58,521 nucleotides of DNA from an uncultured Actinomycetes bacterium (GTDB lineage: Bacteria; Actinomycetota; Actinomycetes; Nanopelagicales; Nanopelagicaceae): NCBI GenBank assembly GCA_903873185.1, contig CAIQNN010000043.1, forward strand, positions 1 through 58,521, written 5' to 3'. Below the pieces are notes generated by a model. That model was not told where the DNA came from, searched no databases, and saw only the letters and a list, made by a program, of their open reading frames with translations. The position numbers and the translations under genes are program-made. Positions 1-58,521 of the stretch are shown in pieces. The number at the start of each line of letters is the position of its first letter. Position 1 is the stretch's first letter.

Positions 1-34
1 CCTGAACCCCAGTAGCGAGGGAAGTTGGGCAGAA
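1..34. other. Window edge, end of an unknown upstream gene or spacer
   Basis: Only 34 bases precede the first gene. A TAG at 13-15 could end an upstream reading frame (last codons Pro-Glu-Pro-Gln), but nothing identifies that gene. In other actinobacteria a cyclophilin-type peptidyl-prolyl isomerase often lies here; this is context only. Confidence 0.2.
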
Positions 35-730
35 TTGATTATTGAGGCGGTCGTTGCGCCCTATTTCGGGACGAATTGCTGGGTGATTGCGCCGAATAAG
101 GGGTCAGAGTGCTTCATTGTCGACCCCGGAATCGGCGCCAACCCCGATATGGTGGCTCGGATTACCCCAGTTCTGGATAAGTTCAAACTCAAACCCATAG
201 CTATCTTCTTGACCCACGGCCACCTAGACCACTTGTTCTCCGTCTTTCCGCTTTCAAAACGTTATGGAATTCCCGCCCTTATTCATCCTTTAGATCGAAT
301 CTTGCTGACACAGCCGCAACGCGCCTTGACCGCGGGCGGGGAGAGCGAGAAATTAATGGCCAGTTTTGGGGTATCAGAATTCTTTGAGCCTGAGATTGTC
401 ACTGAAGTCGATGATGGCCATGAAATTGAAATAGCTGGCATGAGAATTGCGGCGCGGCATTCACCTGGACACACCAAAGGCTCACTCATGTTTTCTATCG
501 ATCAAGAATTCCTAATCTCCGGCGATGTTCTATTTGCTGGTTCCATAGGTCGCACCGACTTGCCCACTGGCTCTGCGGCCTCGATGTTAGCGACGCTTAA
601 ATCTAAAGTATTGCCGCTCGCCGATGATGTAATTGTTCTGCCCGGCCATGGCGGGCAAACTACAATTGGTCGAGAACGCCGAAGCAACCCGTATCTCCAA
701 GAGAATTTTTTGAATGGAAGGCTCAGATGA
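35..730 (+). CDS. MBL-fold metallo-hydrolase, glyoxalase II-like
   Basis: A 231-residue metallo-beta-lactamase-fold hydrolase of the hydroxyacylglutathione hydrolase-like group, probably a cytoplasmic thioester hydrolase. The metal-binding motif THGHLDH is at residues 60-66, followed by HSPGHTKG near 142, SGDVLF near 162 and LPGHG near 203, which together supply the usual two-metal ligands. The start is a TTG at 35; the frame stays open to the window edge, but the family's N-terminus (a short strand followed by GTNCWV) fits this start. Its stop overlaps the hisS start (ATGA), so the two are probably co-transcribed, as in many actinobacteria. The true substrate is unknown; a mycothiol-linked thioester is possible in an organism that carries mshC, but nothing here shows it. 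Confidence 0.85.
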
Positions 731-1980
731 AGTTTCAAGCACCTAAAGGGGTAAGCGAATACTTTCCCCAACGCTCAGGTGCCTTCGAACGCGTCCGAGC
801 AACTTTAATTACAGCGGCGGCAACCTCTGGTTACCAACTAATAGAACTACCAGTCTTTGAAGATACGGAGCTTTTTGCCCGCGGGGTCGGCGAAAGTACA
901 GATGTAGTTTCAAAAGAGATGTATACCTTTGAGGATCGAGGCGGACGTTCTATAACGCTGCGTCCCGAGGGTACGGCAGGCGTGATGCGAGCGGTCATCG
1001 AACACAACTTGGATCGGGGTCAACTTCCCGTCAAACTTTGGTACTCCGGTGCCTTCTTCCGCGCCGAACGACCACAAGCTGGGCGTTATCGCCAGTTTTA
1101 TCAAGTTGGCGTGGAAGCGATTGGCTACGACGATCCCGAGATTGATGCCGAAGTTATTGCAATGGCCGATCGCGGTCTTCGAGAATTAGGACTCAAATCC
1201 TTCCGCCTAGAACTCACCTGCCTCGGCGACCTGGCATCTAGGCAAGCACACCGGATTGATCTTGATAAATTCATCTCCGGACTGGAACTAGATGAAGCAA
1301 CGCGCGCTAAGGCCGCGTTAAATCCGTTGCGCCTTTTTGATGATAAACGCGAAGCGATTAAAAGCGCGATGTTAAATGCGCCAATTTTGCTGAATTATCT
1401 TTCAGCCGAGAGTCGCGCCAATTTTGAAAAAGTTCAAGCTTTGCTTGAAAGTTTCGGCGTTCCCTTCACCATCAACGAACGAATGGTCCGTGGACTTGAT
1501 TATTACACCGGCACCACCTTTGAATTCGTACACGAAATGTTGGGCGCTCAGTCGGGAATTGGTGGCGGTGGTCGCTACGACGGCTTAATGTCTCAACTGG
1601 GCGGCGCAGATCTATCCGGAATCGGTTATGGAATTGGCATTGATCGAGTTCTGTTGGCTTGCGAAGCCGAAGGAATCGAACTCCAAGCCATTTCACCATT
1701 GGAAATTTTCGTAATCGCCCTCGGGAGTGCCGAGAAGGAATATGTTGCAAAGTTGATAAACGAACTCCGAGGCGCAGGCATTAGCAGTGACATGGCATAC
1801 GGTGACCGCGGTCTTAAAGGTTCCATGAAATCGGCCGATAAAAGTGGTGCTCGCTATTCAATAGTTGTTGGTAGCGATGAGTTGGTCTCTGGCAGCGCCC
1901 AACTCAAAGATATGAAAACCGGTGAAAGTCAGTCAGTTATGCTCTCCTCCTTGCCTCAAATTCTTCGTCGTAGTAGTTAG
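727..1980 (+). CDS. hisS: Histidyl-tRNA synthetase
   Basis: Class II aminoacyl-tRNA synthetase that charges tRNA-His, 417 residues, a normal length. Visible signatures are LRPEGT at 78-83, motif 2 [16 protein letters not shown] at 111-126, the histidine-binding RGLDYYTG at 255-262, GGGRYDGL at 280-287 and motif 3 [11 protein letters not shown] at 300-310. The anticodon-binding domain occupies roughly 325-410. The ATG overlaps the stop of the MBL hydrolase, and a GGAAGG ribosome-binding sequence lies just upstream at 716-721. aspS follows 15 nt downstream, a common hisS-aspS order. Confidence 0.97.
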
Positions 1981-1995
1981 GTAGTGAAATAAGAA

Positions 1996-3747
1996 ATGTT
2001 AAGAACACACACCGCAGGCTCGCTTCGAAAGAGTGATGTAGGTAGCACCGTAACTTTGGCGGGTTGGGTAGCTAGACGCCGTGATCATGGCGGCGTTGCT
2101 TTTATCGATCTACGCGATGCTTCAGGAGCAGTGCAAGCAGTTATCCACGACGAGAATTTGGCTGGATCGCTACGCGCCGAGTGGTGCATATTATTAACTG
2201 GAACAGTCGCTGCCAGGCCAGAAGGTAACGAAAATCTCGCGATTCCAACCGGCGAGATCGAGATTGTCTGCGAAAAGCTTGAAGTTCTGAGCGAATCGGC
2301 AGCGCTTCCATTCCCAGTAGATAGTGGCGACCTAAGCACCATTAGCGAAGAGATTCGTCTAAAGTACCGATACTTGGACCTGCGCCGCGAAGGACCTGCC
2401 AAGAATCTGCGACTGCGTTCCAAAGTTACTTCGGCAATTCGCAATGTGATGGACTCCGAAGATTTCCTAGAAATTGAAACACCGTATTTGACTCGTTCTA
2501 CTCCTGAAGGTGCCAGAGACTTCTTGGTTCCAGTCAGACTGCAGCCGGGTAGTTGGTATGCCTTGCCACAGTCGCCGCAACTTTTCAAGCAACTTTTGAT
2601 GGTGGCAGGCATGGAGCGTTATTATCAAATTGCTCGTTGTTTCCGCGATGAAGATTTCCGTGCTGACAGACAACCAGAGTTCACCCAACTAGATATTGAA
2701 ATGTCATTCGTTGATCAGGCTGACATTCTGTCTGTTGCTGAGAAAGTCTTGGTCTCTGTTTTTAAGCAGGTTGTTGATTTCGACATTCCGACTCCGATTG
2801 CACATATGACTTATCACGAGGCTATGCGTCGCTTCGGCTCAGATAAGCCAGATCTCCGATTCGATAATGAGCTCTCTGATGTAACAGAGTTCTTTAAAGC
2901 TACAACCTTTCGGGTATTCCAAGCTGAATATGTCGGTGCCGTTGTTATGCCAGGTGGCGCGAGCTCGGCCCGCCGCGAACTCGATGCTTGGCAAGAGTGG
3001 GCCAAAGCCCGCGGTGCCAAAGGGTTGGCCTATATCTTGGTGCAAGAAGATGGAACTCTCGCAGGACCAGTCGCGAAGAATCTCTCTGAAATCGAAACTG
3101 CAGGTATCGCGGCTCAAGTTGGCGCAAAGCCTGGAGATGCGATCTTCTTTGCAGCCGGAAACCAAACTGATTCGCTGAATCTCTTGGGCGCCGTTCGGTT
3201 GGAAGTTGGCAAGCGCTGCAATTTGATTGACACCTCCGCTTGGAAATTTCTTTGGGTGGTCGATGCTCCAATGTTCGAACTAAAGGAGAACTCCGATCCA
3301 TCAAGTGGTTGGACCGCAGTCCACCATCCCTTCACGGGTCCAAAGCCCGAGTTTGCGGCTACCTTCGACCAGGCTCCAGGTCAAGCACTGGCATATGCCT
3401 ATGACATCGTTCTGAATGGTAATGAAATCGGTGGCGGTTCGATCAGAATTCATCAGCGCGAGATGCAAAAACGCGTCTTTGACGTTATTGGTCTGACACC
3501 AGCTGAAGCCGAAAGCAAATTTGGCTTCTTGCTCGAAGCCTTTAATTATGGGCCACCACCTCATGGTGGAATTGCCCTCGGCATCGATCGGCTTTGTGCC
3601 CTATTGGCCGGTGCAGATTCAATTCGCGAAGTTATCGCCTTCCCCAAGACAGCTAGCGGTGGCGATCCATTAACCGGCGCACCGACCCCGATCACGGCCC
3701 CACAACGCCGTGAAGCCGGAGTTGATTTCAAGCCTGAGAGTAAGTAA
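1996..3747 (+). CDS. aspS: Aspartyl-tRNA synthetase, probably non-discriminating (Asp/Asn)
   Basis: A 583-residue class II synthetase of the bacterial AspRS type. It has an N-terminal OB-fold anticodon domain (about 1-105), the catalytic core with motif 2 [14 protein letters not shown], a bacterial GAD insertion in the middle, and motif 3 near the C-terminus (GIALGIDRL). In the anticodon domain, RRRDHGG places His at residue 31 and RPEGNE places Gly at 77. These are the residues associated with non-discriminating enzymes that charge both tRNA-Asp and tRNA-Asn; discriminating E. coli AspRS has Leu and Lys there. If so, Asn-tRNA would be finished by GatCAB amidotransferase, not encoded in this window. 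The ribosome-binding site is weak. The gene lies 15 nt after hisS. Confidence 0.96.
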
Positions 3748-3797
3748 TTAATCGCAATTGGTTAGCTCCGCGAGAGGTGAATTAGTCTGCAATAGGG

Positions 3798-3803
3798 CAG
3801 AAT
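3798..3803 (+). promoter_or_regulatory. Candidate -10 element of the lipoprotein-protease operon
   Basis: The hexamer CAGAAT ends 7 nt before the GTG at 3811. It deviates from TAnnnT only at its first base and fits the leaderless spacing seen elsewhere in the window. No ribosome-binding site is visible. This is a weak prediction. Confidence 0.3.
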
Positions 3804-3810
3804 CGCCAGC

Positions 3811-4467
3811 GTGAAAATCGCTGATTGGCGCTTGATGGCTCTGATTCCAGTCCTGAGCCTGGCTCTTTCGGCTTGTGGCGTGCCATCGCAATATTACGCA
3901 TCCGATAAGAAGGATGGCGTTTATCTAACACTGCCAACTGGTTGGCACTCGATTTCACAATTGAAGTTAAATGCTTTAGAAGCAACCTCAACTGCTACGG
4001 GTGCGGCAGACCGTTTGGCGTTGGTCCGATGGCAAGAAGGTTTCTCCCCGGACGCCAAAGTTGGAGCGAAGGCGGTGCTGAATTTGAGTGCACCAAGTTC
4101 ACCGGTGATTTATGTGCGAGTGCGTGGCCTGACGTTTGATGAAACCAACGCGGTCTCTTTTAATTCCCTTCGAAATATGATCGTCCCTCTGACAACTTGG
4201 ATAGATGGCACCGACACCACGGCACCTGAATTTCAAATTTTCGATGATAGCCCAGTAATCCAAAAGGTAGCCAGAGGAGTGCATACAAATTATGAATTCA
4301 CGGTCAAAGGCCAACCATCTGAAACCATCGATCAAACTGCCCTGGTTTCAGAAGATCGCAGTTTGATTTATGTTTTGATAGTGCGTTGCACAACGACCTG
4401 CTTTGATAAGAACCGAGCTGTACTTTCTAAAATCTCTAAATCCTTCACCGTGAGAGGTACCCGATGA
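3811..4467 (+). CDS. Predicted lipoprotein of unknown function
   Basis: A 218-residue protein I do not recognise at family level. The first 22 residues are a lipoprotein signal peptide: positive start, hydrophobic stretch, and the lipobox LSAC with lipidated Cys 22. The mature part should therefore sit on the outer face of the membrane. Two cysteines near the C-terminus (CTTC) may form a disulfide or metal site. The start is GTG at 3811 with no clear Shine-Dalgarno. Its stop overlaps the start of the next gene (ATGA at 4464-4467), which encodes a membrane AAA+ metalloprotease. This tight coupling suggests the two products work together, perhaps with the lipoprotein as an adaptor or substrate sensor; that is inference only. 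Confidence 0.85.
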   Translation: MKIADWRLMALIPVLSLALSACGVPSQYYASDKKDGVYLTLPTGWHSISQLKLNALEATSTATGAADRLALVRWQEGFSPDAKVGAKAVLNLSAPSSPVIYVRVRGLTFDETNAVSFNSLRNMIVPLTTWIDGTDTTAPEFQIFDDSPVIQKVARGVHTNYEFTVKGQPSETIDQTALVSEDRSLIYVLIVRCTTTCFDKNRAVLSKISKSFTVRGTR

Positions 4468-6731
4468 CCGAGACCAGTCGTCCGCGCGATACGGATCGAA
4501 AGACGAGAATTCATCTCTCCTTCTACGATCGCATCAAGTTTCTGCTGTTCTTCGCAGTGGTATTCGTCATTCTCATGTGGGCACAACTAGCTGACAACCC
4601 GCTACTTAATTTGCGTGATGCCGCGGTCGATGGTCTACAACGGCGGTGGTGGCTATTAGCGCTCTTTGGAATTGAAACTATTCGACAGTTACATTTCTTA
4701 GCGGCGGAGATTTTGGCGCCGTATCACGGAATTTGGCAACGTTACTTTGCTGCAGTGGATCGAATGATTCATCGCCTTAGCGACTGGAACCGCTTTAGAA
4801 TTTCGCGCGTAATAAAGGCGTTGGTCTTTTTGGTGTTGTTGTCAGTAGTCCTAGGCGCGATCTACAAAGAGACGCCAATTCGAGCACTCTTTTTAGCCCC
4901 CAAAGCACTTTGGAGCGCTCTGCCGCTGCTGGGACAGTTGCTCTTCGGGGTTTTCTTTGTGGTCATTCAATTCGTTGCCATGTTCTGGTTCCTGAGTCGT
5001 GGTGGCATCGACACCTATTTTCCCGATGATATTAGGACTCGCTTCTCAGATGTCTGGGGACAAGATCACGTTCTGAACCGCATCCGAGAGAATTTGCTCT
5101 TCCTAGAGTCGCCAGAAGAGATTGAAAAACACGGTGGCTATGTGCCGGGCGGAATTTTGCTTTGGGGTCCACCAGGCACCGGTAAAACTCTGATGGCCGA
5201 ATCGATGGCCGGCGAGACCGGAAAGCCCTTTGTATTCGTTGATCCCGGCGCTTTCAACAACATGTTCTTTGGGGTTGGCGTGCTTAAAGTGAAGTCACTC
5301 TTTCGTAAGCTTCGCAAGTTAGCGCTTCGTTACGGTGGCGTAGTTGTCTTCTTTGATGAAGCAGACTCTTTAGGTAACCGGGGCATTTCTACTAGTGGTG
5401 GGCGGTTCTCGCCGGCGAATTCAATCTTTGCTACGCCATGCCATGGGGGAAATTATCTTTCCGATCCCTCTGTGCAGTTGGTGGTACAGGAGAAGGTTGC
5501 CCAAGAAAAATTCGTTGCGAACAGCGCAATGGGCGGCGGGAATTCAGGAATGGGAACTTTGCAAGCATTGCTCACGGAACTATCAGGCCTAAAGAAGCCA
5601 AAAGGATTTTTCAATCGTATCGTTCGCCGAACCCTAGGGCTTCGACCAAAGAACCCGCCTAAATATCGGATTCTCGTTGTTATGGCTACCAATATGCCGG
5701 AGGCCCTCGATGAAGCCTTGTTGCGTCCGGGCCGAATCGATCGAATGTATCGCGTTGGTTACCCGAGCAAAGCGGGTCGCGTAAGAACCTATGAAGGTTA
5801 CTTGGCGAAGGTATCTCACTCACTTACGCCTGAAGAGATTGATAAGTTGGCGACAATCACACCTTACTCAACCGGTGCCACTATCAAAGACACTATCAAC
5901 GAAGCGCTGATCATGGCGATTCGTCACGGTCGGCAATCAATCACGTGGGCGGATGTAATCCGAGCAAAGCAATTGAAGGAGCTTGGACCTGCAGAAGATG
6001 TGGAATATATCGAACGCGAACGTCATGCAATTGCGATTCATGAAGCCTGTCATGGAGTGATGGCTTATCTGGTTCGCCACCACATGTCGATCGACCTTGC
6101 CACAATCGAAAAAGGATCTGACTACTTAGGAATGGTGGCCAGTATTCCGCCAGATGATCAATTCACCAGATGGCGAACTGAATACGAGGCGGATATTTTG
6201 GTTTCATTAGCCTCCCTGGCGGGAGAGCGAATGTTCTTTGAAGGTGACAACTCTTCTGGGGTTTCTGGGGACCTTGAAACTGCAACAACGATCGCTAGCT
6301 TCATGGAAGGGCATTGGGGGATGGGTGTAACCGTCTCCTCGCATGCCTCGAACCGGCAGTTTGAAGTTGGTTCGCCCGGAGGTGGCGGTCGCCCCAAAGA
6401 GGATGGGGTAAATGAGTTGCGTCGAGCGCTCTCGGACCGAATTGAAGACAACCTTTCTGGACTACTAATTCGTGCAGAAGAGATTCTCACAACCAACCGC
6501 GCCAAGGTTTTGTCTCTAGCCCATGCGCTAGAAATTCACAAGACAATGTCCGGCGAGGATGTGATCGCTGTTATGGAAGGCGCCATCGGTCCGCTGGTGG
6601 ATGGTCGGCCATATCTTTCCTTGGAGAATATTTCTGCCATCGAGAGTTACCACTCCGCGGCAGTGCGCGCTCACAACGCGCACGAAAAACCTGATCTGTC
6701 CATCCCAATCTTCACTCCAACCCCAGCTTAA
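4464..6731 (+). CDS. Divergent FtsH-like membrane AAA+ zinc metalloprotease
   Basis: A 755-residue FtsH-family (M41) protease. Predicted membrane segments lie near 24-41, 117-136 and 155-177. The AAA+ module has Walker A GPPGTGKT at 235-242, a pore-loop-like MFFGVG at 267-272, Walker B VVVFFDEAD at 293-301 and a second region of homology LLRPGRIDR at 419-427. The protease domain has HEACH at 526-530 and a likely third zinc ligand Asp 603 (SGDLETAT), so it looks active. Unlike ordinary FtsH it has a longer N-terminal membrane region and about 60 extra residues between Walker B and the SRH (roughly 305-400, Gly/Ser-rich then basic). It is probably a second, specialised protease. It is translationally coupled to the upstream lipoprotein. 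Confidence 0.88.
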   Translation: MTETSRPRDTDRKTRIHLSFYDRIKFLLFFAVVFVILMWAQLADNPLLNLRDAAVDGLQRRWWLLALFGIETIRQLHFLAAEILAPYHGIWQRYFAAVDRMIHRLSDWNRFRISRVIKALVFLVLLSVVLGAIYKETPIRALFLAPKALWSALPLLGQLLFGVFFVVIQFVAMFWFLSRGGIDTYFPDDIRTRFSDVWGQDHVLNRIRENLLFLESPEEIEKHGGYVPGGILLWGPPGTGKTLMAESMAGETGKPFVFVDPGAFNNMFFGVGVLKVKSLFRKLRKLALRYGGVVVFFDEADSLGNRGISTSGGRFSPANSIFATPCHGGNYLSDPSVQLVVQEKVAQEKFVANSAMGGGNSGMGTLQALLTELSGLKKPKGFFNRIVRRTLGLRPKNPPKYRILVVMATNMPEALDEALLRPGRIDRMYRVGYPSKAGRVRTYEGYLAKVSHSLTPEEIDKLATITPYSTGATIKDTINEALIMAIRHGRQSITWADVIRAKQLKELGPAEDVEYIERERHAIAIHEACHGVMAYLVRHHMSIDLATIEKGSDYLGMVASIPPDDQFTRWRTEYEADILVSLASLAGERMFFEGDNSSGVSGDLETATTIASFMEGHWGMGVTVSSHASNRQFEVGSPGGGGRPKEDGVNELRRALSDRIEDNLSGLLIRAEEILTTNRAKVLSLAHALEIHKTMSGEDVIAVMEGAIGPLVDGRPYLSLENISAIESYHSAAVRAHNAHEKPDLSIPIFTPTPA

Positions 6732-6738
6732 AGTCGGG

Positions 6739-6744
6739 TAGAGT
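6739..6744 (+). promoter_or_regulatory. -10 hexamer for a leaderless DUF948 transcript
   Basis: TAGAGT ends exactly 6 nt before the ATG at 6751, the recurrent leaderless arrangement of this window. It lies just after the protease stop codon, so alaS and its neighbours can be transcribed independently of the protease operon. Confidence 0.5.
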
Positions 6745-6750
6745 TAAGGC

Positions 6751-7137
6751 ATGGGTCCTGGAGGAATTGCAACCATAATCGCCGCTAGTTCGTTGGCGAT
6801 CATCGCGGCAGCTATTGCTTATGCCGTGGTTCGCGTTGGTCGCTTCATCGACGAGGCGAAATTATCGCTTAAGTCGATTACCGCCGAGACGACCCCGTTA
6901 CTAGAAGAGGTAACTACTACCGTTACTTTGGTAAATGGCCCCTTGCACAGCCTTAATAAGATCACCAAATCTGCGGAGGAACTCACGGAAAAGATCACTT
7001 CGGCTACTGGATCCTTCATGGATAAGAATGGTCTGGCGATGAAAGCTGCTGGCGTTATTTTGACCGCTGCCCAAATGAAGAAGGGCGCGTCGAAGCCGAG
7101 AAAGTCCAGACGACGCTCTTCAGAGGAGCAAGAGTAA
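6751..7137 (+). CDS. DUF948 small membrane protein
   Basis: A 128-residue protein with one N-terminal hydrophobic segment (about 6-28), then a helical, probably coiled-coil region with many Thr/Glu/Lys residues, and a very basic Lys/Arg/Ser-rich tail. This is the DUF948 pattern, and the position just upstream of alaS is conserved in many actinobacteria. The function is unknown; the architecture suggests a membrane-anchored protein with a cytoplasmic helical domain. The gene is probably read from its own promoter at 6739 and leads into alaS 4 nt downstream. Confidence 0.8.
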   Translation: MGPGGIATIIAASSLAIIAAAIAYAVVRVGRFIDEAKLSLKSITAETTPLLEEVTTTVTLVNGPLHSLNKITKSAEELTEKITSATGSFMDKNGLAMKAAGVILTAAQMKKGASKPRKSRRRSSEEQE

Positions 7138-7141
7138 GCAC

Positions 7142-9826
7142 GTGAATTCTGCTGAAATTCGGGAGCGTTGGCTCCGATTTTTTGAATCCGGAAATAGCCA
7201 AGGGCTAACTCATACGGTTGTACCTTCCGCCTCCCTCATCGCAGATGATCCCAACCTACTTTTGGTAAATGCTGGAATGGTTCCATTTAAGCCCTACTTT
7301 TTAGGTGAAGTGACCCCGCCATTTAAGCGCGCTACGTCGGTTCAAAAATGTGTTCGGACCCTTGACATCGATGAGGTTGGAAAGACCACCCGCCATGCCT
7401 CCTTCTTTCAAATGTGTGGAAATTTTTCCTTCGGTGATTATTTCAAAGAGGAGGCCATCGCTATGGCTTGGGAGTTATTAACCAAGCCAATTTCAGCAGG
7501 TGGTTACGGTTTCCAAGAAGAGCGTCTTTGGGTCACCGTCTATTTAAATGACGACGAAGCTGCAGATATTTGGCACCATAAAGTTGGCGTTCCCAAGGAG
7601 CGAATTCAACGGCGAGGCATGGCTGATAATTTTTGGTCAATGGGAGTACCCGGTCCATGTGGCCCATGTTCGGAGATCTTCTATGATCGCGGTCCGCAAT
7701 ATGGGAAAGAGGGCGGACCGATTGCTGATGAAGACCGATACATTGAAGTTTGGAATTTGGTTTTCATGCAGAACGTTCGCGGTCAAGGTGGCAGCAAGGA
7801 CGATTTCCCAGTCGTAGGGGAGCTTCCGGCAAAAAGTATTGACACGGGGCTCGGTCTGGAACGAATGGCCGCCTTTCTTCAAGGCGTAGAAAATATTTAT
7901 GAAATTGACACGACCATGCAAATTCTCTCTAAAGCGTCCGAACTAACCGGAGTTCGATACGGAAGCAACCCAAAGAGTGATATCGCTCTTCGGGTAATTG
8001 CTGATCATGCTCGAACCGCGATGATGTTGATCGGGGATGGCGTATTACCGGGAAATGAAGGTCGCGGATATGTCCTTCGACGAATGATGCGCAGAACCAT
8101 CAGAAATATGCGAATTCTTGGTTCACCAGAGCCGACTATTGCCGAACTAATTACCGCATCAGTTGGTGCGATGGGAGCGCAGTATCCGGAACTTATTGCC
8201 GACCAGGCTCGTATTTTGTCGGTCTCGATTGCCGAAGAAGAGTCATTCCTGCAAACTCTCAAGAGTGGAACTCAGATTTTCGATGTGGCCGCCGATGTAG
8301 TTAAGAAAAGTTCGCTGCCAAAGCTTTCTGGAGAAACCGTTTTTAAGCTCCACGATACTTATGGCTTTCCCTTTGATTTAACGCTCGAGATGGCTGCCGA
8401 AATTGATCTGGTTGTCGATGAAGATGGCTTCCGACGATTAATGAAGGAGCAAAAGGATCGAGCTAAGGCCGATGCCCGCTTGAAGAAATCCGGTCACACG
8501 GATCTAAGTGAATATCGCGCCATTATTGATGCAGTCGGAGCCACCAAGTTTGTTGGTTACGAGAGCGTTGAAGCAGAATCGAAGCTGAAGGCGATTCTTA
8601 TTGATGGCAAGAGCGTAAAGAGCGCCGTTGCGGGCGATGAGGTCGAGATTGTTTTAGAGCGCACGCCGTTTTACTCTGAAGGTGGCGGCCAACTTCCCGA
8701 TGGTGGCACGATCACATTAAGTAACGGATCGGTAATTGAAGTTGATGAAGTCCAGAGCCCAGTGCCTGGTCTATATATTCACCGCGGTCGCTTGTTGAGT
8801 GGTGTAGCTGAAATAGGCTCCGTTGCCAATGCGGCAATTGATCGAGAGCGCCGGATGGCAATCTCCCGCGCACATACCGCAACTCATATGGTTCACAAAG
8901 CCTTCCGCGAAGCCCTTGGGGAAGGCGCTACTCAAGCGGGTTCGGAGAATGCACCGGGTCGGTTCCGGTTTGATTTCCCCTCATCAGGTGCAGTCCCAGT
9001 TTCGGTTCTGAATGATGTTGAATCTCGAGTAAATGAAATTTTGTTGGAGGATCTGCGCGTGCAAGCACAGATCATGACGCAGCCGCAGGCAAAAGCTATG
9101 GGAGCCATGGCGCTCTTTGGCGAAAAATATGGTGATCAGGTTCGCGTGGTCAGCGTTGGTGATTGGGCGCATGAACTATGCGGCGGCACTCACGTTACCT
9201 CTTCAGCACAATTGGGATTAGTGAAGTTACTTTCGGAATCGTCAATCGGGGCCGGTGTTCGCCGCGTTGAAGCACTGGTGGGCCGCGATGCCTTTGACTT
9301 CTTGGCGCGGGAACATGTTTTGCTCAATTCACTCACTGAAATTGTTAAAGGTGCGCGCGTCGAAGAACTCCCGGAACGTATTCACGGTCTGCTAGAGCGG
9401 ATGAAAGTGATTGAAAAGGAATTGACCGGCCTTAAAAGCGCTCAAGCTCTCAAAGATTCGGATTCGCTTCTTGCCACAAAGGGACGAGCTGGTGAGGTTG
9501 AATTTGTTGTTGCTCAGCTCAGCGATGGCGTCAGCATTGAAGATCTGCGTCAAATATCGGGCAATCTTCGTAACCAATTACAAAATGGCGTTGTGGTTCT
9601 GATTTCAAATAGCGATGAGCGCTCAACACTTATCGCCTCATGCAGTCCCCAAGCTCAGGCCGCGGGAATCAAGGCGGGAGCACTTGTTAAAGCCGGATCA
9701 ACGATCTTGGGCGGTGGCGGCGGTGGTCGCGATGACTTTGCTCAAGGCGGTGGCGCCAAACTCACTGAAACTAACGCTGCTCTTAAAGCTTTGACCGCGC
9801 TTATTTCTGCCAACACTGGCGCGTAA
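7142..9826 (+). CDS. alaS: Alanyl-tRNA synthetase
   Basis: An 894-residue class II synthetase of full length. The N-terminal catalytic domain is followed by the editing domain, whose zinc ligands are visible as HTATH at about 578-582 and CGGTH at about 680-684. The C-terminal DHHA1 domain ends with a glycine-rich run (GGGGGG) typical of AlaRS. The start is GTG at 7142; the reading frame begins MNSAEIRERWLRFF, matching the family N-terminus. It is followed by ruvX after 3 nt and mltG, the usual actinobacterial order. Confidence 0.97.
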   Translation: MNSAEIRERWLRFFESGNSQGLTHTVVPSASLIADDPNLLLVNAGMVPFKPYFLGEVTPPFKRATSVQKCVRTLDIDEVGKTTRHASFFQMCGNFSFGDYFKEEAIAMAWELLTKPISAGGYGFQEERLWVTVYLNDDEAADIWHHKVGVPKERIQRRGMADNFWSMGVPGPCGPCSEIFYDRGPQYGKEGGPIADEDRYIEVWNLVFMQNVRGQGGSKDDFPVVGELPAKSIDTGLGLERMAAFLQGVENIYEIDTTMQILSKASELTGVRYGSNPKSDIALRVIADHARTAMMLIGDGVLPGNEGRGYVLRRMMRRTIRNMRILGSPEPTIAELITASVGAMGAQYPELIADQARILSVSIAEEESFLQTLKSGTQIFDVAADVVKKSSLPKLSGETVFKLHDTYGFPFDLTLEMAAEIDLVVDEDGFRRLMKEQKDRAKADARLKKSGHTDLSEYRAIIDAVGATKFVGYESVEAESKLKAILIDGKSVKSAVAGDEVEIVLERTPFYSEGGGQLPDGGTITLSNGSVIEVDEVQSPVPGLYIHRGRLLSGVAEIGSVANAAIDRERRMAISRAHTATHMVHKAFREALGEGATQAGSENAPGRFRFDFPSSGAVPVSVLNDVESRVNEILLEDLRVQAQIMTQPQAKAMGAMALFGEKYGDQVRVVSVGDWAHELCGGTHVTSSAQLGLVKLLSESSIGAGVRRVEALVGRDAFDFLAREHVLLNSLTEIVKGARVEELPERIHGLLERMKVIEKELTGLKSAQALKDSDSLLATKGRAGEVEFVVAQLSDGVSIEDLRQISGNLRNQLQNGVVVLISNSDERSTLIASCSPQAQAAGIKAGALVKAGSTILGGGGGGRDDFAQGGGAKLTETNAALKALTALISANTGA

Positions 9827-9829
9827 CTA

Positions 9830-10276
9830 ATGCTGGCCGGTCGGAGAATCGCCTTTGACTTCGGGCTCGTGCGAATCGGCGTAGCGATTTCTGATTATTC
9901 CGGGATGTTAGCCTCGCCGTTGGTTACTTTGAAAGCGCAGGATCAAAACTTAAGCAACGAACTTTCGCAAATTTTTGCAGAGCATGAACCAATCTATATT
10001 GTTGTTGGCGATCCTAAACATATGTCAGGAGAGGTCAGCGAAAAGAGTCGAGAAGCCAGAACATTTGCCGAATTACTCGGAAGTTTGACGGCGACACCAA
10101 TCTTTTTGATCGACGAGCGTTTGACCACAGTCTCAGCTTTGAGAGCGCTGCAAGATTCTGGCGTAAACGCCAAAGCTGCTCGGCGACGTGTTGACGAGGC
10201 GGCAGCGGTAGCGATCCTAGAGAGTGCGCTCTCTGAGGAACGTCTTTCCGGTTCAGTAGGGGGAGTCGCGCTATGA
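9830..10276 (+). CDS. ruvX: Holliday junction resolvase-like / pre-16S rRNA nuclease YqgF
   Basis: A 148-residue RNase H-fold protein of the YqgF/RuvX family. The signature AFDFGLVRIGVAISD is at residues 8-22; the usual second glycine after the catalytic Asp is Leu here. A second acidic cluster (LIDERLTT) and a final RVDEAAAVAILE helix supply the remaining conserved acids. In E. coli the orthologue processes the 5' end of 16S rRNA, so that is the likely role. It starts 3 nt after alaS and its stop overlaps the mltG start (ATGA). Confidence 0.92.
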   Translation: MLAGRRIAFDFGLVRIGVAISDYSGMLASPLVTLKAQDQNLSNELSQIFAEHEPIYIVVGDPKHMSGEVSEKSREARTFAELLGSLTATPIFLIDERLTTVSALRALQDSGVNAKAARRRVDEAAAVAILESALSEERLSGSVGGVAL

Positions 10277-11277
10277 AGGGCAAACTGCCTTTAGTTTCGG
10301 TAATTGGCGTACTGCTTGGTGTTGCGATGTTGATCTCCTCGTTCCTGCATAACTCTGCGGATTTTTCGGCGGGCCACCCGGGAACTGAAATTTCATTTGA
10401 TGTAGCTGACGGGGCCACCGGTTCTGATATTGCAATCGCGTTAGCCGCACAAAAAGTAATCAAGAATTCGAAAACTTTCTATAAATTGGCGCTTTCTGAT
10501 AGCAGAGCAGGATCAATCGCTCCCGGCTCGCACCGAATCGAAACTCATATTCCGGCGGCTCTAGCTCTGACTGAGTTGTTGGCTTCGAAACGAATCGTTG
10601 GATTGTTGGTGGTCAAAGAGGGATCAACTTTTTCCGATGTTATAGGGGCGCTAAAGCAAAGTTCCGCAATCTCGCCCTTCGTCCTCGCCAAGCTGAAAAT
10701 TGCGCCGCCAATTGCGAATCCATCTAATTCGTTGGAGGGCTTGCTCTTCCCGGCCCATTATTCCTTTGCAAAAGGAACTACTGCCAAATCTGCTATCGCC
10801 GCAATGAGCGCTAAGTTCACTTCCGTTGCCGCTGGATTGCACCTGTCAAATGGTTATGAATCCTATTCTGGGTACCAGGTGCTCACGATCGCATCCATGG
10901 TTCAAGTGGAAGCGGATAGTCAAGATTTTGCAAAGGTTGCCCGAGTAATAATGAATCGGCTTCGCATTGGAATGCCGCTGCAACTTAACTCCACCGTGCA
11001 GTATGCAACCAATCAGCGCGGGAAGATTCAGTTGTCAACGAAAAGCACACAGATCGATTCGCCATATAACACTTACCGAAATGTTGGGTTGCCTCCAACA
11101 CCAATTTCAAACCCTTCGAGCGCCGCTCTTGGGGCGACTCTTCATCCAGCCGCCGGGAATTGGATTTATTTCATAACGGTAAAACCTGGAGATACCAGAT
11201 TCACCAATAGTTACGCAGAATTTTCCAAGTGGGAGTTGCTCTTCCATCAGAACTTGGCGGCAGGGGCTTTCAAATGA
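10273..11277 (+). CDS. mltG: Endolytic murein transglycosylase
   Basis: A 334-residue YceG/MltG protein that cleaves nascent peptidoglycan strands and sets glycan length. One membrane-spanning segment lies at about 5-27, with the catalytic domain outside. The motif IASMVQVEAD ends with Glu 213, which aligns with the catalytic Glu of E. coli MltG (ASIVEKE), and it is followed by NRLRIGMPLQLNSTVQYA and a PPTPISNPS segment, both family hallmarks. The length is normal. The ATGA overlap with ruvX and with aroE places it in an alaS-ruvX-mltG-aroE operon. Confidence 0.93.
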   Translation: MKGKLPLVSVIGVLLGVAMLISSFLHNSADFSAGHPGTEISFDVADGATGSDIAIALAAQKVIKNSKTFYKLALSDSRAGSIAPGSHRIETHIPAALALTELLASKRIVGLLVVKEGSTFSDVIGALKQSSAISPFVLAKLKIAPPIANPSNSLEGLLFPAHYSFAKGTTAKSAIAAMSAKFTSVAAGLHLSNGYESYSGYQVLTIASMVQVEADSQDFAKVARVIMNRLRIGMPLQLNSTVQYATNQRGKIQLSTKSTQIDSPYNTYRNVGLPPTPISNPSSAALGATLHPAAGNWIYFITVKPGDTRFTNSYAEFSKWELLFHQNLAAGAFK

Positions 11278-12059
11278 TCCGCGCAGCGGTTTTGGGATCG
11301 CCCATCTCGCATAGCCTCTCACCGAAACTGCACACAGCGGCTTTTGAATTTCTGAGAATTGAGGGCAGTTACGAAGCCATTGAAGTAGATGAAGCAGGTT
11401 TAGTTGATTTTATTGAAAGCATTGATTTGCAAGACTGGACTGGTTTCTCGCTAACTATGCCGCTCAAAGAGAAAGTCCTTCAAATTGCCGACGTCGTTGA
11501 TCCAATTGCCTCGCGAATTCAATCTGCAAATACTCTGCTTATGGATGGCAACACCACTTATGCAACATCTACCGACTATCTTGCCTTTAAAACTATTTTG
11601 GCTGCTAAGGAATATTCCCGAGTCGTAGTTATTGGCGGCGGGGGTACGGCCCGGGCCGCGCTTGGAGCTATAGATGGAACGGTGGCTACCGTTGAAATTT
11701 TGCTTCGAAATCCGGCTCAGCGTCAAGCGCTTCAGAATTGCTTGCTTGAAACTGAGGCGGTTTTTCGAGAACTTACCCATGAGATCGCCGATTACGATTT
11801 AATTATTTCAACCACTCCCAAAGGCGCCTCTGATGAAATCGCTGCCAGAATTCACCAACCTAAGGGGGAGCTAATCGAGGTGCTCTATTCCCCGTGGCCG
11901 ACAGATTTGGCGCATCGCTGGCTCTCACTAAATCTTTCCGTAATTGATGGGATTGACCTGTTGGTGGAGCAAGGGCTCGAACAGCTCAAATTGTTCACGA
12001 AACTCGATTTTGATCTACCGGCGCTTAGAAAGCATCTGCTTTTAGCACTTCGTGCTTAG
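11274..12059 (+). CDS. aroE: Shikimate dehydrogenase
   Basis: NADP-dependent reduction of 3-dehydroshikimate to shikimate, 261 residues. The substrate-binding N-terminus reads GSPISHSLSPKLHTAAF; the catalytic Lys lies in TMPLKEKV and the catalytic Asp in STDYLAF, and the nucleotide-binding loop is GGGGTARAAL. The ATG at 11274 is chosen over an earlier in-frame ATG at 11229 because it starts directly on the family N-terminus and forms an ATGA overlap with mltG. The usual NTDG is replaced by STDY, a mild divergence. The remaining pathway genes follow 93 nt downstream. Confidence 0.93.
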   Translation: MIRAAVLGSPISHSLSPKLHTAAFEFLRIEGSYEAIEVDEAGLVDFIESIDLQDWTGFSLTMPLKEKVLQIADVVDPIASRIQSANTLLMDGNTTYATSTDYLAFKTILAAKEYSRVVVIGGGGTARAALGAIDGTVATVEILLRNPAQRQALQNCLLETEAVFRELTHEIADYDLIISTTPKGASDEIAARIHQPKGELIEVLYSPWPTDLAHRWLSLNLSVIDGIDLLVEQGLEQLKLFTKLDFDLPALRKHLLLALRA

Positions 12060-12105
12060 TCGATTCTGCAGCATGAGCCGCCCTTAATCTGAGACAATAG
12101 CTCCC

Positions 12106-12111
12106 TATCCT
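12106..12111 (+). promoter_or_regulatory. Possible -10 element of the aroC-K-B-Q operon
   Basis: TATCCT lies in the 93-nt gap between aroE and aroC and would give a leader of about 35 nt with a strong GGGGGAG-type ribosome-binding site at 12143-12149. No convincing -35 is visible. Confidence 0.3.
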
Positions 12112-12152
12112 TGAGCGCATAAGTCGCTTGGGTCGATTCGCTGGGGGAGAAC

Positions 12153-13337
12153 ATGATTCGTTGGTTAACTGCGGGAGAGTCGCACGGTCCAGCGCTGACC
12201 GCCATTCTCGAAGGCTTGCCCTCGCATGTTCAGATCGATACTGCGGTAATCGATGCCGATCTTCGCCGTCGCCGCTTAGGTTTCGGTCGAGGTGCGCGTC
12301 AGAGTTTCGAGGCCGATCAGGTGACAATTCTTGGCGGTGTTCGTCATGGCGAGAGTCAGGGCGGTCCAATCGCAATTCAAATTGCAAATTCCGAGTGGCC
12401 CAAGTGGGAGAAGGTCATGGCCGCCGATAGCGTTCCGGCCGCGGAACTCGATCAGTTAGCCAGGAACGCGCCACTGACGAGGCCACGCCCCGGTCATGCT
12501 GATCTCGTAGGAATGCAAAAGTATGCCTTTATGGATGCCCGTCCGATCTTGGAACGAGCTAGCGCGCGAGAAACCGCAGCTCGAGTGGCACTTGGCGCTG
12601 TTGCGCGCGCCTTTCTTGAACAATCGGTCGGTATTCAAATCATGAGCCATGTTCTTTCAATAGGTGCAGTGGCTGCCGCAGAAAATTACTACAGCCCCAA
12701 GTATTCAGAACGCGAACGCGTGGATGAGGATTCAGTGCGCTGCGCTGATCCAGAGTTGTCAGCGCGAATGGTTGCCGAAATTGAAGCTGCGCACTCGGCT
12801 GGTGACACTTTAGGTGGGGTAATTGAAATTTTGGCTTTCAACTTACCGCCAGGGCTGGGCTCGCATGTGCATTGGGATCGTCGATTGGATGCGCGATTAG
12901 CCGCAGCGATGATGGGAATTCAAGCGATTAAAGGGGTCGAGATCGGAGATGGTTTCGCCACGGCAAGCCGGCGTGGCTCTGTAGCGCATGACGAAATCGA
13001 AAAAGATTCTTCAGGAGCGATCGTGAGACGTACCGACCGTGCCGGAGGTACCGAAGGCGGAATGTCCAACGGTGAGATTCTTCGAATTCGAATCGCGATG
13101 AAACCAATTTCAACGGTTCCTCGCGCCCTGGACACCATCGATGTCGTTACCGGCGAACCGGCAAAGGCGATTAATCAGCGCTCCGATGTTTGTGCTGTTC
13201 CTGCGGCTGGAATTGTGGGTGAAGCGATGGCCGCTCTAGTTTTAGCGGACGCGGTAGCCGAGAAGTTTGGTGGCGACAGCGTTGGTGAGACGCGAAGGAA
13301 CTATCTTGCCTATCTTGCTTCTCTTGAGATTAAGTAA
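12153..13337 (+). CDS. aroC: Chorismate synthase
   Basis: Converts 5-enolpyruvylshikimate 3-phosphate to chorismate using reduced FMN; 394 residues, normal length. Signature 1 [16 protein letters not shown] is at 8-23, the second signature region [15 protein letters not shown] near 131-145, and the third [16 protein letters not shown] near 343-358. The ATG at 12153 is preceded by a strong GGGGGAG ribosome-binding site. It heads aroC-aroK-aroB-aroQ, all joined by overlapping stop/start codons. Confidence 0.96.
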
Positions 13338-13846
13338 TGCCGAAAGTAATTTTAATTGGACCGCCAGGGGCTGGAAAGTCTTCGGTTGCTAAGAGTTTGG
13401 CGAAATTATTAGGAACAAATTTCGCCGATACTGATCACATTATTGAAAGCCAACAAGGCAGAAAGATCTCAGAAATATTTGTCGATGAGGGCGAAGAGTA
13501 TTTCCGCAAAGTTGAAGGTGAGGTGGTTCGAAGAGCGTTGATCGATGAATCCGGGATACTCTCCCTTGGCGGTGGCGCCATATTAGACCCGCAAACGCAA
13601 AGTGCCATTTCTGCCAGCGCTGCACCAGTGATCTTTCTCAATGTTTCAATTAGCCAAGCCGGGCCAAGGGTTGGTTTCAACAAGGATCGTCCATTGTTGC
13701 TCATTAATCCCAGGCAGCAGTGGCTATCGTTGATGGAGAAACGGCGACCAATCTACGAGGCACTTGCTGATCAAATAATCAGCACTGACAATAAAAAGGC
13801 TTCGGAAGTTGCAGTCGAGATCGCACAATACTTGGAGCGCACATGA
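13337..13846 (+). CDS. aroK: Shikimate kinase
   Basis: ATP-dependent phosphorylation of shikimate, 169 residues. The P-loop GPPGAGKSS is at 7-15, the shikimate-binding Asp lies in FADTDHIIE, and GGGAI is at about 76-80. The lid-region Arg usually found after NRPLL is present as KDRPLL. TAATG overlap with aroC and ATGA overlap with aroB indicate translational coupling. Confidence 0.95.
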   Translation: MPKVILIGPPGAGKSSVAKSLAKLLGTNFADTDHIIESQQGRKISEIFVDEGEEYFRKVEGEVVRRALIDESGILSLGGGAILDPQTQSAISASAAPVIFLNVSISQAGPRVGFNKDRPLLLINPRQQWLSLMEKRRPIYEALADQIISTDNKKASEVAVEIAQYLERT

Positions 13847-14898
13847 GAAAGCTGATATCTGTTGCGGCCGAGAGAGATTACTCGATTAAGGTTGATGTGG
13901 ATTGGCTTGCGGAGCTAAGTTTAATCTTGCCGAATTATGGGAAGGTTCTAGTTATATCTTCAAGGGAAGTCTCGACAATTTTGAATATCGAGAGCCACTT
14001 ATCAAAATTTCCTAATGTGCACTTTTACTCAACACCTGATGGTGAATCGCAGAAAAGTATTGCCACCGCAGAAGCGATTTGGAATTATCTAGGCGAAAAT
14101 CAATTTTCAAGGTCCGATTTAATTGTGGCAATTGGTGGGGGAGCAACAACTGATCTTGGCGGTTTTGTTGCCGCTACGTGGCTACGCGGCATCTCCTGGA
14201 TAGCGATTCCCACTACTTTGGCTGGGATGGTTGATGCTGCGATCGGTGGCAAGACCGGCCTGAATAGTCCTAGCGGAAAGAATTTGATTGGCGCCTTTAA
14301 TTCGCCAGCCGAAGTATTAGTCGACCTTAAATTCTTGCTTTCACTCTCTGATCGCGATTTCCAGGCCGGCTTAGCAGAGGTGATTAAAACTGGTTTCATT
14401 TCTGATGTAGAAATTTTGAAGATTTTGGAGAGCGCCGACAATTTGACTGGCGCCCGAGCCGTAGCTGGCGAACTTATAAGCCGCAGCGCCAAAGTTAAAG
14501 CAGATGTAGTAAGCGTAGATTTCAAAGAGAGCAAGCTTCGCGAAATTTTGAATTATGGACACACGCTCGGTCACGCTATCGAGAAGCACGGTAATTTCAG
14601 CATGCGACATGGCGAAGCGGTCGCTATCGGATTGGTTTTTGCTGCTGAACTTAGCGCCATCGCAGCTTCGCTCTCGCCAGAGGAGGTAAATCGTCATCGA
14701 GTTTTGCTTGAGAAGTATGGTTTGCCGACACGCTATGAGAGAGATGCTTGGCCTGACCTTCTTAACTTGATGCGGGGGGACAAGAAGAGCCGCGGCTCTC
14801 GGATTCGCTTTATAGGATTAGCTAAAGCTGGTGAGCCAATCTGGCTAGAAGAGATTTCGGAAAATCAATTGATCGCCGCTTATGAAAGGATTTCATAA
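13843..14898 (+). CDS. aroB: 3-dehydroquinate synthase
   Basis: NAD- and metal-dependent cyclisation of DAHP to 3-dehydroquinate, the second shikimate step; 351 residues. Visible family features are the DGESQKS segment, the NAD-binding GGGATTDLGGFVAATWLRG, PTTLAGMVDAAIGGKTG, and the zinc ligands in the AEVIKTG helix, NYGHTLGHAIE and MRHGEAVAIG. It overlaps aroK and aroQ (ATGA and TAATG). Confidence 0.96.
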   Translation: MRKLISVAAERDYSIKVDVDWLAELSLILPNYGKVLVISSREVSTILNIESHLSKFPNVHFYSTPDGESQKSIATAEAIWNYLGENQFSRSDLIVAIGGGATTDLGGFVAATWLRGISWIAIPTTLAGMVDAAIGGKTGLNSPSGKNLIGAFNSPAEVLVDLKFLLSLSDRDFQAGLAEVIKTGFISDVEILKILESADNLTGARAVAGELISRSAKVKADVVSVDFKESKLREILNYGHTLGHAIEKHGNFSMRHGEAVAIGLVFAAELSAIAASLSPEEVNRHRVLLEKYGLPTRYERDAWPDLLNLMRGDKKSRGSRIRFIGLAKAGEPIWLEEISENQLIAAYERIS

Positions 14899-15329
14899 TG
14901 AAGGTCTTAGTCCTTAATGGTCCAAACTTGTCGCGGTTGGATCTGCGAGATTCAGCGAAATATGGTTCTATGGATTTTGCTGCGCTAAGCGCCTACATAA
15001 CCCAATGTGGGGCAGAGTTAGATTTGCAGACCGATATTCGTCAAAGTGATGACGAGGCCACACTTATTGGCTGGTTGCATGAGGCGGCAGATTCGCAAAC
15101 TCCTGTGATCTTCAATCCAGCAGCTTTTACGCATTATTCCTATGCCATCAGAGATGCCGCTGAAATGTTGAAAGCACCACTGATAGAAGTCCATCTCTCT
15201 AATCCATTAGCACGCGAAGAGTTCCGTCATACCTCGGTTATTTCTGGGGTTGCAAAGGGAACGATCGCTGGATTTGGGCCGGATTCTTATCGATTAGCGC
15301 TAATCGCCCTCTCAAAGCTCCTCAACTAG
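14898..15329 (+). CDS. aroQ: Type II 3-dehydroquinate dehydratase
   Basis: Dehydrates 3-dehydroquinate to 3-dehydroshikimate; 143 residues, the compact dodecameric type II enzyme. It shows LVLNGPNLSRL at the N-terminus with the active-site Arg and Tyr of the flexible lid (RDSAKYG), NPAAFTHYSYAIRDA with the catalytic His, and EVHLSNPLAREEFRHTS. NPAAF replaces the more usual NPGAY. Together with aroE, C, K and B it gives all post-DAHP steps except EPSP synthase. Confidence 0.94.
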   Translation: MKVLVLNGPNLSRLDLRDSAKYGSMDFAALSAYITQCGAELDLQTDIRQSDDEATLIGWLHEAADSQTPVIFNPAAFTHYSYAIRDAAEMLKAPLIEVHLSNPLAREEFRHTSVISGVAKGTIAGFGPDSYRLALIALSKLLN

Positions 15330-15462
15330 CCACTTTTTCGTGCTTTGGGGTGCAAAAACCTCAGGTATTCTTCTCACCTGGTCGGGAGTTCGCATTTTTA
15401 GGTTGAGCGCGGACCCGGGTATTTATTCAGCGATCTGCGCTGCGAGATGAAATGGACTGACG

Positions 15463-16023
15463 ATGGCAACAACAAATGATTTGAAGAATGGCATGACCTT
15501 GGATATTGAAGGTCAGCTTTGGAACGTCGTTGAATTCCAACACGTCAAGCCCGGCAAAGGTCCTGCTTTTGTTCGCACCAAGCTTAAGTCGGTACTTTCG
15601 GGCAAGGTTATCGATCGCACCTTCAACGCCGGTATCAAGATTGATGTCGCGATTCTAGAGAAGCGCGATATGCAATTCCTTTACAAAGACGGTGAAGATT
15701 TCGTCTTTATGGATTCCAAGACATTCGATCAGATGAATATCTCCGCCGAAACCGTAGGCGAGAGCGCCAATTTCATGCTGGAAAATTGCGATGCGATCGT
15801 CGGCGTTCACGAGGGCAACCCACTATTTATTGAACTTCCGGCATCAGTGGAACTTACGATCACTTACACCGAGCCGGGCTTACAAGGGGATCGCTCATCT
15901 GGTGGAACAAAACCTGCCACTCTAGAAACCGGAATTTCTATTCAAGTACCATTATTTATCAAGCAAGATGAGAAAATTTTGGTGGATACCCGCAATGGCT
16001 CCTACCTTGGTCGTGCTAACTAG
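15463..16023 (+). CDS. efp: Elongation factor P
   Basis: Relieves ribosome stalling at polyproline stretches; 186 residues, three beta-barrel domains. The tip loop reads KPGKGPAF with Lys 32 at the apex. A PGKGP loop is typical of actinobacterial EF-P that is reported to work with an unmodified lysine; no modification genes (epmA/B, ymfI, earP) are seen here. The 133-nt gap upstream should hold its promoter, but I cannot place one confidently; a weak CAGGT/ACCTG hairpin follows aroQ. The stop overlaps the nusB start (TAG/GTG). Confidence 0.96.
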
Positions 16024-16430
16024 TGTCTGCTCGTCGCAAGGCGCGAAAACGAGCACTTGATTTTCTTTATGAGGCCGAGATCAAAGGAGTGGATCCGCAG
16101 CTCTTATTAGAGAGCAGGCCGCCAACAGAGCTTTCAGAAGGACAGTACTCGCAAACTCTCGTTGCCGGCGTCCTTGCGCATAAGAGCAAGATCGATGAGA
16201 TTATCGTGATGTATGCCGAAGGTTGGGATATGGATCGAATGCCAGCAATTGATCGCAATATTCTTCGAATTGCAATCTATGAAATTCTTTGGGAGAGCAC
16301 ATTGGATGACAAGATCGCAGTGGACGAGGCAATCTCCATTGCAGAAGAGATCTCTACGAAGGAATCATCTTCCTATATAAATGGCGTTTTAGGTCGAATC
16401 GTTACTTTGAAACCGGTCTTAGTTATTTAA
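16023..16430 (+). CDS. nusB: Transcription antitermination factor NusB
   Basis: A 135-residue all-helical RNA-binding factor of the rRNA antitermination complex. The N-terminus SARRKARKRALDFLYEAE and the C-terminal helices IDRNILRIAIYEILW and VDEAISIAEEIST are clear NusB signatures. The start is GTG overlapping the efp stop. The 3' end overlaps the converging BldD-like gene by 8 nt. Confidence 0.95.
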   Translation: MSARRKARKRALDFLYEAEIKGVDPQLLLESRPPTELSEGQYSQTLVAGVLAHKSKIDEIIVMYAEGWDMDRMPAIDRNILRIAIYEILWESTLDDKIAVDEAISIAEEISTKESSSYINGVLGRIVTLKPVLVI

Positions 16431-16914
16431 AGTTCAGGATCAGCCCGTTCGCTTCGAGTTCTCCCTGCATTTGGTCTTCGGTCTTAAAGTTAATTAGCGC
16501 CAGCGTACTGAGATCTTCACTTCGCAGCGATAGAACTTCGCCATTCCAATCGCGACGGCGAGCACAAATTAGAAGTGCATAGTTATTTACCGGCTCTAAC
16601 TCCGGAATACTCTGAGCGAGCCTGCCCAACCGTCGCATATCCAAAATTAGGCGATCGGTTTTACTGATTTGCGCAGCGGTGGCAATACCTAATAACTCTG
16701 ATAGCGGAACGCCATAAAAGGCGGCTAATTGCAGCGCGCGCCGGATTGATAGCGCTCGATCATTGCGCTCGTATGAGCCGACAACGACCGCCTTCCATTC
16801 GCCCTTCGATTGGCGCTCGACATCGTGAAGGGTAAATCCTTTTTGCCTTCGAATTTTTCTCAAGTTTTGGCCGATTCGGGCCAGCTCGACCTCGCTGCCG
16901 GTATCTGGATTCAT
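16423..16914 (-). CDS. bldD: BldD-like transcriptional regulator with c-di-GMP signature
   Basis: A 163-residue regulator on the minus strand. An Xre-type helix-turn-helix spans about 13-75 (LRKIRRQKGFTLHDVE, GSYERNDRALS). The C-terminal domain carries RRDWNGEVLSLRSED at 120-134, which fits the BldD cyclic-di-GMP signature RXD-X8-RXXD (R120, D122, R131, D134). In Streptomyces BldD (167 residues, same nusB-pyrR neighbourhood), a c-di-GMP tetramer bridges two C-terminal domains and switches on DNA binding. Its role in a non-filamentous organism is unknown. The ATG is preceded by TAGCGT with 6-nt spacing, suggesting a leaderless mRNA. It diverges from pyrR and overlaps nusB tail to tail. Confidence 0.87.
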   Translation of the reverse strand: MNPDTGSEVELARIGQNLRKIRRQKGFTLHDVERQSKGEWKAVVVGSYERNDRALSIRRALQLAAFYGVPLSELLGIATAAQISKTDRLILDMRRLGRLAQSIPELEPVNNYALLICARRRDWNGEVLSLRSEDLSTLALINFKTEDQMQGELEANGLILNFK

Positions 16915-16920
16915 GGCGCC

Positions 16921-16926
16921 ACGCTA
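16921..16926 (-). promoter_or_regulatory. -10 hexamer for a leaderless bldD-like transcript
   Basis: On the minus strand this reads TAGCGT and ends 6 nt before the ATG at 16914, matching the leaderless pattern of the window. Confidence 0.5.
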
Positions 16927-16967
16927 GGGGAGTTGGAATTTCGAGGGGTTAGCCAATCCACAGGTGC

Positions 16968-16973
16968 TATCCT
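16968..16973 (+). promoter_or_regulatory. Possible -10 element of the pyr operon
   Basis: TATCCT in the bldD-pyrR gap would start transcription near 16980 and give a short leader of about 44 nt that contains the PyrR-type hairpin. The -35 is unclear. Confidence 0.35.
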
Positions 16974-16985
16974 CTGGACATAGTC

Positions 16986-17020
16986 CTTTAACGATCCGTC
17001 CCGAGAGGCGGCCAAGGAGT
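16986..17020 (+). promoter_or_regulatory. PyrR-binding leader element overlapping the ribosome-binding site
   Basis: The leader holds CCGTCCCGAGAGGCGG (16996-17011). CCG and CC pair with GG and CGG around a single-base bulge and a CGAGA loop, matching the PyrR anti-antiterminator core (UCC...GNGAGG). AAGGAG, the pyrR ribosome-binding site, follows directly at 17014-17019. The arrangement predicts that PyrR with UMP binds this RNA and blocks translation of pyrR and coupled genes, as proposed for mycobacteria, with no room for a terminator. Confidence 0.7.
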
Positions 17021-17023
17021 TTT

Positions 17024-17551
17024 ATGAGCATAGTTCTGGATTCTGACGATATCGCCCGCGCGCTTAAGCGCATTTCTCACGAAATTATTGAGCGTAATCA
17101 CGGCTTGACTGGCGTGACGCTCTTAGGAATACCAACCCGCGGGGCCTATCTAGCCCAGCGACTAGCGAAAATCATGGCAGAGATCGAATTTGCCCCACCC
17201 GTTGGGACTCTGGATATCACGTTGCATCGCGATGACTTGCGATTGCGACCGCCTCGCCCGCTGCTTACAACAGTTTTGCCCGAAGGTGGCATTGAAGGTC
17301 GAGATGTAGTTCTGATCGACGATGTCCTCTTCTCAGGTCGAACTATTCGTGCGGCCCTGGATGCACTCGGGGAAATTGGTCGACCAAAGAGTGTTCAACT
17401 GGCAGTCCTGGTAGATCGAGGACATCGGCAACTTCCGATTCGAGCTGACTATGTGGGTAAGAATATTCCTACTTCAGCACTTGAATCAGTCCAAGTATCA
17501 CTTACCGAGATCGACAAACTGGATCAGGTAGAGATTTTGGGGGAGCGCTGA
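17024..17551 (+). CDS. pyrR: Pyrimidine operon regulator / uracil phosphoribosyltransferase
   Basis: A 175-residue PRTase-fold protein that senses UMP/UTP, binds the pyr leader RNA and has residual uracil PRTase activity. The PRPP loop [19 protein letters not shown] and the [10 protein letters not shown] segment are clear. The ATG at 17024 has AAGGAG at 17014; an in-frame upstream TTG at 16964 is rejected because it would run through the RNA element. It overlaps pyrB (TGATG). It is the first gene of an eight-gene UMP operon. Confidence 0.94.
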
Positions 17552-18510
17552 TGCAATCACATCTACTTTCCATTTCAGATTTAAGTAAGGAAGAGGCCTT
17601 TCAAATCCTCGATACCGCAGAAGAGCTTCGGAAAATTTCTGACGGACCCATGAAGAAGCTACCCACGTTGCGTGGTCGCACAGTGGTTAACCTTTTCTAT
17701 GAAGATTCAACAAGAACTAGAATCTCTTTTGAATCGGCCGCAAAGCGACTCTCGGCAGATGTAATTAACTTCTCCGCAAAAGGTTCTAGCGTTAGCAAGG
17801 GTGAGAGTTTGAAAGATACCGCCCAAACTTTGCAGGCAATCGGAGCAGATGCGGTAATAATCCGACATGGTGCTTCTGGCGCGGCTCAGCGGCTAGCAGA
17901 TTCGGGTTGGATTTCCGCCTCCGTTATTAACGCCGGGGATGGAACACACGAACACCCAACGCAAGCGCTCTTAGATGCGTTTACGATTCGCAGCCATTTC
18001 CCGGATTTCGCCGCCGATTTTACTGGCTTGCGAGTTGCAATCGTTGGCGACATTTTGCACTCAAGGGTCGCTCGAAGCAATGTACTGCTCCTTGCAAAGA
18101 TGGGAGCAAGTGTCACCTTAGTTGCGCCCCCGACGCTAGTACCAGTTGGCGCTGAGAAATGGCCGGTAAAGATTAGTTATGACTTGGACTCGATTCTTCC
18201 AGATATCGATGTTGTAATGATGCTGCGAGTTCAGCAGGAGCGAATGACCAACTTCTTCTTCCCATCGGCCCGAGAATATTCGCGCGCCTTTGGATTAACA
18301 AACTCTCGGTTGGCGCTCTTGCAACCAAAAACGATTGTGATGCACCCCGGGCCGATGAACCGCGGTTTGGAAATTTCAGCAGAGAGCGCCGATTCCACAA
18401 AGTCGGTTGTTCTCGAACAAGTTGCCAATGGTGTTCTGGTTCGCATGGCCGTCCTGTACACCCTTTTAGGTGGATTACCACTAAACGCCGGAACGGAGCG
18501 AAAGTCTTGA
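17551..18510 (+). CDS. pyrB: Aspartate carbamoyltransferase catalytic chain
   Basis: Joins carbamoyl phosphate to aspartate, the committed pyrimidine step; 319 residues. The carbamoyl-phosphate loop STRTR is at 53-57 ([15 protein letters not shown]), [12 protein letters not shown] near 133, and MLRVQQER and HPGPMNRG in the aspartate domain. No pyrI regulatory chain is present, as expected in actinobacteria. It overlaps both neighbours. Confidence 0.96.
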
Positions 18511-19805
18511 AAATTCTGGTGAAAAATGCGCAATTGGTCAATGGCACTAAAACCGACGTACTAATTGTTGATGAGAAAATTGCAGCAATTGAAATAGGCA
18601 CTCAAGATAGCGCCGATCTAATCCTTGATGTCAATGGAGCTTTGCTGCTTCCGGGTTTGGTGGATTTACACACGCACCTTAGGGAACCTGGGCGAGAAGA
18701 TTCTGAAACCGTTCTTTCGGGATCGCGTTCTGCCGTAGCAGGTGGCTACACCGCTCTTTCTGCGATGGCGAACACGACTCCCGTTGCCGATACCGCCGGC
18801 GTGGTTGAACAAGTTTTCCGATTAGGCCAAGAAGCCGGACTGTGCGATGTCTTTCCAATTGGTGCCGTCACACAAGATTTGGCGGGCTTGCAACTGGCAG
18901 AGATCGGAGCAATGGCGGAATCAATCGCAAAGGTGCGAATATTTAGCGATGACGGTAAGTGTGTCTACGATCCACTAGTAATGAGACGCGCCCTTGAATA
19001 TGTGAAGTCCTTCGATGGAATCATTGCGCAACATGCCCAAGAGCCGCGTTTGACTGAGTCAGCTCAGATGAATGAGGGTTATGTCTCCTCGCTTCTTGGT
19101 CTAACTGGTTGGCCCGCGATCGCAGAAGAAGCAATCATCGCGCGCGATATTCTGCTTGCCGAACATGTAAAGAGCCGGCTGCATATCTGCCACTTAACCA
19201 CGGCGGGCGGTGTGGAACTTGTTCGATGGGCGAAATCGCGCGGAGTGCAAGTTACTGCCGAAGTCACTCCGCATCATCTTCTACTGACGGATGAAGCAGT
19301 GATTGGTTATGACCCAGTTTTTAAAGTTAACCCACCGCTGCGCACCAATGACGATGTTATGGCGCTTCGAGCGGGCTTAGCCGATGGCACGATTGATATC
19401 GTGGCAACTGATCATGCTCCTCACCCAACCGAAGATAAAGAGAGTGAATGGCAAAGCGCAGCATTTGGGATGATTGGTCTTGAAACTGCCCTCTCGGTTG
19501 TTGTTAAATCGATGATCGAAACTGGCTTGATGAGTTGGTCGGATTTAGTTGACCGAATGTCGATTGCTCCAGCTCGGATTGCAGGATATGCAGACCACGG
19601 TCAATCCATAGCAGTAGGTAACGTGGCCAATCTCATAGTTGTCGACCCCGACGCCACGTGGAGAGTTGACCGCATGATGACGGTTTCCAAAAGCAAGAAC
19701 ACGCCCTTTCATGGCATGACGCTGCCGGCTCGAATTCGGCACACAATATTTAGAGGTAAATTGGTGCTTAATGATGGGGAAGTAGTTGGGGAGAGTAATG
19801 CCTAA
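18507..19805 (+). CDS. pyrC: Dihydroorotase (class I)
   Basis: Cyclises carbamoyl aspartate to dihydroorotate; 432 residues, the long class I amidohydrolase. The metal-binding motif HTHLREPG starts at residue 55, and ATDHAPH in the C-terminal half carries the catalytic Asp. The zinc-bridging position usually held by a carboxylated Lys or an Asp falls in the [11 protein letters not shown] region. The start is a TTG overlapping the pyrB stop; a GTG 12 nt further in is the alternative. It overlaps carA by 8 nt. Confidence 0.95.
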
Positions 19806-20937
19806 GGCTTATTTGGTTTTGGATGATGGTGCGATTTTTGAAGGCCAATCGTGGGCTTGTACGGGTGAGACTTTTGGCGAGGCCGTCTTCTCTACTGGTA
19901 TGACTGGCTATCAAGAAACGCTGACGGACCCTTCTTATTATCGCCAGGTCGTAATTATGACGTCGCCGCATATCGGAAATACCGGAATGAACCGAACTGA
20001 TGAAGAGTCTGAACGAATCTGGGTTTCGGGGTTTGTAGTTCGAAATCCCTCACCAACAGTAAGCAACTGGAGATCAGAGATCTCGCTCGAGGATTCACTA
20101 ATTGCGGCAGGTGTTGTTGGGATCAAGGGAGTTGATACCCGGGCAATTACCCGACACCTACGTGACCGCGGGGCTATGCGGGTTGGAATATTTTCTGACC
20201 TCGATCTCACTCGCGATGAGATGGTCGTTCGCGTTCGCAAGTCGCCACAGATGGCGGGCGCTTTCTTGGCATCTGATGTCTCTACCCCAACTACTTATGT
20301 AGTAAGTCCGCCCCCTGGAACGTCAAAGAGGTATGTAGTTGCTGCGCTCGATCTTGGAATTAAGGCAGCCACGCCTCGTTATCTGGCAGAGCGCGGCGTT
20401 GAAGTTCACGTAATGCCACTGAACAGCACCGCGGACCAAATTCGCGCAATCGCACCAGATGGCATCTTTCTTTCAAATGGTCCAGGCGATCCTGCAACCA
20501 TGACCGAAATGGTGGCTCTTGTACGAGAGTTTCTACTAGAGAAGATGCCGATTTTCGGAATTTGCTTCGGACATCAAATATTGGGTCGGGCACTCGGTTT
20601 TGAAACTTACAAATTGCCGTTTGGGCATCGGGGAATCAACCAACCAGTTAAGAACATTAATTCCGGTGCAGTTGAGATAACCGCTCACAATCATGGATTC
20701 GCTGTTAAGGCGCCGATTGATGGCAATTTCGCTACTGCATATGGCGCCGGATATGTCAGCCATATCTGTTTGAATGACGGCGTTGTCGAAGGGTTAGAGT
20801 TGATTGAACTTCCGGTTTTCAGCGTGCAATATCACCCAGAAGCTGCAGCGGGGCCTCATGACGCCCAATACCTATTTGATCACTTTGTGGATTTGATGGC
20901 TAAATCCCAACTCCAGAAAGCTGCTTCGAATGCCTAG
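19798..20937 (+). CDS. carA: Carbamoyl-phosphate synthase small (glutaminase) chain
   Basis: Provides ammonia from glutamine to CarB for carbamoyl phosphate used by pyrB and arginine synthesis; 379 residues. The class I amidotransferase triad is visible: nucleophile Cys at about 256 in [11 protein letters not shown], and His/Glu in [16 protein letters not shown] 19798 is preferred to an in-frame TTG at 19786 because the protein then begins [10 protein letters not shown] like its family, with GGGGAG just upstream. It overlaps pyrC and carB by 8 nt each. Confidence 0.95.
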
Positions 20938-23900
20938 AGATACCAGTATCAAGAGCGTTTTAGTTATCGGCAGTGGTCCAATAGTTATCGGACAAGCTTG
21001 CGAATTTGATTACTCAGGCACTCAGGCCTGTCGCGTCCTTAAAGAGGAAGGCATCAGGGTCATCCTGATTAACTCAAATCCAGCGACAATTATGACCGAT
21101 CCGGAATTTGCGGATGCAACCTATATTGAACCAATCACGACCGAAATCATTGAAAAGATCTTGGCAAAGGAGCGACCTTCGGCTGTTCTAGCCACACTCG
21201 GAGGCCAAACCGCACTCAACGCGGCCATGGGGCTCTATGAAAGTGGTCTCCTAGAAAAGTACGGAACTAAGTTGATCGGTGCCGATATTCCGGCCATCAA
21301 ACGTGGAGAAGACCGCGAAGTTTTCAAAGGAATCGTCGCCAAGATTGGCGGGGAGTCTGCCAAGTCCCAGATCGCCCATTCAATGGCCGAGTGTCTGGCT
21401 GCGGCAGAAGTGCTGAACTACCCAGTTGTTGTACGACCATCTTTCACGATGGGTGGTTTGGGTTCAGGAATTGCATATAACGAGACCGAACTTGAACTTA
21501 TAGCTGGCGCTGGCTTGCGCCATAGTCCAACAACTGAAGTATTGCTCGAAGAATCAATTATTGGCTGGAAAGAGTACGAGTTAGAGGTTATGCGAGATCA
21601 CAAAGATAATGTGGTCATTGTTTGTAGCATTGAAAATATAGATCCAATGGGCGTTCACACCGGTGATTCGATCACGGTGGCGCCAGCGTTAACACTTACC
21701 GATGTTGAATTTCAAAAACTCAGAAATCTGTCGATTGAGATTATTAGAGAAGTTGGAGTCGCAACGGGAGGCTGCAATATTCAATTCGCAGTAAATCCAA
21801 GCGATGGCAGAATAATCGTCATTGAGATGAACCCAAGAGTCTCAAGGTCGTCGGCATTAGCTTCAAAGGCAACTGGCTTCCCAATCGCAAAAATCGCCAC
21901 CAAATTGGCAATTGGCTACACGCTAGATGAGATTGAAAACGATATTACCCAGTCTACACCTGCCTCTTTTGAACCCACCCTCGATTACATAGTTGTAAAG
22001 GTTCCTAGATTCGCCTTCGAGAAATTCCCAGAAGCAGATAACCGGCTCACCACTACGATGAAAAGCGTCGGCGAAGCGATGGCTATTGGTCGCAGTTTTC
22101 CAGAGGCGCTGCAGAAAGCTTTGCGGTCGGTCGAGAAGAAGGGCTCCTCTTTCACTTGGAAGCAGGGCGGAGCGAATAAAGATTGGTTGCTGGAGCAAAT
22201 TGCGATTCCTACTGAATTTCGAATTCAACAAGTTCAACAAGTTATGGCTTTGGGAGCCACTGTTAGCGAAGTTCACGACGCAACAAAAATTGACCCCTGG
22301 TTTCTAACACAGATTGAGATCATTAATGAGATGGCAGCGGAAATTATTCGATCCGGCGATCTTTCCTTAGATCTTCTCCATCGCGCAAAATCACTAGGGT
22401 TCTCAGATCTCCAATTGTCGGAATTAACGACTCTCACTGAGGGTGAGATTCGCTCGCTGCGTCACCGAAATGGCCTCCGACCGGTTTACAAGACTGTTGA
22501 TACCTGCGCAGCAGAATTCGAAGCTCATACTCCTTATCACTATTCAAGTTACGACCTGGAGACAGAAGTTCGTCATCGCACCAAACCGGCAGTGATCATT
22601 TTGGGAAGCGGACCAAACCGTATTGGTCAAGGAGTGGAGTTCGACTACTCGTGTGTCCATGCGGCATATGCATTGCATGACGCTGGTTACGAGACCATCA
22701 TGATTAATTGCAATCCAGAGACCGTCTCAACCGACTACGACACATCAGATCGTCTCTACTTTGAACCGTTGACGTTAGAAGATGTCCTCGAAGTTATCGC
22801 CGCTGAAACTTTGGCGGGACCAGTGCTTGGAGTTATCGCTCAACTTGGTGGTCAAACGCCCCTAGGACTCGCCAGGGGTTTGATGGAAGCCGGAGTGAGC
22901 ATCTTGGGCACCAGTCCCGATGCCATCGATTTAGCGGAAGAACGGGGCGCCTTCGGCGCAATTCTTGCGCAGAATAACTTAGTAGCCCCCAAATTCGGAA
23001 TGGCCTACTCGTACGCTGAGGCGCTCGAAATCGCCAAAGAGCTAAGTTATCCGGTTCTAGTTCGGCCTTCTTTTGTTCTGGGAGGTCGCGGTATGGAGAT
23101 CGTTTACGACGACGAATCTCTTGAGGGCTTTATAGCCAAGGCAACGGAGATAACGCCCAATCATCCGGTTTTGATAGATCGATTCTTGGATGATGCCATC
23201 GAGATTGATGTTGATGCACTCTTCGATGGCGACGAACTCTTTTTGGCCGGAGTAATGGAACATATTGAAGAGGCCGGAGTTCACTCCGGCGATTCAGCAT
23301 GCGTGCTGCCCAGCATGTCTATCACCAGTGAGAAGCTGATAGAAATTCGTACGGCCACCGAGAAAATTGCACGCAGCGTTGGCGTGCGCGGCCTGATTAA
23401 TATTCAGTTTGCCATAGCAAAGGGTGAAGAGTGCGAACAACTTTACGTTCTAGAGGCTAATCCTCGGGCCTCTCGAACAGTACCTTTCGTTTCAAAGGCA
23501 ACTGGAAATGCGCTAGCCAAGGCAGCAGCGCTAATTGCTACGGGAGTTCCAATTTCAGAGCTTCGAAAATCAATTCTGCCCAGCGTTGGCGATGGCGTGG
23601 CTAATGGAATTTCGGTTAAAGAGGCGGTGCTGCCTTGGAATCGCTTCCGTCGCATAGACGGAATGGGAGTTGATTCAGTATTAGGACCTGAAATGCGTTC
23701 GACCGGTGAAGTTATGGGTATCGCTCATACTTTCGGTGAGGCTTACGCAAAGAGTCAAACCGCTGCCTTTGGAGCGCTTCCAAAAATGGGCCAGGTCTTT
23801 CTTTCGCTCTCTAATCGAGATAAGTCTGGTGCGCTAAAGCCCGCCAGTGATCTGGTCGGGCTGGGTTTTTCATTAGTAACTACGGCCGGAACTCATAAGT

Positions 23901-24199
23901 ACCTCTTGGATAATGGTGTTCCATCAAGGCTCGTGCGCAAACATTCTGAAGGCTCAACAGGTGGTTCCGATCTGACTGCGCTTGAAGTTATAAATTCTGG
24001 CGAAATTGCATTGGTAGTAAATACGCCCTTAGGCAGAGGTACTCGACATGACGGTTGGTTGATTCGCACAGCCGCAGTTCAACGATCTATTCCATGCATA
24101 ACTACTATTGCCGGCTTTAAGGCTGCAGTCGCGGGCATCACTGAACTAAAGGATCATGATTTTGCAATTCAATCGATCCAAGAGTGGCTAGCAGAATGA
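20930..24199 (+). CDS. carB: Carbamoyl-phosphate synthase large chain
   Basis: A 1089-residue synthase with the expected tandem ATP-grasp halves. The first starts at [22 protein letters not shown] and the repeat near residue 555 at [21 protein letters not shown]. The first half makes carboxyphosphate and carbamate, and the second phosphorylates carbamate. A C-terminal MGS-like allosteric domain (about 950-1085, with TTAGTHKYL) binds UMP or ornithine-type effectors in relatives. Overlaps carA and, by ATGA, pyrK. Confidence 0.97.
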
Positions 24200-25047
24200 T
24201 AAATAAATATGCACACGCCGTTGACGCTGAAATTATCAGCAATAAAAGAGTTGGCGCTTACCATCACATGGTTTTTGAGGTTGGTGCGATGGCGGGTCAG
24301 GTTCGCCCTGGCAACTTCGTCGCGATTTCAGTAGGTGGCGAAACTTCAGCAATGGTCCTTCGACGCGCCTTTGCAATCCATAGATCAATGGATCGTGGCG
24401 GATCTGGCGGGGTTGTAGAACTAGTTGTCGCACCACATGGCGGCGGCAGTAAATGGTTGACCAGTCTTGAGGTACATCGCAAAGTTAATATTGTCGGTCC
24501 ACTTGGCACCGCTTTTGGTATTCCTACTGAGCCAGTACGTGCCCTTTTGGTCGGCGGTGGGTACGGCTCAGCGCCCCTATTTGGTTTGGCCGAAGTTCTC
24601 AAGTCACGTGGCTCTAGAGTAGATATGGTTTTGGGCGCGAGCACGGCCGGAAAGATATATGCCCCGCTTGAGGGCAAGAGAGCAGTTAATTCACTGACAA
24701 TAACAACCGATGATGGTAGCGCTGGATTACACGGAAAAGTTAGCGACTTCTTGCCGGATCTAATAGCCGCCTCGGGCACCGAGATTATTTATTCGTGTGG
24801 ACCAATGGGCATGCTTGCGGCAATCTCCAAAATCGCAGGGGAGCTCGACCTCGTGCACCAATGCGCCGTGGAAGAGGCCATGGCTTGTGGTATCGGAGTT
24901 TGCATGACTTGCGTACTTCCTTTGAGAGATACAAATGGCACGATTCGAATGCAACGCTCTTGCATTGAAGGACCAGTAGTAGATGGCTCCAGAGTCATTT
25001 GGGACAGTCCTCGGGCAATTCCCGAAGGTACTTGGGGGGCTCAATGA
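24196..25047 (+). CDS. pyrK: Dihydroorotate dehydrogenase electron-transfer subunit PyrK
   Basis: A 283-residue FAD and 2Fe-2S protein that passes electrons from PyrD to NAD+. The FAD-binding segment includes LRRAFAIH, the NAD region [15 protein letters not shown], and the iron-sulfur ligands CGIGVCMTC followed by a fourth Cys 17 residues later (C-x4-C-x2-C-x16-C). The ATG at 24196, overlapping the carB stop, is preferred to an ORF start 12 nt earlier. With the class 1B PyrD next door it forms the heterotetrameric NAD-linked enzyme. Confidence 0.92.
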
Positions 25048-25976
25048 ATTTTGATTTCACCACCACGCTAGCTGGCACTATTTTTCCTAACCCCATTTTT
25101 ACTGCAAGCGGTTGCGCCGGTTCGGGCAAAGAATTAATTCAGTTCTTTCCATTGACTGATCTAGGGGCGGTTGTCACAAAATCTATAATGTTAAAACCCC
25201 GTTCTGGCCGGGCTACCCCTCGTATGGCAGAGACTCCAAGCGGCATGCTTAATTCAATTGGACTTCAAGGTCCAGGTATCGCTGCATTCCTTCAGGATGA
25301 CATCCCTTGGCTAAAGTCCAAAGGAGCTCGAATTGTCGTAAGCATTGCTGGCGAATCTGTAGCCGATTACGCCGAACTTGCCCGATTAATTAGTGGCGTT
25401 TCGGGGATTAGCGCGGTAGAAGTAAATATCTCTTGTCCAAATGTTGAAAGTCGCGGCCAAGTTTTTTCTTGCAACCCAGTTACCGCTCATGCCGCGATCA
25501 GCGCAGTTAAGAAGAATATTGATCCGTCGCTTCCAATTATCGCCAAACTCTCTCCCGACGTAACCGACATCACCGAAATCGCCGACGTGGTAATCAACGC
25601 AGGTGCAGATGGTCTGGCACTGATAAATACCCTTCTAGGAATGGTTATTGATACGAATTCCATGAAGCCGAAATTAGCGGGCAAGACCGGTGGTCTTTCG
25701 GGCCCAGCGATTCGACCGGTTGCAGTTCGAGCGATCTACCAAGTAAAAGCGCGATTTCCCCAAATTTCGATCTTGGGAATGGGGGGAGTCACCAACGGGC
25801 GTGAGGCCTTTGAAATGATTCTCGCAGGTGCATCTGCGGTTTCGGTAGGAACGGCAAATTTTGGAAATCCACTTGCCACTATGAAGATCAAGGCTGAGCT
25901 GCAAGAACTGCTAATCGAGCGAGGTTTTGCTTCGGTGGCAGCGGCAGTTGGTTACGCGCACAGAGAAGAGGACTAA
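25044..25976 (+). CDS. pyrD: Dihydroorotate dehydrogenase, class 1B catalytic subunit
   Basis: A 310-residue FMN TIM-barrel enzyme that oxidises dihydroorotate to orotate. The catalytic base is Cys in VEVNISCPNVESRG, the class 1 feature (class 2 membrane enzymes have Ser). INTLLGMVIDTNSMKPKLAG and the C-terminal GMGGVTNGREAFEMILAGASAVSVGT are typical of class 1B. ATG 25044 overlaps the pyrK stop (ATGA). It is NAD-dependent through PyrK, so soluble rather than quinone-linked. Confidence 0.94.
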   Translation: MNFDFTTTLAGTIFPNPIFTASGCAGSGKELIQFFPLTDLGAVVTKSIMLKPRSGRATPRMAETPSGMLNSIGLQGPGIAAFLQDDIPWLKSKGARIVVSIAGESVADYAELARLISGVSGISAVEVNISCPNVESRGQVFSCNPVTAHAAISAVKKNIDPSLPIIAKLSPDVTDITEIADVVINAGADGLALINTLLGMVIDTNSMKPKLAGKTGGLSGPAIRPVAVRAIYQVKARFPQISILGMGGVTNGREAFEMILAGASAVSVGTANFGNPLATMKIKAELQELLIERGFASVAAAVGYAHREED

Positions 25977-26681
25977 ATGAAGTCACCGATTATTTTGGCG
26001 CTAGACACCGACGAGGTAGATATTGCTCGCCAATGGATCGCTGCGACCTCGGACTCGATCTCAATATACAAAGTTGGGCTGGAATTCTTCTTAAAGAATG
26101 GCTCCGCTGGCGTCACGGCCTTGCGAGAAGCTGGCGATTTCTCCTTATTTCTTGACTTAAAATTGCACGACATTCCGAACACGGTGGGCGCGGCAACTTT
26201 GAGCGTCAAACATCTTGCGCCCAAATTTTTGACAGTTCACGCAAGTGGGGGAAGTGAAATGATTTCTGCAGCAGTGGTGGCAGCACCGAACTCCTCAATA
26301 ACTGCAGTTACCGTTTTAACATCGCTAGGCAACCAAGAGCTCGGCCAAATTGGATTTAGATCTGATGCGTTAAGTACAGCGACTGGTTTAGCCGTTCTGG
26401 CGACTGCTGCAGGTGCACGGTCCATCGTCTGTTCGCCGCTAGAAGTTGCCGCAATCCGAGCTCTGGTTACCGCTGATGTTGAATTGATAACCCCGGGGGT
26501 TCGACCTGCTGGATCCGATAATGCAGATCAAAAGCGCACAACTACGCCGCAAGCGGCGATTTCTGCTGGTGCGGATTTTGTCGTAATAGGTCGACCAATA
26601 ACTTCTTTTTGGAAGGCGGGCGCTTTGGCTATGAACACACAAGCGAAGCTAATTCTTGACTCGATCGTTGCCCAAAGCTAA
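25977..26681 (+). CDS. pyrF: Orotidine 5'-phosphate decarboxylase
   Basis: The last UMP step; 234 residues. The catalytic DLKLHD array is visible with Asp 60, Lys 62 and Asp 65 (FLDLKLHDIPNTV), and the phosphate-binding PGVRP lies near 175. The length and motif place it in the common short OMPDC group rather than the longer type found in mycobacteria. It starts directly after the pyrD stop and ends the operon. Confidence 0.94.
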   Translation: MKSPIILALDTDEVDIARQWIAATSDSISIYKVGLEFFLKNGSAGVTALREAGDFSLFLDLKLHDIPNTVGAATLSVKHLAPKFLTVHASGGSEMISAAVVAAPNSSITAVTVLTSLGNQELGQIGFRSDALSTATGLAVLATAAGARSIVCSPLEVAAIRALVTADVELITPGVRPAGSDNADQKRTTTPQAAISAGADFVVIGRPITSFWKAGALAMNTQAKLILDSIVAQS

Positions 26682-26686
26682 TCGGA

Positions 26687-26692
26687 TAAACT
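26687..26692 (+). promoter_or_regulatory. -10 hexamer for a leaderless mihF-gmk transcript
   Basis: TAAACT ends 6 nt before the GTG at 26699. No ribosome-binding site is present. This supports the full-length fusion start rather than only the internal ATG. Confidence 0.55.
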
Positions 26693-26698
26693 CATAAG

Positions 26699-27595
26699 GT
26701 GAATACCGTCCCACTCTCACCCGAGTCACGGATTAAGGCAGTTCAGAATTCAGCCATTGCTCGAAAAGAGCGCGCGCTTCTTCGAGAGCAGATTTCAAAA
26801 GGCCAACTATCAATCTTTGCTGCGATCACCGATCCGCGGGAAAGTATTCAGCGAATGCGAGTAGTTGACCTGCTATCTAGTGTTCCAGGAATTGGACTTT
26901 CGCGGGCGCAGGCAATTTTGGAGCGCTCGGGCATCTCATTGACCCGTAAGATTGGCGGGTTAGGTAAGCATCAGATCCGCGCTTTAAGAAATGAGCCCAC
27001 ATTGAACAAGGTAAATCCACCAATGGGGCGATTGATTGTGATTTCAGGCCCGGGCGGAGTTGGCAAGAGCACCATTGCCTCAGCCCTGCGACAAGATCCG
27101 AGATTTTGGGTGAGCGTCTCTGCCACAACTAGACCGCCGCGAGCTGGTGAGCGCGAAGGAGTTGATTATTTCTTCATCTCCGAGGTCGAATTTGATCGAA
27201 TGATCCAGGGCTCGGCCTTCCTCGAGTGGGCCGAGTTTGCTGGAGCTCGATACGGAACCCCAAAGTCGGGGGTGCAAGAAGGACGAGAGCTCGGCAGGCA
27301 CGTGCTGCTAGAGATTGAGATTGAAGGGGCAAAGCAGGTTGCCGCAGCCGATCCCAGCGCTTTATTGGTCTTTATCGCACCGCCTTCATGGGAGGAGCTA
27401 GAGCTTCGCTTGACCGCTCGTGGCACTGATTCTGCCGAACGCCGCGCCGCTAGGCTGGCGCTAGCAAGGGCCGAGTTGGCTGCGGCTGCCGATTTCCAGC
27501 ATGTTCTGGTCAATTCTCAAGTCGATGAGGTCATCGCGGAACTGGTATCCTTGGCGACTTCGCCCCAAGGCGGGCAGACGACACCACGCAGTTGA
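26699..27595 (+). CDS. gmk: Fused actinobacterial IHF (mIHF) domain and guanylate kinase
   Basis: A 298-residue continuous reading frame with two modules. Residues 1-100 resemble actinobacterial integration host factor: [21 protein letters not shown] and a [11 protein letters not shown] end match the mIHF DNA-binding fold. Residues 109-290 are a complete guanylate kinase with P-loop GPGGVGKST at 117-125, GMP-binding [19 protein letters not shown], and the [11 protein letters not shown] core. In mycobacteria these are two adjacent genes (mihF and gmk). The GTG start follows a 6-nt-spaced TAAACT. An internal ATG at 27023, with AAGG 11 nt upstream, could also yield free Gmk. The fused form would tie a nucleoid protein to a GMP kinase; function beyond the two domains is unknown. 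Confidence 0.9.
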
Positions 27596-27606
27596 GAGGT
27601 TCATTA

Positions 27607-27876
27607 ATGACAAGTTTGGATGGCATCACGAATCCACCGATTGATGAGTTGCTCGATAAAGCCGGCTCTAAGTACAGCTTGGTTCTTTACGCGGCTAAGC
27701 GTGCCCGGCAGATCAATGCCTACTATTCCCAACTAGGCGAGGGACTTCTTGAATATGTAGGGCCACTTGTTGACACTTATGTCCACGAGAAGCCGCTTTC
27801 AATTGCCTTGCGCGAGATTAATGAAGGTCTACTAACGATTGAAAATCTAGAGCCAAAAGCTCCTGAGGTCGCTTAA
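27607..27876 (+). CDS. rpoZ: RNA polymerase omega subunit
   Basis: An 89-residue omega subunit. [29 protein letters not shown] is the conserved N-terminal helix region and [15 protein letters not shown] the next. The ATG at 27607 is chosen because GAGAGG lies 7 nt upstream; an in-frame TTG at 27592 would add five residues. Position after gmk is standard. The fold assists beta-prime assembly and, in other bacteria, ppGpp response. Confidence 0.93.
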
Positions 27877-27879
27877 CCT
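27874..27879 (+). promoter_or_regulatory. -10 hexamer for a leaderless coaBC transcript
   Basis: TAACCT, whose first three bases are the rpoZ stop codon, ends 6 nt before the coaBC ATG at 27886. Confidence 0.5.
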
Positions 27880-27885
27880 ATTCAG

Positions 27886-29097
27886 ATGAACACCCTGCCA
27901 CGAGGCCGAGAGATTATTTTAGGTATCGGCGGGGGAGTCGCGGCATACAAATCGGCGGAACTTCTGCGCCGGCTCCAAGATCATGGTTTTTTGGTGACCG
28001 TCATTCCGACATCGGCGAGCTTGAACTTTGTAGGTGAAGCCACATGGGAAGCGCTATCTGGAAGACCCGTACAAAGTTCACTTTGGAATAACGTTCATAA
28101 AGTTCCCCACATTCGTACTGCGGAGATTGCAGATGCGATTGTGGTCGCACCTGCGACCGCTGATTTAATCGCCCGCATTGCCAGTGGCCGAGCCGATGAT
28201 TTTCTAACCAATGTAATTTTGGCCTCTGATGCTCCACTTCTTCTGGTGCCTGCCATGCATCCTCAAATGTGGCTCAATGAGGCAACGATCGCCAACGTGG
28301 AAACCCTGCGAAGTCGAGGGATAACTGTTCTTGAACCAGATATCGGACGGCTAACTGGCAAGGATTCTGGCGTCGGGCGCTTTCCAGAAGTGACGCGCAT
28401 CATCTCCTCGCTCCAGGAATTATTGCTCAGTGATTCTGACTTATTGGGCCACCACCTTCTTATAACTGCAGGAGGTACACGAGAGCCCATCGATCCCGTT
28501 CGCTATATTGGAAATCGCTCCTCTGGCAAGCAGGGGTACGCCTTAGCATTTGCCGCTGCGAAGCGAGGGGCAGTGGTGACGCTCATCAGCGCCAATGTTC
28601 AATTACCAGATATCGAAGGCATCGAAACGATTCATGTTGAGACCGCGCTGCAAATGTTTGCCGCGGTTTCCGAACGTTTTCCTAAGGTCCGAGCTTTGAT
28701 TATGACGGCCGCAGTTGCTGATTCGCGACCTACAAATGCAGCGTTAAGCAAAATAGCCAAAAATGATTTGGGAGCCATTGAAACAACCCTTAATCCTGAC
28801 ATCCTCTTAGAAATGTCGCGGAGTAAAACCTCAGAACAAATTCTTGTGGGGTTCGCTGCCGAGACTTCTAAGGATGAGTTGGTCGAGCGAGGAACACGCA
28901 AACTAATTGCAAAAGGGGCCGACCTGCTCTTCGTTAATGATGTTTCGGACGGGGCGATATTCGGCACCAACGAGACCGCTGGTTGGATTCTTGCGCAAGG
29001 GCAATCGCCAATAGCGGTTGCTAGCGCCACGAAGGACTCACTGGCAAATCAACTCTTAGATTCACTGGCACTTAAGTTAGGTTATGCCAATGACTAA
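27886..29097 (+). CDS. coaBC: Bifunctional phosphopantothenoylcysteine synthetase/decarboxylase
   Basis: Two consecutive steps of coenzyme A synthesis in one 403-residue protein. The N-terminal FMN-dependent decarboxylase (1-185) has [14 protein letters not shown], the catalytic His 75 and PAMHPQMW at 122-129. The C-terminal synthetase has [22 protein letters not shown]. Compared with E. coli Dfp, His replaces the essential Asn of PxMNxxMW and the active-site flap Cys is not visible; I believe mycobacterial CoaBC shows the His too. It overlaps metK by 8 nt. Confidence 0.94.
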
Positions 29098-30283
29098 ACG
29101 ACTCTTCACCTCGGAATCTGTGACCGAAGGTCATCCAGATAAGATGGCAGATCAAATCTCGGATGCAATTTTGGATTCGTTACTCTCACAAGATTCTGCA
29201 AGTCGAGTGGCACTTGAAACGCTAATAACAACGGGCCAAGTTCATGTCGCGGGTGAGGTAACCACCAATGGTTATGCCGATGTCATGAGCATCGTCCGAG
29301 ATACCGTTTTGCGTATTGGTTATGATTCTTCTGAAAAAGGTTTCGACGGCAACTCGTGTGGCGTCTCCCTTTCAATCGGCCAGCAAAGTCAAGATATCGC
29401 TCAAGGGGTCGACTCGGCATTCGAAAGTCGCATCTTCGCCTCTAGCGACCCAATGGATTTGCAAGGCGCCGGCGATCAAGGTTTGATGTTTGGCTACGCC
29501 TGCGATGACACTCCAGAGTTGATGCCACTTCCGATCTCCTTGGCACATAGATTGTCAGCGCAGTTGGCGCTAGTTCGCAAGAATGGTTCGTTGCCGTACC
29601 TGCGCCCTGATGGCAAAACCCAAGTAACTATTGAATATTTCGAAGGAAAGCCAATAGCGCTAACCACACTCGTAATTTCTACACAGCACACGCCAGAGGT
29701 TGACCTTGAAAGAACTCTGTCTCCCGAAGTGAAAGCTGCCGTAGTAGATCCGATTCTGCGAAGTTTGGCGATCGATACCTCGAACGTTAATTTGCTAATC
29801 AATCCCACAGGTAGATTTGTAATCGGTGGTCCGATGGGAGATGCCGGCGTTACTGGACGGAAAATCATTGTTGATACCTACGGTGGAATGGCGCGTCATG
29901 GGGGCGGAGCGTTCTCGGGTAAAGATCCTTCCAAAGTTGACCGTTCGGCGGCCTACGCGATGCGCTGGGTGGCAAAGAACGTTGTAGCGGCTGGGCTCGC
30001 TGCCAGATGCGAAGTTCAAGTTGCTTACGCAATCGGGAAGGCACAACCAGTCGGGCTATTCGTTGAAACTTTTGGCACGGAAAAAGTTGCCGTTGATCAA
30101 ATTACTGATGCGATTAACCAGGTATTTGATCTGCGACCAGCTGCCATAATTCGCGACCTGGATCTGCTTCGTCCGATCTATTCACTAACCAGTAGCTACG
30201 GTCACTTCGGACGCGAATTGCCAGAATTTACCTGGGAGCGCACTGATCGTGCCGCAGCGCTGCAACTAGCTGTTAAGGGATGA
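29090..30283 (+). CDS. metK: S-adenosylmethionine synthetase
   Basis: Makes SAM from methionine and ATP; 397 residues. The signatures [12 protein letters not shown] and [19 protein letters not shown] are present, as is the N-terminal [11 protein letters not shown] methionine/ATP segment. ATG 29090 is preferred over 29084 because AGG at 29079-29081 is 8 nt away. It overlaps coaBC. With metH at the other end of the window it covers the methionine-SAM branch. No SAM riboswitch is visible. Confidence 0.96.
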
Positions 30284-30289
30284 GCAATA

Positions 30290-32209
30290 GTGGCGCAAGC
30301 GAAGCCACTTCGACTTAAGGCACAGCGGGCGCCCAAGCGCCTTGACGTTGCTAGCTTTAATCCATATGTCAGCGTTCTGGTTGAAACTCCAGTTTTTCAC
30401 TTAGAAGAACCTTATGAATATCTGGTCCCTGAAGTGCTCACTGACTCCGCGAAAATTGGGTCACTTGTAAAAGTTCAATTCGGCAGTACCGAAACTTTAG
30501 GTTATATCTTGGCGCGATACTCCGAGACTCGAATGCCGGCAAAATCAAAGAGTCCAAGCCCTAAACTATTGATTTCGGTGCTCTCCGAAGTTCCGGTCTT
30601 CACCCCAGAATTACACGAGCTATTGACATTGGTGGCTAAACGCTACGCCTCGAGGGTTTGGGATTTACTAAGGAGCGCGATACCTGACCGAGTTGCGACC
30701 GCGGAAAAACTTTTTTTGAAAGAAAGTATTGCCGGTTCGAATGCGGCCGTCTTGGTACCCGGCGTGGACAAGAATCCGAAGTTTCTCAATGTCAGCGACG
30801 CTCAAGTGTTCACGACCAGCCATGTTCGGGCGGTCTTGCAGATGCAACCTGGACTTCCGATGCTCACGCTAATGAGCTGGCTCGTTCTAGCTCGAGCGCC
30901 ACTGGGTCAAGTGCTCATAGTTGTACCTGATGAGAAGGATCTACTTCTAATCTCTCAGGTTCTCGCAACGCAATTCGCGGAAAGTCTCGTTGTTCTTGGA
31001 TCTCACCTGCCGAAATCCGAGCGCTACTTAAATTTCTTGAAGGTAACCTCACCTACGACGAGGATTATTTTGGGAACTCGCAGCGCAATTTTCTCTACAT
31101 TGCGTCCTGATTCCACGATCATTGTCCTTGGTGAAGTAGATGAATCAATGTACGAGAAGCGTTCTCCCGGCTGGAATGTCAGAGATGTGGCTCTAATCCG
31201 AAGTCGCGACAATTCTCTAATTTTCCTCGGCTACTCGCCCTCGCTTGAATTGACCCGCCTGATCGAGAGCAAGTGGCTACATTTAGTGACCAGTGTCTTG
31301 CCCAGGAATATCAAGGTCTTCTCTGAAGACAGTCGCAGAAGCAGCCACGCGATAATTGGCGATGGCTTGAAGCGGGGCTCGGTACTCATTTCGACTTCGG
31401 AGCCAGGATATGTAAATGGTTTCCTCTGTCAAAAGTGTCGTAATCGTGCCGAGTGTGACTGCGGTGGCCGACTCATCATCGCAAACAGCAACGCTTCACC
31501 TTCTTGCACTATCTGCTTGAAAGTAATTTTGGATTGGAAATGTCGCTGGTGTGGCGCCGCCAAGCCGTGGGTGATTAGGCGTGGAGTTTCCAGATTGGGG
31601 CAGGAATTCGGTAAAAGTTTTCCAAATACCCAAGTCCTGCAATCGAGTTCCGAGCACCGAATCGATCTACTTCCTGCCGGGAAAGTATTAGTGATTGCTA
31701 CTTCAGGGTGTGAACCAGAGGGGGAGTACGCCGCGGTCGTGCTGATGGATGGCGTCGTCCTATTCAACCGGACTCAACTTCGCAGCGATGAAATTGCGCG
31801 GGATCGTTGGTTTCGAAGTTATTCGATGCTCCATGCTTCGGGAGAACTCTTTATCTCGCTTGCGAACGGCCATCCAGTGACTCAAGCTCTCACCAAAGGC
31901 GACTTTCGGCAGATTGCTACTCTTGAAATCGCACAGCGAAAGAGTGCCGGGCTGCCACCGGCATTTCGATTGGCCACAATAGAAGGTCTCAGAACCGAGA
32001 TTGACAAGATTGCAACGGCGATCGAACTCTCTGGCAACTTCAGCGTTACGGGACCGGTGCCAGTTGATGCTGAAAATTCGAGGCTCATTATTCGGATTGC
32101 CGTTGAGAATGGGGAGCTGCTCTCCGACTTTATCTTTGACCTTAAACGCTTTCGCAGCCTCAAAGGGCTGCCGAACCTTGCTTTTAGAGTGGATCCCTTC
32201 ACGATTTAG
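30290..32209 (+). CDS. priA: Helicase-degenerate primosomal protein PriA (N')
   Basis: A 639-residue PriA homologue for replication restart. All eight zinc-binding cysteines of the family are kept (380, 383, 389, 391, 406, 409, 418, 421). The ATPase is ruined: the Walker A position near 190-205 has no GxGKT, and the DEEH box reads GEVD at 281-284. This matches actinobacterial PriA proteins, which are regarded as lacking helicase activity. The N-terminal 3'-OH DNA-binding domain (about 25-110) remains. It probably loads replication proteins by DNA and protein binding only. The start is GTG with AAGGGA upstream. Confidence 0.9.
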   Translation: MAQAKPLRLKAQRAPKRLDVASFNPYVSVLVETPVFHLEEPYEYLVPEVLTDSAKIGSLVKVQFGSTETLGYILARYSETRMPAKSKSPSPKLLISVLSEVPVFTPELHELLTLVAKRYASRVWDLLRSAIPDRVATAEKLFLKESIAGSNAAVLVPGVDKNPKFLNVSDAQVFTTSHVRAVLQMQPGLPMLTLMSWLVLARAPLGQVLIVVPDEKDLLLISQVLATQFAESLVVLGSHLPKSERYLNFLKVTSPTTRIILGTRSAIFSTLRPDSTIIVLGEVDESMYEKRSPGWNVRDVALIRSRDNSLIFLGYSPSLELTRLIESKWLHLVTSVLPRNIKVFSEDSRRSSHAIIGDGLKRGSVLISTSEPGYVNGFLCQKCRNRAECDCGGRLIIANSNASPSCTICLKVILDWKCRWCGAAKPWVIRRGVSRLGQEFGKSFPNTQVLQSSSEHRIDLLPAGKVLVIATSGCEPEGEYAAVVLMDGVVLFNRTQLRSDEIARDRWFRSYSMLHASGELFISLANGHPVTQALTKGDFRQIATLEIAQRKSAGLPPAFRLATIEGLRTEIDKIATAIELSGNFSVTGPVPVDAENSRLIIRIAVENGELLSDFIFDLKRFRSLKGLPNLAFRVDPFTI

Positions 32210-32227
32210 GAAGTTCTCAATAACCGA

Positions 32228-32233
32228 TAGAAT
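32228..32233 (+). promoter_or_regulatory. -10 hexamer for a leaderless def transcript
   Basis: TAGAAT, close to the ideal TATAAT, ends 6 nt before the def ATG at 32240. Confidence 0.55.
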
Positions 32234-32239
32234 TTCCCA

Positions 32240-32800
32240 ATGGCCATTCAACCGATTCGCTTATTCGGGGATCCGGTCTTAACTACATCCGCCTCGCCCG
32301 TGGAAACTTTTGACAAAGAGCTTCGAAATTTGGTTTCGGATCTGATTGAAACTATGCACGACGCTCCGGGGGCTGGACTTGCGGCACCACAGATTGGGGT
32401 CTCGTTGCGGGTTTTTGTCTGGGACATCGAAGACTCCGACGGGCACCTAATTAATCCGTCATTGGATCTATCTGAGGATTTGCAAGATGGCGATGAAGGC
32501 TGCCTTTCATTCCCAGGGCTTCTTTACGAGACCGAACGGGCATTCAAAGCAGTTGCCCGAGGGTTCAATATGCACGGCGAACCGGTGACCATAGAGGGAA
32601 CCGAACTATTGGCTCGAGTACTTCAGCACGAAAGCGATCATCTCGATGGAATTGTTTTCATCGATCGCTTAAGTAAATCGGAGCGAAAACACGCAATGAA
32701 AGATATTCGTAACTCCGATTGGTTCGGCACGCTGCACGAAGCTGGATCTCAACCCGTTATAAAGATCTCACCCCATGGCACTCGCGGATTAGGGTTGTAG
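32240..32800 (+). CDS. def: Peptide deformylase
   Basis: Removes the N-formyl group from new proteins; 186 residues. The three motifs are intact: GAGLAAPQIG, EGCLSFPG (metal Cys) and QHESDHLDG (HExxDH metal histidines and catalytic Glu). It precedes fmt by 6 nt, so the pair that adds and removes the formyl group is co-expressed. Confidence 0.96.
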   Translation: MAIQPIRLFGDPVLTTSASPVETFDKELRNLVSDLIETMHDAPGAGLAAPQIGVSLRVFVWDIEDSDGHLINPSLDLSEDLQDGDEGCLSFPGLLYETERAFKAVARGFNMHGEPVTIEGTELLARVLQHESDHLDGIVFIDRLSKSERKHAMKDIRNSDWFGTLHEAGSQPVIKISPHGTRGLGL

Positions 32801-32806
32801 CGCCAG

Positions 32807-33736
32807 GTGAATATTTCAGTAGCTTCTTCCTCGTTGATCTCGCTTCCAATTATTGATGCGATCCAAAAGTCAAAACATACATTGGCCTCTATCATCACCA
32901 ATCCGGATAAAAAGAGTGGCCGTGGACTTCAATTAACGCCAAATGAACTTGCAGCTTGGGCGCAAACTACGGAAATTCCCATGGCCAAGCCAGCGGACAA
33001 CTCGGAGCTAAACCGTCATCTCTTGGCAGCTCAACCACAACTCATCATCACCGCCGCTTATGGAAAGTTGATTCCCGTTGAGCTTCTGCATGGGCCAAGA
33101 TTTGGCTGGTTGAATTTGCATTTCTCACTCTTGCCGAAATGGCGTGGCGCTGCTCCAGTTCAGTGGGCGCTCCTTTCAGGAGAAGAGGAAGCGGGAATTT
33201 CGATTTTCAAATTAGATAAAGGGATGGACACGGGTCCGATCTATTTGCAGGAGTCGGTCACAATCCGTGATGGCGAGCGAACGCCAGAACTACTTTCTCG
33301 GCTAAGCCAATTAGGCGGGGAGCGAATCATGGACGTTATTGAGCTAATTGCAACTGGGGTTAAACCGAAGGCGCAACCGGCAACTGGGTTCACGCTAGCC
33401 CCAAAGATCTCGAAGGAGATGGGGCAAATAGATTGGAAGAGCTCAACGATTGAGATCCTCAGAAAGGATCAAGCAATCGGAGACAAACCTGGAATTTGGT
33501 CCATTTTTCGGGGCGAACGAATTGTTTTACATGAACTGGGTTTAGCACTACCCAACTCAACCGCAGCAAAACCTGGGGCGCTTTCAGTTACTCCGACCGG
33601 GTTTAAAGTTCAATGCGGCGACGGTTGTCTTGAAATCGGATCGGTAACTCCTGCAGGCAAGAAACGAATGTCGGTAAGTGAGTTCGCCCGTGGCGCCCGA
33701 CTGTTGGAGTCCGAGAGTTTTGATGAATACCAATAA
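32807..33736 (+). CDS. fmt: Methionyl-tRNA formyltransferase
   Basis: Formylates initiator Met-tRNA using 10-formyl-THF; 309 residues. The catalytic segment NLHFSLLPKWRGAAPVQWA carries the Asn and His, and LDKGMDTGPI the Asp. The C-terminal OB-like tRNA-binding domain spans about 205-309. The start is GTG at 32807. The 3' end overlaps rsmB by 14 nt. Confidence 0.95.
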   Translation: MNISVASSSLISLPIIDAIQKSKHTLASIITNPDKKSGRGLQLTPNELAAWAQTTEIPMAKPADNSELNRHLLAAQPQLIITAAYGKLIPVELLHGPRFGWLNLHFSLLPKWRGAAPVQWALLSGEEEAGISIFKLDKGMDTGPIYLQESVTIRDGERTPELLSRLSQLGGERIMDVIELIATGVKPKAQPATGFTLAPKISKEMGQIDWKSSTIEILRKDQAIGDKPGIWSIFRGERIVLHELGLALPNSTAAKPGALSVTPTGFKVQCGDGCLEIGSVTPAGKKRMSVSEFARGARLLESESFDEYQ

Positions 33737-35108
33737 ACCGGCAAAGTCGTCTAAGCCACCCCATTCCGGAAAACCAAAACCCAGTGCCAGTCGACTGTTG
33801 GCATTTGATCTAATAACTCAAGTCAACCGCGAAGGCGCATATGCGAACATAAGGTTGCCTCAGCTTCTTTCTGATTCTGAACTAGAACTTCGAGACAAGG
33901 CCTTTGCCACCGAACTTTCTTATGGAACCTTGAGAATGCAGGGCCGGTATGACTTCGCGATCCGAAAAAAGATTGACCGACCATTTGATGAGATCGAGCC
34001 CAAGATCATTGATTTGCTCCGCCTTGGCTGCCATCAAATCTTTGAAATGCGCGTACCACTGCATGCGGCTGTTGGCGAGACCGTTGAACTCGCTCGGAAA
34101 GTGGTAGGTGAGTCAAAGGCGGCATATGTCAATGCACTTTTGCGCGCCATCAGCAATGATGAAGAGATATTTTCCGAGCTAAAGGAATCAGAGCTTTCTG
34201 GCGATCTGACAGCTCTCTCTAACGCTTACTCTCACCCCGAGTGGATCATCTCGAGCTATCACGATGCCATCAGGAATTGGGATGAAGTAAAACGAGTATT
34301 AGCGTTTAATAATGTTCCGGCCGCGCCACATTTGGTTGCCTGGCGCGGAAAATCAACACCAGCGGATTTATTGGAAGTAGGAGGCGAGCTGCTTCCTTAT
34401 GTCTCGGGTGGCGTAATCGCAGCAAGCCAACCATTGGATTATCCGCAAATTCGTAATCGCAGCGCGGGTGTTCAAGATTTGGGTTCACAACTAGTATCGG
34501 AAATCTTTTATGCCACCAAGAATTTGGGTAACGCAAATCGCTGGCTAGATATGTGTGCTGGCCCGGGTGGCAAGGCTGCTTGGGTGTACAACGCGTTGGC
34601 AACGGAAGAACCAGAGTCCGAGTTCTTCGCAAACGAACCGTGGGAGCACCGCGCTGAACTCGTTGCCCGAGTAATCCCTAGAAATCGCATTCTCTCTTTT
34701 GATGGCCGAGAGAGCACTCTCTTTCCCGGAACTTTTGATCGAATATTAATCGATGCGCCCTGTACTGGCTTAGGTGCCTTAAGACGTCGCCCCGAAGCGA
34801 GATGGCGTCGAGTCCAATCTGACTTGAAGGAGCTTGTTGCACTTCAGCGAAAGTTGATCGACTCCGCCGTTGAACTTTTGAACCCCGGGGGAGTCCTGGC
34901 ATATTCGACTTGCTCACCCCATCTTTCAGAAACGACTGGGCAAGTTCTAGATGCCCTTCATCGACATAAGAATCTTTCCCTCCTTAATATCGCTGATTTC
35001 CATGAGCTACCACCAGAAGCTCTGAATCCCAATGGGACGATGCAGCTCTGGAGCCATAAACACAATTCGGATGCGATGTTCCTTGCACTATTTCAGAAGC
35101 GCGCTTAG
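33723..35108 (+). CDS. rsmB: 16S rRNA m5C967 methyltransferase (RsmB/Sun family)
   Basis: A 461-residue protein with an N-terminal NusB-like RNA-binding domain (about 20-150) and a C-terminal SAM methyltransferase domain. MCAGPGGKAAW is the SAM site, DAPCTGLGALRRRPEARWR and YSTCSPHLSET carry the two m5C-type cysteines. The first 20 residues are a Lys/Pro/Ser tail. The ATG at 33723 is preferred over 33678, which would lie deep inside fmt. Common in the def-fmt-rsmB-rpe order. Confidence 0.93.
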   Translation: MNTNKPAKSSKPPHSGKPKPSASRLLAFDLITQVNREGAYANIRLPQLLSDSELELRDKAFATELSYGTLRMQGRYDFAIRKKIDRPFDEIEPKIIDLLRLGCHQIFEMRVPLHAAVGETVELARKVVGESKAAYVNALLRAISNDEEIFSELKESELSGDLTALSNAYSHPEWIISSYHDAIRNWDEVKRVLAFNNVPAAPHLVAWRGKSTPADLLEVGGELLPYVSGGVIAASQPLDYPQIRNRSAGVQDLGSQLVSEIFYATKNLGNANRWLDMCAGPGGKAAWVYNALATEEPESEFFANEPWEHRAELVARVIPRNRILSFDGRESTLFPGTFDRILIDAPCTGLGALRRRPEARWRRVQSDLKELVALQRKLIDSAVELLNPGGVLAYSTCSPHLSETTGQVLDALHRHKNLSLLNIADFHELPPEALNPNGTMQLWSHKHNSDAMFLALFQKRA

Positions 35109-35110
35109 CG

Positions 35111-35116
35111 TACGAT
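35111..35116 (+). promoter_or_regulatory. -10 hexamer for a leaderless rpe transcript
   Basis: TACGAT ends 6 nt before the rpe ATG at 35123. Confidence 0.5.
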
Positions 35117-35122
35117 TTCACA

Positions 35123-35797
35123 ATGACAAGTTTTCGCATCTGTCCGAGCATTCTTAATGCCGATCAAGATCGGTTGCCCCAGGAGATAGCGCGAATAGCT
35201 TTGGATGCCGAACTCTTACATCTAGACATCATGGACAATATTTTTGTTCCTAATAAAACCTTTGACTTTGCGCAATCCAAGGCAATTATTGAAGAGTCGC
35301 CAATTCCAGTGGATGTTCATCTGATGATTACCGACCCCGACCATTTGGCTGCCTCCTATGCACAAGCAGGGGCTGCCAGCGTTACTTTTCATTTTGAAGC
35401 GACTACTGATCCTGCCGGCGTAATTGCAAGCATTCGCGGCGGCGGAGCCCGAGTTGGGATGGCGATCAAACCAAAGACTGAGCTAGAGATCGTTGCTCAA
35501 TTCATCGCTGATATTGACATGTTGTTAATCATGACCGTTGAACCCGGCTTCGGGGGTCAATCATTTATGTCCGACATGATGCCAAAAGTGAAAAAGGCTC
35601 GCACGATAATCGACCTTCTTCCGAACCCCAGACCTTGGCTTCAAGTTGACGGTGGCATCTCTTTAACCACAATTGAGGCTGCCGCAACTGCCGGAGCCGA
35701 CACTTTTGTAGTCGGAAGCGCCCTCTTCAAGGCTGAAGATCCTGCGATAGCGATTCGTGAAATGAAAAATATCCTCAACCATGGCAGACTGGCCTAG
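35123..35797 (+). CDS. rpe: Ribulose-phosphate 3-epimerase
   Basis: Interconverts ribulose 5-phosphate and xylulose 5-phosphate; 224 residues, TIM barrel. Metal and catalytic residues are visible in LHLDIMDNIFVPN, VDVHLMI, MTVEPGFGGQSF and QVDGGIS. The FMN riboswitch begins immediately after its stop codon, so the rpe transcript may read into it. Confidence 0.95.
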   Translation: MTSFRICPSILNADQDRLPQEIARIALDAELLHLDIMDNIFVPNKTFDFAQSKAIIEESPIPVDVHLMITDPDHLAASYAQAGAASVTFHFEATTDPAGVIASIRGGGARVGMAIKPKTELEIVAQFIADIDMLLIMTVEPGFGGQSFMSDMMPKVKKARTIIDLLPNPRPWLQVDGGISLTTIEAAATAGADTFVVGSALFKAEDPAIAIREMKNILNHGRLA

Positions 35798-35905
35798 TTC
35801 CGGGGGTCGGCGTAATTCCGAACCGGCGGTAGAGTCCGCGACCCGATTGAAGCCATCAATCGGTTGATTTGGTGTAAATCCAAAACCGACAGTTAAAGTC
35901 TGGAT
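35798..35905 (+). promoter_or_regulatory. FMN riboswitch (RFN element)
   Basis: The conserved RFN core is clear: ACCGGCGGTAGAGTCCGCGA at 35822-35841, a helix formed by CGATTGA...TCAATCG, GGTGTAAATCC, and ACCGACAGTTAAAGTC near 35885-35900. P1 pairs 35799-35803 with 35900-35904. The element starts 1 nt after the rpe stop. It binds FMN and should lower expression of the downstream transporter. An AAAGGAG sequence follows at once (35906-35912), and the real transporter start is about 85-100 nt further on. Confidence 0.93.
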
Positions 35906-35922
35906 AAAGGAGCAAAGCAATT

Positions 35923-35994
35923 TTGGCTACCCATTTTCCGGGTGGGCTGATATTGCCTATTTCCCTTGGGATCGAATTTACTCACTTCGATTAG
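35923..35994 (+). CDS. Possible 23-codon upstream ORF after the FMN riboswitch
   Basis: A TTG at 35923 lies 10 nt after a strong AAAGGAG that directly follows riboswitch P1. The frame runs 23 codons to a TAG at 35992-35994, which touches the AGGG (35993-35996) in front of the transporter. This layout could let FMN control translation of the small ORF and pass it on to ribM by coupling. The peptide (MATHFPGGLILPISLGIEF...) has no recognised family. It may equally be spacer. Confidence 0.35.
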   Translation: MATHFPGGLILPISLGIEFTHFD

Positions 35995-36005
35995 GGATGG
36001 AACAG

Positions 36006-36701
36006 ATGTTTATATTGAAATGGCTCTTTGAAGCTCAAGTTCATTTTGGAAGTAAATCAATTGCAATCCGCGAAATCATCGGTGGCCTATTGGGCTTAGC
36101 TAGCGCAGTTCTAGGAATGCGTCGCAAAGTTTCAGCTTGGCCGATCGGAATATTAGGCGATGGCTTACTCTTCACAGTTTTCGCTGGTGCGCTATTTTCC
36201 TTCAGCAAGAAGGCTGACCATCCGGCGCTCTACGGCCAGGCCGGTCGAAATCTACTTTTGATCATAGTTAGTTTCTATGGTTGGGTAGTTTGGGCGCGAA
36301 ATCGTCGCAGCGGCGAGAGCAAACCTGCAGTCATGCCTAGGTGGACCACAACTAAAGAGCGAATGGTTCTGCTGCCGGCCATCGTGATTGGATATTTTCT
36401 CTTTCTTCAAATCTTCAAAGCTTTGGGGGAGCGTTATTACGGTCAATGGCTTTATGTAGATACCTGGATCTTTACTGGTACGGCTTTGGCAACCTATGCC
36501 ATGAGTCGTGGCTATGTTGAGTTCTGGCTCGTTTGGGTGGCGGTGGATATCGTCGGAGTTCCCTTCGCTTTTGCCCATGGGAACTACCCAACCGGCATCC
36601 TTTATGGCATTTATATGCCATTCGTGATCTGGGGCTTCGTTTACTGGTTGCGAATTCAGCGTCAAAGCGGCGATTCAAAAGCCCTCTCTAGCGTGGTTTG
36701 A
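36006..36701 (+). CDS. ribM: PnuC-like riboflavin transporter RibM (PnuX type)
   Basis: A 231-residue integral membrane protein with about seven hydrophobic segments and the PnuC-family FYGWVVWARN segment. PnuC relatives import nicotinamide riboside, but one placed directly behind an FMN riboswitch matches RibM/PnuX riboflavin importers of Corynebacterium and Streptomyces. Two ATGs are possible, 35997 and 36006; the second has AGGG 9 nt upstream, the first almost none. hisE and hisG follow, the same order as in Streptomyces, where riboflavin biosynthesis genes flank ribM; those genes are absent here. Uptake of riboflavin is therefore the likely role and perhaps an obligate one. Confidence 0.85.
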   Translation: MFILKWLFEAQVHFGSKSIAIREIIGGLLGLASAVLGMRRKVSAWPIGILGDGLLFTVFAGALFSFSKKADHPALYGQAGRNLLLIIVSFYGWVVWARNRRSGESKPAVMPRWTTTKERMVLLPAIVIGYFLFLQIFKALGERYYGQWLYVDTWIFTGTALATYAMSRGYVEFWLVWVAVDIVGVPFAFAHGNYPTGILYGIYMPFVIWGFVYWLRIQRQSGDSKALSSVV

Positions 36702-36708
36702 AGTCTAG

Positions 36709-36714
36709 TAACCT
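36709..36714 (+). promoter_or_regulatory. -10 hexamer for a leaderless hisE transcript
   Basis: TAACCT ends 6 nt before the hisE ATG at 36721. It separates hisE-hisG from the FMN-controlled transporter. Confidence 0.5.
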
Positions 36715-36720
36715 AGCCCA

Positions 36721-36984
36721 ATGAAATCCTTTGAAGAACTCTGGTCGGAGCTAACCATCACTGCGCAGCTGCGACCAGAGGGTTCAGGGACCGTCAAAGA
36801 GCTAGATTCTGGCATTCATGCCATTGGCAAGAAGATCGTCGAAGAGGCAGCCGAAGTCTGGATGGCGGCCGAGTTCCAATCTGATGCTGAGCTTGCGTTA
36901 GAAATAAGTCAACTCCTGTACCACCTACAGGTTATGGCCCTTGCTCGAGGCATCGCTCTCGAGGATATTTACCGGAACCTTTAA
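36721..36984 (+). CDS. hisE: Phosphoribosyl-ATP pyrophosphatase
   Basis: Second step of histidine synthesis, hydrolysing PR-ATP to PR-AMP; 87 residues, MazG-like helical fold. The [14 protein letters not shown] helix holds the metal-binding Glu residues, and [19 protein letters not shown] is the second one; the usual Asp of EISDLLYH is Gln here. hisG follows 14 nt later. Confidence 0.93.
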
Positions 36985-36998
36985 CCCCAAGGAGCGAC

Positions 36999-37847
36999 AT
37001 GTCACTTCGAATTGCAGTCCCAAACAAGGGCTCACTCTCGGACTCTTCAGCTCTGATGCTGAAAGAGGCGGGCTACCGCCAACGCAACGACCCGCGCGAC
37101 TTGAATTTCTATGACCCAGAAAATGATATTGAGTTCTACTACCTTCGGCCTCGGGACATCGCAATTTATGTCGGTTCTGGAGAGTTGGAAGGCGGGTTAA
37201 CAGGGCGCGACCTTTTGATCGACAGTGGCGCAGGCGCCAATGAAATCCTCGCTTTAGATTTCGGCCACAGCACCTTTCGCTTTGCTGCCCCAGAGAGCCT
37301 TGAAATTTCCGAGCAACAATTGGGCGGCAAGCGAATCGCAACCGCCTACCCGGGGTTAGTTGAACGATATCTCCGCGAGCGTTCTCTTACTGCCGCGATC
37401 GTCAGACTTGATGGCGCAGTAGAAAGTTCAGTTCGCCTCGGAGTCGCCGATGTAATAGCTGACGTCGTTTCTACTGGCGGTACCTTGCGTCAGGCAGGGT
37501 TAAAGATTTTTGGCGAACCTTTGCTCTTTAGCGAGGCGGTCGTGATCGAAAGAGCGGGCGCTTCTAGATCTGCTGCTCTTGAAACTTTAGTTCGTCGACT
37601 AAACGGTGTAGTAATCGCCCGGCAATATGTGCTGGTTGATTACGATGTACAAACCTCGTTGCTAGAAGCTGCATGCGCAATGACACCCGGAATCGAATCT
37701 CCCACAATTTCACCGTTGCAGAAGTCCGGCTGGAGCGCCGTCCGTGCAATGGTCAAACGCAAAGAGGTTAATCGAATTATGGATGAACTTTGGAGCGTTG
37801 GCGCCCGCGGAATATTGGTAACCGATATCCACGCCTGCCGCCTTTAA
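36999..37847 (+). CDS. hisG: ATP phosphoribosyltransferase, long form
   Basis: First committed step of histidine synthesis; 282 residues, the long hexameric form with a C-terminal regulatory domain (about 212-282) that binds histidine for feedback inhibition. LRIAVPNKGSL opens the protein, and the PRPP-binding region VADVIADVVSTGGTLRQAGL is clear. AAGGAG lies upstream of the ATG. It ends 11 nt short of the converging serB. Confidence 0.95.
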   Translation: MSLRIAVPNKGSLSDSSALMLKEAGYRQRNDPRDLNFYDPENDIEFYYLRPRDIAIYVGSGELEGGLTGRDLLIDSGAGANEILALDFGHSTFRFAAPESLEISEQQLGGKRIATAYPGLVERYLRERSLTAAIVRLDGAVESSVRLGVADVIADVVSTGGTLRQAGLKIFGEPLLFSEAVVIERAGASRSAALETLVRRLNGVVIARQYVLVDYDVQTSLLEAACAMTPGIESPTISPLQKSGWSAVRAMVKRKEVNRIMDELWSVGARGILVTDIHACRL

Positions 37848-37859
37848 AACTCCGGTTTT
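37846..37859. terminator. Small bidirectional hairpin between hisG and serB stops
   Basis: AAAAC and GTTTT pair around a TCCG loop closed by C-G, a UNCG-type tetraloop, with T-runs on the + strand. It sits exactly between the two converging stop codons. The stem is weak, so termination strength is uncertain. Confidence 0.35.
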
Positions 37860-39079
37860 TAGACTTTTTCAGCACTTTCAATTTCATCCCGCGTTATTCC
37901 CATTAAATAAAGAACTGAATCTAAGTAAGGACTCGTAAGAGAACTATCCGCTGCCGCTCGCACTGCAGGTTTGGCGTTGAAGGCGATACCTAATCCTGCC
38001 GCTTCGATCATGTCTAGATCGTTAGCGCCATCACCAATGGCAATTGTTTGCGACAATAATACTTTCTCCTGTTTTGCGAAATCTTTAAGCGCCGTAGCTT
38101 TAGCAGCGCGATCAATTATCGCGCCAACAACTGCTCCAGTCAGCAGACCGTCTCGAACTTCGAGAGTATTGGCTCGGTAGAAATCGACCTGTAATTCCTT
38201 AAGTAACGGCTCAATTACATTTAGGAAACCGCCAGAAACCACGCCGACTTTGTGGCCTAAGGCGTGAAGAGTTCGGATCAGCGTTCTGGCTCCGGCTGAA
38301 AGTTTAATTTCCGCTCCAACTTGAGCGATCGCACTTTCAGACAATCCCGCAAGAAGTTTCACGCGCTCCGTTAAGGAGCTCGCAAAATCCAGATTTCCTG
38401 CCATAGCAGAGGCGGTAATAGCAGCTACTTGATCGCCAACTCCGGCCTTGGCTGCAAGCAAGTCAATTACTTCCTGCTGAATCAAAGTGGAATCCATATC
38501 GAGAAGGACAATTCGTTTAGCTCGGCGTGTGAGTCCACCTTCTTCGACCGCCAGATCAACAGAATTAGCAATTGCTACTCTCGCAAGTTCCTTGCGCAGA
38601 TTTGTAAGAACCTCAGGTTGGGCGACCGAGATGGACAGGTCAAATTCAATTGCTGTTAGCGGTTTAGCCGCCGTGCGGCGGATTCGATCGATATTGCCAC
38701 CAGCTTTAGCGATGGCACCGGCCACGGCGCTCACAGCTGCTGGTTCCAGTTTTTCTGCTAAAAGGACGACGTGCAAAATCTTGGAATCTGGCGAAATCTT
38801 TGCAACCGCTAAGTCGAGATAATCTATGGCGAAGTCCAACTCCAATTTGGCGGCTAAAGCGGTGAGATCTGATTCGATGGCACTTGAATGGGCTGGGTCT
38901 AATCTGATTAAAGTGGTCAGGATCAGACGGCCTCTAATCACCACTTGTTCAACATCCAGAACTACCACACTGAAAGGGGAGAGGGTTTCAAAAAGGGCGC
39001 TAGTAACCCCGGGAGCATCACTTCCGGATAGCAAAATTAACCCCGTAAATGATGATTTTAAAGTTTCAGGTGAGTTCAC
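37859..39079 (-). CDS. serB: Phosphoserine phosphatase with N-terminal ACT domains
   Basis: Last step of serine synthesis; 406 residues, similar in length and layout to mycobacterial SerB2. Two ACT-like domains occupy about 10-175, then the HAD phosphatase with catalytic DMDST at 194-198, motif II VVSGGFLNVIEPLL, and motif III IAIGDGANDLDMIEAAG. The ACT domains probably sense serine. The start is GTG at 39079 with TAATCT 6 nt upstream (leaderless). It diverges from the ABC ATPase, an arrangement also seen in mycobacteria. Confidence 0.94.
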   Translation of the reverse strand: MNSPETLKSSFTGLILLSGSDAPGVTSALFETLSPFSVVVLDVEQVVIRGRLILTTLIRLDPAHSSAIESDLTALAAKLELDFAIDYLDLAVAKISPDSKILHVVLLAEKLEPAAVSAVAGAIAKAGGNIDRIRRTAAKPLTAIEFDLSISVAQPEVLTNLRKELARVAIANSVDLAVEEGGLTRRAKRIVLLDMDSTLIQQEVIDLLAAKAGVGDQVAAITASAMAGNLDFASSLTERVKLLAGLSESAIAQVGAEIKLSAGARTLIRTLHALGHKVGVVSGGFLNVIEPLLKELQVDFYRANTLEVRDGLLTGAVVGAIIDRAAKATALKDFAKQEKVLLSQTIAIGDGANDLDMIEAAGLGIAFNAKPAVRAAADSSLTSPYLDSVLYLMGITRDEIESAEKV

Positions 39080-39085
39080 TGCGTC

Positions 39086-39091
39086 AGATTA
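39086..39091 (-). promoter_or_regulatory. -10 hexamer for a leaderless serB transcript
   Basis: Reads TAATCT on the minus strand and ends 6 nt before the serB GTG. Confidence 0.5.
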
Positions 39092-39114
39092 TCGTCTCAG
39101 GCTTGCCTCACGGG

Positions 39115-39120
39115 TATCTT
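39115..39120 (+). promoter_or_regulatory. Probable -10 of the ABC ATPase gene
   Basis: TATCTT lies 8 nt before the ATG at 39129, close to the leaderless spacing. The divergent serB -10 is 23 nt away. Confidence 0.4.
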
Positions 39121-39128
39121 TCACCTCT

Positions 39129-39911
39129 ATGAGGACTGTTATCTCGCTTAAACACGTATCTGTCGTTCGCGATGGTAAATCAATTTTGGGACCGATCGAT
39201 TGGGAACTGTTGGAGGGGGAGCGCTGGGTGGTCCTAGGTGCCAACGGCGCCGGAAAATCTACCCTCTTCCACCTATTGTCGACCATGAACCATCCGACTT
39301 CTGGCACAGTCACGATTCTGGAAGAGGAGCTCGGTAAATGCGACATCTTCGAATTGCGACCACGAATCGGATTAGTAACTAATAACCTCCTGGAACTTAT
39401 TCCCTACGACGAATCGGTAATGAACACGGTATTAACCGCTGCATATGCCGTTCTAGGACGCTGGAATGAAAGCTACGACCTTTGGGATGAATCTCGAGCC
39501 ATGGCCCTATTGACCACTCTCGGCGTTCGCTCTCTCGGAGAGCGCCTCTTTGGGACTTTAAGCGAAGGTGAGAAGAAACGGGTTCTTATTGCCCGAGCCA
39601 TGATGAGCGATCCCGAGATTTTGTTACTGGATGAACCGGCAGCAGGACTTGATCTAGGTGGCAGAGAAGATCTTTTGAAGCGATTAGATCTACTTGCGGC
39701 CGATCCGAAAGCTCCTGCAACCGTGATTATTACTCATCATATTGAGGAGGTTCCGCTGGGAACAACGCACGCTCTTCTTCTCAATCACGGCGAAAGCGTT
39801 GCCTCTGGTCCAATCGCCGAGGTCATTACCGCGGCCAATCTTTCACTGGCTTATGGTTTGCCAATTTCTCTTACAGTTGATGACGGTCGTTACTTCGCTA
39901 AAGCTGAATAA
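39129..39911 (+). CDS. Stand-alone ABC transporter ATP-binding protein
   Basis: A 260-residue ABC ATPase with Walker A GANGAGKST, signature LSEGEKKR and Walker B ILLLDEPAAGLD. No permease or binding protein is adjacent. The serB neighbour in M. tuberculosis (Rv3041c) is a similar lone ATPase, so synteny is old. Substrate and partner are unknown; it resembles ModF/YlmA-type ATPases. The open frame extends upstream to 38826, but that part is antisense to serB; the ATG at 39129 starts with MRTVISLKHVSVVRDGKSIL, the normal ABC N-terminus. ung starts 2 nt after the stop. Confidence 0.85.
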   Translation: MRTVISLKHVSVVRDGKSILGPIDWELLEGERWVVLGANGAGKSTLFHLLSTMNHPTSGTVTILEEELGKCDIFELRPRIGLVTNNLLELIPYDESVMNTVLTAAYAVLGRWNESYDLWDESRAMALLTTLGVRSLGERLFGTLSEGEKKRVLIARAMMSDPEILLLDEPAAGLDLGGREDLLKRLDLLAADPKAPATVIITHHIEEVPLGTTHALLLNHGESVASGPIAEVITAANLSLAYGLPISLTVDDGRYFAKAE

Positions 39912-39913
39912 TT

Positions 39914-40558
39914 TTGGGATCGCTTTTTCAGACTCTTCCCAAAGCCTGGCAAGAAATTCTCTCGCCCGTAAGGTCCAATATTGATGAACTAGAAGCGAAA
40001 TTCTTACTTGGAAGCGATTTCATTCCGGATCACCAGCATGTTTTTCGTGCTCTACCCAAGGATCCCAGAACGGCTAAAGTTTTGATCGTCGGCCAAGATC
40101 CATACCCCAATCCAAGTAACGCCATGGGATTGGCATTTTCTTATCCATCAACTCAAAAATTGCCGGCATCTTTGAAGAATATATTTGGTGAACTTCAAAC
40201 CGACTTAAATCAACCACTTCGAATCAACGGCGACTTAACTGATTGGCAAGATCAAGGAGTAGTTCTACTAAACCGAGTTCTCACAACTCGGTCTGGGATC
40301 AGCAACGCACATCAAAAAATTGGCTGGCAGAAAGTCACAGATCAAATTTGTTCAGTGCTGGCTGTTCAGGAAACGTTGGCAATTCTTTGGGGTAAATCTG
40401 CTCAAGAGCTCGCCCCACTATTCGATAGTTCTGATTGCAAAGTATCGGCACATCCAAGTCCACTTTCGGCCTATCGGGGATTCTTTGGAAGTCGGCCATT
40501 TAGTTTTATTAACCAAAGATTGGAAAGTCGAGGCCTGACCCAAATTAATTGGGGTTGA
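39914..40558 (+). CDS. ung: Uracil-DNA glycosylase (family 1)
   Basis: Removes uracil from DNA; 214 residues. Motif A is VGQDPYPNPSNAMGLAFS with catalytic Asp 62, and motif B is HPSPLSAYRGFFGSRPFS with the catalytic His. Pro replaces the more common His in GQDPYH, as in other actinobacterial enzymes. The start is a TTG (39914) directly after the ABC ATPase stop, with no strong ribosome-binding site, so coupling is likely. Confidence 0.93.
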   Translation: MGSLFQTLPKAWQEILSPVRSNIDELEAKFLLGSDFIPDHQHVFRALPKDPRTAKVLIVGQDPYPNPSNAMGLAFSYPSTQKLPASLKNIFGELQTDLNQPLRINGDLTDWQDQGVVLLNRVLTTRSGISNAHQKIGWQKVTDQICSVLAVQETLAILWGKSAQELAPLFDSSDCKVSAHPSPLSAYRGFFGSRPFSFINQRLESRGLTQINWG

Positions 40559-40561
40559 TTC

Positions 40562-41248
40562 TTAGCGTTGTGGCGCTAAACGGTGAACTAGATTCAGCGC
40601 AATCGCGATCGAATTGCCAATTAGTAGTGCAAAGAGCGCTGTGCCGATTCCGACCCGACCGCCAAGAGCGGCGCCGATCGCCAACGCGCAGATCTCAATT
40701 GCTAATCGAACTCGACCGATTCGAATGCCAGACCACTTGTGCAGCGCCGTCATCAATCCATCTCTTGGCCCAGGGCCCAGGCCGCAGGTGATGTAAAAGC
40801 CAGTCCCGATTCCTACCAATCCGATTCCTAGAAAAACATAGGCTAACTGAACCGGTAGATTTGAATCGACGGCAGGAAAGATATAAAGCCCAAGTTGAAT
40901 TGCGGCTGCGATCACTATCAAGTTCGCAATCGTGCCGAATCCTGGACGCTGCTTCAGTGGGATCCAAAGTAAGAGGACGACAGCACTAATTAGGAAGGTC
41001 GCTTCTCCGATTGAAAGTGGGGAATGTTTGGCTAGGCCTTGCGCTAAAACTGACCAAGGTGCATTTCCGATGTGAGATTGAATAAGCAGGGAATCGCCCA
41101 GCCCGAAGATGGTCAATCCAAACATTAACACCGTGAAGCGAAGTGGGGTTAGAGACCATCTGCTCTCAGCGGTCCATGGCGTTCGAGGGATGGTTCGAGC
41201 AGGCTTGAGAATCTTGCCCAGCTGTTCTAACGACTGTTGAAATGACAC
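40562..41248 (-). CDS. YczE/YitT-like integral membrane protein
   Basis: A 228-residue membrane protein with about five hydrophobic segments. LGLGPGPRDGLMTALH (as in CGLGPGPRDGLMTALHKWSG) is the hallmark of the YczE group. Function is unknown in general. The GTG start at 41248 has TAGACT 6 nt upstream, so the mRNA is probably leaderless. Its stop lies 3 nt from the end of ung on the other strand. It diverges from a DUF554 gene across a 67-nt gap with a dyad-symmetric site. Confidence 0.82.
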   Translation of the reverse strand: MSFQQSLEQLGKILKPARTIPRTPWTAESRWSLTPLRFTVLMFGLTIFGLGDSLLIQSHIGNAPWSVLAQGLAKHSPLSIGEATFLISAVVLLLWIPLKQRPGFGTIANLIVIAAAIQLGLYIFPAVDSNLPVQLAYVFLGIGLVGIGTGFYITCGLGPGPRDGLMTALHKWSGIRIGRVRLAIEICALAIGAALGGRVGIGTALFALLIGNSIAIALNLVHRLAPQR

Positions 41249-41254
41249 TGTTAG

Positions 41255-41260
41255 AGTCTA
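41255..41260 (-). promoter_or_regulatory. -10 hexamer for a leaderless yczE-like transcript
   Basis: Reads TAGACT on the minus strand, 6 nt before the GTG at 41248. Confidence 0.5.
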
Positions 41261-41264
41261 ACCA

Positions 41265-41279
41265 TTGCCCAGCTGGCAA
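41265..41279. promoter_or_regulatory. Dyad-symmetric candidate operator
   Basis: TTGCCCAGCTGGCAA has 5-bp arms (TTGCC/GGCAA) and contains the 8-bp palindrome CCAGCTGG. It lies between the YczE-like -10 and the DUF554 start, where a repressor could affect both genes. Confidence 0.3.
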
Positions 41280-41315
41280 ATTCACTGGAACCTCATTTGA
41301 TTGGATCAGAGCGCT

Positions 41316-42050
41316 ATGTTCGTAGGCTTCGGCACTGTAGTAAACATCGCCGCCATCGTTATCGGCTCTGGAGTCGGCGTTGTGACTGGTGCCAAATTGA
41401 AGGAATCGACCAGAGATCTCGTTACCGATGTACTGGGATTCATCACCTTATTAGCGGCCGGAGATGCCTTAATCTCGCTTTGGCACCGAAATTTTGCAGC
41501 GGCAATGCCCAAAGGTTGGACTTTGCTAACAGTCCTGGCCGCATTAATTATTGGTGCACTTTTGGGATCGGCGCTGAATCTAGAAATAAAATTGGAACGA
41601 TTTGGGGTTGTGCTTAAGAATCGTCTTAATAAATCTGGCAAGGGACACTTTGTGACCGGATTCGTTTCGGCCTCTTTGCTGTTTGCTATTGGACCGTTGG
41701 CAATATTGGGTTCGATCTCTGATGGCATGGGCAACGGCACGCAGCAATTAGTGCTGAAAAGTACGCTGGATTTCTTTACCTCGATCGCATTCGCTTCGAG
41801 TCTAGGTTGGGGGGTTGCTGCCTCGGCAATACCGGTCGGTATCTACCAATTTATATGGACCGGAATTGGATTCGGCTTAGGCGGTATTTTAACTAATTAC
41901 CAAATTGATGCGATGACAGCCACTGGTGGCGTGCTGCTATTAGGAATCTCATTTAGGTTGCTAAAAATAAAGCAGGTAGCGGTTGGAAATCTGCTACCTG
42001 CTCTATTTTTGGCGCCAATAATTGCGCTAATCGCGCACGCTTTTCAATAG
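41316..42050 (+). CDS. DUF554 membrane protein
   Basis: A 244-residue membrane protein of the DUF554 (YqgA) family with about seven hydrophobic segments. GFGTVVNIAAIVIGSGVG at the N-terminus and NLLPALFLAPIIALI at the C-terminus are typical. The ATG at 41316 begins on the family N-terminus; an in-frame TTG at 41301 would add five residues. Function is unknown. A long inverted repeat (41963-42010) lies inside the last codons, 40 nt before the stop, and probably terminates the converging alcohol dehydrogenase transcript. Confidence 0.85.
   Translation: MFVGFGTVVNIAAIVIGSGVGVVTGAKLKESTRDLVTDVLGFITLLAAGDALISLWHRNFAAAMPKGWTLLTVLAALIIGALLGSALNLEIKLERFGVVLKNRLNKSGKGHFVTGFVSASLLFAIGPLAILGSISDGMGNGTQQLVLKSTLDFFTSIAFASSLGWGVAASAIPVGIYQFIWTGIGFGLGGILTNYQIDAMTATGGVLLLGISFRLLKIKQVAVGNLLPALFLAPIIALIAHAFQ
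41963..42010. terminator. Long bidirectional intrinsic terminator inside the DUF554 3' end
   Basis: A perfect 10-bp stem (AGCAGGTAGC at 41971-41980 with GCTACCTGCT at 41993-42002) around a 12-nt loop is extended, after one mismatch, by AAAAATA (41963-41969) pairing with TATTTTT (42004-42010). Both strands therefore have a GC-containing hairpin followed by a T-run. For the minus strand it lies 62 nt after the adh stop; for the plus strand it lies inside coding sequence. Confidence 0.75.
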
Positions 42051-42071
42051 CTAAGTATTAGTTGGCGGGTA

Positions 42072-43112
42072 CTAGAAGGTGCTGGCATCAATCACAAAAC
42101 GATACTTAACATCGCTGGCGACGGTTCGTTCATAAGCCTCGTTGATGTAGTCCGCCTTGATTACTTCGACCTCGCTCAAAATATTGTGACGACCGCAAAA
42201 GTCGATCATCTCTTGCAATTCTGGCATGCCGCCGATCATTGATCCGGCGAGTGAGCGACGCTTGCTAAGTAGAGTTCCAGCGCCGACCGAATATGGCTTA
42301 CCTGGCAAACCAATGACCACCAAGGTGGCGTCGATCTTGAGAAGACGCAGATAATCTTCAAGATTAAGGTCGGCCGAAACGGTATTAAGAATCAAGTCAA
42401 AATTAGCGGGAAGTGCGGCAAGGGTTTTTGGATCATTGGTAACGACAAAATCGTCAGCTCCCATATTGCGAGCATCGCTCTCCTTGGAAGGAGAGTGTGA
42501 AAATACCGTTGTGTGAGCCCCAAGTGCCTTTGCAAACTTCAACCCCATATGTCCAAGTCCACCTAAGCCGATGATTCCGACTTTCTTTCCCGGGCCTGCC
42601 TGCCAATGCTTTAACGGTGAATAGAGTGTGATTCCGGCGCACATCAGGGGAGCAACGCCCGTTAGATCCAGGTTCGCGGGAACTTTCACTGCGTAATTGG
42701 CATCAACAACGAACTTGTTCGAATACCCACCATATGCGACTGTGGTTCCATCTCGCTCATAACCGTTGTATGTACCGGTCATGCCGTTGGCGCAATAGTT
42801 TTGCAGTCCGCGCAAGCATTCTTCGCATTCGCCACAGGAATCAACAAAAACACCGACTCCGACCAAATCCCCGATTTGGAATTTTGTTACTGCTGACCCA
42901 ACTGAAGTAACGGTTCCGACGATTTCATGTCCTGGCACCATGGGAAAGATCGAGGGACCCCACTCTTCGCGAACTTGGTGAATATCGGAGTGACAGATGC
43001 CGGCATAGGCGATATCGAAGGCGACATCATTCGAACGCAACGCTCGACGATCGAATTCAAAAGCGATCAGAGGTGCACTCTTTGCGGTAGCGGCATAGCC
43101 ACGGGTTTTCAT
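42072..43112 (-). CDS. Zinc-dependent NAD(P) alcohol dehydrogenase (YahK/cinnamyl type)
   Basis: A 346-residue medium-chain dehydrogenase. Catalytic zinc ligands are in GICHSDIHQ and GHEIVG, the structural zinc site is CGECEECLRGLQNYC, and the nucleotide-binding loop is GLGGLGHMGLKFAKALGA. It resembles YahK/AdhA-type aldehyde reductases with broad substrates. The ATG at 43112 has AAGGAA 6 nt upstream; the open frame continues into tdk but that extension is not credible. The transcript probably ends at the inverted repeat inside DUF554. Confidence 0.9.
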   Translation of the reverse strand: MKTRGYAATAKSAPLIAFEFDRRALRSNDVAFDIAYAGICHSDIHQVREEWGPSIFPMVPGHEIVGTVTSVGSAVTKFQIGDLVGVGVFVDSCGECEECLRGLQNYCANGMTGTYNGYERDGTTVAYGGYSNKFVVDANYAVKVPANLDLTGVAPLMCAGITLYSPLKHWQAGPGKKVGIIGLGGLGHMGLKFAKALGAHTTVFSHSPSKESDARNMGADDFVVTNDPKTLAALPANFDLILNTVSADLNLEDYLRLLKIDATLVVIGLPGKPYSVGAGTLLSKRRSLAGSMIGGMPELQEMIDFCGRHNILSEVEVIKADYINEAYERTVASDVKYRFVIDASTF

Positions 43113-43176
43113 CATAATTTCCTTTGCAGTTACGGGATCTCGAAACGAACTATGGGCAAATTTAGAGCACTTACGA

Positions 43177-43821
43177 CTATGCGTCTTCTCGAAACGGTAG
43201 CGGTTCGAATCCGGCACTGCGTGAGGCTCGTGAAGTAACTTTTCGCATGTGATGTCTTCGACAAAGGACTTCATAAGCCACTTCCGCACCTGATGAAACA
43301 TCGCCAACCACGACCTGTTCACCTTCAGTGACCATGACCCCGCCCATCGTTCGGGCGTTATGAGTGGCACGAGCACCACACCAGCAGAGCGCCTCTACTT
43401 GAAGGGTCTGCACTCGATCTGACAGTTCCACTAGTCGAGCAGAGCCAGGAAAGAGAGCGGTGCGAAAGTCGGTCAAGATTCCGAAAGCAAAAACATCGAT
43501 GCTCAGTCCGTCAACTATTTTGGCTAATTCTTCGATCTGGGCCGCCGTGTAGAACTGTGCCTCATCGCAGATCACGAAGTCGATTCGCTCACCTTGGGAG
43601 AGTTTCTCTACTACGTAGCGATGTAGATCAAGCTCTGGATCTACTTCTATCGCCGCACTTTGAAGTCCTAATCTGGATGAGATTAACCCGCGCCCGGCTC
43701 GATCCCGATTTGTGAAGATCACGCCAGTGCGACCGCGGCTTTGGTGGTTGTGAGCGGTTTGCAAGGCCAGAGTCGACTTTCCGCTATCCATCGTTCCGCA
43801 GTAGTAAATCAATTCAGCCAT
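43177..43821 (-). CDS. tdk: Thymidine kinase (type II)
   Basis: Salvages thymidine to dTMP; 214 residues. The P-loop GTMDSGKST is at 9-17, and VICDEAQFY carries the catalytic Glu. The zinc site pairs CWCG with a late CRRHH. A weak CAGGAT -10 lies 6 nt before the ATG. It precedes the dehydrogenase on the same strand by 64 nt. It is absent from many mycobacteria, so presence here points to nucleoside salvage from the environment. Confidence 0.94.
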   Translation of the reverse strand: MAELIYYCGTMDSGKSTLALQTAHNHQSRGRTGVIFTNRDRAGRGLISSRLGLQSAAIEVDPELDLHRYVVEKLSQGERIDFVICDEAQFYTAAQIEELAKIVDGLSIDVFAFGILTDFRTALFPGSARLVELSDRVQTLQVEALCWCGARATHNARTMGGVMVTEGEQVVVGDVSSGAEVAYEVLCRRHHMRKVTSRASRSAGFEPLPFREDA

Positions 43822-43827
43822 CTTCGC

Positions 43828-43833
43828 ATCCTG
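43828..43833 (-). promoter_or_regulatory. Candidate -10 for a leaderless tdk transcript
   Basis: Reads CAGGAT on the minus strand, 6 nt before the ATG at 43821. It differs from TAnnnT at the first base. Confidence 0.3.
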
Positions 43834-43879
43834 CCATATTGCCTAAGGTATTAATTTCTACCAATCACTTGCAAAGATC

Positions 43880-43966
43880 TGGTGTCCGAGAAGGGAGTTG
43901 AACCCTCAAGCCCTTTCGGGCACTAGCACCTCAAGCTAGCGCGTCTGCCAATTCCGCCACCCGGAC
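43880..43966 (-). tRNA. tRNA-Leu (GAG anticodon), CCA encoded
   Basis: A class II tRNA on the minus strand. The acceptor stem GTCCGGG pairs with CTCGGAC, followed by discriminator A and an encoded CCA (43880-43882). The anticodon stem CTAGC/GCTAG holds loop TTGAGGT, so the anticodon is GAG (43930-43932), reading CUC and CUU. The long variable arm (GCCC...GGGC) confirms leucine. A TACCCT on the minus strand at 44003-44008 may be its -10. Confidence 0.95.
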
Positions 43967-44059
43967 ATCGCCCGCATGAAAAGCAAGTGCGGACAAGAGC
44001 AGAGGGTATCAACTCTGCGCTCAGGAGGGAAAACCGCGCTTAGCCGTTGCAATTTACGG

Positions 44060-44065
44060 CAAGAT
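44060..44065 (+). promoter_or_regulatory. Candidate -10 for a leaderless M20 peptidase transcript
   Basis: CAAGAT ends 6 nt before the ATG at 44072. The first base departs from TAnnnT. Confidence 0.3.
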
Positions 44066-44071
44066 ACATCC

Positions 44072-45385
44072 ATGAGTCCTATCGATTACGCCGCCGCCGA
44101 GGCCGATTGCATCCAGCTTTGCCAGGAAATGATTCGGATTCCCAGTGTCAACTTTGGCGAAGGCAGAGGCGATGAACGTGCCATGGCCGATTATGTGGCT
44201 GCCGCCTTACTCGAAGTGGGCATTGAAAGTGAATTGATCGAGACTGCGCCAAATCGGGTTAACGTTGTCGCGCGAATTGCTGGCGCCGATCTAACTCGTC
44301 CTGGCTTGGTGATCCACGGTCACTTGGATGTTGTCCCAGCAAATGCCGAGGACTGGAGCGTTGATCCATTCGGAGGGATCATCAAAGACGGTTTCATCTG
44401 GGGACGTGGCGCCGTTGATATGAAAAATATGGATGCCATGATTTTGGCAACGGTTCGATCTTGGGCGCGAACCGGGTATGTTCCGCCGCGGAATATCCTT
44501 TTAGTCTTCTTTGCTGATGAGGAAGCGGGCAGTGTTTATGGCTCTCGCTGGTTAGTTAAGAACCGTCCCGAACTTTTTGATGGGTATACCGAAGCGATCT
44601 CGGAAGTTGGCGGCTTTTCCGTAACAATTACCGGCGGGCATCGCCTTTATTTGATTGAAGGGGCCCAAAAGGGAATCCGCTGGATGAAGTTAACTGCGAA
44701 AGGCGACGCCGGCCACGGTTCCTTCATTAATCCCGCCAATGCGGTTACCCGATTGAGCGAAGCGATCACAAGAATTGGAAATTACGAATGGCCCCAGCGC
44801 GAGACAAAAATCGGTGGCATCTTTTTTCGCAAGATTGCTGAATTAACGGGCGATAAGTACGAACCGCACAATGTTCGCCCATTGTTGAAACACATCGGCA
44901 CCGCCGCAAGAATGTTAGGCGCCACAATTCAAAACACTGCCAATCCAACAATGCTTGAGGCGGGCTACAAAGCAAATGTGATTCCACAGACCGCCAGCGC
45001 GGTCGTAGATGGCCGCTTCCTTCCAGGATTTGAAGATGAGTTGGTTTCAACGATCAAAGAGTTAGCCGGCGCCGATATCGAAGTTGAACTTTTAGTTCAC
45101 GACATCGCGCTCGAAGTTGATTTCACGGGCTCATTGGTCAATGCAATGTGTGCTGCCATCACCTCTGAAGATCCCGAGGGAATTCCTGTTCCATATGTGA
45201 TGAGCGGTGGAACTGATAATAAAGCACTCTCGGATCTTGGAATCGTTGGCTATGGATTTAGCCCGGTAAAACTTCCAGAAGAGGTAGATTTTTTCCCGAT
45301 GTTTCACGGCATCGATGAACGGGTACCGCTTGATGGCCTAGCTTTCGGGGTTCGGGTGTTGGATAAATTTTTAAGAAATTGTTAG
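44072..45385 (+). CDS. M20/M25/M40 family metallopeptidase (dipeptidase-like)
   Basis: A 437-residue two-metal hydrolase of the M20 family. HGHLDVVPA, GRGAVDMKNMDAM and FADEEAGS supply the metal ligands and general base Glu, and a lid/dimerisation domain spans roughly 185-310. Relatives include dipeptidases and acyl-amino-acid or succinyl-diaminopimelate hydrolases; the substrate cannot be told from sequence. The open frame extends back to 43976 beside the tRNA, but MSPIDYAAAEADCIQLCQEM at 44072 is the normal start. It converges with the aldo/keto reductase, leaving 5 nt between stops. Confidence 0.9.
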   Translation: MSPIDYAAAEADCIQLCQEMIRIPSVNFGEGRGDERAMADYVAAALLEVGIESELIETAPNRVNVVARIAGADLTRPGLVIHGHLDVVPANAEDWSVDPFGGIIKDGFIWGRGAVDMKNMDAMILATVRSWARTGYVPPRNILLVFFADEEAGSVYGSRWLVKNRPELFDGYTEAISEVGGFSVTITGGHRLYLIEGAQKGIRWMKLTAKGDAGHGSFINPANAVTRLSEAITRIGNYEWPQRETKIGGIFFRKIAELTGDKYEPHNVRPLLKHIGTAARMLGATIQNTANPTMLEAGYKANVIPQTASAVVDGRFLPGFEDELVSTIKELAGADIEVELLVHDIALEVDFTGSLVNAMCAAITSEDPEGIPVPYVMSGGTDNKALSDLGIVGYGFSPVKLPEEVDFFPMFHGIDERVPLDGLAFGVRVLDKFLRNC

Positions 45386-45390
45386 TTCTT

Positions 45391-46338
45391 TTAAGTCAGC
45401 GATATTTCATCTAAAGCTTGACGAACCTGCGCCGGCAATGAGATCTCTTCAACTGTTAGCGCGCCGCGAAGTTGCGCCCCGGTTCGAGCGCCAATAATCG
45501 CGCTAGAGACGCCTTCTCGATCCCGAACCCAAGACAGAGCTACTTCAATGGGTGAATAACCCAAGCCATCGGCAGCTACACAGACCGCATCTACGATGGA
45601 ACTAGCTCGAGCATCCATATACGGCTCGACGAAACCGGAGAAGTGCGGGCTGGCACCGCGCGAATCAGAAGGTACTCCGGCGCGATATTTGCCAGTTAAA
45701 ACTCCTCGTCCCAATGGCGACCATGCAAGGAAGCCGACGCCCAAGGCGATCGATGCTGGCAAAATCTCCTCCTCGGCACTTCGATTTAGGAGCGAATACT
45801 CGGACTGCACAGAGCTAATTGGCGCTTTTCCAAACCAAGGATTTTGAATTGTGGCCGCCCTGGCTAATTGCCAACCAGCAAAATTTGAAACCCCCGCATA
45901 TCGCACCCGGCCGGTATTTACGGCAAAGTCGATCGCTCCCAGCATCTCCTCAATTTCAACTGCAGGATCCCAAGCATGAATCTGCCAGAGATCGATATAT
46001 TCCACTCCAAGTCGTTGCAATGATTTATCTAGGTCGGCAATCAAACTTAATTTCGAGTTATCTATCCTGCGTAGGCCATCGGCAATTGATATTCCTGCCT
46101 TGGTTGCAATCACCACCTCTTCCCGATCAACCAACGTTCCCAAGAACCCACCCAAAGTCCGTTCGCTATCGCCATCGCCATAGACCGCAGCAGAATCGAC
46201 TAAATTCCCACCTCGGTCCAGGAAAGTTCGGAGTTGATCGGCCGCCTCGTGTTCATCGGTATCTCGACCCCAAGTCATAGTCCCGAGGCCCAATCTAGAG
46301 ACGCGGATTCCCGACCGACCCAGCGCTCGAAGTTCCAT
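45391..46338 (-). CDS. Aldo/keto reductase
   Basis: A 315-residue NADPH-dependent TIM-barrel oxidoreductase. RLGLGTMTWGR opens the barrel, VDSAAVYGDGDSE carries catalytic Asp and Tyr, IATKAG the Lys, and LWQIHAWDP the His. The C-terminal IIGARTGAQLRGAL binds the cofactor phosphate. The substrate is unknown; it resembles potassium-channel beta-subunit-like or YghZ-type reductases. The ATG at 46338 is preceded by TAGTGT with 7-nt spacing; an upstream frame extension to 46407 would run into the divergent gene. Confidence 0.9.
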   Translation of the reverse strand: MELRALGRSGIRVSRLGLGTMTWGRDTDEHEAADQLRTFLDRGGNLVDSAAVYGDGDSERTLGGFLGTLVDREEVVIATKAGISIADGLRRIDNSKLSLIADLDKSLQRLGVEYIDLWQIHAWDPAVEIEEMLGAIDFAVNTGRVRYAGVSNFAGWQLARAATIQNPWFGKAPISSVQSEYSLLNRSAEEEILPASIALGVGFLAWSPLGRGVLTGKYRAGVPSDSRGASPHFSGFVEPYMDARASSIVDAVCVAADGLGYSPIEVALSWVRDREGVSSAIIGARTGAQLRGALTVEEISLPAQVRQALDEISLT

Positions 46339-46345
46339 ACGAGGG

Positions 46346-46351
46346 ACACTA
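46346..46351 (-). promoter_or_regulatory. -10 hexamer for the aldo/keto reductase
   Basis: Reads TAGTGT on the minus strand and ends 7 nt before the ATG. It shares a 49-nt divergent intergenic region with the phosphatase promoter. Confidence 0.4.
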
Positions 46352-46375
46352 GCAATAGAGCGCCTAAATTGTCGG

Positions 46376-46381
46376 TAACCT
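46376..46381 (+). promoter_or_regulatory. -10 hexamer for the histidine phosphatase gene
   Basis: TAACCT ends exactly 6 nt before the ATG at 46388. This selects that ATG over an in-frame TTG at 46382. Confidence 0.5.
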
Positions 46382-46387
46382 TTGGGT

Positions 46388-47068
46388 ATGCCGTCAGAAT
46401 TCAGCACGATCTATCTGATTCGACATGCCCATTCGACGGCCAATGCCGCCGGAGTATTGGCAGGCCAAGATCGATCCGTCCACTTGAGTGAATTGGGCAG
46501 CAAACAAGCGGAATTATTGACAGCAGTGCTAACCAAAATGAAATTTGCAAAGGTGCTTACTAGCCCCATGCCAAGGTGTCGCGAAACGATTTCTGGCTAC
46601 CTAAAGATCGCCAATAAATCGGCTGCGATTGCGCCAGGGCTAAATGAGATGGATTATGGCAACTGGTCTGGGCGGAAGTTAAAGTCGCTAGCAAAACTTA
46701 AATTGTGGAACGTTATCCAATCCCGACCATCGCTGGTGAGATTTCCAGATGGCGAGAGCTTTATTGAGATGTCGGCTCGGGCTAATCAAGTTATCGCCGA
46801 CCACCGAAAAGTTGGAGCTGCGATCTGCCTCGTTGCACACGGGGATGTAATAAAAGCGATAGTTGCAGCGCAACTCGGTCTCTCCTTAGATCACTTACAA
46901 CAATTTTCCATCGACCCCGCTTCAATCACCGTAATTCGAATCTCAAATAGCCGCTCGATGTTGGTTAAGTTAAATGACACTTCGCACTTATCGGTTTTAT
47001 CGAATAGAAGTAGCTCAAAATCAAAACCGGCTGGATACGTACTCGGTGGCGGAGAGGGTCGAATCTGA
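46388..47068 (+). CDS. Histidine phosphatase family protein (phosphoglycerate mutase-like)
   Basis: A 226-residue phosphatase with the catalytic RHAHSTAN near residue 12-19 and the second active-site CLVAHGDVIKAI near 140. It opens the conserved set phosphatase, DUF3090, SCO1664-like and mshC (M. tuberculosis Rv2135c to Rv2130c). The substrate is unknown; the context hints at inositol phosphate or sugar phosphate work in mycothiol synthesis, which is inference. The stop codon is shared with the next gene's start (ATGA-type overlap at 47068). Confidence 0.88.
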   Translation: MPSEFSTIYLIRHAHSTANAAGVLAGQDRSVHLSELGSKQAELLTAVLTKMKFAKVLTSPMPRCRETISGYLKIANKSAAIAPGLNEMDYGNWSGRKLKSLAKLKLWNVIQSRPSLVRFPDGESFIEMSARANQVIADHRKVGAAICLVAHGDVIKAIVAAQLGLSLDHLQQFSIDPASITVIRISNSRSMLVKLNDTSHLSVLSNRSSSKSKPAGYVLGGGEGRI

Positions 47069-47628
47069 TGAGTCGTCTGATTTACAGCCATGAATTCGTG
47101 GAACGATTCGTGGTGGGCACTGTGGGGGAGCCCGGGGAACGCGCCTTCTTTTTGCAAATAGAATCACCGAGCTACTCAAACTGTGTGGCAATTGATAAGA
47201 GCCAAGTAGCAGCACTGTCGGAAAGATTCAAAGAGATGATTCAAGAGTTGCGTCGCAACAAACTTGCCAGTCTTGACGAACTATCACTCTCCTCGGCGCT
47301 CACACGCCGTGAGATGGAGTTTCCGATTACTGAAGACTTCGCGGTCGGTATCATCGGCATCTCATGGGATGGCGATCGACAGCGAATTGAGTTAGAAATC
47401 CAGGCCATAAGTGAGGCTGATATTGATGACTTAATCTCCGAAGTAGATTCAGACAGCGATGAACTGCCGGACGTCATTCGAGCATCCTTGCGAATCTTTC
47501 AAGTTCGTGGATTCTGTGCAATTGCAGATGCTGTAGTCGCCGCGGGCCGTGCACCATGCCCATTTTGCGGTTTACCAATTGATCCTCAGGGCCATCTTTG
47601 CCCACGCGCTAACGGTTACCGTCGGTAA
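47068..47628 (+). CDS. DUF3090 protein with C-terminal zinc-ribbon-like motif
   Basis: A 186-residue protein of the actinobacterial DUF3090 family (Rv2134c-like). The C-terminus reads CPFCGLPIDPQGHLCPR, a probable zinc site. The N-terminal part has FVVGTVGEPGERAFFLQ. No enzymatic function is known. It overlaps the phosphatase and is followed by the SCO1664-like gene, with mshC just beyond, so it is likely to belong to the same unknown pathway. Confidence 0.88.
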   Translation: MSRLIYSHEFVERFVVGTVGEPGERAFFLQIESPSYSNCVAIDKSQVAALSERFKEMIQELRRNKLASLDELSLSSALTRREMEFPITEDFAVGIIGISWDGDRQRIELEIQAISEADIDDLISEVDSDSDELPDVIRASLRIFQVRGFCAIADAVVAAGRAPCPFCGLPIDPQGHLCPRANGYRR

Positions 47629-47632
47629 TTCC

Positions 47633-48328
47633 ATGACCACTGCGATGGAGCGCCAGAATCTAATCCTGACTGGCGAGATAGTGATCGAAGGCCGGTTGAT
47701 AGCAGCCTCTAACGCCACCCTTCTTGGTCGAATCGCGGATCAGGTAACTGTTATTTACAAACCAATCGCTGGGGAGCGCCCACTCTGGGATTTCCCGGAT
47801 GGCGATCTAGCCTCTCGCGAAGTTGCAGCCTTCCAATTCAGTGAGCTCGCTGGATTTCATTTAGTTCCTTTTACTGTTATGCGTGATGGTCCTTATGGCT
47901 TCGGAGCAGTTCAAGAATGGATAGATGTCGATGAGAGCGCCGATATTGTTTCACTGACCGAGAGCGATCATCCGGAACTTCGAAAAATGGCGCTTTTTGA
48001 TGCAATCATAAATAACACTGATCGAAAGTTTGGTCATATTTTGATTACACCGGATGGTCAAATATTTGGTTGTGACCATGGCGTCACCTTTCACGAAGAG
48101 GACAAGCTACGAACGGTTCTCTGGCAATGTACTGGGCTGCCCCTAAGTGCTATCGAAATTGATCAACTAGAGAAGATAAAATCCCAGCTAATTTCGTGGA
48201 ATCTCAATACCTGGTTAACGGAAACAGAAATCCGCGCTTTGCAAGCCAGAATAGATCGGTTACTGACCGAAGGCCGATTTCCGACTCCAAGCACCGAGTG
48301 GCCAGCCGTACCTTGGCCGCCATTCTAA
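47633..48328 (+). CDS. SCO1664-family predicted PI3/4-kinase-like protein
   Basis: A 231-residue protein resembling the SCO1664 family. It has an atypical-kinase look: VIYKPIAGERPLWD could hold an ATP-binding Lys, DAIINNTDRKFGHIL a catalytic loop, and GCDHGVTFHEE a metal-binding Asp. This is the HipA/PI3-4 kinase-like fold. Substrate unknown. The ATG at 47633 is chosen 4 nt after the DUF3090 stop; another in-frame ATG is at 47645. Its constant place next to mshC suggests a link with mycothiol, still unproved. Confidence 0.82.
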   Translation: MTTAMERQNLILTGEIVIEGRLIAASNATLLGRIADQVTVIYKPIAGERPLWDFPDGDLASREVAAFQFSELAGFHLVPFTVMRDGPYGFGAVQEWIDVDESADIVSLTESDHPELRKMALFDAIINNTDRKFGHILITPDGQIFGCDHGVTFHEEDKLRTVLWQCTGLPLSAIEIDQLEKIKSQLISWNLNTWLTETEIRALQARIDRLLTEGRFPTPSTEWPAVPWPPF

Positions 48329-48349
48329 GAAATATCTGCCTTCCTATCG

Positions 48350-48355
48350 TAGAGT
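48350..48355 (+). promoter_or_regulatory. -10 hexamer for a leaderless mshC transcript
   Basis: TAGAGT ends 7 nt before the mshC ATG at 48363. Confidence 0.45.
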
Positions 48356-48362
48356 TCCATCT

Positions 48363-49604
48363 ATGAATTCCTGGCCAACTCTTTATTGCCCACCATTATC
48401 TCCCGCAATAAATTTCAAGCCATTGAAAGTTGCTACGGTTTATGGCGAACGCAGTTTTGCTGAGTTTGAAAGCGCCCGAATGTATGTCTGTGGTATCACC
48501 CCTTATGACGCAACTCATTTAGGTCATGCGGCAACCTATTTAACTTTTGATTTAGTGAATCGATATTTGCGTGCCGCAGGTACCTCTGTTGCTTTTGTTG
48601 AGAACATAACTGACATCGATGATCCGCTGTTGGAACGAGCGACTAGAGATAATCTCAATTGGCAGGATCTGGCTGCGTCTCAGATTGATCTTTACTGCTC
48701 CGACATGACAGCGCTGCGAATCCTTCCGCCAGATTCCTTCGTGCCGGCCACCGCGGTGATGGATTTAGTTTCGACTGCAATATCGAAGATGCAAGCCAAT
48801 GGTTTCGTATATTTGGTAGATAACGATCTCTATTTCGATATTTCGACTTTCTTGTCGGATCTACCTATTCCGCTCGAGACCGCCTTAGCGATATTTGCTG
48901 AAAGGGGTGGCGACCCGCAACGAGTTGGCAAACGCCATCCTTTGGATCCAATATTGTGGCTGGCAAATAAACCGGGGGAGCCCGGTTGGAGTTCGGTCCA
49001 TGGATATGGCCGTCCAGGTTGGCATATCGAGTGCGCCGTTATCGCGGCGCGCTATCTAAATTCCGAAGATTTCATGACTTCAAGTAGCGGGAATACCCTC
49101 ATAGAACTTCAAGGTGGCGGTTCTGATTTGATCTTCCCGCACCATTTCATGAGCGCGGCTCAATCGAAGGCCCTTACCGGCAAACCATTCGCATTCGCCT
49201 ACATGCACGCCGGAATGGTTGGGCTTGATGGCGAGAAGATGAGTAAGAGTAAAGGCAATTTGGTTTTTGTCTCGAAACTTCTTGCAGATGGTGTTGATCC
49301 CATGACCATTCGATATGCCCTGTTAACTTCTCACTATTCAGCTGACCGGATGTGGAGCAATGAAATCTTGACCTCAGCTTTATCCGATATCTCCAACCTC
49401 CGAGAGTCGCTGAGCCGAGAGTTAGTTGCACCAACTGATTCAGTGATATCCAAGATGGCTGACTGCTTGGCTGATGATCTAAATACACCTGCGGCACTAA
49501 AGGTTCTCCAAGAATGGCATCGCGAGACGCAGAATGGTGCTGTTGGGGGAAGCCCCGGCGAACTCGCTCGCGCCTTGGATAGCCTTCTGGGGTTAGCGCT
49601 TTAA
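48363..49604 (+). CDS. mshC: Cysteine:GlcN-inositol ligase (mycothiol synthesis)
   Basis: Joins cysteine to glucosaminyl-inositol in ATP-dependent mycothiol synthesis; 413 residues. It is a cysteinyl-tRNA synthetase relative, but MYVCGITPYDATHLGHAATY is the MshC form of the nucleotide-binding region with the zinc Cys, and KMSKSKGN is kept. The protein is shorter than CysS and lacks its anticodon domain. Presence predicts mycothiol as the low-molecular-weight thiol and supports an actinobacterial origin. The other msh genes are not in the window. Confidence 0.94.
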   Translation: MNSWPTLYCPPLSPAINFKPLKVATVYGERSFAEFESARMYVCGITPYDATHLGHAATYLTFDLVNRYLRAAGTSVAFVENITDIDDPLLERATRDNLNWQDLAASQIDLYCSDMTALRILPPDSFVPATAVMDLVSTAISKMQANGFVYLVDNDLYFDISTFLSDLPIPLETALAIFAERGGDPQRVGKRHPLDPILWLANKPGEPGWSSVHGYGRPGWHIECAVIAARYLNSEDFMTSSSGNTLIELQGGGSDLIFPHHFMSAAQSKALTGKPFAFAYMHAGMVGLDGEKMSKSKGNLVFVSKLLADGVDPMTIRYALLTSHYSADRMWSNEILTSALSDISNLRESLSRELVAPTDSVISKMADCLADDLNTPAALKVLQEWHRETQNGAVGGSPGELARALDSLLGLAL

Positions 49605-49640
49605 GGCCATTCCGCTCTCAAATCTGATTGCAATTGCGCC

Positions 49641-49650
49641 AGAGCGCTCT
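49641..49650. promoter_or_regulatory. Palindrome in the metH promoter
   Basis: AGAGCGCTCT is a perfect 10-bp palindrome ending 5 nt before the metH -10. A second palindrome, GCAATTGC (49630-49637), precedes it. Both sit where a repressor would block RNA polymerase. Confidence 0.3.
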
Positions 49651-49654
49651 AAGG

Positions 49655-49660
49655 TAAAGT
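49655..49660 (+). promoter_or_regulatory. -10 hexamer for a leaderless metH transcript
   Basis: TAAAGT lies 8 nt before the ATG at 49669 and overlaps the alternative TTG start at 49660, which favours the ATG. Confidence 0.45.
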
Positions 49661-49668
49661 TGGCGGTA

Positions 49669-52600
49669 ATGAACACTTCGCGCCCAGCTGCCTCTTCTCT
49701 TCGCTTAGCCCTGTCAAAACGGGTAGTAATTGCCGATGGCGCAATGGGGACAATGCTGCAAGCCGCCAACCCATCGCTTGAAGATTTTCAAGGTCACGAA
49801 GGTTGCAACGAGATTCTTAATGTATCCCGCCCCGATATCGTGCAATCGGTGCATGAGCAATATCTTGCGGTCGGGGTAGATGCGATCGAAACTAATACTT
49901 TCGGAGCCAACTGGGCGAATTTGGCGGAGTACGGAATCGAAGATCGAATCTACGAACTGGCTCACGCCGGCGCCGTTATAGCCAAGACCGCGGCAGCGAA
50001 TTTCTCTACGCATGATCGACCCAGGTGGGTACTAGGTTCGCTTGGTCCGGGAACGAAATTGCCAACCTTGGGTCACACCTCGTATTTGAAATTGCGAGAG
50101 GCGTATTTTACGGCAGCCTGTGGTTTGCTCGATGGTGGCGCTGACGCACTTTTGATTGAAACTACCCAAGATTTGCTCCAAGCAAAGGCAGCGGTAAACG
50201 GTGCGCGCGAGGCTATCGACAAATCAGAGCGGGATGTAATTTTGATCGCTCAGGTAACTGTCGAGACCACGGGCACTATGTTGCTAGGTTCTGAAATCGG
50301 TGCTGCTCTTAATGCTTTAGAACCATTGGAAATTGATTTAATCGGTCTCAATTGTGCAACCGGACCGGCCGAAATGAGCGAGCACTTAAGAGTCCTAAGC
50401 AAGAGTGCCGCCACTGGAATTTCAGTTATGCCTAACGCTGGCTTACCAATCCTCACTCCTACCGGCGCTGATTACCCGCTGGCCCCAAGCGAATTAGCAA
50501 AGTATCTTCGAGAGTTCGTCTCCAATTACGGAGTATCACTTGTAGGTGGTTGCTGCGGAACAACTCCGGCACACCTTGAAGCTGTCGTTGCCGAACTTCA
50601 TGGCGCTGAATTCACCATTCGAACACCTCAGGTCGAAGGGGGCGCATCCTCGCTCTATCAGTTTGTACCTTTTAGGCAGGAACTTACTTATCTTTCAATC
50701 GGGGAACGAACAAATGCCAATGGTTCCCGAGCGTTTCGCGATGCCCTTTTAGCCGAAGACTGGCAAGCGTGCGTAGATATCGCACGCGATCAAATTCGCG
50801 ATGGTGCACACATGCTTGATTTATCCGTCGATTATGTGGGCCGCGATGGTGTCAGAGATATGACCGAGATCGCTTCCCGTTTTGCAACCAGTTCTACCCT
50901 TCCGATTGTTCTAGATTCCACTGAGCCAGCAGTCCTAAAAGCTGGTCTAGAGCAACTTGGCGGTCGATCGATAATCAATTCAGTGAACTACGAGGATGGC
51001 GACGGGCCAAACTCGCGATTCGCTCGAATCATGCCACTTGTAAAAGAGCATGGCGCCGCAGTTGTTGCGCTAACTATCGATGAAGAGGGCCAAGCGCGAA
51101 CCGCCGAATGGAAAGTCGCGGTTGCCCGGAGACTGATTCGTGACTTAGTTGATAATTGGGGCGTCAAAGTCAGCGACATTCTTATTGATTGCTTAACTTT
51201 TCCAATCGCTACGGGTCAAGAGGAGACCCGGCGTGATGGCATTGAAACGATTTCTGCTATCGCCACATTGAAAAGCGAATTCCCTCAAGTGCAGACCACA
51301 CTTGGCGTTAGCAACGTTTCCTTTGGTCTCAATCCCGCGGCCAGAATTGTGCTCAACTCAGTCTTTCTAGCCGAGGCTGTCGCCGCCGGCCTAGATTCCG
51401 CAATCGTTCATCCTTCAAAAATTACCCCAATGATGCGGATTGATTCCAGACAGAAGGAGGTCGCGCTCGATCTGATTTATGATCGAAGGACCTTTGACTC
51501 CGAAGGAAACTGCACCTACGACCCACTCTCAATCTTCCTCGAGCTTTTCGATGGGGTAGAAACCAAGAGCACCAAAATTACGCGTGCAGCGGAGTTGGCG
51601 GCGCTACCTCTTGCCGAAAGATTAGAACGACGCATAGTCGATGGCGAAAAAATGGGGCTCACGATCGATCTTGATGAGGCAATGGCTAATGGAATAAATC
51701 CTTTGACCATTATTAATGAGCATTTGCTTTCTGGCATGAAGATTGTTGGAGAGATGTTTGGAAAAGGGGAGATGCAGCTTCCCTTCGTATTGCAATCTGC
51801 AGAAGTCATGAAAGCCGCAGTAGCCCATTTAGAACCATTCATGGAGAAGTCCGACAACGAGGGTCGCGGTTCAATTCTGTTGGCTACCGTTAAGGGCGAT
51901 GTTCACGACATTGGCAAGAATTTGGTAGATATCATTTTGGCAAATAATGGCTACACCACCGTAAATATTGGTATCAAACAGACCATTAATCAGATAATAG
52001 ATGCTGCCGCGGCTTCTAACGTTGATGTAATTGGAATGAGTGGATTGCTAGTTAAATCAACAGTAGTTATGCGCGAGAACTTAGAAGAGCTGACTCAGCG
52101 AGGCTTAGCTGATAAGTGGCCAATAGTTCTAGGTGGAGCCGCTCTTACTCGATCATTTGTAGAGCAAGATCTAGCCGGTATCTTTCCAGGAACGGTTCGC
52201 TATGCGCGAGATGCTTTCGAAGGTCTTAGATTGATGGATTCGATCATGGCAGTTAAACGTGGCGTTCCTGGCGCCGAACTTCCCGCACTAAGAGAGCGCA
52301 AAACTACAAATACCAGATCAAGCCGCGAGAGCGTTCTCGATACCAAACGATCGGATGTTGCTGCCGACAATGCACTGCCAACACCACCTTTTTATGGCTC
52401 TCGAATAATCAGAGGCGTTCCGTTGGCAGATTATTTGGGAGCGTTAGATGAACGTGCGCTCTATTTGGGCCAATGGGGTCTAAAGGGGGAGCGCGGTAAA
52501 TTTGAGGAAATGGTCGAAAGCGAAGGTCGACCAAGGTTGCGTTCCTTGTTGAACGATGTGCAGGCTAATGGTTGGCTAAATGCTGCGGTCGTTTACGGCT

Positions 52601-53169
52601 ATTTCCCTTGCTACAGCGAAGGAAATGATTTAGTAGTTCTTCATCACGAGGGCGAACTTAAAGGCAAAGAACGAGCTAGATTCTCCTTTCCTCGCCAGAG
52701 TCGGGATCGCAGGCTTTGTCTTAGCGATTTCTTCCGCTCCAAGGAATCAGGTGAGATCGACACCGTGGCTTTTCATGTCGTAACAATGGGAAGCACGGTA
52801 AGCGAAACCACTGCGAAACTCTTTGCCGCTGATGAGTACCGTCAATATCTTGAACTACATGGTCTCTCGGTCCAACTTACCGAAGCACTCGCAGAGCACT
52901 GGCATGCACGTATCCGCGCTGAACTTGGTTTCTCCAATGAGGATGCCGCGGCGATTGCCGCCCTTCTTGATCAGGGCTATCGCGGTTCTCGCTACTCTTT
53001 CGGGTATCCCGCTTGCCCTGATATTGAGCAGCAGCTGCAGTTATGTGAGCTGCTAGAGCCGAACCGAATCGGAGTCGAATTATCCGAGGAATTTCAATTA
53101 CATCCGGAACAATCCACTTCTGCGATCATCGTTCATCACCCTGAAGCAAAATACTTTAACGCCGTATGA
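49669..53169 (+). CDS. metH: Cobalamin-dependent methionine synthase
   Basis: Transfers a methyl group from methyl-THF through cobalamin to homocysteine; 1166 residues. Modules in order: homocysteine-binding domain with zinc Cys near 229 and 295-296 (GGCCGTTP), pterin domain starting at SIGERTNANGSR, B12 cap, B12-binding domain with DVHDIGKNLVD (the axial His ligand), and the AdoMet reactivation domain ending with LSEEFQLHPEQST. All parts look intact. No B12 riboswitch precedes it: only 64 nt separate it from mshC. The enzyme implies a cobalamin supply. It overlaps the HAD gene. Confidence 0.97.
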   Translation: MNTSRPAASSLRLALSKRVVIADGAMGTMLQAANPSLEDFQGHEGCNEILNVSRPDIVQSVHEQYLAVGVDAIETNTFGANWANLAEYGIEDRIYELAHAGAVIAKTAAANFSTHDRPRWVLGSLGPGTKLPTLGHTSYLKLREAYFTAACGLLDGGADALLIETTQDLLQAKAAVNGAREAIDKSERDVILIAQVTVETTGTMLLGSEIGAALNALEPLEIDLIGLNCATGPAEMSEHLRVLSKSAATGISVMPNAGLPILTPTGADYPLAPSELAKYLREFVSNYGVSLVGGCCGTTPAHLEAVVAELHGAEFTIRTPQVEGGASSLYQFVPFRQELTYLSIGERTNANGSRAFRDALLAEDWQACVDIARDQIRDGAHMLDLSVDYVGRDGVRDMTEIASRFATSSTLPIVLDSTEPAVLKAGLEQLGGRSIINSVNYEDGDGPNSRFARIMPLVKEHGAAVVALTIDEEGQARTAEWKVAVARRLIRDLVDNWGVKVSDILIDCLTFPIATGQEETRRDGIETISAIATLKSEFPQVQTTLGVSNVSFGLNPAARIVLNSVFLAEAVAAGLDSAIVHPSKITPMMRIDSRQKEVALDLIYDRRTFDSEGNCTYDPLSIFLELFDGVETKSTKITRAAELAALPLAERLERRIVDGEKMGLTIDLDEAMANGINPLTIINEHLLSGMKIVGEMFGKGEMQLPFVLQSAEVMKAAVAHLEPFMEKSDNEGRGSILLATVKGDVHDIGKNLVDIILANNGYTTVNIGIKQTINQIIDAAAASNVDVIGMSGLLVKSTVVMRENLEELTQRGLADKWPIVLGGAALTRSFVEQDLAGIFPGTVRYARDAFEGLRLMDSIMAVKRGVPGAELPALRERKTTNTRSSRESVLDTKRSDVAADNALPTPPFYGSRIIRGVPLADYLGALDERALYLGQWGLKGERGKFEEMVESEGRPRLRSLLNDVQANGWLNAAVVYGYFPCYSEGNDLVVLHHEGELKGKERARFSFPRQSRDRRLCLSDFFRSKESGEIDTVAFHVVTMGSTVSETTAKLFAADEYRQYLELHGLSVQLTEALAEHWHARIRAELGFSNEDAAAIAALLDQGYRGSRYSFGYPACPDIEQQLQLCELLEPNRIGVELSEEFQLHPEQSTSAIIVHHPEAKYFNAV

Positions 53170-53810
53170 CCTTTCAGGCAGTTCTCTTTGACATGGATGG
53201 GACTCTGATCAACTCAGAGCCTTATTGGCTAATTGCCGAAACTGAACTAATGGCTGAATTCGGATATCAATGGCAACTTTCGGATCAATCTCATTGTTTA
53301 GGCGGTCCCTTACCTAAAGTTGGACGATACATGTCAGATCTGGCAGGGGGAGCAGAAGATTGGGAGTTCTTTATGAACTCTCTCGTGCACCGCGTAACCG
53401 ACAAATTCCACGAAGGTTTGGATTTTATGCCAGGGGCGCTAGAACTTCTAGAAGATTTACATGCCCACTCAATTCCGTTGGCCTTAGTGTCAGCTAGCCC
53501 CAGATCATTAGTGCAAGCAGCTTTAGATTCACTTCCTCACGGCTATTTCCAGTTATCTATCTCCAACGATGACGTTATGAATACCAAGCCCCATCCAGAA
53601 AGCTACCTAAAAGCGGCGGCGCTCTTGAAGGTAGAGATATCGGAATCTCTAGTTTTGGAAGATTCGATTACAGGGGTTACCTCAGGAGTCGCTAGCGGCG
53701 CCAAAGTATTGGCGATCCCACATTTGGTAACAATCGAGAGCCATCCACGAGTACGAGTAGTCAGTTCGTTGGTCAACACCACGCTTGAAAGTATCGCTTC
53801 GCTCTTCTAA
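53166..53810 (+). CDS. HAD-superfamily phosphatase (beta-PGM/PGP-like)
   Basis: A 214-residue HAD hydrolase. Motif I is FDMDGTLINSE at 8-18, motif II VSASPRS, and motif III/IV VLEDSITGVTSGVASG. A helical cap lies between. The subgroup resembles phosphoglycolate and beta-phosphoglucomutase-like phosphatases; the substrate is unknown. ATGA overlap with metH, an association also seen in other actinobacteria. Confidence 0.88.
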   Translation: MTFQAVLFDMDGTLINSEPYWLIAETELMAEFGYQWQLSDQSHCLGGPLPKVGRYMSDLAGGAEDWEFFMNSLVHRVTDKFHEGLDFMPGALELLEDLHAHSIPLALVSASPRSLVQAALDSLPHGYFQLSISNDDVMNTKPHPESYLKAAALLKVEISESLVLEDSITGVTSGVASGAKVLAIPHLVTIESHPRVRVVSSLVNTTLESIASLF

Positions 53811-53843
53811 AAGACTTCGGAATCGATTTACTCACCCACTGGT

Positions 53844-53849
53844 TAGACT
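53844..53849 (+). promoter_or_regulatory. -10 hexamer for a leaderless trmI transcript
   Basis: TAGACT ends 6 nt before the trmI ATG at 53856. Confidence 0.5.
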
Positions 53850-53855
53850 TGGGTA

Positions 53856-54719
53856 ATGACCTCACGGCGATCTTCACTATTTCAAGCAGGCGACCGAGTC
53901 CAACTCACGGATGCAAAAGGGAAGATGCATACCATCACCTTGCAACCCAACAATGAGTGGCACACTCACAAAGGGTGGATTGAACACAACAATGTGATTG
54001 GACTCCCCGAAGGGTCGGTAATCGAAACCACCGCTGGCTTAAAGTTCTTGGCTTTCCGCCCACTTCTTGCCGATTATGTGCTTTCCATGCCACGCGGCGC
54101 CACGATTGTCTATCCAAAAGATGCAGCCTTCATTATGGGAATGGCTGATATCGCGCCTGGGGTTCGAGTCTTGGAGGCTGGCGTGGGTTCCGGAGCGCTT
54201 ACTATCTCGTTGCTGCGCGCAGTTGGAGCAGATGGTTCTGTGGATTCATTTGAGAAGCGAGATGAGTTCGCAATTATCGCTAGAAAGAACGTTACCAATT
54301 ATTTTGGCGACCTTCCGACAAATTGGTCACTTACGCTTGGAGCGGTTCAGGAAGCCAGCCACATTGGAAAATACGATCGCGTTATTTTGGACATGCTGGC
54401 GCCATGGGAGTGCGTAGCTATGGCGGCAGATGTTCTGGAACCGGGTGGCGTTTTTCTCGCCTACGTTGCAACAACAACCCAACTTTCCGAAACTGCCGAA
54501 ACGCTAAAGCGACATGGTTCATTTACTGAGCCTGAAAGCAATGAATCGCTAGTTCGCGGCTGGCATCATGAAGGGTTAGCTGTCAGACCTCAACACCGAA
54601 TGATTGGGCACACGGGGTTTTTAATTATGTCGCGCCGAATGGCTCCTGGGGTCAGCGCGCCGATGCGACGACGCCGACCATCAAAAGGTTCATACGGTGT
54701 TAACGAAAACGAGGAATAA
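53856..54719 (+). CDS. trmI: tRNA (adenine-58 N1)-methyltransferase
   Basis: Methylates A58 in the T loop of tRNA; 287 residues, class I SAM methyltransferase. An N-terminal beta domain (GDRVQLTDAKGKMHTITL) precedes the SAM site EAGVGSGALT. The basic C-terminus is typical of actinobacterial homologues (Rv2118c-like). In many actinobacteria the proteasome genes (mpa, dop, pup, prcBA, pafA) follow in this region; here an FKBP gene converges 1 nt away instead. Confidence 0.93.
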   Translation: MTSRRSSLFQAGDRVQLTDAKGKMHTITLQPNNEWHTHKGWIEHNNVIGLPEGSVIETTAGLKFLAFRPLLADYVLSMPRGATIVYPKDAAFIMGMADIAPGVRVLEAGVGSGALTISLLRAVGADGSVDSFEKRDEFAIIARKNVTNYFGDLPTNWSLTLGAVQEASHIGKYDRVILDMLAPWECVAMAADVLEPGGVFLAYVATTTQLSETAETLKRHGSFTEPESNESLVRGWHHEGLAVRPQHRMIGHTGFLIMSRRMAPGVSAPMRRRRPSKGSYGVNENEE

Positions 54720-54720
54720 G

Positions 54721-55245
54721 TTATTTAATTGCTAGAACGTCAACTACAAAGATTAGAGTTTCGTTCGGACCGATTGGACCACTACCCGTTGCGCCGTAAC
54801 CTAATGCAGCCGGAATAACTAGTAATCGACGACCACCGACCTTCATGCCAGGAATTCCTTGCTGCCAGCCGGGGATTACACCCGAAAGCGGGAAGGTTGC
54901 TGGTTGAGAGGTCCAAGAGCTTTCAACGACTTTGCCGGTAGACCATGCCATCAAGGTGTATTGAACCGTCAATGTTGAAGTTGCAACCGCTGCGGCGCCG
55001 GTACCAACATAAATATCTTTCGTAACTAATGTGGTTGGGGCTTTACCCGTAGGTGCGGCGATCGTAGGTGCCTTGCCTTGGTCGCCAGTTACTGCGGGCA
55101 GATTCGAATCTACTGTTGTCACTTGAGTACTCCCGGTTGAATTTTGGGCAGCGGGTGCGCCACCATCAGTTGAGCAAGCGGTAACCGTGACGAGAACTAG
55201 CCCGGCAACTGCAATAAGTCCAAGAACCTTTTGTGACGATTTCAC
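54721..55245 (-). CDS. FKBP-type peptidyl-prolyl isomerase lipoprotein
   Basis: A 174-residue lipoprotein. Signal peptide with lipobox VTAC and lipidated Cys 24; a Ser/Thr/Ala-rich linker; then an FKBP domain with FPLSGVIPGWQQGIPGMKVGGRR and IPAALGYGATG. It probably folds exported proteins on the outer membrane face. GTG at 55245 is chosen, with GAGGAG 7 nt upstream, over a TTG at 55260. In Streptomyces FKBP genes lie between pafA and pafB. It ends 1 nt from trmI and diverges from pafB. Confidence 0.88.
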   Translation of the reverse strand: MKSSQKVLGLIAVAGLVLVTVTACSTDGGAPAAQNSTGSTQVTTVDSNLPAVTGDQGKAPTIAAPTGKAPTTLVTKDIYVGTGAAAVATSTLTVQYTLMAWSTGKVVESSWTSQPATFPLSGVIPGWQQGIPGMKVGGRRLLVIPAALGYGATGSGPIGPNETLIFVVDVLAIK

Positions 55246-55309
55246 GGTAACACTCCTCAAACTCCACGAACGAATGGAAAATCAACAGGGAGAAAGAGTA
55301 CCAAAGCAA

Positions 55310-55315
55310 TATTGT
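55310..55315 (+). promoter_or_regulatory. -10 hexamer for a leaderless pafBC transcript
   Basis: TATTGT ends 6 nt before the ATG at 55322. The AGGA in the spacer is too close to act as a normal ribosome-binding site. Confidence 0.5.
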
Positions 55316-55321
55316 AGGAAC

Positions 55322-56257
55322 ATGTCAGACCCCAAAACTGAGCGCCTCTTGAACCTGACGATGGCACTTTTGGCCACCAAGCGCTATCTGACAAAAATCG
55401 AGATCTTCCAAAGCGTCGCCGGCTACAAGGGCAGCCCTGAAGCCATGGAGCGCATGTTCGAGCGAGATAAGGATGACCTGCGCTCCTTGGGCATAGAGAT
55501 TGAAGTCGGTAACCTGGACAACTATTTTGAGGATGAACAGGGTTATCGAATTATCCCAGACAGTTATGGTCTGGATATCGGTGAGATTACCCCGCGAGAA
55601 CTAGCTCTGCTCTCGGTCGCCGCTCATAGCTGGAGCGAAGGGGTGCTCTCCAAAAGTTCTCAGAGTGCACTTCGGAAACTGCGGTCACTGGGAATATCAA
55701 TAGATACTGAAGACTTGGCGATGGGATGGGCCAGATTTGAAAATCCACAACCGAGTTTCGATCAACTTTGGCAAGGGTTAGAAGAAACTAAAACACTCCA
55801 ATTCAAATACTCCTCAACAACGCTCGCGCTTCGAACCGTTGATGCATATGGCTTAACGCTCTGGCGAGGCTTCTGGTACCTAGTTGGATTTGATCATGAA
55901 CGAAATGAAATTCGAGTTTTCAAATTGATTAGAATTATTGACCAAGTGACGACAATCGGTAAAAGTGGTTCGTATGCGATTCCATCTGATTTTGATATCT
56001 CCAATTATGTTACGAACTTTACCGAAGAGAAGAAACATCAAGCCAAATTGTTAATTCGCAAAGACAAGGCTCAGATTCTTCGAAGCGAAGGCATCGTGGC
56101 GCCGCACGATGACCAATGGGACCAAATCACTCTTTCTTATGAATACCAAGAGGCTTTTCTGCGCAAATTGCTCTGGTTTGGTCCAGATGTACAAGTCTTA
56201 GAACCACCTGCGCTAATTGACGCTGTGATTGGGCGACTTACGGAGGTGCTTTCGTGA
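55322..56257 (+). CDS. pafB: WYL-domain regulator PafB
   Basis: A 311-residue protein: N-terminal winged helix (about 1-75, SDPKTERLLNLTMALLATKRYLTK), a WYL sensor domain (YGLTLWRGFWYLVGFD) and a C-terminal WCX extension. With PafC it forms a DNA-damage response activator in mycobacteria. The ATG at 55322 fits the family N-terminus and the promoter spacing, and the open frame further upstream is ignored. The stop overlaps pafC. No proteasome accessory gene (pafA) is adjacent. Confidence 0.92.
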   Translation: MSDPKTERLLNLTMALLATKRYLTKIEIFQSVAGYKGSPEAMERMFERDKDDLRSLGIEIEVGNLDNYFEDEQGYRIIPDSYGLDIGEITPRELALLSVAAHSWSEGVLSKSSQSALRKLRSLGISIDTEDLAMGWARFENPQPSFDQLWQGLEETKTLQFKYSSTTLALRTVDAYGLTLWRGFWYLVGFDHERNEIRVFKLIRIIDQVTTIGKSGSYAIPSDFDISNYVTNFTEEKKHQAKLLIRKDKAQILRSEGIVAPHDDQWDQITLSYEYQEAFLRKLLWFGPDVQVLEPPALIDAVIGRLTEVLS

Positions 56258-57213
56258 ACGAAAGCGCCTTAGATCGAACTGCGCGAGCGCTGGATCTAAT
56301 CCCATTCGTCCTAGAGAACCCAGGGCTATCGATTGAAGAGCTAGCTCAAGAATTCGCGACCTCACCAAAGGAGATTACAAAGGATCTAAATTTGTTATTT
56401 GTCTGTGGCCTTCCGGGCTACACCCCTCTCGAACTTATCGATCTCTCCTTTGAATCGGGAAGTGTTTCGGTAATCGAACCTCAGAGTTTGGATCGACCTC
56501 GAAAGCTAAACCGTCGAGAAGTCATCTCATTGATCCTCGGCCTCGAGGGTTTGGCAACCTTGCGAGCAGAAGGCGACCAGCTTCGCTTTGAAATTTTGCG
56601 GCTGCGCGATTCATTAATCACCACGATCGAAACCGCCAATTTGCAGATTGCCACACACGAAGAATTTCTTCCGCCCTCACCCTTTCTGCAGGTAATTGAG
56701 GAGGCGATTTCTGGACGGACCGTCCTCGATTTGGAATATCTCAGCGGTAATCGAGATGAACGAAGTGAACGACGTGTTACTCCCGCCCAGCTTTATACTG
56801 AAAATGGTTTTATCTATCTGATCGGCTACTGCTTTAAATCGGGAGCGGACCGAACTTTTCGCTTAGATCGGATCGTTAAATGCGCCCGCTCATCGGAGCC
56901 AATTTCGGCGCCAAACACCCCACCCAACGATTCACAGCCAGGCACCTATAAAGCTCTCGCCGAAGAACCAATCTTGGAAATTGCTCATCGAGCCAAGAAT
57001 TTTCTCGAGGAGAATGCCGCAGTCTTGACGATTCTGTCGACCAGTCCCGATTTCACCTTGGCTCAGATCAGCATCTTGGATCCGGAGTGGTTGATTCGCA
57101 GCGCTCTGGGGCTTGGGGGAGCAGTTTCAGTCCGCTCGCCGGCCACCTTAAAGTCACAGATTCGAGATCGGGCCCAGGAAACACTGGATCGTTATAACTC
57201 AAACTCGGTATAA
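56254..57213 (+). CDS. pafC: WYL-domain regulator PafC
   Basis: A 319-residue paralogue of PafB: winged helix (about 1-70, EELAQEFATSPKEITKDL), WYL-type domain (TENGFIYLIGYCFKSGADRTFRLDRI) and C-terminal WCX domain. The WYL triad is degenerate (FIYL). GTG start overlaps the pafB stop, so the two proteins are made in equal amounts, as expected for a heterodimer. tatA and tatC follow, as in mycobacteria. Confidence 0.92.
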   Translation: MNESALDRTARALDLIPFVLENPGLSIEELAQEFATSPKEITKDLNLLFVCGLPGYTPLELIDLSFESGSVSVIEPQSLDRPRKLNRREVISLILGLEGLATLRAEGDQLRFEILRLRDSLITTIETANLQIATHEEFLPPSPFLQVIEEAISGRTVLDLEYLSGNRDERSERRVTPAQLYTENGFIYLIGYCFKSGADRTFRLDRIVKCARSSEPISAPNTPPNDSQPGTYKALAEEPILEIAHRAKNFLEENAAVLTILSTSPDFTLAQISILDPEWLIRSALGLGGAVSVRSPATLKSQIRDRAQETLDRYNSNSV

Positions 57214-57238
57214 GTAGGCTCAAATCCGACGGGGGAGG

Positions 57239-57244
57239 TACTAT
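57239..57244 (+). promoter_or_regulatory. Possible -10 of tatA-tatC
   Basis: TACTAT would start a leader of about 25 nt that contains AGGAAG (57265-57270) ahead of the tatA ATG. Unlike most promoters here this would be a leadered message. Confidence 0.3.
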
Positions 57245-57275
57245 CTGCCTACCAGCCTCACGATAGGAAGTATTC

Positions 57276-57470
57276 ATGTTTCTCAGAGAACCAAGCCACA
57301 TCCTTCTGCTTCTGCTCGTTCTCGTACTTCTTTTTGGTGCCAAACGTCTACCAGACTCAGCACGGGCACTAGGTCGTTCGCTTCGGATATTTAAGAGCGA
57401 AGTTAAAGAGTTAAACCCAGAGGAGAAGAAAGCCACTCCTGAATCTGGCGATACTCCTCCCGTTAACTAG
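57276..57470 (+). CDS. tatA: Twin-arginine translocase subunit TatA
   Basis: A 64-residue pore-forming subunit: one membrane helix (about 7-20), the hinge FGAKRLPD, an amphipathic helix ([19 protein letters not shown]) and an acidic tail. The order tatA-tatC after pafBC is conserved. AGGAAG precedes the ATG. Confidence 0.94.
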
Positions 57471-57499
57471 AACTTTTGGGCGCCCCAGAGGGCGGCCGA

Positions 57500-58318
57500 A
57501 TGCCGCTTGTAGAACACTTTCGTGATTTACGTAAGCGAGTTGTTCGAGCCGCAATAGCAATTTTTCTGGCTTCCGGTATTGGTTGGTTCTTTTACACAAA
57601 GATCATCAACGCCTTAGCGGCGCCGGTTTGCGATCTCAAAGCCGCCCAGAAATCCGGCTCCAGCCATTGCGGCACGCTCTACATCAATGGCGTTCTTGGC
57701 CCGCTTAATCTACAAATTAAGGTTTCGCTTCTCACCGGCGTAATCATCTCGGCACCAATTTGGATCTATCAGCTTTGGGCTTTTGTCGCCCCGGGGTTGC
57801 ATAAAAAGGAGAAGCGTCGCTCGATCTACTTCATCATTATCGCCACACCTTTCTTCGCCCTCGGCGCAACTTTGGGATATTGGATCCTGCCACTTGCGGT
57901 AAAAGTTCTGCTGGGCTTTACGCCTGGATCACTTACCAACTTGGTTCGCTTCGATGATTACCTGGACTTTGTTTTGCGCGTAATTCTCCTCTTCGGCGGT
58001 GCCTTTGAACTTCCGGTTTTCTTGGTCGCATTGAATCTGGCCGGAGTCATCACTGGAAAAGGAATTCTTAAACCATGGCGTTTCGCAGTATTTGGAATTG
58101 CAGTCTTTACTGCCGCCTTCACCCCAACTGGTGATCCAGTTTCAATGTCACTTCTTGCGGTGCCATTAATTGCCTTCTATTTTGCCGCTGGCGGAATCGC
58201 GCTTCTCGTAGATCGTAAACGCGGAAAACGAAATATTCAGATTGCCGATGATGAGGCTTCCAGTGTTGAAGCAGCGAGTTCAATTGATGAGCCCGACTCA
58301 GACGAACCACTCGCTTAA
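57500..58318 (+). CDS. tatC: Twin-arginine translocase subunit TatC
   Basis: A 272-residue six-helix membrane protein that recognises twin-arginine signal peptides. The N-terminus MPLVEHFRDLRKRV contains the conserved Glu and Arg, and the first periplasmic loop region with FVAPGLHKKEKR is typical. The ATG at 57500 has GAGG 8 nt upstream; an earlier in-frame TTG (57476) is less likely. The C-terminal tail is acidic and disordered. Confidence 0.94.
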   Translation: MPLVEHFRDLRKRVVRAAIAIFLASGIGWFFYTKIINALAAPVCDLKAAQKSGSSHCGTLYINGVLGPLNLQIKVSLLTGVIISAPIWIYQLWAFVAPGLHKKEKRRSIYFIIIATPFFALGATLGYWILPLAVKVLLGFTPGSLTNLVRFDDYLDFVLRVILLFGGAFELPVFLVALNLAGVITGKGILKPWRFAVFGIAVFTAAFTPTGDPVSMSLLAVPLIAFYFAAGGIALLVDRKRGKRNIQIADDEASSVEAASSIDEPDSDEPLA

Positions 58319-58334
58319 GGCTAACTAACCTAAA

Positions 58335-58521
58335 ATGAAGTGGGCCATAGTCATAAATCCTTATTCCGGTAAGCGTCGGGGTATGAACTTAGGTCATGAA
58401 TTTAGGAAGCTTGCCGTCGAAAAAGAGATAGCTATTGTCTGGATTTGTGGTGCAACTGCTCAAGAATCCCGAGATCTATTGGCGGCCGAGGTAAAGGCTG
58501 GAGGACTAGACGCTGTAGTCG
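58335..58521 (+). CDS. Diacylglycerol kinase catalytic-domain protein, 5' part
   Basis: Only the first 62 codons are in the window. MKWAIVINPYSGKRRG is the start of a DAGK-type lipid kinase (VINPxSG), continuing to the LLAAEVKAGGLDAVV region that leads to the GGDGT loop. It probably phosphorylates a lipid such as diacylglycerol. It follows tatC by 16 nt, and a lone TAACCT (58326) is too close to the ATG to act in the usual leaderless spacing. Confidence 0.82.
   Translation, partial: MKWAIVINPYSGKRRGMNLGHEFRKLAVEKEIAIVWICGATAQESRDLLAAEVKAGGLDAVV

Follow-up and report, generated by a model that had tools for sequence, protein, structure and literature searches.

The mIHF and sIHF proteins of actinobacteria (Rv1388, SCO1480; families NF041260 and H2TH_5) are free proteins of about 106 aa, whose gene lies upstream of gmk and rpoZ. 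Free mIHF is reported to rank third in abundance among mycobacterial proteins (PMC3724605), and deletion of mihF from M. tuberculosis needed gmk and rpoZ to be supplied, owing to polar effects (PMC6155035), which is consistent with a tight link between these genes. The neighbouring guanylate kinase (Rv1389/Gmk; TIGR03263) is read from its own frame in the mihF-gmk-rpoZ cluster of mycobacteria. A different kind of relative is found among genes with an internal start, such as SpaO (PMC13059759) and those of a proteoform survey (PMC11005335), where one frame with a second start gives the C-terminal domain alone as a short form. At the locus described here the genes and their order are like those of the mycobacterial cluster, but one frame replaces two: the mIHF domain has no stop and runs on into Gmk, and the kinase bears an mIHF domain on its N terminus. 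Compared with SpaO-type genes, the short form predicted here from the sequence would release a complete metabolic enzyme from the DNA-binding protein to which it is fused.

The window (the whole stretch of DNA analysed, 58,521 nt) carries the fused gene at 26699..27595 on the forward strand, as does every feature given below. It is a single intact ORF of 298 aa with a GTG start and a TGA stop, in which an mIHF (actino_IHF/H2TH_5) domain (residues 5-98, 26711..26992), a linker or junction delimited from the codon alignment (residues 99-109, 26993..27025) and a guanylate kinase domain (residues 110-286, 27026..27556, P-loop GPGGVGKST) follow one another without a stop between the domains. Pfam finds H2TH_5 and Guanylate_kin on this ORF, its closest sequences in the PDB are those of M. 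tuberculosis Gmk and Streptomyces sIHF, and the AlphaFold model of the whole fusion has a pLDDT of 92.9 and a pTM of 0.85. The single mIHF match and the single gmk match of the genome both fall inside the fused frame, and each of 20 genomes checked has one mIHF and one gmk above the cut-off. The gene is preceded by pyrF (25977..26681) and followed by rpoZ (27607..27876), then coaBC and metK, in the order carB-pyrK-pyrD-pyrF-[mIHF-gmk]-rpoZ-coaBC-metK, with the same flanks in relatives. A plasmid search gave no match.

The first-pass annotation had taken residues 1-100 for an mIHF and residues 109-290 for a complete guanylate kinase, and family scores and folds agree with it on both. Residues 5-98 reach 84.4 bits (E 6e-24) against actino_IHF NF041260, whose curated cut-off is 60 bits. 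Structure prediction, which had been proposed as the test of the fold, came out in its favour: residues 1-108 modelled alone match the sIHF-DNA structure 6bek (rmsd 1.0 A, TM 0.87 on target) and also 4itq and mIHF 6tob, all three with E <= 1e-4, so that the mIHF half, as modelled by AlphaFold, has the S13-like H2TH fold of sIHF/mIHF. The N-terminal Arg/Lys and the H2TH Gly residues are shared with mIHF and sIHF; Arg22, Arg25, Gly87, Gly89 and Gln92 show no variation among 77 fusions, and omega of this half within genera is 0.04-0.08 (strong purifying selection, from few close pairs).

The fusions differ from mIHF and sIHF at one basic position. The RRxR motif before GLG, which is usual in the mIHF family without being an established requirement for membership, reads RKIG in the window, so the first two basic residues stay and the third is gone. 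This third Arg is present in 86% of separate mIHFs outside Nanopelagicaceae; within the family, separate mIHFs have Arg, Gln or Lys there. Its replacement (26945-26956 in the window) is seen in parallel across the fused lineages, with Gly in all fusions of family f36 and in genus g103 of family f34, and Gly, Ala or Gln in Nanopelagicaceae fusions. Such a parallel change at a basic position beside the H2TH motif suggests that DNA binding was altered, not lost, and because the third Arg is replaced we would expect the mIHF half to bind DNA in a modified way.

The kinase half scores 204.7 bits (residues 110-286, E 9e-61) against guanyl_kin TIGR03263, an equivalog model with a curated cut-off of 160 bits, and in the model of the fusion it matches M. 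tuberculosis Gmk 1z8f (TM 0.87 on target), with the fold of the bacterial enzyme (1z8f, 1s4q). Residues of the P-loop and the GMP site (including position 144, R145, R148, E176, Y185, R237 and R241) are invariant in the 77 fusions, and omega within genera is 0.02-0.08 (few close pairs). We infer GMP kinase activity of the fusion, as it holds the sole gmk of the genome above the cut-off.

The fusion is real. It is present, as checked on the DNA, in 124 of 142 genomes of Nanopelagicaceae (the acI actinobacteria), single-contig chromosomes among them. Ca. Planktophila versatilis MMS-IA-79, a named relative that establishes which family this is, has the fused frame at 293 aa in its complete genome. 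A sequencing frameshift, which had been named as the finding that would undo the single frame, was rejected as its origin given this recurrence in family genomes and closed chromosomes. A protein-level signal of stops inside the frame was also dropped as proof of split genes, since it was mostly the terminal stop when the DNA was checked. Our class survey found two further fused actinobacterial lineages: family f36 (presumably Microbacteriaceae), fused in 19/19 examined genomes, and f34, where two genomes of one genus (g103) are fused, and in its sister genera the genes are separate or the locus lacks mIHF. In Mycobacterium-like and Streptomyces-like genomes mihF and gmk are separate, as the annotation had said of these neighbours, and a sample outside the class gave no clear mIHF-gmk fusion. 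Three loci from f34 and f5 genomes (L247, L260, L257) have a pyrF-gmk interval without mIHF; some actinobacteria with small genomes thus appear to have lost the mIHF gene or to carry it elsewhere. Both domains and their adjacency are already known, as are internal starts in bacterial genes; for the fusion itself we found no published account in the open-access papers searched, though the sequence databases surely contain it.

The fusion is also old. In a family tree built from seven neighbouring genes, the separate-gene genera g6, g14, g9 and g12 are basal and the crown is mostly fused, with g10 and g17 separate within it, giving at least three changes of fusion state inside the family (one gain and two reversals, or about three gains). 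In the ancestor of crown Nanopelagicaceae, the stop between adjacent mihF and gmk of a pyrF-mihF-gmk-rpoZ cluster would have been lost, leaving one two-domain protein. Genus g14 and part of g17 have both genes in one frame with one stop between them, a layout that is a natural precursor or reversal of the fusion. At three g17 loci (L088-L090) only TAG-ATG parts mihF from gmk, which puts them one substitution short of fusion, or just split. The f34 fusion is independent because it is nested among unfused sisters, and f36 is set apart from the other fused lineages by unfused families on a tree whose rooting is uncertain; both lineages probably fused independently of Nanopelagicaceae, for a minimum of two or three separate events.

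An earlier proposal of two products from this gene survives in part, with another start codon. The ATG at 27023..27025 (Met109) that had been put forward is missing in both congeners (L003, L014) and was rejected as a conserved internal start. A better candidate is the TTG at 27002..27004 (Leu102). When 120 fusions are aligned by codon, the column that holds residue 102 of the window's protein has the largest start-codon excess of 49 Val/Leu columns (z = 10.9, and z = 11.2 overall). Across g1 (the genus of the window), g7, g15 and g11 it holds GTG for 18/21 Val and TTG for 23/25 Leu (backgrounds 0.22 and 0.23), plus four ATG, with GTG or TTG in 23/23 genomes of g15 and a start codon in 3/3 of g1. 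Beyond its 10 amino-acid changes, the column has undergone only about four codon changes; the median for the other hydrophobic columns is 20. Among g2 genomes, TTG occupies the column in 10/10 of those in which a codon other than ATG follows and in 1/9 of those in which ATG follows, and this neighbouring ATG state switches five times along the tree.

Three codons upstream of the start column, GAG (Glu99, 26993..26995) would form the core of a putative internal ribosome-binding site, weak in the window; it is found in 52/56 genomes of relatives against a background of 0.53. Pairing with the anti-SD is predicted to be strong for g2 (19/19) and g7 (76%), intermediate for g15 and weak for g1. In the window the ribosome site comes to -1.9 kcal/mol at TTG 27002 and -3.9 at ATG 27023, with a background median of -2.4. 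A candidate start codon with a predicted ribosome site inside the frame is conserved in g2, g7 and g15, while in g1 the column is conserved and the site weak, among three genomes only. At the junction, neither Ca. Planktophila versatilis nor the f36 fusions keep a consistent start codon; the internal start, GAG and TANNNT signals are mostly absent from Planktophila-like genera and f36, which by this pattern would make only the fusion.

Promoter-like boxes occur at three places. The promoter that had been annotated 6 nt before the fusion start comes down to TAAACT (26687..26692), a leaderless-type TANNNT -10-like box before the GTG; a sigma-70 scan found no -35/-10 pair before the fused frame, and that reading was set aside. 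The leaderless layout TANNNT-N5-7-start is found in 26/26 genomes of g16 and 11/13 of g4, against 1/3 of g1, 2/28 of g7 and 3/19 of g2. Inside the mIHF part, TAAGAT (26947..26952, codons 83-85; TAGAAT in relatives) is a second -10-like box about 50 nt upstream of the candidate start, with no -35; in M. tuberculosis, TANNNT -10 boxes occur without a conserved -35 (PMC3898074). The codons for Arg83-Arg/Lys84-Ile85 are CGT-A[GA][AG]-AT, placing TAR at the Arg-Arg/Lys pair, in 62/74 genomes of g1, g2, g7 and g15, where codon use would predict 4.6; a control Arg-Arg pair gave 4 observed against 2.9 expected. In g16 the box is found only in genomes with the internal start (10/15 vs 0/11), a link that was not significant in a tree-aware test (four supported pairs, too few independent events). 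The strongest synonymous conservation of the gene falls on the extended -10 box TGGTATCCT (27543..27551) in the last gmk codons at the 3′ end of the frame; its pattern TGnTAnnnT is kept in 119/120 fused genomes, and it is the probable promoter of rpoZ. At g7 loci (e.g. L018, L023, L026) the start codon of mihF and the stop codon of pyrF overlap (TTGA), which suggests that mihF there is translationally coupled to pyrF rather than served by its own promoter. Two arrangements would then exist, a front promoter with one product (g4 and part of g16) and pyrF coupling with an internal gmk start (g2, g7 and g15), and the window has traces of both.

The reading that we consider likely, taken jointly, is of a fusion that supplies mIHF and GMP kinase, with free Gmk also made in the window's branch. 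A working two-domain protein is most likely: one molecule, both domains intact, would supply the cell's mIHF and GMP kinase, and the mIHF half should still bind DNA. In the branch of g1, g2, g7 and g15 the old gmk start would survive inside the frame, and the NTG codon (TTG 27002 here), the GAG/AGGAG site and the internal TANNNT-like box may together give free Gmk beside the fusion; most of g4, about half of g16 and f36 have lost these signals and would make the fusion alone. The main competitor, which we rate as distinctly the less probable while giving it real weight, is that all molecules are mIHF-Gmk in the window genome too, and that the NTG, GAG and TANNNT conservation reflects some other constraint on DNA or mRNA. 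The weak ribosome site of the window fits this, and the fusions of Ca. Planktophila versatilis and f36 that lack a consistent junction start indicate that obligate fusions are viable, but the exchange among ATG, GTG and TTG and the TTG-or-ATG alternation in g2 are hard to explain otherwise. Cleavage of the full-length protein into mIHF and Gmk after translation would solve the stoichiometry problem posed by so abundant a free mIHF (PMC3724605), but the variable linker shows no conserved cleavage motif, and we give it only a very slight chance.

Whether the join matters in itself is a separate question. That a stop was lost by chance during streamlining, with the mIHF half a passenger that has no function beyond co-expression, is improbable in our judgement: the genomes are small (1-2 Mb) and some related f34 and f5 genomes do without mIHF between pyrF and gmk, but the omega of 0.04-0.08 disfavours a passenger domain, its five invariant residues persist through the fusions, and mIHF is single copy wherever checked. 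A guarantee of co-expression, as had been suggested, is plausible, but it applies equally to the operon that the fusion replaced, so it does not set the fusion apart. Linked activities, with the kinase on the nucleoid or DNA binding that answers to the GMP/GDP state, have a slim chance; a short linker with a confident two-domain model, the repeated independent fusions and the parallel loss of the third Arg speak for them, but the annotation's idea that DNA binding follows GMP/GDP state found no support, and the gap between the aligned domains, which ranges from 9 to 81 nt across the genera, speaks against a precise domain-domain switch. A wider joint reading we regard as unlikely, though less so than a passenger domain: that the kinase sits on DNA, a nucleoid protein having been joined to the sole GMP kinase on two or three occasions at least, with a parallel change of the DNA-contact motif, and that in one branch an internal promoter, ribosome site and start codon embedded in the coding sequence maintain some free enzyme, so that two overlapping gene programmes fix how much of the kinase is DNA-bound and how much is free. 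An assembly or sequencing artefact has a negligible chance, since the window genome is a 65-contig assembly but shares the fusion with closed chromosomes of its family.

Few freshwater bacteria are as numerous as the acI actinobacteria, and most Nanopelagicaceae genomes have no separate mihF or gmk. Any account of mIHF as an essential and abundant nucleoid protein has to explain here how it works while carrying a 20 kDa kinase, and a knockout of either the mIHF or the GMP kinase function would remove both. Separate genes, a fusion with an internal start and an obligate fusion form a natural series for the stoichiometry of a fusion.
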